NCBI GenBank assembly: GCA_959347315.1
Contig: OY365817.1
Span: forward strand, 2,700,295 to 2,764,294
Direction: 5' to 3'
Source of the DNA: Bimastos eiseni
Taxonomy: Eukaryota > Annelida > Clitellata > Crassiclitellata > Lumbricidae
DNA length: 64,000 nt
The notes below the pieces were generated by a model. The model saw only the letters and a program-made list of their open reading frames with translations. It did no database searches and was not told where the DNA came from. Made by a program: the position numbers and the translations under genes. Below are positions 1 to 64,000 of the stretch, piece by piece. Within the stretch, counting starts at the first letter, position 1, and each line of letters opens with the position of its first letter.

Positions 1-11
1 CCAGATGTTAC
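1..11 (-). CDS. ACE copy A exon 6, first 11 nt
   Basis: Acceptor gatgacag followed by GTAACATCTGG gives G-N-I-W after exon 5, exactly as exon 6 of copy B begins (GNIWAQ). The rest lies outside the window. Confidence 0.8.
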
Positions 12-2067
12 CTGTCATCAAACGTAACAGTGAAATTGATTGATCTAGCCCATTTTATTCAAACCAAAACACACATCGATATGATTACAGTCGTAGAACG
101 AAAAAATATTAAATGGGTGTACAGTGATGAGATCAGGACATCAAGAGAGAGGGACAGAGAGAATGAGACAGAGAAAGCGAGACATACTGATAGAACAAAA
201 GAGATATAGACAGAGAAACAGAGATAGCGAGAAAATGAAATTCAGATGGACAGAAATACAGACAGAGACAGACAGAGAGACAGAGTACTCCAGTCCCTTA
301 GGCCGATCGCGAAGGCATCCATGTGTAAGAACTTGAAGCGTAGCCTCGGTGTGCGGCCATTCAGATCTCTGTCTCTGTTTCTCTTTCTAGCAGTTTTATT
401 TAAGTGATCTCTCCTCGTAAAGTGAGCGATAAGTCTTTTCATTACGGCCGCGTTCCTTAGCGTACGCAGGTGGAGTATAAATATCGGGGCCTTGACACAG
501 ATCAGACTCTCAACGTCTCTGCCGGTTGACAGATGGGCATGCACGCTAACCTGTACAGGATTTAGACAGTAGGGACCCAACGCGACGGTATGTAGGCTAT
601 ACTTCGTGTATGCATGGGTCCCATAATATAGGGTAAAAACAAAACAGTCGGAATTCCATGTAAGAGTTACTTTCAGAACGTGGCATTTTATTTTATGAAA
701 ATGTTACAATTAGTCGACCAGACAGTTTCTTTTTATTATGCATTATTAAATTGTAATTTATAACGCGCTGAAACCAAATGAGTCTTGAACAAAATCGCGT
801 AACAGAAAATTTAAGAAAAATATAGCCCCTATAAAAAAATCACGCATATATGTATACCTAGACAGACTTACCCACTTGCGTAAACAGGTAAATAATTAAA
901 GTTTACAAATTCGAGCTCAGAGGACCACGTTGCGGTTATTCTAAGATAGCAAAATTATGAAGACTCTTGGCGTCTTTGAACAGGAAGCCCGCGCATAAAG
1001 TGCCTAACCAATAAGCCCAGTGGCCTTAGTCTATTGAACAAAATAATACGAAGTGCACTGCTATCAAATGAATGTAGGCCTATGACGAAGGCCAATATCA
1101 GATTCAAGAACGGCGACATTATGTGTATAGCTGTACGGCAGTTGAACATTCATATAGCGCCATTCAGAGATTTGGTAGGTGCTGTCGATTCAAGCCAGTG
1201 CTGTCTGTAACAAATAAGACAGTCTCCAAGCGTTTCCGAAATGGAGGAAGAGGAAGGCAGAGGAAGTCAAGCCACATTTTTTGCATTATGTGGTTCCAAC
1301 TAGAGGGAAAACATGCAAAAAGCTTGGAATCTGAGTTGAACAAAAATAGCGGATACCACGGGTTAGAGCCTTATCCGATAATGCAGTTACCGTGTACCGG
1401 GACCTTGAGCAATTCTTTCACTCACAATTGCACAGCGCCATCTGGCGATATTCGATCACTAGATTGTGGCGCTTAATAAACGCCAGAGAATAGGTTGATA
1501 AACATTTGGTTCTCGTATAAAGACGCCTAATTGACAGAGTATACCATTTAGTAACAATAAAACGATTGGTTTTTGGTTATGGTTATTAAATTCAATAACA
1601 ATAAATCGAGTATTAAATTTAATAACATAAAAAAAATCGCTCAGGCGCTTTGCTGCGCTCTAACCCGTAAAGTCAACGCAGAAGGTAACGACTCCCAGTG
1701 GATATAATACAAAAATTATAAAGCTTGAGAAGACAGACTATTATCATGAGAAGCCAACCCTCGATACCGATAGGCTACGACATTTTATGGCTCCAGTAGC
1801 CTGGTCTGTAGTGGATCGTGGTAACTAAGACTTCTTTCCCGTTCGTGAAGCCTGGAATGGGAGCGGTGGGCGAGATGCGTCGTAAAACAAGTAAATCTGG
1901 TCTGCGGCAACCACCTGTTGCGAGATGGCAAATGTAAACAAGAGGGAAGTTAAGAGTGACTTATGGATGACCCCTATGACTCATTGCAGAGTCCTTAATT
2001 ACATGGTCGGATTAAGTTCAACTCATGTTATCAACTTAGCAGTCGCTGTATGAGCGTGTGCGCGTGT

Positions 2068-2113
<46 letters not shown>

Positions 2114-5100
2114 CAGACAGACAGACAACCAGAGACAGAGAGACAGAGACAGAGAGATGCATGTGCACAATGCACAGCAGTAGGCCTAATTATACAAAAC
2201 ACTACTACTATATCACCACTTTCAAATCGGCCATTATCAACTTAGATTTTATTGTACGTCTCTTTTAACTCTTTTATCTCTTTTTACAAGACTAGCAGCT
2301 TTATTCATATTGAATTTACTGGTTTTTACGCAGCAGTCAGACTTTGGTCAGGTTACAAAGGGTGTTGACAAAATGGAACCCAGGAAGTGATGCTATGAAG
2401 ATGTTATAGATACCAGGTCTTAGGACATAACTACAATAAAAATATCGGCACAATGTGATAACGGAATATCGGTCATACAGCTATAGGATAGTTAGTTAAC
2501 TGATAGAACATTCGAAGTATGCTATAGTGAGGCAAGTTTTTAGATAAATCATGATTATAAAATAAAATTATTGAGCAAGTACTTGTAGCTACATGTGCAT
2601 GTAGTTGAAAATGACCCCTAACACCTTTTTAAGGAGCAGTCAAGAAAAATTGATGCATTCATTAATGGGGGTATATGTATAAACCTTTCAAAACGGAAGA
2701 TTAGTAGCCTTTTGGGCAATCATAGGAATCAATTCCAAATAATTAATTTGGGCCATTGTAATTAGTAAAGAAAGCGACGGATATACGATTCAGCAAAAAT
2801 AGTACGATAGGAGGTTGTTGCCCTAGTATTGTAAGACTGATAATCAGTGCCAACAATTATAATATTGAGAATATTCTGCATGGTGGTAAGAAACCGTGGG
2901 CGATTTTTCATATAGACAGAGCAGTTTATTTATAATAAATTATAACCGTCTAAGTTCTATAGGGAAATCGGGAAATAATTCGATTTGCTCTTTTCTGTAT
3001 CATAACTAGCTGTTGTAATATGGAGCTTTATGTGAAACCCCGGACCATATCACAAAACGTTAAGCACTAGTAGATTAATTAATAATATAAAAGTCAGGCG
3101 ATTACATGAGGGAGCAACTACATATATAATGTGCGACCAAAAATAACAGTATTTACAGCCCTCCTGTCTAAGTAAAATGAGGTCAGAATTAGTCGACAAG
3201 AAATAAAGGTTAGATTGAAGCAATAGATGATATGAGCTCAACAGTGGCATGAGATGACTCAACTCCTCCGCTGCTTGAACTCTGGTAATGGCGGTCGCAA
3301 GTGTGGATAAAGGAGGAGGGTGACGTTAATGCTGCCAGTCAACAGTCTTGTTAAACCGAGACAACTATACTAACTGACTTACCTAAGATATGAGCTGGGA
3401 TCTGTCGAGTGCTGGGGAAGTCCTGGATGTTCTGTGGATAACTTTGCATGAGCTTCCTTCGTACATAAGCGTGTAGCTGTTGGTAGAGAGGCTTTACTTG
3501 TTGCCACAGATCCTCACAGGTAGATGAGAAATTATTCTTCATCTCGTAAGTACTTCGCCAATAATCGCCGTTATCCTTGTATCCTGTCGAGAACACAAAA
3601 GATCTCCCGTTAAGACTATTCGTCATCGTCGTCATTTTCCTCATTATCCCGCGTCTCATAATTGTGTTTCATTCTCTTCCTATTCCTCTTAAACCTCGTC
3701 TTCCCCTTCCTTCGTCTTCTATGAAGGCTAAATTTTCCGTGGGCGACAGTTACCCATATCCTAATACTCCTGGGGCTTGGGACACCGCAACAGTGAAGTT
3801 TTCACACCGCGAGTAAAGAGTGAATAGTAGGTATCGTATCAGTTTGGTATTTTTCAGTGACTTTCCAAATTATTTGATTAAACAGTTATTTTTACCAAGA
3901 GGTCTTAGACGCACCTACATACCGAAAAGAAGGAACATTAACTGGTACCATCCCACATTCATAAGATTCCTAATCATCATCTTTAGAGAAACTATACCCG
4001 ATTGGTTAGATTTCTCGCTCTGTATTGTCGAGTACGGAATCTAGCCGGTCAATCTCTTGGATGATTTAGCAATTCCATCATTCACAAATACAATTGCATA
4101 CAATTACTCACAATTGCTCAGCAACTCGATCGATACATGGTCATTATATAAAAGCGCTTATAAAGGTTTACGGCTGATTATAAAAAGCAACGCTTCTGGT
4201 CATTGGGTGGTATACGGGAACATAGGCAACTAACCGTTCAACCGAGCACCTTTATTGAGCAGCTTGGTCATTTCCACGAATGAAGGCTTCATAAGTTTTC
4301 CAGTGACATCCCGCCATCCCTTCCACGCCCACAGCTGCTCCTCCCAATCCCTCGACGTCGTCACGATCCTTGTAAGATCTACAGAATTAAATTCCATGTC
4401 GCAACATAAAAGCAGTTCACTACAACATAGCCTGAGGTTCAGCCATGGGTTGATATAACCTCCCAGGCTTGGTGTCTAACCGGTTATCCATTGCTATGTG
4501 ATCGTCATGCTAAACCAAGATCAATACAATGAAAACTGTATATTGTATTTAAGCATATGTATAAAGCGTCTCTATAATAGGGTGGATGGTTCAAAAGCAC
4601 TGCCAGTGTGCAAGGTCCTGCGAGAAGAAACAGGTTTTGAGAAAAGCGAAAGAGGATGAGAGACTGCCAGATAGAATTATAAAGCGAACAGGTGGAGATA
4701 CAATACAATACAACTAGGAATTTATAACGCGCTTTGACAAGACAAGTCTTGCACAAAAGCGCGCTGTGCTGCATTCTTAGTGCCACATCATTCCTAGGAG
4801 AAAGCGCATTCCACAGAGACGGACCAATTGAAGCAAAAGTTGGGAGATACTGAGTCATAGCTAGAGATATATTCATAACCGCCGAACTCAAGTTCTCAGT
4901 CTCAGATAAAGCAGAATGCAAATTGGTGGAGATTTGAACCCTGACCGCTGGTAGCTCTTTCTTAAACACTTCCTCCCAATTTCTGAGCAAGGAACGAGTA
5001 ACGTGAAATGCGAAAATTAAAGAGTAATACCAACAAGAATCAAATTATCCTTGCCGTCCTCCGCTATCCAGGTTTGGTACGGACACGGTCATAGTATAGG

Positions 5101-5377
5101 CCTGCGCGAGAAGTAGAACGACATCAGAGTCGCCCTCCTCCTCATTTCATGTTTGGGACTGGTACTTTAAAAGAGCAGGCAGTGACAGAATTATTTCGAT
5201 CCATGAACCGCAAAACTTAGGGCCAATTACCTGGGTTCTGTGGTACGCAAGACGTCGCAGTTTCTGATTTTGAAGCTGATTTGCTTGTCCGCCTACCGCA
5301 GACCTCGGCTGTGCTGTAGATCAGCTGCATCGTTTTGCGTAGAGAGTCGAGCTGAAGAGAAAGAGGCGCATGGTTAC

Positions 5378-5429
<52 letters not shown>

Positions 5430-8400
5430 GGAGGAGGAGGAGGAGGAGGAGGAGGAGGAGGAGGAGGAGGAGGAGGAGGAGGAGGAGGAGGAGAAGAATA
5501 AGGAGAAGGAGAACGAGAAGGAGATGAAAGGAGGAGGAACGCTGCAATTATCACTATCGCCATCGCTATTGTTATTATTAATGTTATAAACATGTCATTT
5601 TTTTATTTTTATCATTATTATTATTGTGCTTATTACTGTTAATATTACCGTGATTTTTAAGCATAATGCCAATAATTACTATTAATTATAATTATTATGG
5701 TTATAAATCTACATATCGCCATTCTAAGAACACAGCTCAAAGGCGCACTTAAATCATTGTCGTCGTCGTCATTATGATATCATCATCAACCGTCGCAAAC
5801 GTCAGCGATGAATGACCTCTATTTTGTCCTCTCTCATCTGTGGAGTCCTCTTCTCTCTTAGCGTTATTCCAAGCGATGCTAAGAGACCATATTCTTTATT
5901 TAACCAACTGTTTTGTCCTTCATTATATTTTCTACCCAGCACTTTGCCAGTTTTGCCAGCTTTTCTTCGAATCTTGCATATAGTGCAGCGCGCTAGCTAC
6001 GCTATTATAGATGATGCAAGTTTAGTGTACGAACAGACATTTCACCAGAAACTAGTAAACAAGAAACGAGGCACTGCAATCGATTAAGGTCACAAATGAC
6101 GGGCCCTTGCACACACGTGTAACCGCCCAGCATCACATGCCTTACCTCACCTGGACTTAGCAATCAAGTACCTTTCCGATGTCTGCCTCAGATAAGACGG
6201 AACATCCTATGTCCGTCACTTTCCCGAACTGTCGCACAAGATCCGGGTTCTTGAAATTGCGCCAATCGAAGCGAGAGGCATTTTCGTAGGCATTTTTCAG
6301 GAACAGCGACCGGCGAAGATTCGCTTCTGTCTGTAACGGTTGAATAATAAAATAACAAAGCATCAATTCACTCATTAGAATTAATCATCCATCTGCGTTT
6401 AATACTGGAGTAATTGATAAGCAATTTACGAAGAATAATCCATATCCTTATCAACTTTGTAATTGTGTGCCCTTACCAGAAACTCGAGTTTCTTTTGTAG
6501 TCTACCTGTGTTCAGAGTTTTCTTGACAAGTTAACATTTCGCAAAAAGATGGGCGACCTTTCTCAGCATATGCGAAATCCCTGCATGAATTGTGAATATA
6601 ATTAGAGCACAGGCTACTTACCTGCACACAGGCACATAAAAATGTAACAGTTCCAGTTTGGAACTGTAAAGCTGGTGTTGTACCTTTACTGCCATTTCGC
6701 CGTTTAAACAACAAAGAAATTAATTAAATTAATTAAATACCTAATTCATGAGTTGATAAAGATAGACTGTCTGATACTTACCTAAATCTAAGATATTCCA
6801 ATGAAAGTCATATAAATATCATAAATAGCAATAACTAGGAAATTCGGTCCTTAGTATGCGGATACTGGCCTAGACTCTGGCTACCATAACATCAGAAAAA
6901 TATGCTAAAGTGAACTGTGAAGAAAGTAATTGAAGCGTTCATTGAATTCTGAAATATGAGATCCTCATCACATTCTCGTGTACATAATGCAAATTAACTG
7001 CCGATAACTGGCAAACAACATTCCCTTATAACAGAGTATGTGAATGTGTTAACGGCAACTGAAACATGATTTAGCAAGGAGAGGCTGATAGTGTGGATAA
7101 AACTGGAAATTACCACAATGTAAGCAAATTTATAGAAACCGGGGGACCAATCCTTATGAAACCAACTTGCACTACACCAACACCGCAACGCTTATTATAT
7201 TAATGTACTTAATGCAACAATAGTCTGGAATAGTAATAGAAGACATATCGGACCGTCTGCCCATCCTCGTAATGAGAGACCTAGAGACCCTAAACCCGGA
7301 CGATTCAAACAAATACACCCACATGCAAGTTAATCACTGACCAAGCCAACTATGTTCAGTAAAAATTCGAGATTGTCAATTGAACAACAGTCACCAGGAC
7401 CAATGGTGCAAACATCTTTCTTTCTAAAACTTCGACACAGTCGATCATATCTAGACAAATATAATACCTTCTATCATGATCTAGCATTTCCTAACATACA
7501 CAGAGATGGGAAGAAGGGTGGAACTTACAGCCATTCCATGTCACTGAAAATCTAAGCTCAATTTGAAATATAAGAAACATCCTACAGCTGCTAACGAGGC
7601 TAAATTTTTAGCATATTTAAAAATTCACACACATACATTTTTTAGCCAATGAAAGTAATCTACGGCACAGCTTGAAAAGTGCAAAAAATTTATAAATAAT
7701 ATGAAACCTTCCATACTCCTCTATCATAGACAGTCAAAATAAATTTAATAACTAGGCCTATAGACCTACACCAATATCTTCCTCGTTCTTCAAATATTTT
7801 TGGAAAACACTAGATCTGAGACTTACAAATTTCCGAGCATCAAGAAATACTCTTTAACAGTTTAACTAATAGTGAAACATGGTTGTCGACAAGCCACTCT
7901 ACAATTAGCACTATTAGAATTGCATAAAAATTACAGAGGTCATAGAAAACCTATTTTTGACCTGTATGCCTATATTTTTTGATATTTCTAAAGTTTCGAC
8001 ACAATCGATCATAAAATTGTCTGACAAACTTCCATGAAGGGTTAAGAGTTTAAGACTAGTGTGGTTCTCTCTTTGACTATGTTCAAAGCTTGATAACAGC
8101 ATTTCGGAACAGTAAACTGTTAAACGAAAGATATTGGGCGAAACTCAACACCTGAAAAATGTAAAAGCCTCACCAGTTGATGAGAGCAAACAGAAAGGTT
8201 CTCATTCAGGAATTTGCAAAAATAACGCATCAGACCAGAGAGTACAGGTCAAGGTCATTAGTGCGCACTAAAGGTGCGAACGACACTCCCTGTTTCAGAA
8301 GAAGGAAGGGCATTTGTCGTCGTCTTATAGTAGGCCTATTTGGTGGCGAGCGGTGCCGAAAGTCGGCGTCTTAATCCTCGGGTCATTTGTCAGCACACTC

Positions 8401-9570
8401 CCTGTTATCTGTGCGCAATTAGCTCGCATTGTAATTAACTGAACAACGCACGTGCTTCGTCTGATGATAAATATCCCGTTCATGTGATACAGCAGGAACA
8501 TCGGAACCGTTAAATTATACGTTGGGTAGATGTAGTAACTGAGGATTTGTACGTGTAGCATCAGTAATAATAACAATGACAATAAGCCTAATGGACAATA
8601 CTAGGGCAAATGACTTTGTAAGCGAAATCGGTAACTGAATTTTGCTTATCACTTCATGGGGACAGGCGTGAGAACGTGTTTCCTTTTCCAACGCCTTTCT
8701 ATATAACGCTAGAACTTGATTTATTTCAAAGGCTCTTTCCCTCTGACCACTGAAAACGAAGAATGACCCTCCAGACAACTAACGTATATGAATAACTAGC
8801 TGGAGAACCCGGCGTTGTACGGGCTGATATAGGTTTTTGACCGTGGAGAACAGGAAGATGGAGGCCGCGGAGTTCACCAACCCCTCTACGGGGTGTACCA
8901 GGTGTTCCCCTAGCGAACGGCGAAGGTTTCGAGTCAAAAGCTGTATGCAAATAAATAGTGTTTATATACATTCTATTTAGACATTGATGCGTACACAGTA
9001 CATGCCCACCTGACCGACTGTGCCAACGATGGCCAACTACTGTATATGTGCTACATCCTGGCGACTGAGAAAGAAACTTTCCTGGGGGTCTAGAGACAGG
9101 TTTTTTGCCCTGGAGAGCAGGAAGACGGAGGTCGCGGGATTCACCAACCACTCGACTACATGTCCCAGGTGGTCCCCGAGCTAATGACGAAGGTCTTGAG
9201 CCAATAGCTCTAAAACTCTGCAAATGCATAGCCGGACAGACAGACAGTACAGAATCTATTCTTTATATGTATATATAGATAATCTCTAAGTCACCGGGGA
9301 ACGAAGTATCAGGGTATAAAATATTTTTTTGAATAATACCAAGAAAAGAATACCTACTTCAAGCCGGTTATTCGCCTCCGTGAGGTTGACATTGTAGTTC
9401 CACGAGGCAGTCATTGCATCATTGTTTGCCTTCTCCATCATCTGGTCCAACTCTCGAAGCCACTCCCTAGCCACATCCTCATCAGTCACCAACACATCGC
9501 CTACCTCCCTTCCCCAAATGGCGTCGAAGCCTCCAATCATCAAAACCACAAAACTCAAACAGCACAGCAT
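1..9570 (-). CDS. ACE-like M2 zinc metallopeptidase, copy A (partial, 3' end outside window)
   Basis: Five complete exons and the first 11 nt of a sixth encode about 283 residues of a secreted or membrane-anchored angiotensin-converting-enzyme family protein. In this family a zinc dipeptidyl carboxypeptidase trims peptide hormones outside the cell. Exons in gene order are 9358-9570, 6172-6330, 5231-5351, 4235-4378, 3383-3583 and 1-11. All junctions are GT-AG and the phases agree (0, 0, 1, 1, 1). The start has a hydrophobic signal peptide. Recognisable family blocks are ASWNYNVNLTEAN, IYSTAEVC, SRDWEEQLWAWKGWRD, PLYQQLHAYVRRKL and IPAHILGNIW. The HExxH zinc site would lie left of the window, so catalytic competence cannot be judged here. 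No stop or frameshift is seen. It is the downstream member of a tandem pair with copy B. Confidence 0.9.
124..3256. other. ACE copy A intron 5 (most of it)
   Basis: No coding exon recognised. It contains purine-rich GA/CAGA simple sequence at 124-290, a 'tttataacgcgct' repeat fragment near 755-800 and a (GT)n(GA)n microsatellite at 2070-2155. The rest is AT-rich unique-looking sequence with only short chance reading frames. Confidence 0.5.
2070..2155. repeat. (GT)n then (GA)n/(CAGA)n microsatellite
   Basis: An uninterrupted GT run passes directly into GA and then CAGA/AGAC units, a compound dinucleotide microsatellite. Confidence 0.9.
3257..3372. repeat. Short dispersed repeat beside the ACE copy A exon 5 donor
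   Basis: About 115 bp of a repeat recognised by the words 'tccgctgcttgaactctgg', 'tggataaaggaggaggg' and 'ttaaaccgagacaac'. A copy sits at the same place beside exon 5 of copy B (18447-18560). Other members are near 17300, 38185, 38805, 39670, 42145 and 45725. Confidence 0.6.
3383..3583 (-). CDS. ACE copy A exon 5 (PLYQQLHAYVRRKL)
   Basis: 201 nt, phase 1 to 1, acceptor ctcgacag and donor TTAG|GTAAGT. Encodes DNGDYWRSTYE, then PLYQQLHAYVRRKL and IPAHILG. The C-terminal 44 residues are identical to copy B exon 5, far closer than any other exon pair. Confidence 0.92.
4235..4378 (-). CDS. ACE copy A exon 4 (LWAWKGWRD)
   Basis: 144 nt, phase 1 to 1, acceptor ttctgtag and donor AACG|GTTAGT. Encodes SRDWEEQLWAWKGWRD, the most diagnostic N-terminal block of M2 peptidases. 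Confidence 0.9.
4505..4990 (-). mobile_element. LINE 3' coding-end fragment
   Basis: Reading the minus strand gives FASIGPSLWNALSPRND, the 'GPxLWNxLP' block found at the C-terminus of CR1/L2-type reverse transcriptases, followed by an AT-rich tail. A closely similar fragment is on the plus strand at 35385-35640 and another near 63570-63620. It lies in ACE copy A intron 3 and looks inert. Confidence 0.55.
5231..5351 (-). CDS. ACE copy A exon 3 (IYSTAEVC)
   Basis: 121 nt with acceptor tctcttcag and donor CCAG|GTAATT, phase 0 to 1. It carries the conserved IYSTAEVC block and a Cys near the C-terminal end that normally pairs in a disulfide. A (CCT)n/(CAT)n microsatellite lies just upstream in gene orientation and extends the pyrimidine run before the acceptor. 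Confidence 0.87.
5378..5495. repeat. (ATG)n(AGG)n compound trinucleotide repeat
   Basis: About 17 ATG units followed by more than 20 AGG units. It makes long spurious Met/Arg or Pro/His reading frames. In the gene's orientation it is a pyrimidine-rich CCT/CAT tract upstream of the exon 3 acceptor of ACE copy A. Confidence 0.95.
6172..6330 (-). CDS. ACE copy A exon 2
   Basis: 53 codons, phase 0 at both ends, acceptor gttacag and donor AAG|GTACTT. Encodes the helical N-terminal lid segment (TEANLRRSLFLKNAYE...). Only about 40% alike to exon 2 of copy B by eye. Confidence 0.85.
6331..9357. other. ACE copy A intron 1
   Basis: 3.0 kb without a recognised exon. The left two-thirds is AT-rich and unremarkable. 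The right end holds an RTE-like repeat (8795-9260). Confidence 0.5.
8795..9260 (+). mobile_element. Repeat with a duplicated ~110-bp module and a CAGACAGACAG end
   Basis: Two related modules (about 8830-8945 and 9095-9215) share the 'ggagaacaggaagatggagg' word and the following caccaacc block. The element ends in ccggacagacagacag, the kind of short tandem tail seen on RTE-type LINEs. A minus-strand reading frame of 167 codons here is probably accidental. Confidence 0.45.
9358..9570 (-). CDS. ACE copy A exon 1 (signal peptide)
   Basis: 71 codons starting MLCCLSFVVLMIGG, a typical hydrophobic leader. The exon carries the family block ASWNYNVNLTE near its end and closes at GAA|GTAGGT in phase 0. 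The start is chosen because the leader follows it directly. Confidence 0.88.
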
Positions 9571-10607
9571 CGCTTGCGAACGATAGATGCAGCAGAAATT
9601 CTTTCAATACCGAAGTAATCTAGAAGGCAAAACACAACTGTTATAAACCGAGCGTTGTTTAACCGAATTGTATTAAGGAATAGGCTGCATATAGGCAAAG
9701 CCGAGAACGCCATAAGATTACTGATCTGACAAGCAAGAAAATCCAGTAGGCCTATAAACCAGGGCGTTTGACTGAACCGCAATAGGACAAGGTCGAGATG
9801 GGTATGGCTGAAAAAATCGACTGTGAACTTAGACGAAGAATGAGAATTGCGCATCAACTCTTAACCGCATTTCCAGAAGAAATAGCGAGGAAAGAAACCG
9901 CCGGTTTACAGAAATCTCTGTCTTTCTCTCTCTGTTTCTCTCTCTCTCTTTGTTTATTAGTCTCTCGCTCTATAGCGGTCTCTCTTTCTCGGCTTCAGAA
10001 CTATAAACATGACACTAGTCAATGGCAAACTAAGACGAATACGAGTCTTATTTCGAGATCCAGAATCGTGAAGTGCAACAATCGATATACCTCGCGTAAT
10101 TCCGATGTAAACCTGGATGTACATATACTTCTTCCTCAGTAAGTGTTTCGTTGAGCCAAGAGAGAGACAGAGACAGAGCGAGAGAGAGAGAGAGAGAGAG
10201 GGGGGGAGAGAGAGAGAGAAAGAGAGAGACAAACACAGAGACAGAGACTAATTTATGTCGACGGTCCGACGCCTCTTACTTTAATTGATCTATGCGACAC
10301 CTGAAGATGATCAGAACCTTTCAACGCCAGCAGCGAATCCAAATGACGTAGTCGTGATCTCCAAACTTCTACAGCGCCACTCAAAAGCCTATTCACGAGC
10401 GTTGAACGATGCTTTCGATTGATGTAGGGAAATGAAATTCCGGAGTCTAAGGGGCGTCGTTGTCGTAGGGTCCAACATCAAAAGACCCGTCTCGCGTGTC
10501 GAAATTTCTATTATAATCTGAGCAAAGTTGAGTCGTTACACCCGAATACATGTACAAGGCCAAGTAACTAAAGGAATGCTTCCCAGCACGCCAAACGATA
10601 TAGATAC

Positions 10608-10678
<71 letters not shown>

Positions 10679-11080
10679 GACAGAGAAAGACAGAGACAGA
10701 GACAGAGACAGAGACAGAGACAGAGACAGAGACAGAGACAGAGAGGCCAGGACGCCCCTTCGATGCTGCTGGTTTAACACATGGTCCAAAGAGAGTTCTG
10801 GCGAGCCCAAGGGTACCTAAGATTAATTGCTGGTGGTTAAAATAATCGGCTTCTGCGAAAGTCCCGCTCAAGGCGAATAATATTAATGGAGCATCAGATA
10901 CTACTGTAGGTAGACCATAGATGTAACAGTTGTCTGGTTAGTGGCTACAAACCACGATTCACGATCAGAAATTCCAAACATTGTGATTCTATAGTAGGCC
11001 CATGTTGTGAATGCACCAATTCAGATATTTCATTACTGCTAATGATTTGGTCGCTTGAGGGCGGGAGTAATGATAATAGG
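9571..11080. other. Spacer between the ACE copies, right of copy A
   Basis: Upstream region of ACE copy A. No gene recognised. Pyrimidine (TC) runs at 9915-9990 and GA-rich microsatellites at 10160-10250 and 10612-10745 are the only clear structure. A promoter for copy A should lie just above 9570, but no TATA box was convincing. Confidence 0.5.
10612..10745. repeat. (GA)n/(CAGA)n/(CAGAGA)n microsatellite
   Basis: Successive pure blocks of GA, CAGA and GACAGA. A sister tract lies at 10160-10250. Confidence 0.92.
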
Positions 11081-11089
11081 CTAATTGTA

Positions 11090-12425
11090 ATCAGGTTTAA
11101 CGAGAGGGGAAGTCGGGAAGCCAATGCTCAGCGCCCCGGCGATTTTATGGGGTACCACAGGGATCAAACCTAGGACCGCTCCTTTTCTTATTGTATATAA
11201 ATGATTTGCCCAACTGAGCTCCGACAATTTCCTTCCTATTGTTTGCGGACGATACCGACGTATTCTATTCACACCCCTCTTACGAGACCTTGTTCCAAAT
11301 TGTAAATGACCAATTAAGACTAATATCGAACTGGTTTTCAGCAAATAAGTTATCACTTAACCTAGAGAAGACAGCCTAGATCCTCTTTAGATCACACAGG
11401 AAACGTACTCCAACTCTAAACTTGCATAGTTTAATGATAAAACGATACCTTTATGACCCAGGTTAGATCTACTAAATTCCTTGGAATAGTCGTTGACCAG
11501 CATTTAACTTGGGAGGACCACATAAACAGCATCTCTGCAAAGGTTGCAAAAAACGTTGGGGTACTAAGAAGGACATGTTCATTACTTTCACCTCTTACCA
11601 GAGTCCAATTTCACTATATACTTATTTATCCCTACTTATCGTATTGTAATGCTATCTGGGGATCTACCTACGAGTCACGACTTAAAAAAGTAGTGCTACT
11701 GCAAAAGAGAGCCATTCGTTGCATAGCTGGTACTTGCTGGTGCTCCCCAACTGCTCTTGCTTTTAGAGAATTCAAAATATTGAGGACCTATGAAATTACT
11801 GCCCTCCAGATTGCGCTGTTCATGTATCGCTTTAAGGATTGTCTGCTACCAAGGAGTTACGATAACTACTTTATGTCAAGAAGGTCACGTGCTGCATCCT
11901 TACAGTACTAGATCCACAAATAATTATCGACCGATATGTTCGCACTAATACTCGTAAGTATTCCATTAAATTCACAGGACCCAAGATTTTGAATCAAATT
12001 CCTCCCAGTGTCCAACTAGAGCCCACGCTACTGTCCCTTAAGCTTAAGCTAAAATCCATCTTATTATATGACACTCTCAGCTGGAAATAACTAGAATTCT
12101 CTTCGCTCATCAATTGTGGCAATATAAGAGGCACAGCCTAGTAAGCTTATTTAAGATTCGTTAACTCGTATGACTATATAATTTAACATCTACTCGTTGC
12201 ATTCTATAAATATGCGCTCATTGGAACTATACTATTGCATATCATGCTGATATGGGTGGCCCTGTCAATGGGAGGATATCCCTTAGAGCCTTCCCTTGTA
12301 ACTTACCATTATTTTATGATTATTTATTTCCTAGTTATATGTTTATTATGTTACAAGTCATTGAGTCAATTGATTTGGTTTTGTTACAATAAAATTATCG
12401 TTATCGTTACCTACACAGTACACCT
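11090..12425 (+). mobile_element. L2/CR1-like non-LTR retrotransposon, 5'-truncated and broken
   Basis: Conceptual reading gives the reverse-transcriptase blocks GVPQGSNLGPLLFLLYIND, then FLLFADDTDVFY (the catalytic ADD), then KFLGIVVDQHLTWEDHI and the C-terminal YPYLSYCNAIWGSTYESRL. Stops interrupt it before and after the ADD block, and the frame shifts before the longest open stretch (11453-11911). The 3' end is an AT-rich tail ending in ttatcgttatcgttac. Dead element. Confidence 0.85.
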
Positions 12426-12526
12426 GTGACCTGTGCAGCCAACTAATTACTTATGCAGGGTCAGATTACCAAACCCTGTTCAGCTCCGCACAAAAAAGGA
12501 CGCGCCACACATACAATATATGTAGA

Positions 12527-12561
12527 GGATCTAAAGAGGATCTAGGCTGTCTTCTCTAGGT
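12527..12561 (-). mobile_element. Inverted fragment of the adjacent LINE, cut by the gap
   Basis: The 33 bp just before the N run are the exact reverse complement of 11361-11393 inside the plus-strand LINE. A second, oppositely oriented copy therefore begins here and disappears into the gap. Confidence 0.8.
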
Positions 12562-12761
12562 NNNNNNNNNNNNNNNNNNNNNNNNNNNNNNNNNNNNNNN
12601 NNNNNNNNNNNNNNNNNNNNNNNNNNNNNNNNNNNNNNNNNNNNNNNNNNNNNNNNNNNNNNNNNNNNNNNNNNNNNNNNNNNNNNNNNNNNNNNNNNNN
12701 NNNNNNNNNNNNNNNNNNNNNNNNNNNNNNNNNNNNNNNNNNNNNNNNNNNNNNNNNNNNN
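12562..12761. other. Assembly gap (200 N)
   Basis: A run of exactly 200 N, so the true length is unknown. It is flanked by an inverted LINE fragment on the left and a GA microsatellite on the right, both likely causes of the break. Confidence 0.99.
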
Positions 12762-13630
12762 GAGAGAAAGAGAGAGAGAGAGAGAAGGAGAGAGAGAGAG
12801 GGTAAGATAAACTATAAACCTATATAGCGACAGTACATTGGCCTAGTCACTGTTCATTATTTTGGCAATGAATTAATCGGGTGAAATCATTCACCACCGA
12901 CGCCCATTTGAATGGAGAAAGTACCTCGTCTGCTACCTCGATATGAAAGGTTTAAATAAGACAGCATCGGGGGGGTCAGACAACTATACGTTCGGAGACA
13001 TGGAAGTTGACACTAAACAATGTAGCCCGGGAATGCCGAGAGAAGGGCCAGGGCAAAATGATCGGGATTCCAGCGATTGTTAGGGCCTGTACCAGGTCCG
13101 CAGTCAACTTATCAAATATATTCAGTTAGGATTATACAAAGAATAGGATTTATGCCTTTACAATATAATATTACTGACAGTTAATATTCACGTTTCGGTT
13201 TGATCGCGTTACAAATTTCATAAATAACTAAATAAATACTTAACTATAAATAGGCCAACAATCAGTTTTCATTTGAAGCACCTGAATATTACCGTACTCG
13301 TAAATTTTTCCTATGGAACACGCTCAATTTACGTCTAAGAGGTCCCCGACTGCTCTGGATATGGGTCTAGAATTTCTCTGATGCAGCTAAGCGAACTAAT
13401 AATAAGTCCAGTTAAGGCAATTAAGACTCTGTAGATGTAGATAGCCCTATTGCAAGGCAAGCTACGATAAATATGGTACGGCAATCCAAACGAAGATAAA
13501 ACAAGGAGTAGCCTACAGGTTCATCAGCATAGGTTAAAAGAGATTGTGATTGTAAGGTGTGGTAAGCCAGATTGACATAAGTAGAGACGAGAAGATTATG
13601 ATACATTTACACAGATACAGTCAATTAAAC
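12762..13630. other. Spacer between the gap and ACE copy B exon 10
   Basis: Begins with GA microsatellite to about 12800. No convincing terminal ACE exon was found here, although copy B should continue in this direction. The rest is AT-rich with nothing recognised. Confidence 0.5.
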
Positions 13631-13753
13631 CTGAGTTTATCTCCTGCGGCCTTTGATTTGTAGATGTCGCACTTGTGCAGAGGACCCACGTGACCAGCGG
13701 CTTCGCAAAGGGATTTGTGGAACTGAAACTGGATGATTGCCCTCACGAAATAG
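13631..13753 (-). pseudogene. ACE copy B exon 10 ([20 protein letters not shown])
   Basis: 123 nt, open, acceptor catcgttag and donor CTCAG|GTTTAA. Encodes [20 protein letters not shown] followed by GPLHKCDIY, the conserved block near the C-terminus of the catalytic domain. Its presence shows that the missing piece is internal, not a simple 3' truncation. Confidence 0.85.
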
Positions 13754-13869
13754 CTAACGATGACAACAAAAGTACACTTTTTATTTTTTTCAAAACCAAT
13801 AAATCAAAAAGACTTGATATAGCACCCCTTCAAGATATCTACGCAAGATATCTACACATCTCATTAGCC

Positions 13870-14800
13870 CAAAGTCCCTAGCCGGGCCTTGAAGCTGTTA
13901 ATTGTCTGCACATAAACTGTCTTTTCACTCAGGTCGTTTCATGCATTCACCACCCTGCTGCTGATAAATCTTTGTTTTATGTCAACTTCTGGTATCTTAT
14001 AGATTTTATAAATGTGTCCTCTTAAGCCACCTCAGCCAGTTGGAAGAACCTCGATGGTGTTGTTATCTTCTTGCACGATTAGATCTCCCCTTTCTCTTCT
14101 TCTGTCCAATGTTGTTAGTCCACACTTTTTTGATCTCTCCTCGCATGTCAATGTTCTATATCTTCTTATCATCTTGTAGCTCTCCTCTGCACTCTTTCCC
14201 GCAACTCCTTGTCCTGTTTCGTGTATGGGCACCACACTTGCACACAGTACTTAAAGTGTGGTCTGACCAGTGTCTTTTATATGTTCAGCATAATATTCTT
14301 TTCCCTGCTAACTATCGTTCTTCTTATTTGTCACAGAACTTTATTTCCTTTGCTTGCTGCTTCAGTGCATCGTCTTGATGGTTTGGTGCTTTTACGAATG
14401 ATGACTACCAGGTCTTTTTCCACCACCTTTACTCTTAACTTCCTGCCGCCCATTTCGTACTCAAAGCCTTCATTCCGTCTCCCCACATGCATCACAGCAC
14501 ATTTATCCATATTGAACAGCATATTCCAATCCTCCGACCACCAATCTTTCCAAGTCCTGTCTTAGCACTTTAGGATCTTCCCCGTTGTTTACCTTTGCAC
14601 AGTGTTTTGTATCGTCATCAAATTTAGAATTTTGTTAGATCATTCCTTACTCTATGTCATTGATATATATTACCAACAGCAATGGTCCTAATACTGATCC
14701 CTGAGGCACTCCACTAGTGACATCCATTCAGCTTGAAAAATTGCCATTAATCCTTACTCTTTGTCGTCTATCCTTCAGCCAGCTAGTAATCCATTGTAGC
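13870..14800 (-). mobile_element. CR1/Rex-like LINE fragment occupying the place of the missing ACE copy B exon
   Basis: In minus-strand order: TSGVPQGSVLGPLLLVIYIN near 14725-14660, MLFNMDKCAVMHVGRRNEGF at 14522 downward, RRRERGDLIV near 14100-14070, and a C-terminal SSRVVNA.NDLSEKTV near 13960. Stops and frame changes interrupt it. It fills most of the 1.2 kb between ACE copy B exons 8 and 10. Confidence 0.82.
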
Positions 14801-14979
14801 ATTTAAGAAATAATTCTTTTCACCAATCCAGCTTCTATTTCAAATCGTTGATTTTGAAATAACAATAATTAATTAACTGAAAAGCCAATATAATACATTC
14901 TGGTAGGGTATTTGAGCTGATTAAATGGTCATAAAATAGCCTCTTCCAATCTTTGAATAGATACTCCTAAAGTAATCAC

Positions 14980-15104
14980 CTGGATTGGCTCCACCATGGA
15001 AAAGGACCGGTTGGTCTTTGTAGTTCATAAAGTACTGGACGCGACCTATTTCATGGTGAGTGATGCCAAAGTATTGGCCAGTTATATCTGTACACTGCTT
15101 GATC
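14980..15104 (-). pseudogene. ACE copy B exon 8 with altered zinc site HEIGR
   Basis: 125 nt, acceptor cgctgcag and donor CCAG|GTGATT. Encodes IKQCTDI, then ITHHEIGRVQYF, then GGANPG. In active M2 enzymes this is HHEMGHxQYF; the second zinc-binding His is Arg (CGC) here. The following REGANPG block is also altered (HGGANPG). Confidence 0.88.
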
Positions 15105-15179
15105 CTGCAGCGTAACATACAGCAGAATCGTATCCGCTATCTAATGTAGTTTAACCTATGCATCTCTTTGCATGGGTTA

Positions 15180-15560
15180 TAAACATGGGTTCTATTGCAT
15201 TTAATTGAATTCTATTCTGTACTAGTATAGTTGAGTATATTCTAGTTTTGTCTATCTATTTTAGTCGAGTTTATTCTATTCTATTCTAGATCAGTCAATT
15301 CACAGCTAGTATATGCTAAACAGGTCCAACGCAGTCAAACCTAACCAAACTTGATTCAACCTATCCTAACCTAAGTTTAACAAACCTTATGTCTTATTCG
15401 ATTTCTTCGTCATTATGTTCTGTTTTATTATAGTCTGTTCCATTATAATAATGCTGATCTATGATATTCCATTCTAACACGTCATGATTGATAAATTATT
15501 TTGCTATTATTTTCTCGATCTAATGTAATCAAATCTAGTCTGTACGGATAAGTTTGAGTA
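15180..15560. repeat. Degenerate ~10-bp TAGTCTATTC-like simple sequence
   Basis: Many imperfect units of the type 'tattctattctag' and 'taacctaagt' lie in intron 7 of copy B. The region 16745-17010 is rich in the reverse complement (agactagactagacaagag), so the two blocks form loose inverted arms around exon 7. Confidence 0.55.
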
Positions 15561-16039
15561 GGCCTATATAGAGTCAACGGGAAAAAATCAGTTGGATAAC
15601 ATCAACATTTAGAATATATTAGTTTACATTTTACTGCACTATAGACAACTAGATCAGTAATATAAATATTACAGCAATTTCGACTAGATTGCAATTGTAA
15701 ATAAAATTCACACAATACAACTTTAATACAGACTACTAATAAGCTGGACTTGATAAGGTTACACAAGACTAGATATAAGAATAAACCAGATTATTGCATA
15801 TTAAGTTGTTCCAGTTTAAACCGGAGATGAACACTACACCCCAATAGATCAGCTCCGATCAAATTCAATCAATCGATCGATCTTTTCAGATTTTTTCATG
15901 ACAGACAATTGTTCTCCTTTACCTATTAATCATATAACAATGTTATATCATTTAATATTTCGCAGTAAATATCCCAGCAATCAGGAAACAAATAGGCTAC
16001 AAAAGTAAGTATCTTGCCAGCTAGCGAGGACTTATCAAT

Positions 16040-16305
16040 AGGGCCCTCACGTGTACCCGGGTACCCGACAGAAGCTGACTACCCGGGCAATGAAATCGGG
16101 TTTCGGGTACCCGAAATTCCGTTAAAATGCGCGATTTTACCTGAACATATGTCAGAAATAATGCCTTGGTCATATTGGCGGAGTGCCCGGGCAAAGAAAT
16201 CGATTCTCGGGTGCCCGACATCCGTAAAAATGCGCCATTTCCTGCATTTCCTAACAAAGTATCCGCGCGGTCGGGTACCCGGATACTCGACCGCGTGGGT
16301 CGACA
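16040..16305. repeat. GC-rich palindromic block with a repeated ~58-bp unit
   Basis: Words built on CCCGGGTACCCG recur. Two related units begin at about 16082 and 16184 (cccgggcaa/tgaaatcg... to ...aaaatgcgc). A third, hairpin-like part is cgcggtcg...cgaccgcg at 16265-16293. GC-rich and unlike the surrounding AT-rich intron. Confidence 0.7.
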
Positions 16306-16539
16306 GGTATATATATCGACATTTTTGACAGTCTTTCTAATCAACAGATATTTACAGTGATGATATGAACTATTGTCAGCGACTGATGTAAATGTTTGTA
16401 ATTCTATGTTTTGATTTCTAAATATGCAGTAAATAACATATCAATATCATAGGAACTTCAGACAATATATTAAAGTTTTTGACAACAAACATTGGCCAAT
16501 ATTAGATCAGATCAAAGGTGAGCTAGGATTAAGTTTTGC

Positions 16540-16712
16540 CTGTAGTTGATCTTGTTGTGGAAATCCCAGGCAGATGCGTGGCAGACGACTTTGCGTTCAT
16601 CCGTTGGTTTTTCAATGAGTGAATGGCCCCAGAAATCCTGCGGCATCGGGGGAAGACCAAGTGACGTGAAGAATGAATCTGCCTCACGAACCATTCGAAG
16701 GGCGGTGAAGCC
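16540..16712 (-). pseudogene. ACE copy B exon 7 (CHASAWDF), GC donor
   Basis: 173 nt, phase 0 to 2, open. Encodes [20 protein letters not shown], then [11 protein letters not shown]. The donor is TACAG|GCAAAA; a single T-to-C change from GTAAAA would explain it. The next exon supplies the base that completes Arg, so the boundary is well supported. Confidence 0.87.
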
Positions 16713-17454
16713 CTTATAGCAAAACAGCACCAGCTATATTCAGCAGCTTCTAGACTATAGACTATAGCGTTAAACTCGGTAAGACAAGCCTGAACCAGAC
16801 TAGACTAGACAAGAGTAGACGAGAATAGACAAAACTTCAAAATATAAGAATAAACTGGACAAGACAAGAATAGACCATACTAGAATAGAATAGACCATGA
16901 TAGAATAAAATTGAATAAAATTGACTAAATCAGATAGAAAATACTAGAATATACTCAACTTTAGTCTAGTATAGAGTGGAATAGACCTACAATGGAGTAC
17001 AATAGAACTTATAGAATCTATGTAAACCATGCAAAAATACGTTTTGTTACGCTCTCCCTATAATTATTTGGTGTTTCCGACATATTTTCTCCATTCAGCT
17101 CAATTTAATCTATTGCGATCCGACTTCAAATCCATATAAAATCTTATCTATTCCAGAATAATAACTTCCCTAAAGCACTGATAATATCATGGTGCTCGTG
17201 GAGTCAACTGATCGTCATTAAAGCAAAAATCCATTAAAACTCGTTAAAATACAAAAACAAAAGGCAAACATTAGGCCTACAGCTGGCATATACTGCAACG
17301 TTGTTCTTACTCTGGCAGTGCCAGTTCTAAGCCGGGATGAAGGAGGAGGGCATTGTCAATAATCACTCTTCACACAGTGACATTAAACAGCAACTAACTG
17401 CAATACTATAAGCCTATAGCATGGAGGGTTAATAATAATAGAAATAATAATATT

Positions 17455-17695
17455 TCTAACTGACAAGCCGCTGTATGATTGCAAATATAGCATAAACAAA
17501 TGGTGACCAGTTACAACATCAGTTGAATTTGACTGTCGACAGCCATGCAAGGCTCATTACATTATACATCAGATATAACCATCACCGCCATCTAGAGGAA
17601 AAAGGACTAAAAACCTTACATGGGTTATGGGAATCGAACTCGGTTCATGAGCTCTGCAAGCCAGTATCTCATACATTACTCTACGATCACCTACA
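17455..17695. repeat. tRNA-like SINE copy
   Basis: Shares 'tgacaagccgctgtatgattg', 'cagccatgcaaggc' and a 3' part (gggaatcgaactcgg...) that looks like the T-arm of a tRNA gene in reverse. Related copies: 24700-24835, 29815-30060, 60835-61125 and 61580-61680. Confidence 0.6.
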
Positions 17696-17738
17696 ATAAA
17701 ATTAAATATTACACGGGATTCCTATTCGTTGTACAAAC

Positions 17739-17836
17739 CTGATCTTTGAGTATTTTGGTCAGGCTGATAGCGGAACTTTCCGGAAATGGCTTAACCAGAT
17801 CATAAATATCGTCCCATGTCTGTGCCCAGATATTAC
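17739..17836 (-). pseudogene. ACE copy B exon 6 (GNIWAQTWDDIYDLV)
   Basis: 98 nt, phase 1 to 0, acceptor catgacag and donor CAG|GTTTGT. Encodes GNIWAQTWDDIYDLVKPFPE, a core M2 block. Open. Confidence 0.88.
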
Positions 17837-18446
17837 CTGTCATGACATGCAGTTATAAAGTGAGGCTTCAAAATCCATTTAACTGCTTCCTTCTATAGGC
17901 TTACCAACTTTCTTGTTAATCCATTTATTGCATTATTTATCATGAAATTTTAATTCCTTCAGAATTTGTTCATTTATAGATTTAATTTCCTGTTTAATTA
18001 TTCACTCATTTTATTTAAAACGTAGCCTATATCTTCTTATGACTGCATTTAGGAGACCCGAGCATCACATTTACGAGCCCATAGCTAGCAGGATCCCTTC
18101 AACACCTTTATAAACGTTTCAATTGTTGGTCAAATATATCTATGTTGTCAAACAGAAAATAGTTCATGACCTGTGTTTTTATTTATTCTTCCATTTTATC
18201 ATAGTATCATAATTATTTACTCACTTCTACTTTAATATAGGCCTACTTCTTTTCATTATTTCGGGCCAACCTTATTTCTGTCATCATTTATTACTCCGAG
18301 GTCATAATTATTCAACATGAAATGAAAAAGAAATTAAAGCAATAGAAGCCTTGAAATGAAATCCTGTCCCAGACATCCTGACATTCTGCGGAGAATTCAA
18401 AACATCTTTAATAGTGAGATAGTAACAACTCAACTGTGAATCGAGA

Positions 18447-18560
18447 TAACTCAATTCCTCCACTGCTTGCACTCTGGCACTGCCAGTCCCAAGCCTGGAT
18501 AATACGCCAATAATCCCAGTCATCAACAATCTCATTAAACCGAAACAACTATACTAACTG
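18447..18560. repeat. Short dispersed repeat beside the ACE copy B exon 5 donor
   Basis: Same repeat family and same place as 3257-3372 in copy A. Both share 'taaaccgaaacaactatac' (one mismatch) running up to the exon 5 donor. It was therefore present before the ACE duplication or was spread by gene conversion. Confidence 0.6.
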
Positions 18561-18566
18561 ACACAC

Positions 18567-18764
18567 CTAGGATATGAGCTGGGATCTGTCGAGTGCTGGG
18601 GAAGTCCTGGATGTTCTGTGGATAGCTTTGCATGAGTTTCCTTCGGACGTAGGCGTGAAGCTGTTGGTAGAGAGGCTTCACTTGTTGCCACAGATCCTCG
18701 CAGGCAGAAGTGAAATTCTCCATCTCATAATCACTTCGCCAAGAATCGCCTTCATTCTGATATC
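18567..18764 (-). pseudogene. ACE copy B exon 5
   Basis: 198 nt, open, one codon shorter than in copy A. Encodes PLYQQLHAYVRRKL and IPAHILG, identical in protein to copy A over the last 44 residues, with similarity continuing into the flanking intron. Donor CTAG|GTGTGT. Confidence 0.88.
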
Positions 18765-19140
18765 CTGTCGAGAATTCAAAACATCTTGAATGTATGTATT
18801 AGACTATTTATATAGCGCCTTAAAAGAACCTCTCGAAGGCGCTAGACGTAGTTACTCAGCAGATCTTCAATATTACGTAGTGTTAACTGGATATCTGACG
18901 GCACCATTATGTTATTTATAGTCGGAGTCTATCCTTCATATTAAGGACCATTTGCACCTCAGTCCATTCACTCCATAGTTGCTCCACTTAACGCTCTATC
19001 AACAGAGGCCTTCTGGTATCTCGTGCAAGCCACCTTGAAGCTTTGCCTATGTAACCGCCTTACAAACGAATTGCAGCATCAGGTCCTTAGTATTTCTTCT
19101 CTTCTGCTGTTGCGTTTCTGTTTAAGCGACAGTATATCAA

Positions 19141-19357
19141 GTTGGATCGGGGCTTTATAAATGCTAGTAATCGTAATCGTAACCGTAATCTCAGTACCAG
19201 GTTGAATCGGGCTTTATAAATGCTAGTAATCGTAATCGTAACCGTAATCTCAGTACCAGGTTGAATCGGGCTTTATAAATGCTAGTAATCGTAATCGTAA
19301 CCGTAACCGTAATCTCAGTACCAGGTTGAATCGGGCTTTATAAATGCTAGTAATCGT
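19141..19357. repeat. ~60-bp tandem repeat, about 3.6 copies
   Basis: The unit runs from gttg(g/a)atcggg through ctttataaatgctag and (taatcg)n to ctcagtaccag. It contains an internal GTAATC/GTAACC hexamer array that varies in length. Confidence 0.85.
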
Positions 19358-19482
19358 AATCAGTAATCTTCAAATTTCTAAAGAGCAATTCGAAAGCCAA
19401 GCGCAGGGCATCAGCTTATTCACGAGCGCTCTAATTACAATAATAATATGAACGCCTCTGATACTTCAGAACCTATACTTGC

Positions 19483-19626
19483 CTCGTAGTTTGGCGCCCT
19501 TGTTAAGGAGCGAAACCAGCTGACTGAACGATGACTTCGTATGCCTACCGCTAACGTTGCGCCAACCTTCCCAGGCCCACAACAGCTCGTTCCAATCTCT
19601 CGATGTCGCCATCACCTTGACCAGAC
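19483..19626 (-). pseudogene. ACE copy B exon 4, GC donor
   Basis: 144 nt, open, encodes SRDWNELLWAWEGWRN and LLNKGAKLR. The acceptor is cactttcag. The donor is CGAG|GCAAGT, the classic form of a GC-AG intron; copy A has GT here. Confidence 0.83.
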
Positions 19627-19889
19627 CTGAAAGTGACATTCCATGAGATAACAAAGACCCTTAGAGTCGCCATCCTCCTTTATCCAGGCTTGGGACTGGC
19701 ACTGCTGGACTGCAATCAGTTGCAGAGTCGGAGTCATAGTCACATTTGCCAAGCAAACAAAATTTTAATATCATCCTACATGTTTGTACCTTTCTTCGCT
19801 CTGATTACATATTTTCATCATCATGATCATCACCAACATCATCTTCTTCTCTCAACTTATTCTATATCCTCCTCCTCTTCATCATCAAC

Positions 19890-19965
19890 ATCATGTTTAT
19901 CATCATCATCATCATCGTCGTCGTCGTCGTCGTCGTCATCATCATCATCATCATCATCATCATCG
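19890..19965. repeat. (CAT)n(CGT)n(CAT)n microsatellite
   Basis: Trinucleotide run with a CGT core flanked by CAT units, giving spurious poly-Ser and poly-His frames. Confidence 0.9.
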
Positions 19966-20159
19966 TGCATTATTATCATTGTTAAACTTATTAAAAATAA
20001 TTAATAATATTAATATTATCAAAATTTAATTATTAATTATTATTTTTATTATTATTATTTTAGGTCTTCTTCCTCTTCACCATATTAATCTCATTGCAAA
20101 TTTTCCTTCTTTTGTCCTCCTTTAACCTCCTCGGTTCGTCGCCTTCGTGAACAACATCC

Positions 20160-21020
20160 TCGTAATTCAATCAATCAATCAATGAAACTTGATAAGACAT
20201 CCTATTCAAGAAATCTACTCAGAGGCGCTAGTATTCCAACCACGGCCAAAGAGGACAAATTTAAGAGAAGAATAGAAAGAAGATGAGGAGATCATCCTAG
20301 GTAACAACCGGAGGTTCGGACGAAGCCCACTCAAAGTGGAAGGGCCCGAAACAAAGAAGTCACAATGCTGCAGTATAACATTGAATGAGAATGGAACGAT
20401 TAGAATGGCCTGCACAGCAGAGCGCAGTGTCATCCAAGAGCTGGCAGCAGTAGGGCGACATAGCTATTGAAGGTAAGCAGGCGCAGCCAAAATAAGGCAG
20501 CGCCATACCAAGGAAGCGACTCGAAATGCAATGCGCTACGGGAGGGAAGCCAGTGCAACACATCACGCATATAGGCAGAAACATGACCTGTCCTAGAAAT
20601 CCCTCCTATCAGGCGTACCGCCGACCGTTGGACTCTTTCCAGTTACCCAATCATGCCTCGCGAAATACCCGCATATACAGTAGAGCAGTAGTCGTGACGA
20701 CTAGTGACGAAAGCCTGAATAAAAGTTGCTGTAGCACTAGTAGAGAGCAAGCTGAAGATCACCCGCAATTGTCATAGCTCATAGAAGCAACTGCAACGTC
20801 CTTAGTTGACATGCTTGGTGAAAGAAAGCTCTTGGTCAAGAATGATGCCTAGGTCTCGCACAGAAGAAGCAAATTAAAGTTTAGGAACGCAGCAGTCCCC
20901 AAGGTCAAACTTTGCCAGTTGTTGCCTAGTTCCAAGCAAGATAAATTCTGTCTTAGTAGGATTAAGTTTGAGTTGATTGGTCTACATCCAGAACTTGAGG
21001 GAGTCAATAGCTATTTGCAT
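20160..21020 (-). mobile_element. L2/CR1-like LINE fragment in ACE copy B intron 3
   Basis: Minus-strand reading gives LKLNPTKTEFILLGTRQQLA, then SVRDLGIILDQELSFTKHVN, both typical of the post-catalytic part of CR1/L2 reverse transcriptases. Stops interrupt it. The 3' end has an (ATTG)n tail at 20167-20182, as expected for these elements. Confidence 0.78.
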
Positions 21021-21064
21021 AGTCTGAACAGAAGCCATTACTTTAGAGACAGACCAGTATACGT

Positions 21065-21180
21065 AGGCATGTGCATGGTAAGGATTGTCTACCACCAAGG
21101 TAATGGTTGTCCATTTGAAAGGTGAAAATTGTCTACCTGCAGGTAAACATTGTTTACCTGCATGGTAAAGATTGTCTACC
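21065..21180. repeat. 21-22-bp repeat that copies the ACE copy B exon 3 donor
   Basis: In gene orientation the authentic junction CCAG|GTAGACAATC is followed by GCAG|GTAAACAATG, GCAG|GTAGACAATT and, further on, GGTG|GTAGACAATC. Spacing is 22 and 21 bp for the first three. Confidence 0.7.
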
Positions 21181-21285
21181 TGGATTCTGTGAGATGCAGC
21201 TTTCATTTCCAGATGCTGTATCTGATCCACCCTTGCAGAACAGCTGTGCTGTAGATTCTAGTCATATTTCTCTACAGATCGTCCA
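21180..21285 (-). pseudogene. ACE copy B exon 3, with nonsense codon and frameshift
   Basis: Homologous to copy A exon 3. After a probable gtgcag acceptor comes DDL, then TAG where copy A has an Arg codon, then RNMTRIYSTA. The frame is then lost by a net 2-nt deletion; the ...GNESCISQNPG end is in another frame. Neither frame reads through. Skipping the exon would also break the phase (0 versus 1). Confidence 0.8.
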
Positions 21286-22158
21286 CTGCACGTGAAAAAG
21301 CAGTCTTTTCTAATGAACTCTAATCACAACCGATATAATCTTGTCAAATTTTATCCAGTGTAAAAGATACGTTAGGATGGCAAGTAATGCCCTAACGAAC
21401 CAGCAGGGTCTTTACCAGCAACAGTGGTGGCAGTTCATAGATGACGTCATGCAATTTAGGACGAATTTTGACCCCTCCATCTCCCAGTCACACATCGTCA
21501 CAAAAGTTATACCCCTCAATATGACGTTGCAAAAATCTGATCCCACCAACCGAAGAGACCAGATGTCCAGAATGTTATATGCAAATTTACATATAATAAT
21601 AAATAAATTAAACCAAAACAATACTTTAAACTATATAGTAGAACGAAGAACAATGGAGACTGTATAATTATTACACTCAGCATGCGTTCCACGGATGACA
21701 AGCTCTTGCAGAATCATTACATTTAAGAAATGCTTAATGACAATAACTTGAAACAATCCAAACTTTATGCTTCTCCATTCTCCCACGGGGAAGAAAATGG
21801 TCCTTCTTGGAATGAATAGGGAGAGCTTTGATTTTATTTTCCTGTTTAATGGATATTCCGTTCGGATCCAGCTTTTCTTTGTCTATCCAATTCACACTGA
21901 CCGCTTTATTCGTATGCGATCACAGCAGCAACAGTAGTAGGAGTAGAAGTATTAATATTCATTTCTTATTTATCCATTATTCACTCATTCCTAATTGAGA
22001 AAAACCGACAGCATGGTGCTCTTGTGATGATGATAACAATGATGACGATGATGACAGTGAAAACTGGTGAGAATAACGACTATGATGTTAATTACGGCTG
22101 TAATCCTAACACGATGGCGGTTGAGGAGTTTATGTAGCAAGTGGCTGCATTGCCTAAC

Positions 22159-22311
22159 CTTTGTGAGTTCATCGGATGTTAACTGTGAGCAATGCAGAAT
22201 CAATTGGAACTGCCTGATGACACTTGGATCCGTGAACTTCTTCATGTCGAAGTTCTTAGCAATCTTGCATACCCCTTTGTTGAAATCTTCCAAGCGTAGA
22301 CTGGCTTCACT
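22159..22311 (-). pseudogene. ACE copy B exon 2
   Basis: 51 open codons (SEASLRLEDFNKGVCK...), phase 0 to 0, acceptor ttcttacag and donor AAAG|GTTAGG. Same place and phase as copy A exon 2. Confidence 0.82.
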
Positions 22312-22630
22312 CTGTAAGAAATTACAATTCATTTCATTTCAGTTGAATAAAAGGACAATCTGTTAAAAATTTATTAAAATCACTTAATATTCAGCAAGGT
22401 AAACCATCCCATCGATATATTAAAGAATACGTAAAATTTGCGGTTTTATTGATAGTACATTGACAGCCGTTGGATTTGTGAATTGGCAAGCACTAATCTT
22501 GCTTAGCTTTCCCTTGTCTCGCCGTGTTTAGCTTGGAACCAAGAATAGTAGTAGTCATTTATAAAATAAGGAAATAAGACAGCTGCGATATAATATGAAA
22601 AACGAAATTTAGTGAGAGACGAAGACCTAC

Positions 22631-22852
22631 CGAGAGGCGACTTGTCTCGTCTGTGATGTTTGTCTTGTAGTTCCACGAAGCCAAAACAGCATCGCTGACA
22701 ATAGTCACCAAGTTTCTGTCTATCTCTTCAAGCCATAGCTTTGCTCGACTATCTTCGGTCGCCTCCCCCTCTTCATCGCCAAGTCCTCGTCCCAAGGTTG
22801 CGTCAAACACTCCGAGAAAGAAAGCGACAATAGCCAGAGAGCGAAGATGCAT
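22631..22852 (-). pseudogene. ACE copy B exon 1 (signal peptide)
   Basis: 74 open codons from MHLRSLAIVAFFLG, a good leader. It ends with ASWNYKTNITDETSRLS at CTCTCG|GTAGGT, phase 0. An upstream in-frame ATG exists, but this start puts the hydrophobic core at the usual place. Confidence 0.82.
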
Positions 22853-24290
22853 CGCTGAAGGGCGGTAGACCATACGGAATATTCGTTTCCAGTCAAATGC
22901 AGACGATCGAATTCGTCTCAATACCTAAACGGATCAAGTAGAGAAACGTCCTGCCTATAATAAGAACTGCAATCGAAGGAATATGCGTGGGATGAGAAAC
23001 GTTATACATCTGGTAAATGAAATGAAATATCGGTTGTATCGAGACATCCAGAAGAAACGGATTATCGTCGAGATTTTTATCGGTTACAGTCAGAGGGAAC
23101 CAATTGCCTTGCACCATGAAATTGAACTGAAAGGCCTACGAATTCAGTGATAGAATCACAATTGCATACTAAATACACGCATACGTTGCATATGTGACAT
23201 ATTGTAGTCTGTATTCGTGTACGCATGCACGCATTCTCTCCAAATTGGTGATGGTAAAGCGCCAGAAATGAAAACAATGACAACGACGATGATACCGATG
23301 ATAATAAAATCATCATCATTCATCACCATCATCATCAGCAGCAGCATGATCATCATTGTTGTTGTTCGTTGGTTTGTCGTCGTCATCACCAATGGTAGGC
23401 CTATGGGCTATGAGTATGAGATACTCCTGGAGATCCAAACAAGGGCATCCAGTATAATAACCCCATGGCAGCATATTGAGTAATAGCAAAATAAAGTGTA
23501 GGCCCTATCTAACAATTTGTGCATGTATATGTCCTTGTCCATGATAATTTAAATTGAGGTTTCTTTTGTGTGATAAAGATCACAGACTAATTTCCGACGA
23601 AAACATGAGTGAGGCAAGGGTCCACGTTTTTACAGTATTCAATCTGAAACATACTTCAAACAGTAAGGTCACCCATCCTTAACAACAGAAGTGGGTTTGA
23701 AGCGGAACGATAGCATAAGTGATTCGGTTTTCATGGAAATTTTTATCTATAGCTAGCTTCAAGAAAACTACTAATCATAGTCATCCAAACAACAAAGTCG
23801 CTCAACGAAGACTCCGATGGTTTGGACAACTGGACATGTAGAGAGAATGCCAGTTGACAGAATGCACTAAGTGAACGATTCAAAGAGAAGAGAATATAAG
23901 GCAGACGTGACGTATATGGATAGATAACATTAATGAGGACATAACATACATTGGACTCACTATGGGGAGAAATGGACGTGACAAAAACCGAGGATAGTGG
24001 AGGTCATTTCTTCGTAACCATTGCCATCTAATGGCTGGCGTCTGAGATTGATGACGATGATGATGAAGCATGTACAAATTGAACATGTGCAATGTCTATG
24101 CTTGTACACAAATGTTATTTCAGAAAAGCTCCGCTTTATAGAGCGAATAAATCGAATCGTGGAGCACGGTAGCCGATTTGTCAGAGTAATTGACTTGGAA
24201 CGCTGAGCACAAGAGTTCACTAAGGCGGTCACAAGTCAACGTAACGTTGCTCAGACTAGTGCCAGTGATGGTTACGCGTGGTTACTTCAT
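22853..24290. other. Spacer upstream of ACE copy B
   Basis: No gene recognised. It holds trinucleotide-rich sequence of ATC/GAT type (23280-23400) and a LINE-like relic around 23740-24060 too damaged to name. A promoter for copy B would be just above 22852. Confidence 0.45.
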
Positions 24291-24292
24291 GG

Positions 24293-24703
24293 TTACGGGT
24301 GGACTCCCGAACCTTGGAAGTTGGAAGGAGGGCAATATCAAAATACGTATTTTTTATTGTAATAAATAAGCTGTAGGTGTAGTTTTGTAGTTACAAGAGA
24401 TCTCCTGAAATGCATAACGAAGAACACACCAGAACGAATAGAACATAATAATAATAATCAACTATCTTCGTTTAATTTCAAACTGAAAAGTGGACTCGGG
24501 TGGACTTACGGGTGGACTCCCGAACCTTGGAAGTTGGAAGGAGGGCAATATCAAAATACGTATTTTTTATTGTAATAAATAAGCTGTAGGTGTAGTTTTG
24601 TAGTTACAAGAGATCTCCTGAAATGCATAACGAAGAACACACCAGAACGAATAGAACATAATAATAATAATCAACTATCTTCGTTTAATTTCAAACTGAA
24701 AAG
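24293..24703. repeat. Perfect 213-bp tandem duplication
   Basis: The block beginning ttacgggtggactcccgaac at 24293 repeats at 24506. The shared 198-201 bp appear identical base for base, so the duplication is very recent or an assembly artefact. Confidence 0.88.
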
Positions 24704-24899
24704 TCGCATTTTGATTGCAAGTACAGTATGAACCAATGATGACAAGTTATTACAGGAGTCGAATTCAGCCATCTTGAAAGTAGTTCATCATGTTATACAT
24801 GATACATCTAATTTAGCCAACTGCGCCATCCAGCCAATAAATGATGTTCTTTATTATGTCGTGTGTGCAATCTTCAACCTTTGAGGGAGGACATTTGCA

Positions 24900-25400
24900 T
24901 TGTATCGTATCAAAATTTATAGGCCTACAGACTAGCAGGCACACTGAGAGGGAGGAAAGGGGGCAATTAAATGACCCTAGCCCCCACCCCGAAATAAATA
25001 AATAAGGGGCCTTCACCCCGAACTAAATGAATAAGGGCTTTGATTATTTGTAAACATTTCTGTAATTATGAACAAATTTATTAACAAATCACATTTGGTT
25101 TCATTAACCAGATTTCTACTTTAATATTCTCGATAAGTTCCTGCTTGGCCTTTTTGCTTGCACAAGAATCAATAACTGAATCAAATTTTAAAGTTTTTGC
25201 CCACCCCGCTTCAATGGCCAATGTTGCCAATCCATTTACTCTGTGTTGACATATTGTTGCCCGCCGATAGGTTTTGACTTATGTTAACACAGTGAATGTT
25301 CTCTCTGCACTTGCAACGGAAGCTGGAAGACAAAATATCCTTATGGCAGCAAATAAATTGGGGAAGAGATTCTGTAGCGAAATTTCATGCAGTTTATTCA
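24900..25400 (-). mobile_element. hAT transposase C-terminal remnant (first)
   Basis: The minus strand at 25390 downward reads EISLQNLFPNLFAAIRIF, then LPASVASAERTFTVLT, a stop, then RVNGLATLAIEAGWAK and FDSVID. This is the hAT dimerisation domain (…SVASAERSFSxLK…). The left end, with repeated 'gccccc.accccga' words, may be the element terminus. Inactive. Confidence 0.78.
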
Positions 25401-25756
25401 ACAACTGAAAAGGTTGAATAAAAATAATTATTGAGTCAATATTTTTTTGATAAATTCGTTTTAATGAGTCAACCTCGTCTATTAAATCCTTACAAATGTC
25501 GACAGAGAAACTTTCAAAAATGTTTTCACAAATGCAGTTATAATCTTATTGGAGAAACTTCCAAAAAAATTCAAATTTGTTGCAAAGACTGCAACAAAAC
25601 GTTTTTTTAAGTCCAATTACTATGGAATGAAAAATCAGATAAATTATTCCATCCCTGAACTCATCTCTTGCAGACTTTACAAGTAAAACTGTTTCAACAA
25701 CTGCAGTTTGTGGATGTTTGTAGGATTAAATTTTTTCAGTCGCTTACTCAGTCGAG

Positions 25757-26272
25757 AAGGTCAACACGGGTGACGCAAGAACGTCGCTTCCTCAGCCGGG
25801 AAGGTAGACAAGGGGGATGCAAAAACGTCGCATCCTCAACGGGGAAGGTCGACACTGGGGACGCAAGGACGTCGCTTCCTAAGCCGGGAAGGTCGACACC
25901 GGTGACGCAAGGACGTCGCATCCTCAGCCGGGAAGGTCGACACTGTTGAAGCAAGGACGGCGTTTCCTCAGCCGGGAAGGTCGTCACTGGTGACGCAAGG
26001 ACGTCGATTCCTCAACCGGGAAGGTCGACACTGGGGACGCAAGGACGTCGATTCCTCAGTCGGGAAGGTCGACACGGGTGACGCAAGGTCGTCGCTTCCT
26101 CTGCCGGGAAGGTCGACACCGGTGACGCAAGGAGGTCGCTTCTTCAGCCGGGAAGGTCGACACTGGTGACGCAAAGAAGTCGCTTACTCAACCGGGAAGG
26201 TCGACACGGGTGACGCAAGAACGTCGCTTCCTCAGCCGGGAAGGTCGACACTGGTGACGCAAGGACGCAAGG
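25757..26272. repeat. 44-bp CpG-rich minisatellite, 12 copies
   Basis: Units start at 25759, 25803, 25847, 25891, 25935, 25979, 26023, 26067, 26111, 26155, 26199 and 26243, with no indels. The consensus contains ggtcgacac, gtgacgcaagg and acgtcgcttcctcagccggg, several CpGs and a SalI-type GTCGAC per unit. It splits two hAT remnants. Not CRISPR: no spacers. Confidence 0.95.
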
Positions 26273-26469
26273 GATTACTTTTTGAGTGATAATTATAAAA
26301 AAATGTGCATATAACATCCTGAACATCTGTTTTTTGGGTGGTGCAAAGCGATGTGAAGTCATATTTCAGAGGTTGTGACTTTTGTCACGACGTGTGACGA
26401 GGAGGAGCGCCTGAAGAGGATCAAAATTGGTCCATAATTGCGTGACGAAGTTTAAGGACGGCCCCCCTT

Positions 26470-26725
26470 TTTTGTTTATTTCACATTTTCAAATATATTT
26501 AAGGCCCATGTATACATGACTGTCATACACAGTCTGTAAAAAATTGATTTTCTTGATTTAACTGTCGCAAGTTGGTCAATGACGTTATCAAAATTTGTTT
26601 TATCCCATGTTTCTCGTGCGATGCTTAGAAGAAGAGGATCGCTGAGACGATCTTGTCCCATTGACGCTGCAAATACGATAAAATTAGCTTCAATTTGCTG
26701 TAGGACAGATCCCAGCTTGCAATTG
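26470..26725 (-). mobile_element. hAT transposase C-terminal remnant (second)
   Basis: The minus strand reads MGQDRLSDPLLLSIARETWD, then FDNVIDQLATVKSRKSIF, the extreme C-terminus of hAT/ZMYM1-like transposases. It differs from the first remnant, so these are separate elements or a nested pair. An open stretch of 61 codons remains. Confidence 0.6.
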
Positions 26726-26789
26726 ATTTGGAACTACGACATGATATTATGTCGCCTCTTACGGGCCCTTAGTGACGACAGATCAGTGG

Positions 26790-27035
26790 GGCTCAGGGGC
26801 GCCAAAATCATGTGTGACAACCGGTTTGTAATGAGGATTTTAGGGGCGCCAAAATCATGTACAACAACCTGTTTGTAATGAGGATTTTTGGGCGCCAAAA
26901 TGTAATCTAGTTTTTTGGCATGAATTAGTTTGTTTCGAAATAAAAAATAATAGCTTTAATCCTCATTTTGGCCCCCCTCCAACTCGGCGCCCGGGGACAC
27001 GTGTCCCCTCTGACCCCCTAGCTACGCCTGTCTTA
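26790..27035. mobile_element. hAT-type terminal region with a duplicated 60-bp module
   Basis: ggggcgccaaaatcatgt...tttgtaatgaggatttt occurs twice (about 26796 and 26844), with a partial third. The block ends in ccccctagctacgcctgtc, a sequence type common at the ends of animal hAT elements. Confidence 0.5.
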
Positions 27036-27039
27036 ACTA

Positions 27040-28395
27040 CTAAAGCCAAGGCAAAAATTGGATATTGGAAATTTAAGAACATTATGATACAGGGAAGTTG
27101 GCACAGGTGATGAGAGAGATGTAAGAGTACAAACTTTAAGTATTGGGACAGAGTGAGATGCGATGAACCTGCAGATGCAGTAGCCTATCTCAAGGAATAA
27201 GCATCCACTACTCGGATGGAGCCAAGCATAAAGAAAAATAGGGCATAATGTTCAGTCAAAAATGATATACGCTAATTAGATGGGAATTAGTAAGTGACAG
27301 AATAATAACCATCAGACCACAAACAGGGCATACCACCAATTCTAATCTGCAGCATTTGTAGTCTTATTGTTACTTTTGATGAGTTAAGTACAGGGTTGAG
27401 TTAGCAAGTCAAAAGTTACATCCCTAGTTGTTGTATATTATTGTTGTAATTATACTAATTTCTTCACCATTTAGGCTAAATCTTCATTATCCTATGTTTG
27501 TATGTAACAATGTGATGCACTTTGATCTCGTGTAGCCTATTACTGATTTCACACATTTTACATTTCTTTGACTTTTTTTATTTTTCACACATTATAACTA
27601 GCCTTCCATCTTATAATTATGTGTCACGTGTTTTATTAAACAGACTGGTTATCATTAATTGAAAGCATACAGTTTAAAGTTTTGACTCATTCAGAGAGAG
27701 AGAGAGAGTAATCTGAACACGTAAAAATGCGAGGGGATAATCTGAAATCCATTTCAGATTACCGTGGGGTAACTTGAAGTCTTTACACCGGTGTAGGCCT
27801 ACAGGCAAAATTGTAGAGGGTAACTGTGGGCTTTCGGTGGACGAGCTTGATTTTTAGCTGGTCGCCATCCTGCGTTATCTAAGCTTAAGCCAAAGATTTG
27901 AACTAGCATAGTAGGCAGTGACGGAATTAAGGTTTGTCTTCTCATTGTTGCTCATCTTAATGTGTATTTAACACAATATTGGCAATATCCGGTTTTGTAG
28001 TAGTAGGCCTATTATGGTGCTTAATTACATATCCTACTTTTGGTCATTGTTGGTTGATGGATCGAGATAATCACTGTATAAGATATGATCGGGAGATTAA
28101 AGACTTCTAACTGAAGAAGATGATTAGCCTATGTATTGTAGGCTCTAATTACAATTAGTGCTCAACGATGATAAATCATAATGAAGATGCTTATGGTGTC
28201 TCTGCCTCCTTTATCCAAGTTTGAAAAGTTTTGAAAACGCCATTTCTATCGTCACATAGTTTCCTATGAACATTAATCATGCTCCATTGTGTCAATTGGG
28301 AGGATGGGATTATTATCAACGCCAGGACCGAAAAGCACCAAATTTAAAGGCATCACTGTGGTAACTTTTGAAATAACTGTTATAACATAATTTAT
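27040..28395. other. Spacer, nothing coding recognised
   Basis: AT-rich sequence with a short GA run (27692-27708) and three TAGGCCTA palindromes (27794, 28014 and, just beyond, 28988). No exon of a neighbouring gene was recognised. Confidence 0.45.
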
Positions 28396-28399
28396 ACAC

Positions 28400-28710
28400 T
28401 CGCACAAAAACAAACACACACATACATACTATGCAAATAGGAAGGGCCATACCGAGCTATAATTGCGCCCTCTGCATAGCATCAATTTGGCCCCCCAAAT
28501 TTTGAAAATATGCCATTTTATGGAATAATCATGATTCCAACCTGAAATTTGCGCCCTTTCCAAATTTGTGCCGGGGGCTTAGACCCCGCTGCCCCCCCTC
28601 GGCAGGGCTCTCCAAATAGGGAAAAGAAAGAGGGATAAAGGCATGGAGAACGTGAGGAGGAAGAAAGATTGGTGAGGAAGGGGCAGTGGCGTCGACACGA
28701 TTTGAAAATT
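28400..28710. mobile_element. Non-autonomous hAT-like element fragment
   Basis: Runs such as ttggccccccaaattttg and gggggcttagaccccgctgc, and an end of the type gggcagtggcgtcgac, resemble termini of non-autonomous hAT elements. No coding sequence. Assigned by general resemblance only. Confidence 0.35.
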
Positions 28711-29269
28711 AGTATTGAAAATCTAGGCGACAATTGCCAAAAAGTCGAGAAAATTTAACTAAAAAATGTTCGTCGACGTTAATAAACTATAAATGTTTAC
28801 TAGCCTTAGGCATTAAAGTGGTGCATACAATAACGTCGCCGCCATACCACTTTCTATTCTATTCTATTTACGGATTCATACAGCGCCTCTCACAGTACAA
28901 CCTAATCAGAGGCGCTTTGCAAAAGCCGTATGTATCACAGGCATATGTGGCGACGCCTGTGGGAAGGGAAATATATGTAGACCCATATAGGCCTACATAT
29001 TGCATATATATACACATTCATTCATTTTATACTAAACATAAATTATAGGATCAATCAGGAGAGGGAGAGATAAGGCAAGGAGGGAAGAGGGAGCAAGGAA
29101 AGGGTGAAGATGAAAAAGAGGGTAGAGGAAAGGGAAGGGAATAGAGAGAGACTGGAAGAGAAAGGAACCGAGAGGAAAGGAGTGACGGAATGTGCAGATG
29201 GGCCACGACTACCCGACCCGACCTCGGTCCAGCTTCAGCTGGTCAGTCAATCAGTTGGGTAGGTGTTTA

Positions 29270-29722
29270 TCAGTGAGCAACGTTGCTCCTTACGCTCGTC
29301 CCCAGTATGCTCAGAATCTCCATCTCAGTCGAGGGTGACGAGGGCTGCCTTCCGTACGGAACAGTCTTCTGACTCTCGTGAAGTTCCGTCAACTGCCTCT
29401 GGACCTCGCACAGAAACTGATCCGCTCCACCATCGTCCGGAACAGATCCGCCCGGATCCTCATCAATTGGAAAGAGGACCTCATCTTCCTTGAACCGTCC
29501 TGTGTCCTTCAAGGACTTCTTTGTGGAGTGATGATCCGGGGCAGAATCCAAACGTCGGTCGGAGGCACTCCTGGTAATGTGGTGAAGATGTCGGAGGTCT
29601 TCCTTCGAACTCGGTCGACCGTGGGGGTGAACGGTCTTCACCTTCAGAGCGGCGACCTTGTCAGTCAGAGAAGTGGTGGATTCGTCAGAGTCCGACTCGG
29701 ACATGTGGAAGAGCATCTCGTC
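29270..29722 (-). CDS. Bestrophin exon 12 (terminal)
   Basis: 150 codons then TGA. Starts [20 protein letters not shown]; acidic and Ser/Thr-rich, ending in ...[12 protein letters not shown]. Acceptor ctttccag. Open throughout and richer in GC than the flanks, as expected for coding sequence. Confidence 0.82.
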   Translation of the reverse strand, partial: DEMLFHMSESDSDESTTSLTDKVAALKVKTVHPHGRPSSKEDLRHLHHITRSASDRRLDSAPDHHSTKKSLKDTGRFKEDEVLFPIDEDPGGSVPDDGGADQFLCEVQRQLTELHESQKTVPYGRQPSSPSTEMEILSILGTSVRSNVAH

Positions 29723-32700
29723 CTGGAAAGAAAGGCAACAGGAAGTCAAGTCGAATAATAATAGTGATAATAATAATTATATATATTATAATGATAACAA
29801 TTTTCATTTAAATTCAAACTGACAAACCACAGTATAGTTACAAACATAATATGAATTGTTGAAGACAAGTTATTACAGGAGTCAAATTTAACTGTTTGTT
29901 GGCAGCCATGCAAGATGCACATTATGTGATTGATCTGAATTAAAAAACAAATGTCGCCACTTAGCAAAGCAAGGACTAGACAACCTTTTGGGATACAAAA
30001 AACAAGCTTGGTTCCTAATCTCTGTGTGCCAGTGAGTTATACACTACTCTACTAATTTCCCATTGACTTCTGTAGAGAAATTTAGAGTAGTGAAAGACTA
30101 ACTCAAGTAGGTCAATGAAGTCTCAGGAAAAGAACAATGAATCTAATGAAGATAAATGAAAAAATCAACTCATTAATGTACACATCAAAGAAGCCATGGG
30201 AGTGTTCGAAAATCTAGGGGTTAACACACTGGACTGCCTGCCAGTCGAGAGGTTGGGGCGAAATTACCCACCATGGCAAAAATTTGGCCAAGATTTCTGT
30301 TCCACCTCCTAGACAACTCAGCCAAAAATGAGTACACCGATCGTACACTGAAGGTGAAGAGGAGACGTTGAGTAGAGGACTGGCAGCCCTCATATGCTGA
30401 GGCTGAGAAAACGGAGTAGCTAACACTTCATATGAATGGCTACCTCAGATCTATCACCGAGGGACTGCTCATCTTATTCTTCTTCTTCTAAGAAACACAT
30501 AGTTCTGAACTACTTACGTGATGCTGATCATGAGTTGGAATGTCGTTTGAGAGGCAGCTAGAAGCTGAAATGAAATGAAACCATGGTAAGCTATATACAG
30601 CTAATACCAATTAACACATTTATGATCACATCATATTGGAAATTATCATGTTAAAGAATTTCATGCTTTTGGTATAACACCATAAGAAATTTAATGACAT
30701 TCAAAGAATTAAACAACCATCAGGTCCAGTCTAATACATTATAACATCTGTAAGCTGTCGATGGGAATCCGTTGTGCGTGGGCCAACCATTGGAGACTCT
30801 TTTAGCTTACTGTGCACTGTTTTGCAAACAGTTGCGACTATTCGTTAGAAATGACATTTAACATGAGATCAGGTCAGGTCAGCCTTGGATCAATGCCAGG
30901 CGTTTGCTGTGACAGGTCCCTCCTCTTGGAACAGCTACCTACCACCTACTATTATGGGCTAAGCTCAGATAAAGGATTACAACCCTGTATCCTCTTGCTC
31001 TATCAAGGCCCATGCCTCCCATGCTTAAAGCACCTATAAATGGCCTAGAGGCGCTCTATAAAGGCTCAGATACGATATGATGCAATGCATACCTAGGCTG
31101 GGCGTACGTTGGATTTTACTTTTCATCCTGAATGCCGGGATCATTTCAGAGTCGGACTCATCGAGACTTTGCTGTCTGTTCTTTCGGGAAAACGCTCTCT
31201 TCAATGACTTTATTATACCACCGGCTCTGCAACAAAAGGGAAAGTCGATGAGTCATGTAAAGACACACTTACACTTCATGGTCAGAACAACAAGGTTCTC
31301 TGAAATACCGAGATGTTAGACATGTAATGTAATGCACAATTTGCTGACATTTTCTATAATAACAACAGTCTCCCTTTGAAGCTCCACTTCCTTCTTAGAA
31401 CCATTTCTCAGGCAGTCCCCTCTTATTTTAAGACTGTTTCATTTGGTCACACTGACTTTCATAGCCCTCTAAGTAGTCACCTTGAAGAGGCACTAAACAT
31501 AAGTTCTTGTAATGAATGAATTTGTATTCTTATCACTTGAAGGCTTCAATATATTTCCGTGAGGTGCACACTATGATAAATCAGCATTACTTTATAATCA
31601 CTTAACATATGACATTAATAAATGCTAACTGCTAATAACACTGAAACCTTTATTGACCTTATGCTGGCTTGGCTGTTGATACTCGTCTTTGATGCTAATC
31701 GTGAAATTGAAGGACCTCTCGCAGTGGTACTCGACATCCGTGCAACGCGCTGCACGGATCTACCGGAGGAACCTTCCGCTATGTCCCTAGGACACGAAGA
31801 AGGCTTCTGGTAATTCATGCATGGAACCGAAGCTCCAACAATATCTCTAGGATCGGAAGGCTTAAACTGGTGCGTCGTACATGGAAGAGAGGCTCCGATA
31901 TTCCTGGAGCTGGGTTCACGGACTTTGGATGCGACAATATCTCTTGGGTTCGATGATGGGTAATAGAAATGTGACGTTGGTTTCATGGATGATATTTTTT
32001 TTCGATGTGAGTTGGATGTCCTTTCTACGCCTGTGCCATCGACACATACTTCCTCAAAGTCTTCGTGAACGGTTGGAAGCGATGATGGAATGTAAGCAGA
32101 CTTCTCTGGAGGAATGCTGGATGCAACACACACATTAATGTGTTAATTGTATTATTACTATTATTATTACTACTATTATCTTCCTGACCAGTGGCACATT
32201 GAGTATAGAGTTGTCAGTCTGGTCTGGCATCAGCCTATCTAATAGACAGGTAAACATGAAGTAAGATCATAGTAATTGTTTACAGAATTCTAACAATAGC
32301 CCTATGTAACGAAATACCTAAACTACCTGAAGCGACCTTATTCTGTTCTAAGGTACATCTTAGAAATCATTTCAATTGTCATTATTCATTATTTATCCCG
32401 ATGCATTTATGATGTGGTGTCTTGTTGGTTAGGACCAATATGGGTTAGAGCTTCATACAAGGCAGTTACATTGATCAAGCCATTAACTCGAATTTGTTCT
32501 CAATAACTGCATGCTCATAGGATTATGTGAAAATTTCGTAAATTATGTGAAAAATCACATGATCGCATAAACCATGGGTCCTAGTCATCAACAATCATGT
32601 CGTCTGGTCGGTAAACTATAACGCCTATAGGCTAATAATAACCTGGACAGGCCAAGCCAATTATACTTAATGTTGACTGAAATTTACAAACTTTATGCGA

Positions 32701-35700
32701 TAATTTGTGAAAACTTTCCATTTACGAATTTATGAGAAAATCGTCAATTTATGCTAAAAATGCGAAATTGCATAATCGCATAAAACCACGGGGCACTACT
32801 CATGGGACACGAGTTGTGAGGTTAGCATCACTCAACCATCCACTAGATATTCACTATATGAACCAGAGTTTAAATCATAAGCCTAAGGAAAAGACGAGAG
32901 ACAGAAGATCGACAATCTGGAACCAACTTGAGGTCAAGCGCTGATCCACGGTGTGGCTCCTGCTTGAACTGTTCGGTGGCCGCGTTGTAGGGAAGATCGA
33001 ACTCCAATGTGTCCCAGTATTGATCCTTGATCAGCTGCGGATGTTCTGCGTGCATTTCATCGACTACAAGGTATGAAACCTAAACAGAAGAAAAAAATAC
33101 ATGGACGAAAAAAATTACAGACAAAAAACACTCTTAGAAGAAAAAACAACACAGAAAAAACCCAACACAGATGAAATAACAGAGGAAAAACTACAGTGAA
33201 GAAAAATACTATACAGAATAAAAAACCGTGGAAGAAAAAAACTACACTGGTAACGCATCAGAAATTGATTAATATTATCAATAGTAATAGTAATAATAAA
33301 AATAATAATTATTATTATAACACAAGCCACATAATTATAAAAAAATTACACACAGCTTTCTTATATTTACTATGCATACAAGTTAAACAAGCATGAATGT
33401 CAACCAGAAAACATTATCATACATCATCATTGTTATTGCTTTTATTATTATCATTATTGTTATTATTGTTAATATTAGAATATTATTTACAATCGTGAGT
33501 TACCTTTAGGTGACGATCAATTAAGTAATTTATGTCAAAATCATCATCGTCTTCACCAAAAGGATTCAACATAGTTTCTGCGACCTGTACGCATGAAACA
33601 ACTCAATCTTAATGTCTGAACATACAATATATTTTGTGTATGCTCCTCTGTATATATATATATATATATATGTGTATATATATATATATGTATATATATA
33701 TATGTGTATATATATATATGTGTATATATATATATATGTATATATATATATGTGTATATATATATGTGTATACATATATACACATATAATAATAAACATG
33801 TATATATATATATTATATATATGTATTTATAGAATGTACATATTTGTGCATCCATACGTGTATTCATCAAGGTATGGGTGCTTGCAAATACACTTGTATA
33901 TATGCATGTAAGTATGTAATTACTATGTATCTACGGAAGTCTGTTTAGAAGCAGATTTACGTATTTATGTATAGAATAGTATGAAAAAACCAATAATAAT
34001 GGCAATAATACTGATAATAGTTATGCAAACAACAGTAATAATAACAGTAATAATAATAATAAATATACTAATAGTAATAATTTAAAAAATTGTCTGCAGA
34101 AAGGCCCAGAGTTGCTCCCAATGCCACAAGCCATATATGTACTATATGGTGGGTCCTTCTAAAGGCCGAGTTCCCGAAACTAGGCCTGTTCCAAACGGAC
34201 GGCAAGAGGCCAGACCTTGGCAACATTCCATCCCCTGGTCGCACGAAAAGTATTTGACCCATTGAGGACTAGACCGGACCCTCTGGACAAACTATATGAG
34301 CAATAATCTCTAAGTCACTGGGGGAACAAAGCAAAAATTTAAAGATTTAAAAATAATATTAATAATAAGGAGAAGAAAAAGAAGAAGAGAAAAGATAATA
34401 AGAAAACACATCTATTGGTCACTAAAAAAATGGTAACCGCACAATTTTAATAAATATAATAGTAAATAATTACTGTAATTACAATAGCAACACTAACAAT
34501 AGTAAAAATATTAATAATACAAAGAATAAATCAATTCAAATGGCAATAATAAATGGTAATGAAAATAATTAAATAGATAACTGCAACTGTAGCAAAACAC
34601 TGAGCAATAACAATGCTAATGGCAGCTATAAGATGCCCTTTACCTTCAGCCAATGGCAGTCACAAGATGCCCTTTACCTTCAGGTAATGGCAGTCACAAG
34701 ATGCCCTTCACCTTCAGCCAATGGCAGCTATAAGATGCCCTTTACCTTCAGCCAATGACGGTTATAGAATGCCCTTTACCTTCAGGTAATGGCAGTCACA
34801 AGATGCCCTTCACCTTCAGGTAATGGCAGTCACAAGATGCCCTTTACCTTCAGCCAATGACGGTTATAGGATGCCCTTTACCTTAAGCCAGCCAATGTAG
34901 AAGACGAACTGAAGGAAGGTGAAGAATGGAAAGTACATGTCTCCCAGCTGACCATTGTCCAGATACTGGCGACCCATCAGACAGGACAGGAAAAACGTAT
35001 ACACAGCCAATGTCACAACCTTAAAGAAATGTCACAGGCATATGATGTCACAATATTTAAGGGAATAAGTTAATGAGTAAGCAAGCTAGTGAGTAAGTGG
35101 ACGAGTGAGCAGATAAGCAATTGAATAAACAAGCAAGTAATTGCATGGTCTGAAGTCAATTCCAACAAATAGCATGGCATATAGACTGTAATAATCAGAA
35201 ATACATACAAGAACAAACCCATGCAACAACACAAACAAATGCATTAGCACCGACCTCCTCTCCATGCTTGCATATAATTCAAAATATGCGCATTAATCTT
35301 CAAGACTCAGTGGGTCTTTGCCCCGATATATCTGGTCGATTTAATACTTTGATCTCATTCAGTTTCCTCCCTCCGTCCGCTTCGTTTGTTCAATAGACTT
35401 GACCACTTGGCTCTTTGTACTAGAACTGCTATGGCTCAAATTTCTATACTTTGTTTCAAATGGTCCCTCTCTCTGGAATTTGAGCCTATACACAACTGCG
35501 CCTTAACCTTCTGTTCGCTCTACAATTCTAAACTGGCAGTGTCTCGTCTTTCTCGCTTGTCTCAAAACCCGATTCTTCTCGCAGTGCTTCTGAATGCTTC
35601 ACCCTACTAGAGGCACTTTACAAAAGCTCAAATACAAAACGATACGATACAATAAACACACAAACAAACAGCAAGACACACAGAGCCACAAACATACGCA

Positions 35701-38700
35701 CAGACACACCCTCGCAACTGACCTGTGTATAGACGAGAGGAATGTTTATCCAGTCGAAATTGAACAACTGAAACGATCGCGTGCGAAAGTCGTTTAGTTC
35801 CTAAACAGAAATCAGACGGAATACAAAACAACGCAGCAAACATCCGCTACGTATCATTTTCTACCAGAGGTATCAACGTTTACTTGGGATTGAGGAAAAA
35901 CTGATATTAGGAAGAGGATATTTGTCTGGGGGTCAGGCATCAGTTTTGTAGTTTGTTGGAAACAGATAATTATTATTGCTATTAGAAATATAACAGAATA
36001 CAATACAACTGTATTTAAAATAATATGATACGATTGTATTTAAAATAATATGATATGATTGTATTTAAAATAATATGATACGATTGTATTTAAAATAATA
36101 TGATACGATTGTATTTAAAATAATATGATACGATTGTATTTGATATTGCCCTCCTTCCAAAGTTCAGTACACAACAGAACATTAGGCAACTGTTGAGTGA
36201 AGGATTTGTTCGAGGTTGCTACATAGTGATCTAGTGCATAAAAAAATTATATAGCGCCATGATGAAAACATTATTATGATGCATTAGGTCATTTATAAAG
36301 TGCTTCTCACAGCTCAGGTCCTGCAGAAGCATTCCCAGCGCTATGTACCCTTAGAGAAAAGAAAGGTTTCAAGGTGACAGAAACAGATGGGGATTTCTAA
36401 TCGCACAGCATAGAGAAGGAAAAGGACCAGGACTCAACTGTTGTGGTCCTATCACGGGTCACCAAGAGGTCAAGACGATCAGAGAGAAAGCAACGACACG
36501 ACGCAGAGAGAAAACGGAAAATTTGGAACAATATTTTCGAGCAAGACCCGGCCGAGACAAGAACGATTTGCTCGTGAGCGTACGTCGATGAGTGTCTTGA
36601 CGGCGAAGTCGTCCTTGATTCGTCCCTCTGTCCTGGCCCTCATGACGAGTTCTGAGGCCCAAATGAGTGGAACAAAGAACTTGTTGTATGGCGTCTTCAG
36701 ATTCTCCAATATCTCCTCCTCATTCAGAAGCATCAGACCTAAAACATTCGTTCCGTTGATATTAAGATTCAGTGATTCAGTGAAGTTTACTTGTAATGCA
36801 ACTGTGGGCAACTTTACAATGATCATTACTTATATAGTATTATAATTAACCTTGATGCTATCATTATAGTCATCACTATTATTACAATGATAACAATTTA
36901 TTAATACTATTGGTGCTACCATAACTACTATAATCATGAATCCACGATAATCAATTAATGTCATAATAAAACTGACTCATTTCACTTCAGCAAGATTATT
37001 TCCCATCCTACGGCAGTTTAAACTAATTTGAAATTTTTCTCAAGTGTGCGTGAAATTAATAATTAAATTATTAATGTAAAAAATATTGGCGACACAGACA
37101 AATTTAAAATGAAGAAAGGGGTGAGGCAAGGGTGCATCCTGTCCCCATTTCTTTTCAACCTGTATGCAGAAAGGCTAACGAGGAGGGCGGAAATGGAAGA
37201 GGCAACTGAAGGAGTAAAGATAGCAGGAAGGATACTGAATAATGTAAAATATGCAGATGACACAACACTACTGGCAGGGAAGAAAACAGATCTGGCAAAA
37301 CTGATAAGAAGACTGAAGAGAGAAAGTGAGAAGGCAGGCCTCAATTTCAACATAAAGAAGACAAAGATAATGATAACAGCTGATTGGAACAATTTCGAGA
37401 TAGACGGAGAGGAAATAGAGGTGGTAACAAGCTTCACGTTCCTGGGATCACTAATAGAAAAAGAGGGAAAATGTGACTCGGACATAAAGAGAAGGGTGGC
37501 AATAGGGAGAGCTGCAATGAACGGATTGGAAAAGATATGGAAAGACAAACATGTGAGCATAGACACACAAAAAAGATTAGTGAGAGCAATGATCTTTCTT
37601 ACAATACGTTATGACTGTGAGACATGGACAATGACAAAGAACATCGAGAAGAAAATCAAAGCATGTGAAATGTGGATATGGAGGAAGATGCAGAGAATAT
37701 CATGGACGGAGAAGAAGACAAACGAAGAAGTGCGCAGGAAGATTGGAGTCGAGAATGATGAGACGTTACAACAAACAGCGTTGAGAAGGAAGCTGGGGTT
37801 ATTCGGACATGTTATGCGATCAAATGGAATGGAAAAGGAAATGATGCTGGCATGTGGAGGAGGAAGGAAGAAAAGAGGGTGCCCAAGGAAAAATACATGA
37901 AAAAACTGAAATGAGCCTGGAGGAATTAAGAGTTGCAACTTCGGACAAAAAAAACTGGAGAGGATTGGTCATGGCGGTCGCTAGATTTCAAAGAAATAAC
38001 AGCACAAGGTGACAAGGTGAAAGAATATCCAAGCAGATATAACAGCGGTTGACCTGCTATCCACGAGCATGTTTTCGAGTGAAATGCACATTAAAAAATT
38101 GTCTTTTAACGGCCTTAATTGGTTGGTTGGTTGGTTAGCAGCAGTTTAACGATACTGTGTGATAACTAAGATCATTAGCATTGCTCTCCTCATTTATCCA
38201 GGCTTGGGACACGCACTGCTAGAGTGCCCACAGTGGCTTTAGTATAGAGAAAATATGGTATACAATGAAATCATCAATGAAATGACCATATTATAACATC
38301 GAAGAGACCGTTTAAAAGGTGTTCAAGGTGACCACGCTAACTGATCATATACCATATCCCACAAAAACAACTAACCGGCCTCAGTCATGTGTTTCCAAGT
38401 GGGAAACCGCTTCTTAACGGGTGGACTGATGGACGACATAGTGATGACATACGACAGACACATGTATCGCATGATGGTCCTTCGCATCAGTCGCGCCCTA
38501 TCGTCATGGCCCCTGAGGGACGCCGTGACGAACATAGCGGTCCGACCGGGCCATGGAAGCATCCGGAACTTCTCCCACCAACGACTGGCGACGTGGTTGA
38601 CGTAGAAGCCGAGGACGAACGCCACCGGAATGAGGTTACTGAACTGCGAACAGTAAGCGGATAGCTTCTCGAAGTATCTGAAATCGGTAAGGAACGCGGA

Positions 38701-41700
38701 TGTGTATGTCGATGGAACTTGGAAATCATTTAGTGGTTGCTTTGATGAGAGACAACGACTTAAAGATTTTGATCACCAGCTACCTTTCTGGTTTACACGA
38801 CTGCCTGCATTTTGGCTGTGGCAATCCCAAGCTAGGATAGAGAAGAAGGACGATGCTGATGATCTTTGTTATCACACGGTATTGCTAAGCTAAAACGACT
38901 ACTAGACGGTGCAACTCCCAAAGCCTGAATGAAAGAGGCAACACCAATTAGACTTAAACTGTGATATCCATCTGGCTTCCAGCTGAAGGCCTTTCTGATG
39001 TATGGTTAAAGATCTTCTGGTTGTTACCTAACACTTCAATGAAGAGGTTGTACTTACTACACGTAAGCCATTTGGAACCAATGAGTGAGTGATTGAGAGT
39101 TTGTGTGAGCGTGCAAGCGAGCAATTTGAGTGAGAGAGTGCTCATCATTAGGGCATTAAAGACCTTTCTGACCTCTAGCCTGTAACAACAAAGGGTTCGA
39201 ATGGGTCTTTCTTCTCAGTTGCTTTAATTGAAATATGTTGTCTTTATTTTTATATTGTGTTTATGGGAACAATAGATATTATGGTTATGGTTATAACCTA
39301 TCTAGTCTCCATTTAGAGCCCGTTTCATTTTGCCAAGGTCAGGTCGAGTGTCTCGAGTTAGGTATGTAGACATGGCCTACTTGAATACAGTTGTATTACG
39401 TTACCAGGAAGGATGCAAATATTACATTTACACCAGGATACATACATTAAGCCTTACTCTTTTTGAGTAGCTGTCAGCGCACAACGATATACGAAACTTA
39501 GACAGAAGTAGGCCACAGCAAAGACGATGAACTCCTTCCACAGGATCTTGTAAATACTTCCCCTCCATCTACAAAAGAAAACTATCTCTACAACAATCAA
39601 CCCAACATCAACAAGGGGATGGAATGAGACAATACTATGACACTAGTAGTTTATTCTGTTCACATGCTAGCTGCACTCTGGCAGTGTCCGTCTCAATAGT
39701 GGATAATGGAGGAGGGCTACACTGATGATCTTTGTTATCACGCAGTGCCTTTGAACTGAAACTGCTATTACTAGACACTGGCTTTTTTAGTACTTGCTGG
39801 TCGTTATAAGAGTTAAATAAACGTTTCAATCGCTGGTCTGCCACAACGTGTACTGTGGCAATGCCTGTTCCAAGCCTGGATTTGGTCAGTTATCGGTGAG
39901 TAAACGAGGAAGAGCGCAACACTAATCAACTGCGCTCATCAACTGCGTTATGAAACAGTGTCATCAAACACCAACTGCATGAGTATCCGACAATATTGGC
40001 CACCACTTAAGTACTAGGATACAATCTTGTTCGCGGCGATGAAATATGGACACAATCCGTTGCTATTCACCTAACACTGTCACATTTAGATACCTTTAAA
40101 TCGTCACTTTTCGCAGATATATAACTGCTAATTTCCTTCAGTCGGTAAGCGATTATCTACACTAATTGATCACTTATTACTTGCATGCAAGAAAACAATG
40201 ACATATCAAATTACTAATTAAAATATGTGCAGAAAAAGGTGAATTATACTGTTACAAGTATATTATCTATTTAAGATATCTATACTGAGGTGTATAGCAT
40301 ACTAATGATAACAAATATGGATGGATTATCTAAAATTAATAAGTGCAAGTAAATAGTGTTTCAATTCGCTTTCTTCCCTTCCAGCGAACGGACCAACATT
40401 CAGATTTCGCCTCCTTCCCTAACTATTGACTGACTTTTTAACTGTAAATCTAATCTACAGAAATGACTCAGATTTCATTTGACTTCTTCTTATTATTTTG
40501 AACAGAAAGACCATCCATTACAAATTGCAAGAGTCAACGAAAACAGCCAACAATGCTAAAACTCCGTAGGGTATAAACCCAACACACGACACTAAAATTG
40601 CCAGTCAGCATTTATCTACAAATTTCGCGCGCAATATGATATCAGCACGTGCGATTCAGCCGAATACAGCAGCCTAGCGCCTGTAAATCGATCGTCGCTG
40701 CACTCACAGCTTGCATTAAATGTATCCTGACTCTGATAGATATACAGTAACGATTAATACGACTTAAACTATGCAATGTCCAAAATACGTTCACATAGTG
40801 GAATCATGTTCAATAATACATTATGTAAGTTCAATGTCTAAACTTGTAACATTGTTAAGGGAACTAAATATGGTTACTGCAGTTGCATACTGGATAGTGG
40901 AAAAACCATTTCATAAACTATTTTTAAACACCAACAATTGGACACAACATATTAATTGGATTGTTTTGTGATGATGAATGTATGGCTTTATTGTTGATAC
41001 TTTAGTTGTTAAGTCGATATTAATTCGTTTATTTTGTAATCCTGAATGTCTGAATTTATTATTATTCTTTTGGTTGTTCTGTTGATTTGGATTATTGAAT
41101 ATTGTCTATAATCCAATACTATAAATGATGTAATGGTCATATTGAATATTACTTGTCAACATTATATGGATAGTTTGACTTTGATGTTATGAAATTGTTT
41201 TGATGCTCTGTAAATAAGATGGGGAAAAACCTTCATGGAAAAAAACTGAACCAAAAAAAGAACCGATATGGTCAAAAAAGAGCCTTCATGAACAAAAAGA
41301 GGCTATATGACCACATGAATAAATTTTGCATATGTATATGTGTACATTGTATGTGTATATATATACATTTATACAATGTGTATGTTTATATATGTAGGAA
41401 TAAAATATAAAAATCATTTATATGTTATGAAATATCTACAACAACCACATGTCGAATATTGCTGTCTCAGCAACCAGTCATGCAGAAATGGAATCAATAA
41501 CAACACAAAAGGAAGAAAGAAAACAGAAAGACTAAAGAAAGAAAGACAACAAAAAGATAAAGGATTAAAACTATATACAAAATCGAACTGAAATGTAACA
41601 AATTCTGTAGACGTCAACAGTCTGTGTTGCTATAAGATGTCGTTAAACTATTGAACAATAAAATAATCGTTGGTAATCCATTTCGAAAGATGCGGCTCCT

Positions 41701-44700
41701 CCTTTGTGCACATTCGTGGCGTCCGCCGCAAGCGTCCATACTCGACTTTAAAACCGCCTCCCACCCATTGCTTCCTCCAATGTCCGCTAAGTCTCGATTA
41801 CTGCAATTTCCTCTTTCTTCACCTCCAACCAAAGCGTTTGGAGCTTATCCAAACTCACAGGACCGAGCCGTCACCAGAGGCTCATGAGACAACTCTATTG
41901 ACAACCCCTCTGATTCGACGCAGCGCATGTGTCAATACTGGTGCGCTGGTTTTCAAGTGGCGCTTTGGAAGTTTGGATATAACTACCTCGAATATGCCGC
42001 GCAAATAAACGCCAGAATTCGTTTGATGGGCATTTTAGAACAGGTCTGCCACCTAGCGAACGCATAAAAATTAAAACATTTCCCTAATACACGGACGGAC
42101 GACGGACGGACAGACAGACAGACCCTTGAAAATCACAAACAAACTCCTCCGCTGCAAGAACTGAGGCAGTGCCAGTCCCAAGCCAAAGAGGAGGGCGACG
42201 CCAATCTTTGTTATCACACAGTGTCGTTAAACTGCAACTACCTCCCACAAAACTAAAATTACATGAATAGACAAACGTAAAAGCAGACTGACACACGGGA
42301 CTCTTTAATAAAATTCATATGCATCATAGTGCGGGGAGATAGGGGCCGTTCACGTATTACGTATGCAGCGAGGGGATGGGGTTTTGAATTGCGGCTATTT
42401 TGAGTACGGGTGAGTACGGTGGGGGAAGCGGTTCCGAAAATATGCACTGACGCAAATATAATTGTCTAAATATGGCGTCCGCAATACAGAATATGAAAAT
42501 CAGAAATATAAACCCAATCAGACTATATTCCTGCTTAATTGATTTTATGTAGCATTGAAACGGTTTCAAATGCAAGTGTTGTTAGAGTTTTATTTCTTCA
42601 TAACAGTTAACAAATTTAAGCTGCTAAATATGATGCTCAACAAAAATAAATAGCCTGTGGCAAAATCAATGTCTTATAGATGTTTATAACTATTTAACCT
42701 TTGCAATGGGGGTAGAGCTCAAATGTACGTACGCATGGGGGAGGGGTCCACCAAATGTACGAGGTGCAACAGGGATGAGGGGGTCCGAAAATCCAATTTT
42801 TTGCGTACGTAATATATGGATGGGCCATAAACGCCATAATTTCGCTCAATGGAATTTTTTGTAACAGGCGTGCCACCTAGCGAATGAAAACATTTTCATT
42901 AATTTGACGAATTATCATGACAGAATCTTCGATACGACGGCGTCGCAAAATATACGTACGCGCCAATCGGTTAAGTTTCGCAGTTTGCACCCTGCTTGTG
43001 GTAGTTCCCGTCTCTAGATTGGAGAAAAGAGGAAGGAACTGCGAGGGTGACGCTTATCGTCTCTTTTGTGACACAGCGCCGTTACATGAGACCAACCAAC
43101 GTTATTTTAGACACCTTTACATAATTACCTCGTATGCTATATAGTATTTAATTCTGTTCACTTTAGCGATGCATTTCCGTTCAGCAAATCTAGCACAGAA
43201 ATAGGGTCAGCCTAGACAAACTGGCTTCAGAGACTTTTTGAACGGTTTGAAAACTTGACTTTTAAAGGTCAAAAGATCAACATAGAAGGAAATGGCAATT
43301 ACTCAGCCAAACAGTGTTCTATTTCGGTGATTCTTTATCTGTTAGCTCAGGTCATCAAGGGCTTCATTCAGAAAGACCACGGAGTCAATGGCTGCTTTAA
43401 TACAAGGTCATGTCAAGGTCAAAAGGTTAAATAATGTATAAATAGCCATAGTTCAGCCAAATATTGCTCTATTTCACTATTTGGAGGATTTTTTTATCCG
43501 TTGCCTCATACCGATAAGGCTGAGTAATGGCAAATTCCTTCTATGTTGACCTTTTCACTTTAAAAGTTCATTTTTGAGGGTGACCCCATGGTCGGATTTT
43601 GTGGGATTTTCAGTATGTTATTAGGCTATGAATTCTGAGCAGGAAACAGTTCAAAGAGCTTCTGAAGCAATTTTGTCTAGGTCAAACTGCATTTTGCTTG
43701 GACTATAGATTGGGACATATTCTAAATAATAAATGGTTGAAAATTATAGCAAAAAGTCCAACAGATTTATGCTCTAAAGATCATAGCTTAATAATATATA
43801 TTTAAAACTACATTCTTTGAGTACACTGTCCATATTCTTAACTTAACTGAAGGAACTAAATATGGTTAGTGCAGTTGGATAATGGATATGGGAAAAGCCA
43901 TATCATTGACTATTTTTGGACACCAGTATTTGATTACAACATGTAAGTTGGGTTTTTTTTATATTTTGAAATGATAATAAATGTATGGATTAATTATCAA
44001 TACTTTTGCTAATGTTGTTAAACATTATTGAATATTGTATGTATTATAAATGATGGCCTATGAATATAGAATTTCTGCTTATAAATATGATATAGATAGA
44101 TAGTTTGACGTTAATGCTATGAAGCTGCTTTGGTGCTTTGCAAACACTGCAAATAAGATAGAGAAAAAACTTAATGGTTAAAAAAATATGAAAAAAGAAA
44201 AGAACCGATATGGTCAAAAAAGAGCCTACACAAAAAAAGAAAATATATGGCTAACTAACTAACTAACTATGCATATATATAAAGATATATATATATATAT
44301 ATGTACATGTATATAAAAGTTATGAAAAACATATAAGACCCATCTGTTAAATATTACCGTACGAACAAGTGTCAGAAATGGAATAAGTAACCAGACAAAC
44401 GAAAGTAAGACAAGAGAAAGAAAACGGATGAAAACTATGTATGACATTGAACTAATATGTAGGCCTAAATAACTTTGAAGACATCAACAGCCTGTGATGC
44501 TATATTATGTCATTAAACTCTGGTATAATAATAATAATAATAATTTTGACGATCCTTTGGTATAGGATGTTGCTACATAATTCTTGTCGGTGCAACGGTT
44601 TATGTTGTCATAAGCAGTCCATAAACTTTTGATTCTATTCAATCGTTAGTGATTTACAAAACAGTAAAGTAAGACGAGGGACTATATGCTAGTTGCATGT

Positions 44701-47197
44701 GACAGACACAAGGTAAAGCTAAACACTAAAATTTGTGTTTTGCAATGTTGCACTTAGACATCTTAAAATCGTTTCCTTCCTATGCAATAACACCAGCTAC
44801 TTTCGTTCAATTTTCAGCCATTAATTGCAAAAACAAGAGACTTGGTAAACTTGAAATTAACGACCTGGTCAGACAAAAGGCGTAACTAAACACTGAAATT
44901 AGCTTCGAAAACTGCTGTTCTGCCTCCAACAGCTAGCTGTTCAGTCTATAATAACAGCTGTCTCCATTAGCTGTTCTGCCTGTCTATAACCGTTGTTCTG
45001 TGAATAACATGTTCAGCCTCTAACAGTTGTTCTGCCTATAAAGAGTCTTTTGCAACCGGACGTCCAAAAACCAAAAGCTTGTTCACGAAGAACAGTTCTA
45101 GCCTCAACAATTTCACTGATCATTATTAAAACTAGAATTGTTCTTGGTGAACACGGTTTTCGGCTTCTATACCTAGCAAGATTTTGGAGTTCTGCCCGCG
45201 TGCATCTGTTCATTCTCTCCAATGACTTGAATTAATCCAATTCGATCAGCCATTACTGACGGTAGCATCATCAATAGCCTAAGTTTCATGCCCACGGTAT
45301 CATGTGATCGCGAGATCTGCTGGTTGATAATTACCGACACGTTATTTTTGTATCACGTCATATGCAAATCTGTTGGCAATTAGCGGAGTACGTCCGCAAA
45401 GCCGCGTAATACATGGAACAAGTCAAGCTTGGCATTTTCAGAAGCAAACGGACTGGCCTTAAAGCTAATCACTGTCACTCACTGATCACAGTGGGCTTAT
45501 TTGCTCGAAGTTGGCCTATACATACATCCAGAGGGGGCGATCCAGGGAGTCGAGGGGGACAAGTGCCCCACCTTTTACAGAGAGGGGCCAATTTATACTG
45601 TGCCACCCCACATTTCCTACCCCTCTCATTGGGTGTCCCCCCTCCTGTCAAGTGAGATCGCCGCCTCTGTTTAAAAAAAGTTCTACTTCAACTATTGCTA
45701 TCAATTTGGCAATCCACCACTGATCGCACTCTGGTAGTGCCAGTCCCAAACCTGGATGTAAAGGATGAGGACGACGCTGATGATCTTTGTTAAACTTAAA
45801 CTACAACGGTCTACTTGCATACAGCCAATACAAGTAAACATTATTCACACAGTGTGATATCGGACACAGTGCAGTTGACATAGTCTGCGGAGTGGTGTAA
45901 TTTCCTTAGATATGGCTCAAGCAATCAATCTGCTTATTGGACGTATTTGGACCCAAATGTTGTCTAATGTAATCGGATATTTATATAGCGCCCTTAAAGA
46001 TGTCAACTCAGAGGCGTGCTCTGATCTGGCTAAATGATCATGATTAACAAAAGTTCAATTATATAGCTAGTTAGTTAAATTTTATAACATTACTCACAAA
46101 AAATAACTTCAGTGTCGAGCAATTGAAACTATAATTTCATTTCATTTGGATACAAAAGGACCATAGACTGGAAAACAGATTACTGCTCCGCAGATATGTA
46201 TCAGAGATACTGTATGACGTAGCAGAATTTCATTTCATTTTCTTTAACCATTAGGGTTTTTCTCTGTCTTATTTACAGTGTTTACAAAGCACTAAAGCTA
46301 TTTCATAACATTAACGTCAAACTATCTATGTCATATTTACAAGCAACAAATTCAAGTAAACTCAAGTGTTCTTTCTTTACATGATTTCATTCTATTACCT
46401 TACATTGATCTTACCTATTCAAGTACCGTCTGAGAAAGGAAGTGCATTGACATTCCTGGGTATTTTCATTAGTATAATTATTATTATAATCATTAGCATT
46501 ATTAATTGAATCTGATTATCTGACTTATTAAAGAAGCATTATGTTAATGCACGAGGCATTGAATCAATGGTCACGCTAAGTGACATTGGTGTCAAAATCG
46601 TAATCATCTGAAGAGCCCTGGTCGACATCCGATATGACATCATGAGGACCAGAAGGCCATCGAGTGGGTAAACAATGCAAACATGAGCAAAGTTCTATAT
46701 TTAGACCTGAATGAGATAAGGGACCTGAATGTTAATACAAAACCATCAACAGAACTCTACATGTATGTTGATCCAGAGATTTCTTAAACTACGGCTCAAT
46801 TTTTGAAAAATCAGAAGTCTATCATGGAATATGGTAGCCAATTGTAGGACCTGTCAATCAATTATGGAACCTGGCATCCAATTGAGAGACATGGTGATCA
46901 ATTTTGGGACATGGTAATCAATCATGGTAGATTGTAGTCAATAGTCAGCCATGGTTTCTGAAATGTTAGAAAACCACTAACATAAAGAGCATAGAGGGTT
47001 CTAGCTCTGTCCCTGTTTAGGGATGATTAGAAAGTCCTTTCGACATCTGCTCAACATCATCTAAAACTTTAGATATTGCAGTTCAATATATGCAGAACAA
47101 TAACAACAACAAACTTTTAGTCCATTTACCGAATCAGAAGCTTGAAGAAGCAGCTGAACTTTGCGGTTGCAACTTTGGCAGAGTACGACACCGTCAT
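29270..47197 (-). CDS. Bestrophin chloride channel, complete 12-exon gene
   Basis: Exons in order: 47130-47197, 39458-39568, 38376-38677, 36584-36738, 35723-35800, 34882-35019, 33504-33584, 32928-33079, 31658-32116, 31093-31226, 30518-30564, 29270-29722; 2178 nt, 725 aa. All junctions are GT-AG and every phase is consistent. Bestrophins are pentameric calcium-activated anion channels. Seen here: N-terminal [18 protein letters not shown]; the pore-neck block IPVAFVLGF, with I76, F80 and F84 at the numbering used for human BEST1; [12 protein letters not shown]; and the acidic calcium clasp [10 protein letters not shown] (residues 291-300), about five residues earlier than in BEST1 because the preceding extracellular loop is shorter. 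The C-terminal 360 residues are Ser-rich, poorly conserved and carry PRDIV-type repeats. Orthology to a particular vertebrate bestrophin is not assigned. Confidence 0.95.
29815..30060. repeat. tRNA-like SINE copy in bestrophin intron 11
   Basis: Shares the 'agacaagttattacaggagt' core and the 'tggcagccatgcaag' word with copies at 17455, 24705 and 61580. Confidence 0.6.
30205..30490. repeat. Second SINE-like repeat
   Basis: The left part, gggttaacacactggactgc...gagaggttggggcgaa, resembles tRNA A and B boxes. The right part (cctcatatgctgaggct...gctaacacttcata) recurs at 63195-63245 in the same orientation. Confidence 0.5.
30518..30564 (-). CDS. Bestrophin exon 11 (micro-exon)
   Basis: 47 nt encoding [16 protein letters not shown], phase 1 to 0, acceptor catttcag and donor CAC|GTAAGT. 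Supported by phase with both neighbours. Confidence 0.68.
31093..31226 (-). CDS. Bestrophin exon 10
   Basis: Basic segment [20 protein letters not shown] followed by [16 protein letters not shown]. Acceptor ttttgttgcag is strong; donor CTAG|GTATGC. Assigned by open frame, phase and position; this tail is not conserved enough for family matching. Confidence 0.75.
31658..32116 (-). CDS. Bestrophin exon 9 (Ser-rich tail with PRDIV repeats)
   Basis: 459 nt of poorly conserved cytosolic tail. Starts [20 protein letters not shown] and contains repeated [26 protein letters not shown] units. The donor AAG|GTCAAT is preferred because it restores phase with the strong acceptor of exon 10. Confidence 0.8.
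32400..32810. repeat. Repeat with two related 'gcataa' modules in bestrophin intron 8
   Basis: Modules ending in tcgcataaaccatgggtcc (about 32560) and tcgcataaaaccacggggca (about 32780) share a tgtgaaaa/tttacgaatt context. Probably one dispersed element inserted twice or nested. No coding content. Confidence 0.4.
32928..33079 (-). CDS. Bestrophin exon 8
   Basis: [10 protein letters not shown], then [20 protein letters not shown]. The donor CTCAA|GTTGGT is chosen over a GTTCCA 5 nt on, because phase 2 joins exon 9 to give the family-like LN-IPP. Confidence 0.88.
33504..33584 (-). CDS. Bestrophin exon 7 (calcium clasp)
   Basis: 27 codons: [16 protein letters not shown], then [11 protein letters not shown]. 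The acidic run is the calcium-binding clasp of the family. Phase 0 to 0. Confidence 0.96.
33652..33830. repeat. (TA)n/(TATG)n microsatellite
   Basis: About 180 bp of TA with interspersed TG, generating spurious YI-rich frames on both strands. Within bestrophin intron 6. Confidence 0.93.
34610..34890. repeat. 34-bp minisatellite, 8 units, carrying the exon 6 splice donor
   Basis: Units are locked at exactly 34 bp (gatgccc words at 34632, 34666, 34700, 34734, 34768, 34802, 34836, 34870). In gene orientation each unit contains AAG|GTAAAGGGCATC or AAG|GTGAAGGGCATC, the same words as the authentic exon 6 donor in the last unit. So seven decoy donors lie inside intron 6. Confidence 0.93.
34882..35019 (-). 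CDS. Bestrophin exon 6 (membrane helices 3-4)
   Basis: 46 codons: [20 protein letters not shown], a short loop, then [17 protein letters not shown]. Donor AAG|GTAAAGGGC lies in the first unit of a 34-bp tandem repeat. Confidence 0.95.
35385..35640 (+). mobile_element. LINE 3' coding-end fragment
   Basis: Same family as 4505-4990 in the other orientation: the [20 protein letters not shown] reading matches the minus strand there. Ends in an AT-rich tail with acgatacgatac. It lies in bestrophin intron 5. Confidence 0.5.
35723..35800 (-). CDS. Bestrophin exon 5 ([12 protein letters not shown])
   Basis: 26 codons, phase 0 to 0, acceptor tctgtttag and donor [21 protein letters not shown] is the family signature before the third membrane helix. 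Confidence 0.95.
35995..36145. repeat. 25-bp tandem repeat, about 5 copies
   Basis: Unit ataatatgatacgattgtat plus ttaaa, nearly perfect, in bestrophin intron 4. Confidence 0.9.
36584..36738 (-). CDS. Bestrophin exon 4
   Basis: [20 protein letters not shown], then [10 protein letters not shown] and [18 protein letters not shown]. Cytosolic helical part between membrane helices. Acceptor atgttttag, donor GAC|GTACGC. Confidence 0.94.
37085..37990 (+). mobile_element. RTE-type LINE reverse-transcriptase fragment
   Basis: An open frame of 263 codons (37109-37900) with [20 protein letters not shown], then [16 protein letters not shown] (catalytic ADD), [12 protein letters not shown] and [16 protein letters not shown], typical of the RTE/BovB-like clade. 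It is on the opposite strand to the host gene, inside bestrophin intron 3. The 5' half (endonuclease and the first RT motifs) is missing. Its long open frame suggests a young insertion. Confidence 0.9.
38376..38677 (-). CDS. Bestrophin exon 3 (pore neck)
   Basis: 302 nt. Encodes [42 protein letters not shown] and [13 protein letters not shown]. Contains the conserved I/F/F neck residues and the second membrane helix. Donor GCCG|GTTAGT. Confidence 0.95.
39458..39568 (-). CDS. Bestrophin exon 2 (RWRGSIYK, first membrane helix)
   Basis: [20 protein letters not shown] and the rest of transmembrane helix 1. Acceptor cttttgtag, donor AAAGA|GTAAGG, phase 2 to 2. Confidence 0.93.
40760..41675 (+). 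repeat. AT-rich interspersed repeat, copy 1
   Basis: Shares with 43790-44545 the words 'ggaactaaatatggtta', 'gaaccgatatggtcaaaaaa' (followed by gagcc) and a 3' end cagtctgtgttgctataaga...gttaaac. A TA-rich tail follows. Possibly the 3' part of a LINE, but no RT is left. Confidence 0.65.
42343..42826. mobile_element. MITE-like element with ~24-bp terminal inverted repeats
   Basis: The left end ggccgttcacgtattacgta and the right end (reverse complement ggcccatccatatattacgt) are inverted copies. The interior has no coding sequence and a homologous copy fills 63640-64000. Superfamily not assigned; a target-site duplication could not be fixed. Confidence 0.7.
43207..43691. mobile_element. Foldback element with ~100-bp inverted arms
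   Basis: The left arm (43207-43308, cctagacaaactggcttcag ... atggcaattactcagcc) is the inverse of the right arm (43518-43691, ggctgagtaatggcaaattc ... ttttgtctagg). The arms diverge moderately. Non-coding. Confidence 0.75.
43790..44545 (+). repeat. AT-rich interspersed repeat, copy 2
   Basis: Homologue of 40760-41675 in the same orientation, 3 kb away. A partial inverted copy lies at 46240-46370. Ends in an (ATA)n run. Confidence 0.65.
45070..45163. repeat. Imperfect 32-bp hairpin
   Basis: Left arm 45070-45101 and right arm 45132-45163 pair at 26 of 32 positions with a 30-nt loop. The best core is tgttcac.aagaaca.ttctag. Confidence 0.65.
46835..46950. repeat. Degenerate ~22-bp tandem repeat
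   Basis: Five or six units of the type 'atcaatt.tgggacatggta' in bestrophin intron 1. Confidence 0.6.
47130..47197 (-). CDS. Bestrophin exon 1 (start codon)
   Basis: Encodes [20 protein letters not shown] plus LIR across the junction. The MTV-Y-VA start is nearly invariant in bestrophins and fixes the initiation codon. Donor ATTCG|GTAAAT, phase 2, joins exon 2 to give R-W-R-G-S. It lies 7.6 kb from exon 2. Confidence 0.9.
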
Positions 47198-50100
47198 TGG
47201 AATTGCGGTTGATTTAGAAAGAGTTCACCACAGCTGGTTATAATCTTTTACATTCTACAACAAAGGACATTCATGTGTGCATGAATGCATATATCTCTGA
47301 ATCTGTGTATGTATGTGTGTGTGTACGTGCGTGCACGTGTACGAGTGTACGTATGTAGGTCTGAATGTATGCAGCTGATTATGTATGTATGAAAGCATGT
47401 ATGTGACTGGTGATGTCAAGGGTTGCCTACTTGCTTACTCGGAGGGATGCTGTAGCCTCAAGATGGTTACTGTGTAAGGACCTTACTCGTCTTCATAGAT
47501 TGTTCTGAGATGCTTAATGAAGACATAATGCCCTAATGATAATGATAGTAATCATGTTTTAATATCAAACTGACAAAAAACTGGAGAAAGAGAAATAATA
47601 AAATAACGATAATGGAGATAACAATTAAAATGGTAATTAAAATGGTAATTAAAATGGTAATTAAAATCGGACACCTGAGGGATATATGCTAAATACTTCA
47701 GGGAAAGTAAATATTTACAATCATTACAATCATTACGACTATTACTGTAACAAGAATAATAATTATTAACAGTTGTCCTATGTTTGCTATTCAACTCATT
47801 GCACAATCGTAAACTTGTTTCTCAACCTTTGACATCACTAGTCACCCAAAAAGAAACCTAAAACAGGTGACCCCAATATTTTATCTCTGCCTCTTTGCCT
47901 TTGTAATCCCTTAAACCCCCTTCAGTCTGGTCATCAATATCTTGTATTGTTGGGAACCACAGAACTGTGTTATCCTACACACCAGATATTAAATTAAACG
48001 AAGAGTTACTTTGCTTTATAAATCAATCAATCTAAAACGTTAAACAAATTAAAACAACGCCCCTTCCAGAGTTCTAGGCCTACTCAGAAGTTTGAGGTCC
48101 CACCTCACCACCTAATTGAACTTATTATCCTGTAAACAACTTTTGTAAAAGCTCTTATAACGACGTTGTGTATAAATTGTGTCATAAATTCAATAATTTA
48201 TCAAAAATGACTAAACATACAAATAACAATATCGCATTCTTACAACTCCAAACGATCGTTAACTCAGTAAAACCTCGCATGTGAGTCTACAGTGAGAGAC
48301 GTCGAGTAATTCGATCTGATTCTAATTACTCTCTGACGCTTAATTAATCACTGACGACCTAATTAGCGCACGGACCCTGTCCGACCCATGGTTGTATTTA
48401 TATATTATATTTAGGGGGCTTACGGAATCAACTCCCGAAATAAATGCATTACTGCTATTAAAACCTAAAAATGTAGGAACAGAACATGCATACATAATAC
48501 ATACGACAAAGTTAAATAGTTAACCTCCGAAAACTAAACCCGCGAATTATTTCTCTGGCAACGTACCTAGAAAGTAAGATTTAAATGTTATGCATCCAGT
48601 CAGATCGGCGCCCAGGGAAACCCTAAACGCACGACACCACTCGAAAGTTCCTCCAAAAAATAGCAACAAATCTGTACAAATTTCTGATAATGTTCGTATT
48701 AACTTACATCTGGCGCATTCTAGGCCTACGACGAGTTTCGAGAATGCATGAAACCCCGAACGCAAAGGGGTTTGGTACACTAACCTGCCACGGGTCACAT
48801 GTGTCTGTCCGACCTCTGATCATCGAGTCACTTGAATGACGCACATGGAGGTTTAAGGAGGGTCACCCCGAAGAATTTACACGTGAATCGGAGAGCGTGC
48901 TAATGCGATAACGGCCTGCAGGTCGTTACGAGGCGACGGCTAGGCCCTATCTCATGTTCAACAGAAGGGGACAGAAGGAGGAGGAGGCAAGAGGAGACAG
49001 ACAGAGACAGAGATACTGAGGCGGACGTTGGTGTGTGCAGAGGCGGATATCAACAAATGCAATGCATCTAGTGCGATTGACAATACGTGTCTGTCTATCT
49101 ACCTGCATGTCTGTGCATGTACGTCTTTATCTGCCTACTATGTGACGACTGTTTAAAACAACCAGAGATACAGACACAGACAGACGGCTAAGGGGGGCTG
49201 GCACATGCAGTCTGTCCTATGGTAGCTAGCTTTCCGACAAAGCCCTGTTACGCGCTAATTAGAACTTTGGCGCCACGCACCCGGATCAGAACTTATAATT
49301 AGAGTTCCATTTTAATTGCATACACACCTGAGATGTTGTTTGGACTTTAGTCAGTTGTTCACGGTCCAACTACTTCGTTAAACCCATTCCTTTTCCATCC
49401 CACTCTTCAGTCATCCACTGAAATTTGTAGGCCTAAAGCATGTGCGCCGCCTCTTTGGAACAAACGCCCACGAATATTAAGACAGGTAGAAAAAATGCAA
49501 TCCTGCGAATTGATGAAAACCTCACCTTTCGCTATCTCCCCACAGGTCCTTCATTCAAAACTTAAAACACTGATCCGTGATTCCGCCGTCCGACTCTTTG
49601 GATCTTGACATTCTTCTATCGATTTGCATTGATTAAGCGCCTGTGTTTGAGCTGATTCTCAAGACTTGCTTTTGTCGGCACTATAGAAGTTTCGAGTTAA
49701 GGTGGATGGCAACGGTTTTGACAGCCTTAAGATGCTTGGTAAACAATAGTATTCGCAATAGAACGAGTGTCAATTCATAATTACGTCAGCCGCTGCCTCC
49801 ATTTCGGTGGCTTTAATCGGTTCTATGCCAGCAATAAACAATAATGTCAATAATTATTTGCAAACATGCACCGTAAAATAATAATTATTATGCTTACTAT
49901 GATTGTTATTGCAGCACGGCAAAACGAGTGGGCCCATGCTCGAGTAATTATTAGGCCCACTAAATGCCGACTAATAGACAGTTAATTACCTACACTTTGA
50001 AAGTCATTAGATTTTTTTATGGAGGCACTCGTTTTGCTCAGTCCAAAAACAAACATCCGGTCTGGTGGGTTTCTCGAATTTAAAAAAAATAAGAAATTGC

Positions 50101-51084
50101 CTTGTTATATGGTGAATGTGTATCAGAACTTCCCTGAGAAAACTATGTTCCTCTTGTTTATAGGGGGGAAAGCACACCCACCACAGCCACTCCCGTTACC
50201 CATGCTAGCTAGGCCTAATTAAAGCTAGCAGCTACTGAAGACTGTGAAGAAAGTGAGAGACAAAATGAAAGAGATATTCCGTATACATGTATACATATCC
50301 AACAGAAGGCATTTATTACCATCTAGTAATATTACCCCAGCCATACTACCATAGAAACAGGAAGGTCAGAACAGTCAGTTATTCGTTTATTCCTCCCGCG
50401 AAAAGAACAGGCGTAGGCATACGCTAACGGCAAGCGCGTGTAGGCCTATTTAGACTTTTCCCGCCATTTTCAAGTCCAGACATGTCAATGGCCGAATTAT
50501 ATCATTTTTTGCAACAATTAAATCCAGCAATCACTCAATCATACGGTTTATTTTGTAACAAATTAAAAATCTATAATCAAGTCTACATATAATTACATCT
50601 AGGTAACAAAACGAGGCCCTAAACTTGGGATGGGTACTTTGGGTAGAGATTAAACTTTAAAGACTCCCACTTAGTCTAAGCAGATGGCACCAAAGCATGG
50701 ATATTTTTTATTCAACATAGAGCGCTTTATTTTCGAGACCTTGGGAAAATCCCCAAGACTATCGTTTTATTTAGCGGCCGCAAAGATATAAAAGGCTGAA
50801 GACCTTGAATGAAAATTGTCCACTCTCATAATTGACAATTTAAACTGTAATTGGTTAATGGGCCACTCACACTCATGTCATCTTTTTCCACTCTTTTGTT
50901 CCCCAAATGTCATCTTTCATTTTGGTCGTGTTATCTGGTATACAAACTCAAGAGTGGGTCAGATATCGGATTACCAATTAATCGCTTTAGTCTACTGTAT
51001 TTAACTCTGCGGTTGTGCGGAGAGCGCCATTTTTGTTGTCAAGTTCAGTTTCGGCGAACTTTATTCGAAACTTTGAAATAGAAA
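47198..51084. other. Spacer between divergent bestrophin and gamma-tubulin genes
   Basis: Holds the upstream regions of both genes. Features: GT-rich simple sequence (47300-47400), a 12-bp repeat aaaatggtaatt x4 (47625-47665), TAATTA clusters (48320-48365 and 49255-49300), a purine run (48965-49015) and six TAGGCCTA palindromes. No TATA box is clear before either start codon and no exon was recognised. Confidence 0.5.
48305..48370. promoter_or_regulatory. Possible homeodomain-site cluster
   Basis: TAATTA occurs at 48323, 48341 and 48360 within 45 bp. Two more occur at 49256 and 49296. TAATTA is the core of many homeodomain sites, but the sequence is AT-rich, so chance is possible. Confidence 0.25.
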
Positions 51085-57889
<6,805 letters not shown>

Positions 57890-58677
57890 TGAAGCGTTGC
57901 TCAAGGACATTGCAGAGACAACATGGTGCATCTGTTATGTTCAACTCTGTTCTCAATTCTCAACCTTCGAAAATGACCTAACGTACAACTGATGGCAATT
58001 CTGTCTATTCTGTCTGTACATTGAATTGCCTATTCTGTCTGTACATTAGCATAAATGCTTTTTTATTATTATACATACATACATATATGTGTGTGTATAT
58101 ATATATATATTTGTTGACATATATGTTCAGTATTTCAGAAGTGTACAATGCTATGTATATCTACATTTATGCACTTACACTCATATATAGATACAAACTC
58201 ACATACAGGTATCCAAATATACCTAGAGTCGAAAATGTCAAGGGCCCCACGGATTGGTCAATTGATCTCTTATGAATTCGACCACTGGCAAGTTTTCTTG
58301 TTTTAGAGCAGAAGCGTGTGTTAAGGTAAAAAAGTTTCACTTAAAACTTTCTGCCAACTTTTGTGAATTCAGTACCTTTGATTTGAAGAAGTTTTGGTAG
58401 CTTTCTAAAGACTTCTGGGTGTTGATAGTTGCTTATGAAAGTCACTGCTGCAATGATTTTTATAATAATTAATGACTCAGATTTTCACAATTGTCAAGAC
58501 TCCTTGACCTTGACTCCTATTTTCATTTCACAGAAGCTCCTTACCGATAAGATAAATCGTTTAATGCTAGAAAGCTGAAGTTCTGCAAACAAGTGTGTCA
58601 CTGGGAATGTCATGGATTTTAAATTTAACTGCAGAATGCAGTCAAATTTTAATGGGAAGATTGATAAAGTTTCAGTC

Positions 58678-58683
58678 AATAAA
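58678..58683 (+). terminator. Candidate gamma-tubulin poly(A) signal AATAAA
   Basis: First clear AATAAA on the plus strand after the stop codon, about 790 nt downstream. Another lies about 70 nt further on. Which is used cannot be told from sequence alone. Confidence 0.3.
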
Positions 58684-60005
58684 TCAGTGAAATTTCAGTC
58701 AGTTAATTAGTCAAATTTTAGTAGATCAATCAGTGAAAATTCTGTCGGTCAATAAATCAGTGAAATTTCTACTAGTAAGAATGTGAATTTTAAATAGGAA
58801 GTCAGTCAAATGACAGATCAATTCATTCATATTCTAATATGCAATCATTCAGTAAACAAATCAATTTCATTCACGCCATTGCTAATAAAATGGTGCATTT
58901 TCGCAAACAGAACCCATTAATTTTAAAACAGGCGTGCAAAATTTAGGAATTCAAAGCTGAAAAAAAGCTAATTTGCTGCAGAATAAATTAGATAAACAAT
59001 TAGTTATCATCAGTTCAATACATAATATTTACAACACAAAATATGGAAAAGGCTGTGCTAGAAATCAGCAACAGTAATTCAAAAACAGAAAGTGTGATCA
59101 AAGCAGAATGTATGTCATTTGTAAAAACCAAAGCAAATCTGGCCAACATTGCAGTGATAATCCAACTTCAAGTCTAACAATAGCAGCAGTAATAATAACA
59201 ATCATCGTAAAGCAAAATAATATGATATATAATAATGATATAGATTTAATAATAAGTATCCATATTATAATAAAGATTAATAATATTGTTATTTACAATT
59301 AAGGCCTCATGTTTAACACATTTCCCTTGCACTCTAAATGTTTACTTTTTTTAAATTCTGGGGTCACTTTTACATTGGGTAAAATAAGTTCATTATTATA
59401 CAATAATATAAAATATTAAATAATAATATAAAAAACTAAGATAATATTGTTATAATAACAATGCCTATGTTAATATAAAAGAAACATAAAAATCTATGTA
59501 CTCTGGAGTGATGTAGTAACACTGTTATAACAAACTCTGGTTATCGCACATGGAGACATCATCCGAAGTTCATTTGAGCGTTGACATTACAACTTCATTA
59601 GCGCACATCCTCATTTTAAATATAAGGCACTTCTTACTTCTTTTTAAAAATTGCTTCCAAACACCACTTGATACCAATATCTGATGTTCTAGCGGTCACC
59701 ACATTCTCTGATAATACTTTCAACAGATACAGATCCAAGACTTTATGGTCATTTTAAATAATTAGAAATAATCATAGTAAATCTAGTATCATAACAACTA
59801 ATTTCCACAGATCCAAGATACTAGCACATTTGGAAATGAATCTAGAATTAGTTAGCGGTCGTACGAACAGAGTACTACCAATAATGATGTCCAAAAGATA
59901 GGTACTTGGGCAACTTGAAATAATTTGTCAAAATAATACTATTAACAGAAGATCAATAAAGCAAAAATATTTCCAGGTTCCGTGTGACATTACTGGAGGG
60001 TTTCA

Positions 60006-60023
60006 TTTATTTACTAATTTTAT
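60006..60023 (-). terminator. Candidate DnaJ-like gene poly(A) signals
   Basis: Two AATAAA on the minus strand (TTTATT at 60006 and 60018), about 150-165 nt after the stop codon, a usual distance. Confidence 0.35.
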
Positions 60024-60170
60024 TATTTTTGCATCAACCCAAAAGAGACAGTTGTTCCCTGTTGCCCATCCCTACCCTCTTGGGCTGCACCACAGATTGA
60101 TTGCCTGTGGTGCAAGAATCGTTAGTAAGCAGTGTTAACAGTCATATGGGGTAGGGGAAGTCAGGGCAGG

Positions 60171-60273
60171 TTAGGCCTTGTCTTTGATCGCCTGTTGCTG
60201 TCCGTTGACTGTCTTTGATTTTAAGACGCCATTCTCTTCCACGGTGACGGTTGCCACCCCATTTTCCACCACC
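60171..60273 (-). CDS. DnaJ-like terminal exon
   Basis: 103 nt, acceptor cgttttag, stop TAA. VVENGVATVTVEENGVLKSK is the diagnostic part. Confidence 0.75.
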
Positions 60274-62199
60274 CTAAAACGAATACGGACTTATAATTCA
60301 TTCAATGGTTTCACACTGATATCCACTGCAAAGTATTTCATTATCATGCTATTCTCACTCTTTTGATTTAACTGGTGTGCTTATTCTTAAGACTTATTTT
60401 TCTGTGGGGCTTTTCGCATTGGGAGTGCCTCTGATTAGTAGGTTGTACTGGGAGAGGTGCTATAGAAATATAGAAATACAATTTTCTGCAACCCTTAAAC
60501 CAGCAATTATTCTAATATTCTTTTTATGGTTTTCAGTTTTTTCCAAACAGCAAAGCAATAACTCTCTTCTCCTGAACCCATCCAAAACTCAGTTTCCAGT
60601 GTAGAAATACACTTGTTGGCGGACATATTCCCTCATGTCGCCTTTTCACTTCATGTTCAAACAAATATACTCACTTTCTGCCAGCTGCTCAAGTCTGAGA
60701 GTGCCTTAGAGTAAGTTACTTGAAAGGTGCTATATAAAGTCTTGGAATGAATGAATGAATACTTGTTCTAATATTAATCAACTCATTATCACGCCATCGT
60801 CCACCGCCCTTACTGCTCTAATAATAATTTTGGCTCAATTTTTAACCGACAAGCTGCAATATGATTACAAACATAGTATTTACTTTTTAATTTATTCTGA
60901 ACTTTGATATCGCCCTTCTTCCAAGATTTTTGTTCAGAAGTAAACGCGCCTCGACGGCGCAATTGCAGTTGTACTGCAGAGCAATTGTGCACGAAGGACT
61001 TGCTCCAGATCCCTTCACAGTGACACCTCAGACAAGGGTAGAATCCGCTTGCTCAGTGCACACTGAGAGTTACGGGCCGAACAGTCTAACCAATCGGCCA
61101 CCATGCCACACAAATATTGTACAGTATGATATTATATAATAGCCCATTGCTAATATATCTCAAGGGTGACTGATAGGAGCATGGATGCTAGCAAGGGATG
61201 GCGAGATAGATCCGAATATGAGAAGTTTTCTGGCCGAAGTTGTGTCTAGAGGTGTGGAGAGAATATACAAAGCCACTGACGTAGGATTAGACTGGTGTGG
61301 TTGGTTCTTGTCAGGTCTACACAGGGTTTGTCATTTGAGTAACACCCTTCGAGGTAATTGAGGGTCATTCACCAAGCTGACTGTTTTGAGTCACTTGACC
61401 AATGGTATATAAAGATTCGGTGTTCTACCTGGTTGAAGCCTATTTGTATGAGGAGATGAAGTCATGTCGTTTCTTTCGAAAAGATATCCTCTCCTTTACT
61501 TGCTTGTAAATAAGGCTATCATATTATATTCATATTAGGGACATTATTTTGTTATCTACATTAGGGACTCATCTTACAATTAACAGATTATAACAAGTTA
61601 TTACAGGAGTCAAATTAACTGTTGGCAGCCACACAAGGCGACCATCACATGACACATAATAGCATAATACTCAGTCTTTCAATGATTTCTACACCCAATT
61701 AAACTGCCCCTTTTCCAAACAGTTTCAATGGTTTCAACACCCAATTAAATTGCCCCTTTTTTCATGCAGTTTCAATGGTTTCCACGCCCAATTAAATTAC
61801 CCATTTTTTCACACAGTTTCAATAGCTTCCACTTTCCACACCCAATAAAATTGCTCCTTATGTCAAACAGTTTCAATGATTTTCACAACTAATTAAATTA
61901 CTCCTTTTTTAAGCAACTTCAACAGCTTCCACAACCAAGTTTAAAATGCTCCTGTTGTCATGCAGTTTAATTGGTTTCCACATCCAATTAAATTGCGGTT
62001 TTTTTCACACCTCATGTAAGTTGTGTCCACACCAAATTAAACTGCCACACTTTTTCAGGCAACTCAATAGGAGAAATTTTGAGCGTTATTAGCCACTTAC
62101 GTTTTCGTAACGACTCTCGTTCCATTGCGGATGACGGTGGAAGTAGACGTTGACGTTCCATAGGATGGAGCACCTGACGAAGCGGACATGAAGTTGAAC
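60171..62199 (-). CDS. DNAJB6/DNAJB2-like co-chaperone, last two exons (5' part not found)
   Basis: Exons 62101-62199 and 60171-60273 join in phase (AC|G = Thr) and end in TAA. The first encodes a Ser/Thr-rich stretch GTSTSTSTVIRNGTRVVTKT; the second VVENGVATVTVEENGVLKSK and a short tail ...QQQAIKDKA. This matches the C-terminal layout of class B DnaJ proteins of the DNAJB6 type (S/T-rich region, then NG-x-ITTKRIVENG, then VEEDGQLKS). In that family the S/T-rich segment binds aggregation-prone clients and the missing J domain recruits Hsp70. Upstream exons, including the J domain, were not recognised in 62200-64000 and probably lie to the right. Confidence 0.72.
60835..61125 (-). repeat. SINE with a tRNA-like head
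   Basis: On the minus strand the head ggtggccgattggttagact...cggcccgtaactctcagtg resembles a Ser/Leu-type tRNA with A-box character. The body has gtgcacaattgctctgcagt and the tail cttggaagaagggcgatatc. The same tail word is at 24315, 24530 and 36150. Confidence 0.6.
61685..62060. repeat. ~45-bp degenerate minisatellite in the DnaJ-like intron
   Basis: About eight units built on 'cagtttcaatggtttccaca' + 'cccaattaaattgcccc', starting about 40 nt inside the intron from the penultimate exon's donor. Confidence 0.85.
62101..62199 (-). CDS. DnaJ-like penultimate exon (S/T-rich)
   Basis: 99 nt, acceptor ttcatccag, donor AAAAC|GTAAGT. Encodes FNFMSASSGAPSYGTSTSTS and TVIRNGTRVVTKT. Confidence 0.72.
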
Positions 62200-63635
62200 C
62201 TGGATGAAAGGAAAGACATCTCCTTCCTCATCAGTGTATTAAACCGAACAGAGACAGGATCTCCTCCACGGAACAACAGTTTTTTGTCTTTTGTTGCAAT
62301 GTAATAATCATTGTAATCTGAATATTAACTATAAACCATCACTTCAAGAATAAAAACGATTCGAGCCCCTGAAATCGCTGTACACTAACACAGACTTAAG
62401 GCACTTGTGAAGCTGCGGAAGAGATAGTGTGTAAAATAACTACGTCGGCAATTACGCATGTATGTTTGGATGTATGTAATGTAACGAAGTATTCATATAG
62501 TGCTCCAATGCCCCTTCTAAGGTTACTAAGAGGTGTGTCTGTGTGTAAGTATAAAACCATAGATGTATTCGTCTATGTATGTACATGTATACATGCGTGG
62601 GTATCTGTATGCACATATGTGTGTAAGTATGCATGCATACACTCTGCATTAACGGCTTCTTTTTAATGCCTTGAAATTCATTTATAGTATTGCACGCAGC
62701 ACTTAGGTACTTCGCTTGCTATATACAGTAACTGTCCAAATTCAATTCATTTATTGCAGCCAATGAAACCAAATAGAGATACAAATTATCTTTCAGCAAT
62801 CAGCGACAACAGAGGACCCAGAAAGGACAATCGCTAGGTAGGGCCACGTAAGTAAATTTAACATCAATTTTTCACTAGAAGCAAGTTAAACAACACTAAA
62901 ACTAAACTAAACTAATCGAAAAATGAGTTGCTTCGAGTAGATTATAACATTTAACATAATTAAATGATTTTGATCATAGCAAACAAAACCGTAAACACAA
63001 ACGCGACAAAATGGAAAAGGAAAGAACAAGAAAAAAAACAAGAAAAATCTACAGAAAAACAGAACAGTGATACTATCAATATAAGGAAACTAAGGAATTA
63101 TGCATGCTATAGCTCTATTATGTATGTATGTGAATACATATACACGTATACCGTTGGTGGGAATATGAGACGGCGAGGGAGTGGACTGGCCACTCCCCCT
63201 CATATGCGGAGGCTAAGAATATGAAGTTGCTAACACTTCATACACGTGGTTGCCTCTGGGATAGCTTGATGAGCTGCACATCTTCTTGTTCCTCAAATGT
63301 TTCACAACAAAGCCTGGGCCAGATTTTGCCGGGTGGTACATACCCAGAGGAGAATCCGCCCCCAAGCTGTGTGCCAAACGGATGGTTGAAGAAGCTGTGC
63401 GAAGTGGAGTTGATGACGTGGTTGTTGGAAGAGCGCAAGCCGTCGAAGTCTAAAAGATCATTTATTCAGCATTCTGTATATCGTGGCTATTTTTTATTAC
63501 ACACATTGCATTTTTCATCTTGTCATCTATTTTTTCCTGTATTATATTCACCATTGTATTTGTGTGCCTCCTCAGTTGTTGGTCCTTCCACTTGGAACAC
63601 ACTCTCCTTAGAGATGTGATTTCTGTTGCCAAGGA
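62200..63635. other. Right-hand spacer or intron of the DnaJ-like gene
   Basis: No exon recognised. It contains a TATG-rich microsatellite (62455-62640), a SINE-like segment sharing words with 30355-30490 (63160-63290) and a LINE-end fragment with the GPSTWNTLSLEM reading (63520-63620). Confidence 0.45.
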
Positions 63636-63639
63636 GTAA

Positions 63640-64000
63640 GGGCACATCTATATATTACGTATGCAGACAAATCGGATCTTTGGACCCCTACCCCCTGTTG
63701 CGTCACGTACATTTCGTGGACTCCTCCTCATGTGTACATACATTTGAGCTCTATACCCTGTCCCCATTGCATAGCTAAAAACATCTATCATTGATTTTAC
63801 AACAGGCTATTTATTTCTGTGAAGCATCATATTTAACAGCTTAAATTTGTTAACTGTTATAAAGAATTAAAAAACTAAAAACACTTGCATTTGAAAATGT
63901 TTTAATGCTACATAAAATTGATTAAGCAGGAATAAAGTCTGTGATTAGGCTTACAGTTCTGATTTCATATTCTGTACTGTGGACGTCATAATTAGACAAT
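63640..64000. mobile_element. Second copy of the MITE, cut by the window edge
   Basis: Homologous throughout to the reverse complement of 42826 downward: it starts at the same terminal repeat (tatattacgtatgcagac) and continues with agcttaaatttgttaactgt and ctacataaaattgattaagc. Confidence 0.75.

Follow-up and report, generated by a model that had tools for sequence, protein, structure and literature searches.

A minisatellite straddling a 5' splice site of an annelid bestrophin gene, with the anatomy of an amphioxus mirage

Minisatellite-like duplications of exon-intron boundaries have been described in the globin genes of amphioxus under the name of mirages, a term taken from earlier work on Adh3 (PMC3087553). 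In these genes, AG/GT splice signals are present in many, not all, of the repeated units, and the Adh3 data together with globin RT-PCR suggest that regular splicing is left undisturbed (PMC3087553). Mirages have also been proposed there as a source of new introns (PMC3087553). One mirage gene is described with six units on one haplotype and three on the other (PMC3087553; PMC3902484). Moreover, a repeat adjoins a 5' splice site of amphioxus PGBD5 and its copy number differs between two sequence versions, in a report that cites troponin C too (PMC3902484). In humans, the minisatellite of IFI6/G1P3 provides multiple splice donors, and two downstream units are described as serving as donors (PMC4526556). 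In human BEST1, c.867 is the last exonic base ahead of an intron, and the variant c.867+97G>A (NM_004183) is reported, in work cited there, to yield a product that retains 203 nt and has a premature stop, in addition to the normal one (PMC12370765).

Here we describe a 34-bp array found in a 64,000-nt stretch of Bimastos eiseni DNA (the window), where it straddles the donor of a bestrophin exon. Of the systems compared, the amphioxus mirages (Adh3, troponin C, BflGb6, BflGb9 and PGBD5) resemble this array most in anatomy: a boundary appears duplicated in tandem, with splice signals in the extra units. In BflGb9, the duplication likewise concerns the 3' boundary of an exon. In keeping with a mirage, the authentic splice site sits inside one terminal unit, and the host gene is intact around the array, its seven exons forming a single bestrophin frame. 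The array is unlike the amphioxus cases in its gene (a bestrophin), in its lineage (annelid) and in the very short exonic part of its unit. It also keeps a donor in all eight units, whereas the amphioxus mirages have AG/GT signals in many units but not in every one. On this comparison, the array looks like a new example of mirages in another animal group, not a new kind. If RNA confirms it, boundary-duplicating minisatellites would extend from lancelets to another animal phylum.

The human systems are further away. Unlike IFI6/G1P3, the bestrophin array has a period (34) that does not divide by 3, and it has a TAA in unit 1. The IFI6/G1P3 (6-16) repeat, in the work of Turri et al. in 1995, reportedly has a 12-nt in-frame unit, and extension of the reading frame by repeat donors, a feature of IFI6, is not seen here. 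Repeat donors of IFI6/G1P3 are reported as used, giving isoforms, whereas the bestrophin decoys are candidate donors predicted from sequence. The BEST1 variant c.867+97G>A shares with the array its intron position, and there too mis-splicing beyond this donor brings in a premature stop, though for the array only as a prediction; unlike the array, it is a disease point variant with no repeat. Titles and abstract openings listed from the open-access literature mentioned no comparable array, either in annelids or in bestrophin genes.

The host gene and the repeat units

The bestrophin gene lies on the minus strand of the window, where seven exons join into a 339-residue open frame without a stop (Table 1), a model that covers the gene between its first coding exon and its 3' part. 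The label 'exon 6' for the array-bearing exon presumes one more coding exon upstream of 39568, and the end of the last exon modelled is uncertain because the bases past 32927 are TT, not GT. Pfam Bestrophin (PF01062) matches the joined frame with an E-value of 8.6e-132, and solved bestrophins match it with E-values down to 7e-119. By E-value, the nearest proteins among the best 120 of 1890 are those of Lamellibrachia satsuma and Capitella teleta (67% each), followed by two proteins at 64% and 63% and then by Lingula anatina (62%), a ranking that by itself points to a lophotrochozoan and probably to an annelid. The junction GWLK/VAE left by the array-bearing exon is gapless against solved bestrophins in the alignments inspected (one in one comparison, five in another), and WLK/VAE is contiguous in all seven relatives inspected out of the 120 listed. 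The original prediction had placed the exon 6 donor inside the first unit, and the modelled exon (34882-35019, donor G at 34881) agrees with it.

Table 1. Positions of the bestrophin exons, repeat units and donor sites within the window
Feature	Position	Strand	Basis
Bestrophin exons modelled	39458-39568, 38376-38677, 36584-36738, 35723-35800, 34882-35019, 33504-33584, 32927-33079	-	
Coding exon, 138 nt, phase 0, 3' end inside array	34882-35019	-	exon model, homology
Next coding exon, 81 nt, acidic cluster EDDDD	33504-33584	-	exon model
Intron holding array, ~1.3 kb, position of human BEST1 c.867/868	33585-34881	-	
Eight 34-bp units, exact phase from exon end	34615-34886	-	Tandem Repeats Finder 34618-34890
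Unit starts, gene order	34886, 34852, 34818, 34784, 34750, 34716, 34682, 34648		
Unit 1, straddles exon end	34853-34886	-	
Unit 8	34615-34648	-	
Authentic 5' splice site GT, unit 1, AAG/GTAAAG	34880-34881	-	exon model, donor score, homologs
Candidate decoy donor, unit 2, AAG/GTAAAG	34846-34847	-	donor scan
Candidate decoy donor, unit 3, AAG/GTGAAG	34812-34813	-	donor scan
Candidate decoy donor, unit 4, AAG/GTAAAG	34778-34779	-	donor scan
Candidate decoy donor, unit 5, AAG/GTAAAG	34744-34745	-	donor scan
Candidate decoy donor, unit 6, AAG/GTGAAG	34710-34711	-	donor scan
Candidate decoy donor, unit 7, AAG/GTAAAG	34676-34677	-	donor scan
Candidate decoy donor, unit 8, AAG/GTAAAG	34642-34643	-	donor scan
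In-frame TAA of unit 1 (VKGIL, stop), upstream of every decoy	34864-34866	-	

The position of the intron gives an indication of its age. When the Bestrophin-1 chain 8d1o_E is assumed to be human, with Met1 as residue 1, the array-bearing exon begins opposite its V239 and GWLK ends at residue 289. Since 867 = 3 x 289, the place and phase of the intron appear to be common to human BEST1, where we take the intron after c.867 to be intron 7, and the Bimastos eiseni gene. On this alignment the array-bearing intron is old, since it follows the codon that corresponds to BEST1 289, and the common position argues that the array arose at a long-established splice site and does not represent the gain of an intron.

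Two other elements of the gene are worth recording. An RVT_1 reverse-transcriptase fragment (37067-37900; Pfam, E 2.3e-15) lies on the opposite strand between two bestrophin exons. At the acceptor end of the array-bearing intron, a (TA)n tract made of 5.6 copies of a 32-bp period occupies 33651-33831, some 65 nt away from its AG at 33585; repeats are thus found near both intron ends.

Tandem Repeats Finder (TRF) places the array at 34618-34890 with a period of 34, 8.0 copies, 85% matches and 0% indels, in line with the earlier description of eight 34-bp units locked in phase. The array proposed at 34610-34890 is therefore real, but exact phase moves its bounds to 34615-34886. Eleven of the 34 columns are variable across the eight units (10 across units 2-8), and in pairwise comparison units 2-8 diverge by 0.129 on average. 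A second period of 102 bp (three units; 92% matches) was also returned by TRF. Unit-to-unit comparison gives a mean identity of 0.918 at lag 3 vs 0.849 at lag 1, and unit 6 matches unit 3 at every base (34/34), as would be expected if three-unit blocks were copied.

Donor words and the effect of decoy use

Every unit contains AAGGTRAAGGGC, the variable base being A in six units and G in two. When up to one mismatch is allowed, this word occurs eight times in the window, always in the array, compared with an average of 0.40 in 100 shuffles. The word AAGGTAAAGGGCAT is identical in units 1, 2, 4, 5, 7 and 8 and has one base different in units 3 and 6. Seven decoys at 34-nt steps had been proposed, and seven are found: five are the exact 9-mer of the real donor, two read AAG/GTGAAG, and their local strength is equal or nearly equal to that of the real site. 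Scored with a simple matrix of donor base frequencies, the array donors (six at 4.01, two at 3.39) are the top eight among the 67 GT sites of the intron, the next one reaching 0.14; on the same matrix, five other donors of the gene score from -1.29 to 4.94. Pairing with the U1 5' end is predicted at -6.8 kcal/mol for six donors and -6.9 kcal/mol for two. Because the real donor shares its 9-mer with five decoys, the local 9-mer cannot separate the real site from those copies. If RNA confirms it, the locus would be a natural experiment, with eight serial donors of equal/near-equal local strength at an intron position common to a human disease gene, and donor choice within it would test which features besides the 9-mer define a genuine 5' splice site.

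Two further ideas about the donors were tried and rejected. For selection on the donor words, the 14-nt word contains one of the 10 variable columns (hypergeometric 0.019). An equally clean 14-nt stretch somewhere in the unit arises in 23% of random placements, so the nominal value is not significant when position is left free (0.23). An RNA structure concealing the decoys was set aside as well, the predicted fold of the array being only a little more stable than shuffles (z -1.82; 5/100 as good). In all three settings of the fold, donors 3 and 4 are predicted to be paired, likewise donor 8 (unpaired 0.02-0.06); donor 6 varies with the setting, and one setting of the three makes the real donor (0.35-0.52) the most accessible.

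In units 3, 4 and 7 (34674-34823), the array has TTACCTGAAGGTRA just ahead of the donor, a near-palindrome that sets the donor opposite its complementary sequence. It includes seven letters of the U1 5' end, part of which its TTACCT copies. TTACCT could pair with the array's own donors, possibly forming a built-in damper.

What decoy use would do can be read from the frame. Translation past 34881 shows that retention of unit 1 gives WLKVKGIL followed by a stop; the TAA foreseen on unit retention is indeed met, ahead of every decoy. Since this stop precedes all the decoys, all seven decoy products would carry a premature stop. The exon at 33504-33584, with its EDDDD cluster, would be lost from the product. 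We take this cluster to be the calcium clasp, and the proposal that decoy use would truncate the channel before the clasp fits this reading.

Origin of the array and competing explanations

The exon side offers some evidence on how the array began. Here, TGGCTTAAG resembles the TGGCTGAAG of the unit, and the likeness extends to CATTGGCT once a gap of 4 nt is allowed. Among 1500 AAG-anchored controls (random eligible AAG sites of the window, both strands, array excluded), 11 score equal to or higher than the exon-end match. In an unanchored comparison, 448 of 4000 random 40-mers (N-containing ones skipped and not counted apart, array included) match a unit equally well, so by this measure the match is unremarkable. 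On balance, we read the match as moderate support for a duplication of the junction itself. The exonic share of the unit is 5 nt in strict phase (TTAAG), 9 nt by TRF and up to 16 nt with the 4-nt gap; the longer gapped match hangs on the single word CATTGGCT, which is also present near the start of that exon. TGGC stands ahead of four of the seven decoys (units 2, 5, 6 and 8) and TACC ahead of three (units 3, 4 and 7). Breaks could naturally have fallen at the CATTAGC that ends unit 8 and at the CATTGGC of the exon.

Donor-like words in minisatellites have a base rate of their own. Counting periods of 15-100 with at least three copies, and merging overlapping rows, 46 minisatellites cover 7,410 of 264,000 bases (2.8%) in the window plus 20 pieces of 10 kb at round positions picked on 15 contigs. 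A consensus word that scores as a donor (at least 3.39) occurs in six of the 46, among them this array and that at 21072; over 200 rounds of shuffling the units, the mean is 2.7 and the maximum 8. On these counts, donor words in minisatellites are common, and a minisatellite straddling a real donor should be rarer. As minisatellites are plentiful, some overlaps with splice sites would be expected.

We consider it likely that the array is a mirage, that is, a junction duplication at an old conserved splice site, expanded by slippage and tolerated, with decoys that are mostly passive. An early tandem duplication would have copied a segment of ~34-38 bp containing the donor, and slippage or unequal exchange would have raised it to eight units, partly via three-unit (102 bp) blocks. 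The extra copies fall in the intron; the authentic donor adjoins the complete exon and is probably the main one used. Any decoy use would add the stop of unit 1 and, because later junctions exist, presumably leave the transcripts open to nonsense-mediated decay (NMD); most likely, there would be at most low-level unproductive splicing. Duplication origin, real-donor use, decay and tolerance are the parts of this account that we infer. Slippage seeded at a splice site was one of three options offered at the outset, and it is favoured by the real donor being phased in unit 1 and by the lack of indels. Classical competition experiments, on the other hand, reportedly suggest that the acceptor-nearest among equal U1-bound donors tends to win, a rule that would predict appreciable decoy use, against the passive role given to the decoys.

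A rival account is regulated unproductive splicing, in which decoys compete with the real donor and the NMD fraction, set by unit number or U1/SR-protein levels, tunes the channel. This is unlikely, although the array donors are the eight best of 67 GT sites with U1 pairing of -6.8/-6.9 kcal/mol, the unit 1 stop would stand in every decoy product, and c.867+97G>A is reported to cause retention at the same intron position (PMC12370765). The cleanness of the donor word is nominal only (0.019 vs 23% of random placements), and amphioxus mirages are reported as harmless to splicing (PMC3087553). Unit number might even act as a heritable, mutable dial, more decoys binding more U1 and diverting more transcripts to decay; a fast-evolving minisatellite would then set the amount of a chloride channel, an idea we hold to be a long shot.

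It also seems improbable that the array is an ordinary intronic minisatellite, grown from the intron at the donor, with no exon duplicated and a chance likeness to the exon. The anchored exon-end match, equalled or beaten by 11 of 1500 controls, argues against it, even though the strict-phase overlap is just 5 nt (of which AAG is donor consensus), TACC and not TGGC precedes three of the seven decoys, and donor-like words occur in 6 of 46 minisatellites (shuffle mean 2.7, maximum 8). The suggestion that the array buffers loss of the real donor fares worst. Decoys of equal or nearly equal local strength could look like back-up donors, but with the TAA of unit 1 in all seven decoy products no working channel would result, and we give this function virtually no credence; on this allele, decoys can, as read from the frame, truncate the channel and cannot rescue loss of the real donor. 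An assembly artefact or a collapsed/expanded repeat is very improbable: the count of the PGBD5 repeat does vary between sequence versions (PMC3902484), but the bestrophin array is only ~273 bp long, 11 variable columns distinguish its units (except that 3 = 6), and the contig is ~29.6 Mb.

Related words and other repeats

Searched across the 660-Mb assembly (118 contigs), the exact word of the array has at least 97 matches, eight of them in the array, and its backward pattern has at least 108, these counts being lower bounds for repeats. By blastn at E 1e-5, no copy of the array was found elsewhere in the window or in 28 genome pieces. Eight of these pieces (L001-L008) carry the 12-base word by construction, and only L004 shares 14-mers with the array (six, around the word). 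Within the sequences searched, a dispersed-satellite origin was rejected: the word is no commoner than its backward control (97 vs 108), and the array has no blastn match in the 28 pieces. Rfam at gathering thresholds returned nothing in 30000-40000, a plasmid collection nothing matching 34590-35060, and ARAGORN no tRNA.

The window holds several other repeats. At 21072-21182 there is a 22-bp array whose consensus holds the same AAGGTAAAG 9-mer; inspected by eye as a second splice-site array, it showed no exon. From its motif, its minus strand presumably reads as a reverse-transcriptase fragment, with no Pfam match. A 47-bp array at 61677-62007 has an acceptor-like consensus, CCCCTTTTTTCAAACAG. 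At 24293-24704 a 213-bp segment is duplicated in tandem, perhaps recently (1.9 copies, 100% matches), and 25739-26267 is a 44-bp minisatellite of 12 copies without indels.
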